Below are positions 1 through 5,909 of a stretch of 5,909 bases of DNA, piece by piece. A program made the translations under genes and the position numbers. Within the stretch, counting starts at the first letter, position 1. Each line of letters starts with the position of its first letter. The notes under the pieces were generated by a model. That model made no database searches and was not told where the DNA came from. It was given only the letters and a program-made list of their open reading frames with translations. This DNA comes from DRGV01 sp018903055 [NCBI: bacterium] (GTDB lineage: Bacteria; UBP18; UBA7526): the NCBI GenBank assembly GCA_018903055.1, contig JAHIPW010000093.1, forward strand, positions 1 through 5,909. Reading direction: 5' to 3'.

Positions 1-158
1 CTGGGGGAACATTACTGGGAATCATCAAGGTTTTAAAGAAAGCAGGAATCAAGATCGCAGATGTCATTACTGTCTTTGAAAGGGGAGAGGGGAAGAAAAG
101 AATAGAGAGAGAAACCGGCTTCAAAATAAAGACTCTCTTAAGAGTCAAGGATAGATAG
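1..158 (+). CDS. Phosphoribosyltransferase, purine (Apt/Hpt-like) type, C-terminal fragment
   Basis: Only the last 51 codons are present, read in frame from base 3 to a TAG at 156-158. The fragment opens with GGT, the end of the (S/A)TGGT signature that binds the 5-phosphate of PRPP in type I phosphoribosyltransferases. It continues with the usual helix and strand ([12 protein letters not shown], then [12 protein letters not shown]) and ends [15 protein letters not shown]. The [20 protein letters not shown] pattern resembles adenine or hypoxanthine phosphoribosyltransferases, which join a purine base to PRPP to give the nucleotide in the cytoplasm. Substrate cannot be fixed without the N-terminal part; xanthine or orotate enzymes are alternatives. 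The stop codon lies in a degenerate heptamer run, and a terminator follows 38 bases later. Confidence 0.72.
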
Positions 159-168
159 TCAATAGTTA
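141..168 (+). repeat. Degenerate heptamer run across the phosphoribosyltransferase stop codon
   Basis: Four consecutive 7-base blocks read AGAGTCA, AGGATAG, ATAGTCA, ATAGTTA. Blocks 1, 3 and 4 agree at 5-6 of 7 positions; block 2 is poor. The stop TAG (156-158) lies in block 3. Alone this is weak; it is listed because clearer arrays occupy the other three stop codons in the window. Confidence 0.35.
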
Positions 169-196
169 ACCACAGTAAAAGAGCCACTATGTCATT

Positions 197-224
197 AAAA
201 AAGGCCCGTAAGGGCCCTTTTTTT
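197..224. terminator. Bidirectional intrinsic terminator
   Basis: A GGCCC/GGGCC stem (203-207 with 212-216) closes a GTAA tetraloop. It is preceded by six A (197-202) and followed, after one C, by seven T (218-224). Because the A run becomes a T run on the other strand, the hairpin can end transcripts from both the phosphoribosyltransferase gene (+) and the convergent DUF2148 gene (-). The stem is short but all GC. Confidence 0.85.
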
Positions 225-270
225 ATCCGCGGTTATCTGCGTTTCGATCAGCGGTTATCAGCGTCTATCG
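225..270. repeat. ATCNGCG tandem array (about 10-base unit) overlapping the DUF2148 stop codon
   Basis: Four units begin with ATC and carry GCG three bases later: ATCCGCGGTT (225-234), ATCTGCGTTTCG (235-246), ATCAGCGGTT (247-256) and ATCAGCGTCT (257-266), followed by a further ATCG. On the minus strand the unit is GATAACCGCT, which supplies both the TGA stop of the DUF2148 gene (258-260) and an in-frame TAA straight after it. A related ATCTGTG motif recurs at 3588-3614. Confidence 0.7.
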
Positions 271-788
271 AAGAAAGGATTCTTTCCACTGATGCTTAAA
301 GGAATGCCGAAGGCGATCTTTACTTCCTTTCCCAATAATTTTAAATTGAGAGCAGCAATCCCTGCAGTATACATAATCCGATTATCTATATGAAAATTGG
401 CTGCCAACGAGACTGCGCTTCCTATAGCAATTCCCAGGTCTCCACTATTGAAGGCGCATATCCCGCCTGCCTTTTCCAGTTCCTTACAATTTTTGAAACC
501 ACATAACCCGCAGACCTCTAACCCGATGGGCCTTGCCTTGGTTCCTATTAAGACCAAAAGGGGCACCTTCCTTATATTCTCACTATCCCTTAAGAAGCTC
601 TTTCTTTTTTTCTTTCTTCCGATTCTCTCCATTTCATCTGCTAAGCGCTTCTTATCTTTACCGGTTATAATGACAGTTACAATATTATCCATCCCTTTGG
701 CCTTGGGCGCTGTGCGGGCACTGGCGCACATGAACTCCGCCACCTTCTTTATTACCTCTTTCTCTGCCTTGTTTCCTTTTTCTATCAT
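258..788 (-). CDS. DUF2148 ferredoxin-domain protein (COG4739-like), function unknown
   Basis: This 176-residue cytoplasmic protein matches the DUF2148 / COG4739 family, small proteins with a ferredoxin-like cysteine cluster common in anaerobic bacteria and methanogens. No reaction has been assigned that I know of. Visible hallmarks are an N-terminal MCASARTAPKAKG segment (Cys21) and the cluster CGLCGFKNC (Cys93, Cys96, Cys101) followed by Cys111 in GGICAF, spaced to bind a 4Fe-4S cluster. The C-terminus runs GIPLSISGKNPFFDRR. There is no signal peptide or membrane segment. The ATG at 786-788 is chosen over a TTG nine codons upstream because AGGAG lies 5 bases before it, and because the longer start falls inside a heptamer repeat. 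The gene lies 116 bases behind the PBP1A gene on the same strand, so cotranscription is plausible. Family assignment is confident; iron-sulfur binding is inferred. Confidence 0.85.
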   Translation of the reverse strand: MIEKGNKAEKEVIKKVAEFMCASARTAPKAKGMDNIVTVIITGKDKKRLADEMERIGRKKKRKSFLRDSENIRKVPLLVLIGTKARPIGLEVCGLCGFKNCKELEKAGGICAFNSGDLGIAIGSAVSLAANFHIDNRIMYTAGIAALNLKLLGKEVKIAFGIPLSISGKNPFFDRR

Positions 789-793
789 ATTCT

Positions 794-798
794 CTCCT
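794..798 (-). promoter_or_regulatory. Ribosome binding site that fixes the DUF2148 start
   Basis: On the minus strand AAAGGAGAGAAT leads directly into the ATG at 788-786. The AGGAG core (798-794) has a 5-base spacer. The upstream in-frame TTG (815-813) has no comparable site and lies within repeat DNA. Confidence 0.75.
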
Positions 799-805
799 TT
801 AATCA

Positions 806-840
806 ATGGCTTCAAGCTTCAAGTCGCAAGCCACAAGCTT
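806..840. repeat. Heptamer array CAAGCTT-type, just upstream of the DUF2148 gene
   Basis: Five 7-base blocks read on the plus strand: ATGGCTT, CAAGCTT, CAAGTCG, CAAGCCA, CAAGCTT. Four of the five begin CAAG, and two are identical. The array ends a few bases upstream of the DUF2148 ribosome binding site. Confidence 0.6.
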
Positions 841-864
841 CAAATACCAAAGTTGCCCTCTTTA

Positions 865-903
865 TAGCCAATAGCCTGTAGCCTGTAGCCTGTAGCCTGT
901 AGC
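865..903. repeat. Heptamer array TAGCCTG next to the PBP1A stop codon
   Basis: A degenerate unit TAGCCAA (865-871) is followed by four perfect TAGCCTG units (872-899) and a partial TAGC. The array ends one base from the PBP1A stop codon (TAA on the minus strand, 907-905). No hairpin with a T run lies here, so it is not an intrinsic terminator. Confidence 0.9.
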
Positions 904-904
904 T

Positions 905-3376
905 TTATTCACTATAAGTTTCTTCGCTTATGCTTATTGGCGCTTCACTGACGGTTAATAGTTCTTCTAGGGGTATAAGTTCCAGGTTGAAGGGGCTTTC
1001 CAATTCCTTCTTCTTCTGGGGCTCGATGAGCCTCAGGCCCAGACCCTTCCCAGGAACCCCTTCTGAGCCGTGCAAGTCGCAGTATTCTGTAGGCTCCGTT
1101 CCATCTAAGAAGGCCTCCACCATTACCTGGGGGCACTCCTTGGTTGCTAATAGGCCACTCTCCGGACAGACCCGAGTAAAAGTCAAGCCCTTCTCTGGAA
1201 TCGGGAATTCCCTGATCGGTCTATCTTTAAAGACCGCTCTCATAAAGTCTGTCCATATCGGTCCCGCTACCTGGGAACCGGTCATATCCTTACCCAGGGA
1301 TATTTTCTCATCAAAACCTACCCAGACGCAGGTTACTAAATCAGGAGTGAAGCCGATGAACCAGGCATCGGTGCACTCATCCGTGGTTCCCGTTTTGGCG
1401 GCGCAGGGGTGGCCCACTGCCCGTGCCCTCCAGCCCGTGCCATGTTCCACCACTCCCCGCAAAAGATTGGTCATGACATAGCAGGTGGCGGGCTTTAAGA
1501 CCTCCGCCTCCTTGGGAAAATTCTCCTCTAAGATGTTTCCACTTCGATCCTCTACTTTTAAGATGGATAGAGGCTCAGTCTTTATTCCCTGATTGGGAAA
1601 GACCCCGTAGGCCGAGGCCATCTCTAAGGGAATGACCTCCGAGGTTCCCAAGGCCAAAGAGAGATCCGGGCCAAGATAACTCTCAATGCCCATTCTGTGA
1701 GCACAACTAATTACTTTCTTAACCCCGATCTTTTCCAGTAGTTTTACGGTAACCACATTCCTCGACTGGGCCAGGCCCACCCTTAAGGTAGTGGGTCCGA
1801 TAAACTTCTCATCGTAATTCTTGGGGGTCCACTTCTCACCCCAGTCATCATAGATTACTGGAGCATCGATTATGATATAGGTGGGGGAGTAGCCACTGTC
1901 AATGGCTGCGGTATAGATGAAGGGCTTGAAAGAAGAACCCGGCTGTCTTTTAGCCTGGGTTACCCTGTTGAACTCGCTCTCCTCAAAGTCATATCCTCCC
2001 ACCATGGCCTTAATGTATCCTGTGGAGGGCTCCAGAGCGACAATGGCTCCCTGAACCTTTGGCTTCTGCTCCAGGGCTAATATTATTCCCTCTTTCTCTC
2101 TATCCAGTTCAACGACTCTGACATCTACCTTATCCTTCGGCTTCAGTATAGTAGAGGAATACTTAAAACCCGTCCAGGCAATATTTTTAGCGGGAAGGGT
2201 TCCTTCTAATCCTCCTCCTAGGTCTATTAAGGCAAAGGTGCTGGTGGCCTTCACCACTATCCCAGAATAAACTTCTCCCTCCTCAAGCAGGGCCAGGATA
2301 CGGGATCTCTTCTCCTTGGCAAATAGGGCCAATTCCTCCTCCGTTGCTTTCTCTGGTTTCCTCCAGCCAAAGGTCTTGTCTACATTTCTTAAACCTTCTT
2401 TAAATGATTTTTGAGCAATCTTCTGCATCTCTAAATCTAAAGTGGTATAGACTTTGAGCCCTCCCCGATAAATAGCATGGGTTCCGTATCTTCTCTCCAG
2501 CTGGCGCCTGATATGCTCCACAAAATAGGGAGCCTCATTCTCACCCGCGGTAAGCCTCTTTAATTCCAGGGGCTCCTGGTCTACCTGGGCTGCCTCTTCC
2601 TCTGTGATAAAACCTTCCTTGACCATCCTTCTCAAGGCATGGGCCCTCCTTTCCAGGGCTAACTTCGGATTATTATAGGGGGAATAGTGGAAGGGCGCTC
2701 TGGGAAGGCCGGATAAAAGGGCAGACTCCGCTAAGGTTAATTCCTGGGCGTGTTTTCCAAAGTAGTTGTTGGCTGCGGCCTCTACCCCATAGGCCCCATG
2801 GCCAAAGTATATCTGATTGAAGTATAACTCCAGTATTTCATCTTTGGAGTATCTGTGCTCAATCTGGAGGGCTAAGACCGCCTCCTTTATCTTCCTCCTT
2901 ATGGTCTTCTCTGGAGTAAGAAAGAGAAGCTTGGAAAGCTGCTGGGTGATGGTTGAACCTCCTTCCACAATACTTCTCGCCTTTAGGTTCACCCAGAGAG
3001 CCCTCACAATTCCCGGAAAGTCTATTCCACAGTGTCTATAGAACCTGGAATCCTCAACAGCGATGGTAGCATCCAAGAGGCTCTTGGGAACAGAGGTCAG
3101 GGGAATGAGTATCCTTCTCTCTTCGGCAAACTGGCCGATTAACTGCCCGTTTGTATCATATATCTTAGTAATGATTCCTGGCCGGTACTCCTCAAAGGCA
3201 CGGATGGAGGGCAGGGTGGAAAGGTAAAGGTGGAGAGGTACTATGATCAAGCCTAAAATAATAAGAGAAAATAGGCTCAAGATACTAATGAAAGCGATTT
3301 TATCCCTCTTTGAGCCAGATTTCTTTATCTTCTCCCAGGTTTTCTTTAAATCTTTAAACCCCGTTAGAAATGCCAT
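905..3376 (-). CDS. mrcA: Penicillin-binding protein 1A (class A, bifunctional transglycosylase/transpeptidase)
   Basis: This 823-residue inner-membrane enzyme polymerises lipid II into glycan strands and cross-links the stem peptides outside the membrane. A short basic cytoplasmic tail precedes one membrane anchor (about 27-52). The GT51 domain (about 68-250) shows VEDSRFYRHCG with catalytic Glu108, GGSTITQQL (139-147), RRKIKE with Glu165, and ELYFNQIYFGHGAYG (183-197). An OB/S1-like insert spans about 365-440. The transpeptidase domain has SSFK (nucleophile Ser481, Lys484), SRN (538-540) and KTG (661-663). The tail has the usual Cys-containing pattern CPESG...CP...GTEP...C (Cys737, Cys748, Cys766), then an acidic end. 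All catalytic residues are present and length is normal for the family. The ATG start has AGGAG 4 bases upstream. Its leader contains a possible upstream ORF and hairpin; codons 2-6 repeat the leader motif ATTTCTAACGGGG. Confidence 0.97.
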   Translation of the reverse strand: MAFLTGFKDLKKTWEKIKKSGSKRDKIAFISILSLFSLIILGLIIVPLHLYLSTLPSIRAFEEYRPGIITKIYDTNGQLIGQFAEERRILIPLTSVPKSLLDATIAVEDSRFYRHCGIDFPGIVRALWVNLKARSIVEGGSTITQQLSKLLFLTPEKTIRRKIKEAVLALQIEHRYSKDEILELYFNQIYFGHGAYGVEAAANNYFGKHAQELTLAESALLSGLPRAPFHYSPYNNPKLALERRAHALRRMVKEGFITEEEAAQVDQEPLELKRLTAGENEAPYFVEHIRRQLERRYGTHAIYRGGLKVYTTLDLEMQKIAQKSFKEGLRNVDKTFGWRKPEKATEEELALFAKEKRSRILALLEEGEVYSGIVVKATSTFALIDLGGGLEGTLPAKNIAWTGFKYSSTILKPKDKVDVRVVELDREKEGIILALEQKPKVQGAIVALEPSTGYIKAMVGGYDFEESEFNRVTQAKRQPGSSFKPFIYTAAIDSGYSPTYIIIDAPVIYDDWGEKWTPKNYDEKFIGPTTLRVGLAQSRNVVTVKLLEKIGVKKVISCAHRMGIESYLGPDLSLALGTSEVIPLEMASAYGVFPNQGIKTEPLSILKVEDRSGNILEENFPKEAEVLKPATCYVMTNLLRGVVEHGTGWRARAVGHPCAAKTGTTDECTDAWFIGFTPDLVTCVWVGFDEKISLGKDMTGSQVAGPIWTDFMRAVFKDRPIREFPIPEKGLTFTRVCPESGLLATKECPQVMVEAFLDGTEPTEYCDLHGSEGVPGKGLGLRLIEPQKKKELESPFNLELIPLEELLTVSEAPISISEETYSE

Positions 3377-3406
3377 TTATCTCCTTTTTTCAATAATCCT
3401 ACTTTC

Positions 3407-3453
3407 CCCCTGTTAGAAAATATTCAGCTTTGCCCTGAAGATTTCTAACGGGG
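3407..3453. repeat. Imperfect inverted repeat (hairpin A) in the PBP1A leader
   Basis: Left arm 3407-3427 pairs with right arm 3435-3453 around a 7-base loop. About 18 pairs form, with two single-base bulges and one mismatch: CCCC(T)GTTAGAAA against TTTCTAACGGGG, then TTCAG against CTGAA. No T run follows on either strand, so it is not a classical terminator. The outer arm motif ATTTCTAACGGGG (3441-3453) appears a third time, inverted, at 3359-3371 inside the PBP1A coding start. Confidence 0.75.
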
Positions 3454-3460
3454 TAAACAT
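3413..3460 (-). CDS. Possible leader peptide upstream of PBP1A (15 codons)
   Basis: On the minus strand an ATG (3460-3458) is preceded by AGGAG (3470-3466) with a 5-base spacer. It opens a reading frame MFTPLEIFRAKLNIF ending in TAA (3415-3413). The stop is 36 bases before the PBP1A ATG, and the start lies about 20 bases after the predicted transcription start, so the frame would be on the PBP1A mRNA. I recognise no homologue. A frame this short can arise by chance; the strong ribosome binding site and its overlap with hairpin A are the reasons to list it. Its codons 3-7 contain the segment that can pair with PBP1A codons 2-6, so its translation could influence PBP1A initiation. Confidence 0.4.
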   Translation of the reverse strand: MFTPLEIFRAKLNIF

Positions 3461-3486
3461 TCCTACTCCTATTCAGGTAATTTTAA

Positions 3487-3515
3487 AGTATATCAAAATT
3501 AAGTCAAAAAGTCAA
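3487..3515 (-). promoter_or_regulatory. Predicted sigma70-type promoter of the PBP1A gene
   Basis: On the minus strand TTGACT (3515-3510) and TATACT (3492-3487) are separated by exactly 17 bases, each one mismatch from consensus. Transcription would start near 3480, giving a leader of about 100 bases that carries hairpin A and the small ORF. A second TTGACT at 3506-3501 could pair with a TAAAAT 16 bases further on. Confidence 0.65.
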
Positions 3516-3525
3516 AAAATTTTAA

Positions 3526-3557
3526 AGAGGTCTCTGAAACTTTTTTCAGAGACCTCT
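3526..3557. repeat. Perfect 14-bp palindromic hairpin (hairpin B) between divergent promoters
   Basis: AGAGGTCTCTGAAA (3526-3539) and its exact reverse complement (3544-3557) flank a CTTT loop. It has no following T run on the plus strand and lies upstream of both predicted promoters, so it is unlikely to be a terminator for either gene. It resembles hairpin C closely. Confidence 0.85.
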
Positions 3558-3587
3558 GATTACACCGATTACCTCAGCAATAAAAAA

Positions 3588-3614
3588 ATCTGTGCAATCT
3601 GTGTTTTATCTGTG
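3588..3614. repeat. ATCTGTG repeats in the divergent intergenic region
   Basis: ATCTGTG occurs at 3588-3594, 3597-3603 and 3608-3614, spaced 9 and 11 bases. The first two copies form the 9-base direct repeat AATCTGTGY. The motif resembles ATCTGCG in the 225-270 array. The run lies between hairpins B and C. Confidence 0.6.
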
Positions 3615-3620
3615 AAATCA

Positions 3621-3647
3621 GAGATTTCTGACTTTTTCAGAAATCTC
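3621..3647. repeat. Perfect 11-bp palindromic hairpin (hairpin C), paralogue of hairpin B
   Basis: GAGATTTCTGA (3621-3631) and TCAGAAATCTC (3637-3647) flank a CTTTT loop. Against hairpin B the left arm differs at two positions (G to A, C to T), and the right arm carries the matching complementary changes, so the stem is kept. It ends 13 bases before the predicted tyrS -35 box. Confidence 0.85.
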
Positions 3648-3660
3648 CTAAAAATTTCCT

Positions 3661-3689
3661 TTGCTTTTAGAAAGAAATTATGCTAAACT
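3661..3689 (+). promoter_or_regulatory. Predicted extended -10 promoter of tyrS
   Basis: TTGCTT (3661-3666) and TAAACT (3684-3689) are 17 bases apart, with TG at 3681-3682 giving an extended -10 (TGCTAAACT). The start site would fall near 3696, leaving a leader of about 15 bases that has room only for the ribosome binding site GAGGTG (3700-3705). A T-box riboswitch, common before tyrS in Firmicutes, is therefore absent from this transcript. Confidence 0.6.
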
Positions 3690-3710
3690 AAAAATTTGTG
3701 AGGTGTATTA

Positions 3711-4895
3711 ATGAAGGATTCAGAAGCAATAAGAAAGGGAACGGTCGAGATACTAACTGAGGATGAACTAAAAGATTGCCTGAAAAGGAAGAGACCCATG
3801 AGGGTAAAGTTCGGGGCAGATCCTACCGTTCCTGATATCCATCTGGGCCATACTGTCGTTCTGCAGAAGTTAAAACAATTCCAGGCCCTGGGGCATAAGA
3901 TTATCTTTGTTATCGGGGACTTTACGGCAAGGATTGGCGACCCCTCGGGAAGAATGGAGACCAGAAAGCCCTTAAGCAGAAAAGAGGTCTTAAGGAATGC
4001 CCGGACCTATCAGGACCAGATATTTAAGATCCTGGATAGGAAGAAGACCAGAGTAGTCTTTAACAGCGCCTGGCTTGATAAATTGATCTCCCGGGATATA
4101 TTCAACTTAGCCTCGAAGTATACTGTGGCTCGAATGTTGGAAAGGGACGATTTTTCTCTGAGGTATAAGAAAGAGCACCCCATTTCCATTCATGAATTCC
4201 TCTATCCCTTAATTCAGGGATACGATTCCATTGTCTTAAAGGCTGATGTTGAGATAGGGGGGACAGATCAGAAGTTCAATATGCTGGTTGGTAGAGCATT
4301 ACAGAAAGAGTATGGCCAGAAGCCCCAGGTGGTGATTACTATGCCCCTCTTAGAAGGAACAGATGGAATTAGAAAGATGAGCAAGACCTATGGCAACTAT
4401 ATCGGGATAAGCGAACCACCTAAGGAGATATTCGGCAAATTAATGTCTGTCTCTGATGAGTTATGCTTGAGATACTGGGAATTATTGACCGATATCTCTC
4501 CTTCAGAGTTAGCAAAGATGAAGAGGGATCTGAAGAGTGGAAGGCTACATCCCAAGGAAGTAAAGAAGAATCTGGCGCTAAAAGTAGTGGAAATGTATCA
4601 TAGCAAGAAGGCCGCTAAAGAAGCAGCAGAAGAATTTGAAGAGGTTTTCAAAAAAAAGAAATTACCTCACAGAATACAAAAGATAAAAATTGTTAAGAAG
4701 AAGATATGGGTCGTTAAACTATTGACTACATCTGGAATGGTAAAGAGCTCTTCTGAGGCCAGACGCTTAATTCAACAGGGAGCAGTTACCTTAGATGGAG
4801 AAAAGATTACCGACCCAGAGAAGGAACTAATCATCAGAGAAGGAGCCATCCTTAAAGTAGGAAAGAGAAGGTTCGCTAGAATAGTAAGAAAGTGA
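3711..4895 (+). CDS. tyrS: Tyrosyl-tRNA synthetase (bacterial, KMSK-type subfamily)
   Basis: This 394-residue cytoplasmic class I synthetase activates tyrosine with ATP and loads it onto tRNA-Tyr. The Rossmann domain carries [15 protein letters not shown], with the HIGH-type motif HLGH at 44-47. The tyrosine-site pattern YPLIQGYD (Tyr165, Gln169, Asp172) follows, then [10 protein letters not shown] (181-190) and the second ATP motif KMSKT (222-226). An alpha-helical tRNA-binding region follows, and an S4 RNA-binding domain occupies about 332-394. The length and the KMSK form (E. coli-type enzymes have KFGKT) place it in the roughly 400-residue TyrRS subfamily. GAGGTG lies 5 bases before the ATG, supporting the start. 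It is divergent from PBP1A, with its own predicted promoter. The stop codon lies in the first unit of an octamer array, and no terminator follows, so readthrough into the deaminase gene is possible. Confidence 0.97.
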
Positions 4896-4951
4896 GAAAG
4901 TGAAAAAGGGAAACGAAGAAACGGGGAATCGGAGAATCGGGGAAAGTGAGA
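4888..4951 (+). repeat. Octamer tandem array starting on the tyrS stop codon
   Basis: Eight contiguous 8-base blocks read GAAAGTGA (twice), AAAAGGGA, AACGAAGA, AACGGGGA, ATCGGAGA, ATCGGGGA, AAGTGAGA. All end in GA, are purine-rich, and neighbours differ by few bases, as expected of tandem copies that drifted. The tyrS TGA (4893-4895) is the end of block 1. Confidence 0.75.
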
Positions 4952-4959
4952 AATACAAT

Positions 4960-4994
4960 AATGAAAAATGAAAAATTAGCAATGCAAAATGAGT
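4960..4994 (+). repeat. Heptamer array AATGAAA-type between tyrS and the deaminase gene
   Basis: Five 7-base blocks read AATGAAA, AATGAAA, AATTAGC, AATGCAA, AATGAGT; all begin AAT. It follows the octamer array by 8 bases but has a different unit and period. The rest of the gap (4995-5076) is AT-rich, with no terminator and no promoter I would call. Confidence 0.65.
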
Positions 4995-5076
4995 ACAGAA
5001 TACTAATCCCATTGGTGATTTTATCGCCATAATCATTATTAAATCACTGTCATCATTCCGAACAACGTGAGGAAAA

Positions 5077-5909
5077 ATGAGTAAGTTATTAATTAAAAAT
5101 ATCAAAGTTATTGCAACTATGGACGATAAAAAGACCAGGATTGAGAACGGCGCCATCTATATCGAAGACAACATCATTAAGGACGTTAGCCCCACCAAGC
5201 AAGTAATTTCCAGGATCCAGCATCCAGGATCCAGCATCCAGACTATCGATGCTTCAGACAAAGTCGTCCTTCCCGGTCTTATCAATACCCACCACCATCT
5301 CTACCAGACTTTGAATAGGAACATCCCTGCGGTTCAGGATGCAAAGCTATTCGACTGGATAAAGATATTATATGAGATATGGAGAGAAATAACTCCAGAA
5401 GGGGTCTATGTCAGCGCCCAGGTGGGAATGGGGGAGTTACTCTTAACTGGTTGCACTACGACTGTTGACCAATTCTACGTTTTCCCTAAAGACAAGCCAA
5501 AGGATTTAATCGATTACGAGATAAAAGCAGCTAAAGAGATAGGAATTAGGTTCCACCCCTGTCGGGGAAGTATGTCCTTGGGGAAATCAGAAGGTGGTCT
5601 TCCCCCGGATGATTTAGTTCAGAGTGAGGAAGAGATATTAAGGGACTCGGAAAGATTGATCAACAAGTATTATGACCCCAAAGAATTTTCTATGCTAAGA
5701 GTTGCCCTTGCTCCCTGTTCTCCCTTCTCAGTAACAAAGGAGCTTCTAAAAGAAACCATTGACTTTGCCCGAAAGAAGAAGGTGAGATGCCATACCCATA
5801 TAGCAGAGACCCTGGATGAAGAAAAATACTGTCTTGAAACCCACAAGATGAGGCCTTTGGTCTATATGGAGAGTCTCGGTTGGCTGGGAGAGGATGTCTG
5901 GTTTGCCCA
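5077..5909 (+). CDS. 8-oxoguanine deaminase-like amidohydrolase (ATZ/TRZ family), 3' end outside window
   Basis: The frame is open from ATG 5077 to the window edge (277 codons). It belongs to the metal-dependent amidohydrolase superfamily and most resembles 8-oxoguanine deaminases, cytoplasmic enzymes that hydrolyse 8-oxoguanine to urate and ammonia. Signatures in order are VVLPGLINTHHHLYQTL (metal ligands His72 and His74), GCTTTVDQFY, RGSMSLGKSEGGLPP (163-177), LAPCSPFSV (211-219), HTHIAETLDEEKYC (His241 ligand, Glu244 catalytic) and GWLGEDVWFA just before the next metal His at the edge. The GSMSLG...GGLPP and APCSPFSV blocks separate it from ordinary guanine deaminase, though hydroxydechloroatrazine-type or other aminohydrolase activity remains possible. 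GAGG lies 4 bases before the ATG. Residues about 46-55 are encoded by a heptamer DNA array, seemingly an insertion in the N-terminal beta domain. It may be cotranscribed with tyrS. Confidence 0.88.
   Translation, partial: MSKLLIKNIKVIATMDDKKTRIENGAIYIEDNIIKDVSPTKQVISRIQHPGSSIQTIDASDKVVLPGLINTHHHLYQTLNRNIPAVQDAKLFDWIKILYEIWREITPEGVYVSAQVGMGELLLTGCTTTVDQFYVFPKDKPKDLIDYEIKAAKEIGIRFHPCRGSMSLGKSEGGLPPDDLVQSEEEILRDSERLINKYYDPKEFSMLRVALAPCSPFSVTKELLKETIDFARKKKVRCHTHIAETLDEEKYCLETHKMRPLVYMESLGWLGEDVWFA
5210..5244 (+). repeat. Heptamer array CCAGSAT inside the deaminase coding sequence
   Basis: Five blocks read CCAGGAT, CCAGCAT, CCAGGAT, CCAGCAT, CCAGACT, so the array is also a 14-base repeat present twice. 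It stays in frame, encoding roughly RIQHPGSSIQ (46-55) between the first beta strands and the IDASDKVVLPG segment. Confidence 0.9.

Follow-up and report, generated by a model that had tools for sequence, protein, structure and literature searches.

Cyanobacterial STRR sequences use, in each genome, a single fixed word or a small number of them. Bacteria have an excess of heptamers, the cause of which is described as unexplained in the relevant section of one study (PMC4692102). In Geobacter metallireducens, four units of GGGACCG are present at 49 places and five units of MTYCTGA at 15 sites, and in the cited sections the four-unit elements are annotated as putative regulatory, and regulator binding is predicted for those of five units (PMC2700814). 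Of another kind is P6b of the Nostoc trnL(UAA) intron, where the extract cited gives a Class I word, TDNGATT, and a Class II word, NNTGAGT (PMC4476775). Quadruplex heptamers of the GGGAATC type are described from Xanthomonas and Nostoc in the part of the study cited (PMC4692102). A further study (PMC4679880) describes TAACTGA arrays in marine Beggiatoaceae; these have two to six units, lie mainly between genes and are found in several phyla. Heptamer excess, the Geobacter heptamer elements and word replacement in the Nostoc intron are already known; no report of the exchange of heptamer words at many in-gene sites was found in the literature, and a search with the exact array words of the present case found no related paper.

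Arrays in the window

The window, i.e. the whole stretch of DNA analysed, is 5,909 nucleotides long and makes up a single contig. The genome it belongs to is small, comes from an uncultured bacterium that is UBP18-like judging from one named relative, and is a metagenome bin fragmented into 191 contigs. Its features are as follows.

3 to 158, plus strand: 3′ end of a phosphoribosyltransferase-like frame, named so in the preliminary description; no Pfam hit
197 to 220, unstranded: GC hairpin with T-run (ggcccgtaagggccc), terminator-like by eye, between two convergent genes
223 to 269, minus strand: period-10 array (TRF), sense words ACGCTGATAA and ACGCAGATAA, holding the DUF2148 stop codon
258 to 815, minus strand: DUF2148 ferredoxin-domain gene, TGA at 258-260
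809 to 843, minus strand: imperfect period-7 array (TRF, 75% match) of GCTTCAA (sense TTGAAGC), upstream of the DUF2148 start
872 to 903, minus strand: perfect period-7 array (TRF, 100% match), 4.6 units of TAGCCTG (sense CTACAGG), one base after the PBP1A stop
905 to 3376, minus strand: class A penicillin-binding protein (PBP1A) with S1 domain, stop at 905-907
3501 to 3518, unstranded: weak period-8 repeat, 2.2 units, between the divergent PBP1A and tyrS starts
3711 to 4895, plus strand: tyrosyl-tRNA synthetase (tyrS), TGA at 4893-4895
4878 to 4953, plus strand: period-8 array (TRF) spanning the tyrS stop
4960 to 4992, plus strand: imperfect period-7 array (TRF, 69% match) of AATGAAA/AATGCAA type
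5077 to 5907, plus strand: 8-oxoguanine deaminase-like amidohydrolase, truncated by the contig end
5209 to 5244, plus strand: period-7 array, about five units of ATCCAGG/ATCCAGC, within the deaminase coding sequence (TRF, 5209-5241: period 7, 100% when scored as period 14)

Counted from TRF rows with a score of at least 35 and a period of 6-24, the array at 4878-4953 contributing two rows (periods 8 and 16), the window gives 8 array rows, where 200 dinucleotide shuffles average 0.47 and reach 3 at most. For periods 7, 8, 10, 14 and 16 the same number of such shuffles gave a mean of 0.12 and a maximum of 1. The arrays in the window are real. No Rfam family matched at gathering threshold within the window. 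The weak TRF array at 3501-3518 is additional to those in the preliminary description.

That description had listed seven arrays and placed one at each of the four visible stop codons. Six of the seven are borne out by TRF. The exception is a set of heptamers said to cover the phosphoribosyltransferase stop (141-168), where only 11 of 21 positions self-match at period 7, TRF reports nothing at score 30, and comparison with sister loci shows the stretch to be coding, at the conserved end of the phosphoribosyltransferase-like frame; the stop of that frame is without an array. The other three stops do have one, with the DUF2148 TGA lying within the period-10 array, the PBP1A stop one base from the TAGCCTG array and the tyrS TGA within the period-8 array. 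The statement that most arrays are at gene 3′ ends applies to three of the six, since the one at 809-843 precedes DUF2148, whose true start is likely the minus-strand ATG at 786-788 judging from the sister loci, and that at 5209-5244 is inside the open deaminase frame. Sister loci have hairpins similar to that at 197-220 in the same place, and related 10-base words, e.g. ACGCGAATAA and ACACGGATAA, at the site of the period-10 array. Along the array at 4878-4953 the word shifts in register, by eye, through AGAAAGTG, AAACGGGG, AATCGGAG and AAAGTGAG. A full-length sister protein of the window deaminase scores above the cut-off for NCBIfam PRK08203 (L033).

Period, words and position across the family

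A census of perfect repeat runs against shuffles covered samples of three family genomes (G000, G003 and G004). From the samples, 14 of the 60 contigs of G000 and 3 of the 20 of G004 were omitted as N. In G000 there are 64 runs of period 7 against 1.0 in shuffles and 19 of period 8 against 0, periods 4-6 and 9-13 being at shuffle level or at most 2.5 counts from it; G003 and G004 give the same picture, with the excess almost solely at 7 and 8. The near-fixed unit length and the variety of units claimed from the window alone thus both extend to the samples of three genomes. Unit number peaks at 4-5 (medians 4.71 for period 7 and 4.38 for period 8), and array density in G000, where period 7 is commonest, is 2.77/kb in non-coding against 0.20/kb in coding DNA. 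By period and density the arrays belong with long simple sequence repeats of 5-11 nt units showing a heptamer excess and lying mostly in non-coding DNA. Neighbouring period-7 units are identical in 142 of 512 cases and differ by one in 244, so most arrays are not fresh, and differences between units concentrate in the same column (0.238 against 0.118 for period 7).

Among 175 period-7 arrays from the three samples there are 81 words, 34 of which recur and account for 128 of the arrays. The arrays are accordingly not of the single-word, cyanobacterial STRR class, and the earlier view that they do not represent spread of one element stands, with the amendment that a limited, recurring word set is indicated. 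Period-7 pairs sharing a word number 44, 121 and 14 against 3.6, 9.1 and 1.3 with permuted letters, i.e. recurrence is about tenfold above nulls that disregard any word preference or selection. ATCCAGG, for instance, is at unrelated sites in deaminase A, RsmE and KdsB of G000 and in deaminase B of G002. Some words have a variable column, e.g. ATCCAGN and AACCGTN.

An enrichment near stop codons, predicted in the preliminary description, is present in the samples of the three genomes: 134 of 364 arrays in same-strand gaps lie within 15 bp of the upstream stop, against a simulation mean of 64.9 and maximum of 85 in 2000 runs, with arrays near downstream starts being at chance level (58 against 65.1 expected by simulation). 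The enrichment is about twofold, and the outcome that would have refuted the prediction, no enrichment at stops, did not occur in these samples. The further proposal that stop codons or transcript ends are the place of action does not follow, as the remaining 230 of the 364 are not that close to a stop, and 57 of 297 period-7/8 segments are located 60 nt or deeper within a called gene. Stop codons do not appear to be what organises the arrays. The codon itself is overlapped by 40 of 110 near-stop arrays, so the association may be due in part to arrays that are tolerated at gene ends and provide the stop. A ‘backstop’ function was considered and rejected, the excess of stop trinucleotides in sense over antisense being weak both in same-strand-gap arrays (244 against 213 of 299) and in near-stop arrays (90 against 72 of 110). 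Strand bias was likewise set aside, with a purine fraction of 0.547 in arrays against 0.561 in other intergenic DNA and a GC skew of 0.109 against 0.134.

Of 117 orthologous gaps, 36 have arrays in both genomes, 51 in one and 30 in neither, and association of array presence is significant for the close pair G003-G004 only (odds ratio 4.5, p=0.02; G000-G003 0.8; G000-G004 5.6, p=0.18). This gap-level table replaces a first conservation control because the points of the latter can land repeatedly in one gap; its results were mixed, with arrays in 35/71, 14/27, 32/49, 38/59, 13/19 and 38/52 sister intervals and at 40/104, 1/50, 23/45, 5/61, 31/69 and 14/229 control points.

Words at orthologous in-gene sites

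In-gene arrays are in frame, their hosts including 8-oxoguanine deaminase, LpxK, RsmE, KdsB and AhcY. In phase-variable contingency repeats a change of copy number switches surface or modification genes on and off; the hosts named here are mostly housekeeping enzymes with open frames. Deaminase A has an array in all five genomes where the gene was found, with four words, and its paralogue, deaminase B, in four of four, also with four words; the loop that has ATCCAGG/ATCCAGC in the window has AACCGTN, ACTCCGA or CACATCY in sister genes. LpxK, RsmE and Lnt, followed family-wide since a first comparison had shown a difference, have several words across the family. Replacement by another heptamer at an orthologous site, of the type seen in Nostoc P6b, is found for all five of these genes. 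In an unselected set, the seven G000 in-gene arrays of period 7 or 14 with an orthologous stretch of at least 75% in G003 or G004, three have another word, three the same word and one no array. The word is unchanged at the AhcY, WaaA-like and KdsB sites. Close words at one site, with one or two changes, are ATCCAGG and ATCCCGG in RsmE, and words of 10 bases at the MnmA site and downstream of DUF2148; RsmE of G002 has a mosaic array. The G004 counterpart of the G003 RnfC array is without one, though the match is only 37%.

Similarity of words, over 7 positions, is 3.95 at the same site (n=43), 3.83 at different sites (n=280) and 3.62 with permuted letters, and near-identical words (6 or 7 of 7) make up 6 of 43 same-site and 22 of 280 different-site comparisons. 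This word comparison omits RsmE of G003 and Lnt of G002 (in both an insert breaks the array), the array-less Lnt paralogue of G002, the partly uncovered Lnt of G005, a second, partial G004 LpxK (L306, word like that of G003), a second in-gene array of G003 deaminase B (L134:2665) and the period-10 MnmA site.

In sequence alignments the array stretch of the deaminase is about 10 residues longer than in 7ww2, and that of AhcY aligns gap-free with 7o5l. A single-sequence AlphaFold model of the deaminase was useless for loop placement (mean pLDDT 34).

Origin of the arrays and comparison with described systems

Arrays of period 7 or 8, with about 4.5 units or some 33 bp, are frequent in intergenic DNA and also occur within genes. 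Since sister species can differ in which word of the common set they have at a given site, some process seems to be writing short repeats over existing DNA again and again. The preferred reading, held tentatively and put at a little under an even chance, is of a genome-wide, high-turnover set of arrays of about 33 bp that are copied between sites and overwritten wherever the sequence allows. An existing array would serve as template, a short part of it being copied, perhaps via microhomology-driven template switching during replication or repair, either to a fresh site or onto an array already present. The new array would decay by point mutation until overwritten again. Arrays would persist where sequence is unconstrained: directly behind stops, which they can provide themselves, within gaps, and in enzyme loops that accept them provided the reading frame is preserved. 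Loss of MutS may permit such copying: MutS_V was found in none of six family genomes, themselves incomplete (53-93%), against 11 of 14 controls. However, MutS loss alone leaves the absent rise at periods 5, 6 and 9 unexplained, and simple escape from mismatch repair was rejected with periods 4-6 not being raised. Also against copying, the share of near-identical words is higher within a site than between sites, and words at one site are in some cases only one or two changes apart, as would fit inherited words that drift in concert; the analysis turned up no intermediate of copying, no donor tract and no signature in the flanks. It is conceivable, though doubtful, that the family has a process for rewriting fixed sites, loops of housekeeping enzymes among them, with four to five copies of a 7- or 8-base word. 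The words would be drawn from a common lexicon, part of which (AACCGTN and the 10-base ATCTGCGTNN) is also used by unrelated bacteria, and period and approximate length would be kept while the sequence is swapped cassette-like.

Local replication slippage, whereby heptamers from chance duplications expand, contract and homogenise and shared words reflect polymerase preference, is unlikely but a serious contender. The many adjacent units one base apart, with differences in the same column, are what concerted spread predicts, and the arrays of mosaic type seen over the tyrS stop and in G002 RsmE, the MutS domain not found in the six incomplete genomes and, from the sections cited, the heptamer excess of many bacteria (PMC4692102, PMC4679880) are in keeping with it. 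Slippage sits poorly with lengths that peak at 4-5 units rather than tail off, the tenfold recurrence of words, same-site words on average barely closer than different-site ones, and the flat periods 5, 6 and 9. The 7-nt preference would on this view be set by the stretch of DNA gripped by the polymerase, as Mrazek and colleagues reportedly hypothesised in 2007. The hypothesis is relayed in the cited parts of two later papers (PMC4692102, PMC4679880). Rather improbable is selection of binding elements, with clusters of 6-base cores at a 7- or 8-base pitch read, for spacing more than for sequence, by a nucleoid, RNA-binding or termination factor, and word turnover reflecting relaxed sequence needs. 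Fixed pitch and unit number, the variable column in words such as ATCCAGN, enrichment after stops, the regulatory annotation of Geobacter heptamers (PMC2700814) and the possible protein-binding role suggested, in the extract cited, for Bacillus repeats of constant size and variable sequence (PMC8161180) argue for it; arrays within enzymes, however, merely add or form a short protein stretch, presence in orthologous gaps between genera is not clearly conserved and in purine content the arrays resemble the rest of the intergenic DNA. A dedicated enzyme or mobile system, e.g. a telomerase-like reverse transcriptase or an integrase inserting about 33 bp, would suit the nearly constant length and the variety of words at fixed sites, but this is very improbable, with the reverse transcriptase domain PF00078 in none of the six incomplete family genomes (3 of 14 controls positive), a telomerase-like enzyme rejected on that account, and no candidate enzyme found. 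Artefact of assembly or binning, for which the fragmentation of the source bin into 191 contigs speaks, is improbable in the extreme: the pattern is repeated in other family assemblies, some with contigs above 40 kb, frames are open through the in-gene arrays and flanks are conserved.

With a strong heptamer effect in a small genome family, the same sites comparable across species, and word exchange readable within conserved proteins with clear reading frames, models of slippage, copying and selection are directly testable. The exchange suggests a source of new protein sequence other than point mutation or ordinary insertion.

The comparisons that follow are with the cited portions of each account. 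As in Beggiatoaceae (PMC4679880), heptamer arrays are mostly intergenic, whereas there one word lies mostly just upstream of starts and here many words are enriched after stops. The GGGAATC type likewise has period 7, prefers four units and lies close to genes, and in two species its arrays are for the most part found between corresponding genes, with the sequence altered (PMC4692102); it is a single G-rich word family, whereas most words here are, by eye, without G-runs. Bacillus repeats of 52 and 20-21 nt likewise have constant unit size and variable sequence, with units much longer (PMC8161180). Borg tandem repeats are also pervasive, fast-turning, genic as well as intergenic and of unlike units, though in genes theirs are perfect with unit length divisible by three (PMC9879509), in contrast to imperfect units of 7 on a bacterial chromosome. 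Four to five tandem heptamers, dispersed and both genic and intergenic, are found here as in Geobacter, where GGGACCG is the family placed in genes as well as between them (PMC2700814); the Geobacter elements are fixed-word BLAST families, and here there are 81 period-7 words in three samples and different words at some orthologous sites. Replacement of a seven-base word at a fixed site, in Nostoc P6b several times out of step with phylogeny (PMC4476775), is a parallel in kind, but there it concerns one RNA stem with paired strands, one gene and two words, and here several sites, many words and protein-coding sequence as well.

Arrays at stop codons and beyond them

The window is the whole of contig C82 in a source genome (G000) of 1.085 Mb in 191 contigs, and its PBP1A has a best-segment identity of 90-92% to bins CSMAG_2758, HyVt-354 and CSMAG_2709, 87% to CSMAG_2684 and 82% to UBP18_UBA7526. 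(An S1 RNA-binding-type domain lies in this PBP1A, 905-3376, between the transglycosylase and transpeptidase.) Eight TRF rows score at least 35; 200 shuffles of the window average 0.47 such rows and never exceed 3. The preliminary description had placed a tandem array at or beside every stop codon. Three stops do have one, with two of these being within the array, and the array supposed to cover the phosphoribosyltransferase stop is absent. That at 5209-5244 sits within an open frame, and that at 809-843 lies on the side of DUF2148 where the gene starts. With these corrections the observation is sound.

For the genome-scale sample, 281 kb of G000 was read (26% of the genome, in 46 usable contigs), together with 562 kb of G003 (40 stretches) and 182 kb of G004 (17 stretches), both family relatives; genes were called by a simple purpose-made codon-score method whose start positions are rough. 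(Neighboring genes are nearly all co-directional, 131 of 138 gaps of at least 20 bp in the G000 sample being tandem.) At a TRF score of at least 40 there are 219, 322 and 104 arrays in G000, G003 and G004, respectively, and 4 to 19 in five shuffles of each; per kb, non-coding density is 2.77, 1.84 and 2.30 and coding density 0.20, 0.27 and 0.22. For period 7 the perfect runs number 64, 91 and 26, and for period 8 they number 19, 29 and 14, with 0 to 2 in shuffles in either case; at periods 4-6 and 9-13 they are at most 2.5 counts from shuffle level in all three samples. Non-coding rows of period 10 (24, 22 and 6) are seldom perfect. The number of units per segment peaks at 4 to 5 (median 4.71 for period 7 and 4.38 for period 8), and one shuffle of every contig, as a control for the segment detector, gave one segment for each of these periods.

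In same-strand gene gaps, 134 of 364 arrays are at most 15 bp from the upstream stop, where random placement in the same gaps yields 64.9 (maximum 85 in 2000 runs); near downstream starts there are 58, against 65.1 by random placement. Wrongly placed starts do not explain the asymmetry away, since of the in-gene arrays whose period is 21, 24 or no multiple of three, 12 fall within the first 90 nt and 14 within the last 60 nt, with 93 deeper in the gene. The stop codon itself is overlapped by 40 of 110 near-stop arrays. What the preliminary description predicted is thus borne out as an enrichment, about twofold, and not as a rule, the rest of the 364 being elsewhere. Framing the arrays by stop codons is only partly right. 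What matters more is that short arrays form a population across the whole genome, and that their words, i.e. repeated unit sequences, change at fixed sites.

Array words inside conserved genes

Of 297 period-7/8 segments, 57 are within a called gene at a depth of at least 60 nt (44 of 175 for period 7, 13 of 122 for period 8). Hosts named by NCBIfam are 8-oxoguanine deaminase, Lnt, LpxK, RsmE, KdsB, AhcY and RnfC, together with a WaaA-like transferase (below the curated cut-off) and MnmA, whose array has period 10. LpxK, RsmE and Lnt were chosen for the comparison below after a first comparison had shown a word difference, and are a biased sample.

Array words in the source genome (G000) and family relatives (G001-G005)
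Deaminase A (sisters of the window gene), same loop: CACATCY in G005; AACCGTN in G003 and G004; ACTCCGA in G002
Deaminase B, paralogue: ATCCAGG in G002; ACTCCGA in G003; TGCAAAA in G004; AAGTCCA in G005
LpxK: AATTCAA in G000; AATTCCC in G003; GTCGCAG in G001 and G002; GTCCAAA in G005; GGGTTAA in G004
RsmE: ATCCAGG in G000; ATCCCGG/ATCCAGG in G002; CACATCN in G001 and G004; AACCGTN-like in G005
Lnt: TTTACGG (complement of CCGTAAA) in G003, G004 and, with an insert, G002; ACATCAC in G000

The deaminase A gene was not found in G001, and no such array was seen by eye in the outside-family deaminase homologue stretches compared. In a Lnt paralogue the word is CATCCCA in G004, and the G002 copy lacks an array. 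A second, partial LpxK copy in G004 has a G003-like word. (The two LpxK matches in this one bin, L304 and L306, with their unlike words, point to either a further gene copy or a contig of foreign origin.) For seven in-gene period-7/14 arrays of G000 an orthologous stretch of at least 75% identity is available: the word is kept in three (AhcY, KdsB, WaaA-like), is another in three (deaminase, LpxK, RsmE), and for one (L162:1879) the sister has no array.

The RsmE of G003 has an ATCACCG-like array interrupted by a palindromic insert. The family has a dispersed GC-rich palindrome with the core GGCGAGACCTCGCC; at up to one mismatch it gives 6, 3 and 1 matches in the G000, G003 and G004 samples, where fewer than 0.2 would be expected in each, and 3, 2 and 0 of these matches lie within called genes. 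It can be in frame in a gene, even within a heptamer array as in that RsmE (L310); other sites are in a G000 stretch matched to L214:5549 and in one G004 stretch. Rickettsia has in-frame palindromic elements, of which this one is reminiscent.

Exchange, drift or selection

With the close pair G003/G004 excluded, words at the same site in different genomes share 3.95 of 7 positions (n=43), those at different sites 3.83 between genomes (n=280) and 3.94 within a genome (n=70), and permuted letters 3.62; mean likeness is therefore nearly equal within one site and between sites. Matches of 6 or 7 positions occur in 6 of 43 same-site pairs, 22 of 280 different-site pairs between genomes and 9 of 70 within a genome, with 1.6% for permuted letters, so that a word turns up again at unrelated sites about 5 times as often as with permuted letters. 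As raw proportions, near-identical words are moderately commoner at the same site (14% versus 8%). Among 117 orthologous gaps, summed over three genome pairs with some counted more than once, arrays are present in both genomes in 36, in one in 51 and in neither in 30. In the 36, a unit identity of 0.68 compares with 0.59 for random partners; six of them reach at least 0.9. Arrays co-occur more often than expected in the close pair G003-G004 (odds ratio 4.5, p=0.02); no such association is shown for G000-G004 (5.6, p=0.18), and for G000-G003 it is absent (0.8, p=0.74). The word-likeness and orthologous-gap comparisons favor fast turnover of arrays whose words come from one shared pool. Counting against this, adjacent units usually differ by one base, with differences in shared columns twice as often as chance, and several words are near neighbors, so part of the word change may be concerted drift.

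Arrays would, on what is tentatively the most likely reading, be copied from site to site. Local slippage and drift is a serious rival if a rather unlikely one. Selection of the arrays for binding is also to be taken seriously, improbable as it is. In the six family genomes (incomplete, 53-93%) neither MutS domain V (MutS_V; 11 of 14 controls) nor a reverse transcriptase domain (3 of 14 controls) was found.

Distribution and known heptamer repeats

In 139 genomes outside the family, searched with reversed patterns as control, AACCGTNAACCGTNAACCG has 13 matches, some overlapping, in three genomes (control 1), ATCCAGNATCCAGNATCCAG one match in one genome (control 3, all in one genome), CTACAGGCTACAGGCTAC none (control 1), and the 10-base word pattern ATCTGCGTNNATCTGCG 47 in nine genomes (control 0). 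Two words therefore reach across wide distances and two hardly do. The tandem 10-base word ATCTGCGTNN, common to nine of these unrelated genomes, including G045 and G092, with none for the reversed control, is a cross-family repeat of its own. Around PBP1A homologues of other groups (75 named loci, 719 kb), only 2 of 126 arrays have period 7 and 1 has period 8, and the heptamer/octamer pattern is thus not general in those groups.

In a literature search that takes in few subscription papers, no description was found of word exchange at many sites within conserved genes. An excess of heptamers in bacteria is already published (PMC4692102, PMC4679880), with a four-unit preference in Xanthomonas (PMC4692102) and dispersed heptamers of four and five units in Geobacter (PMC2700814), and, at a single site, the Nostoc trnL intron, one heptamer class has been replaced by another (PMC4476775).
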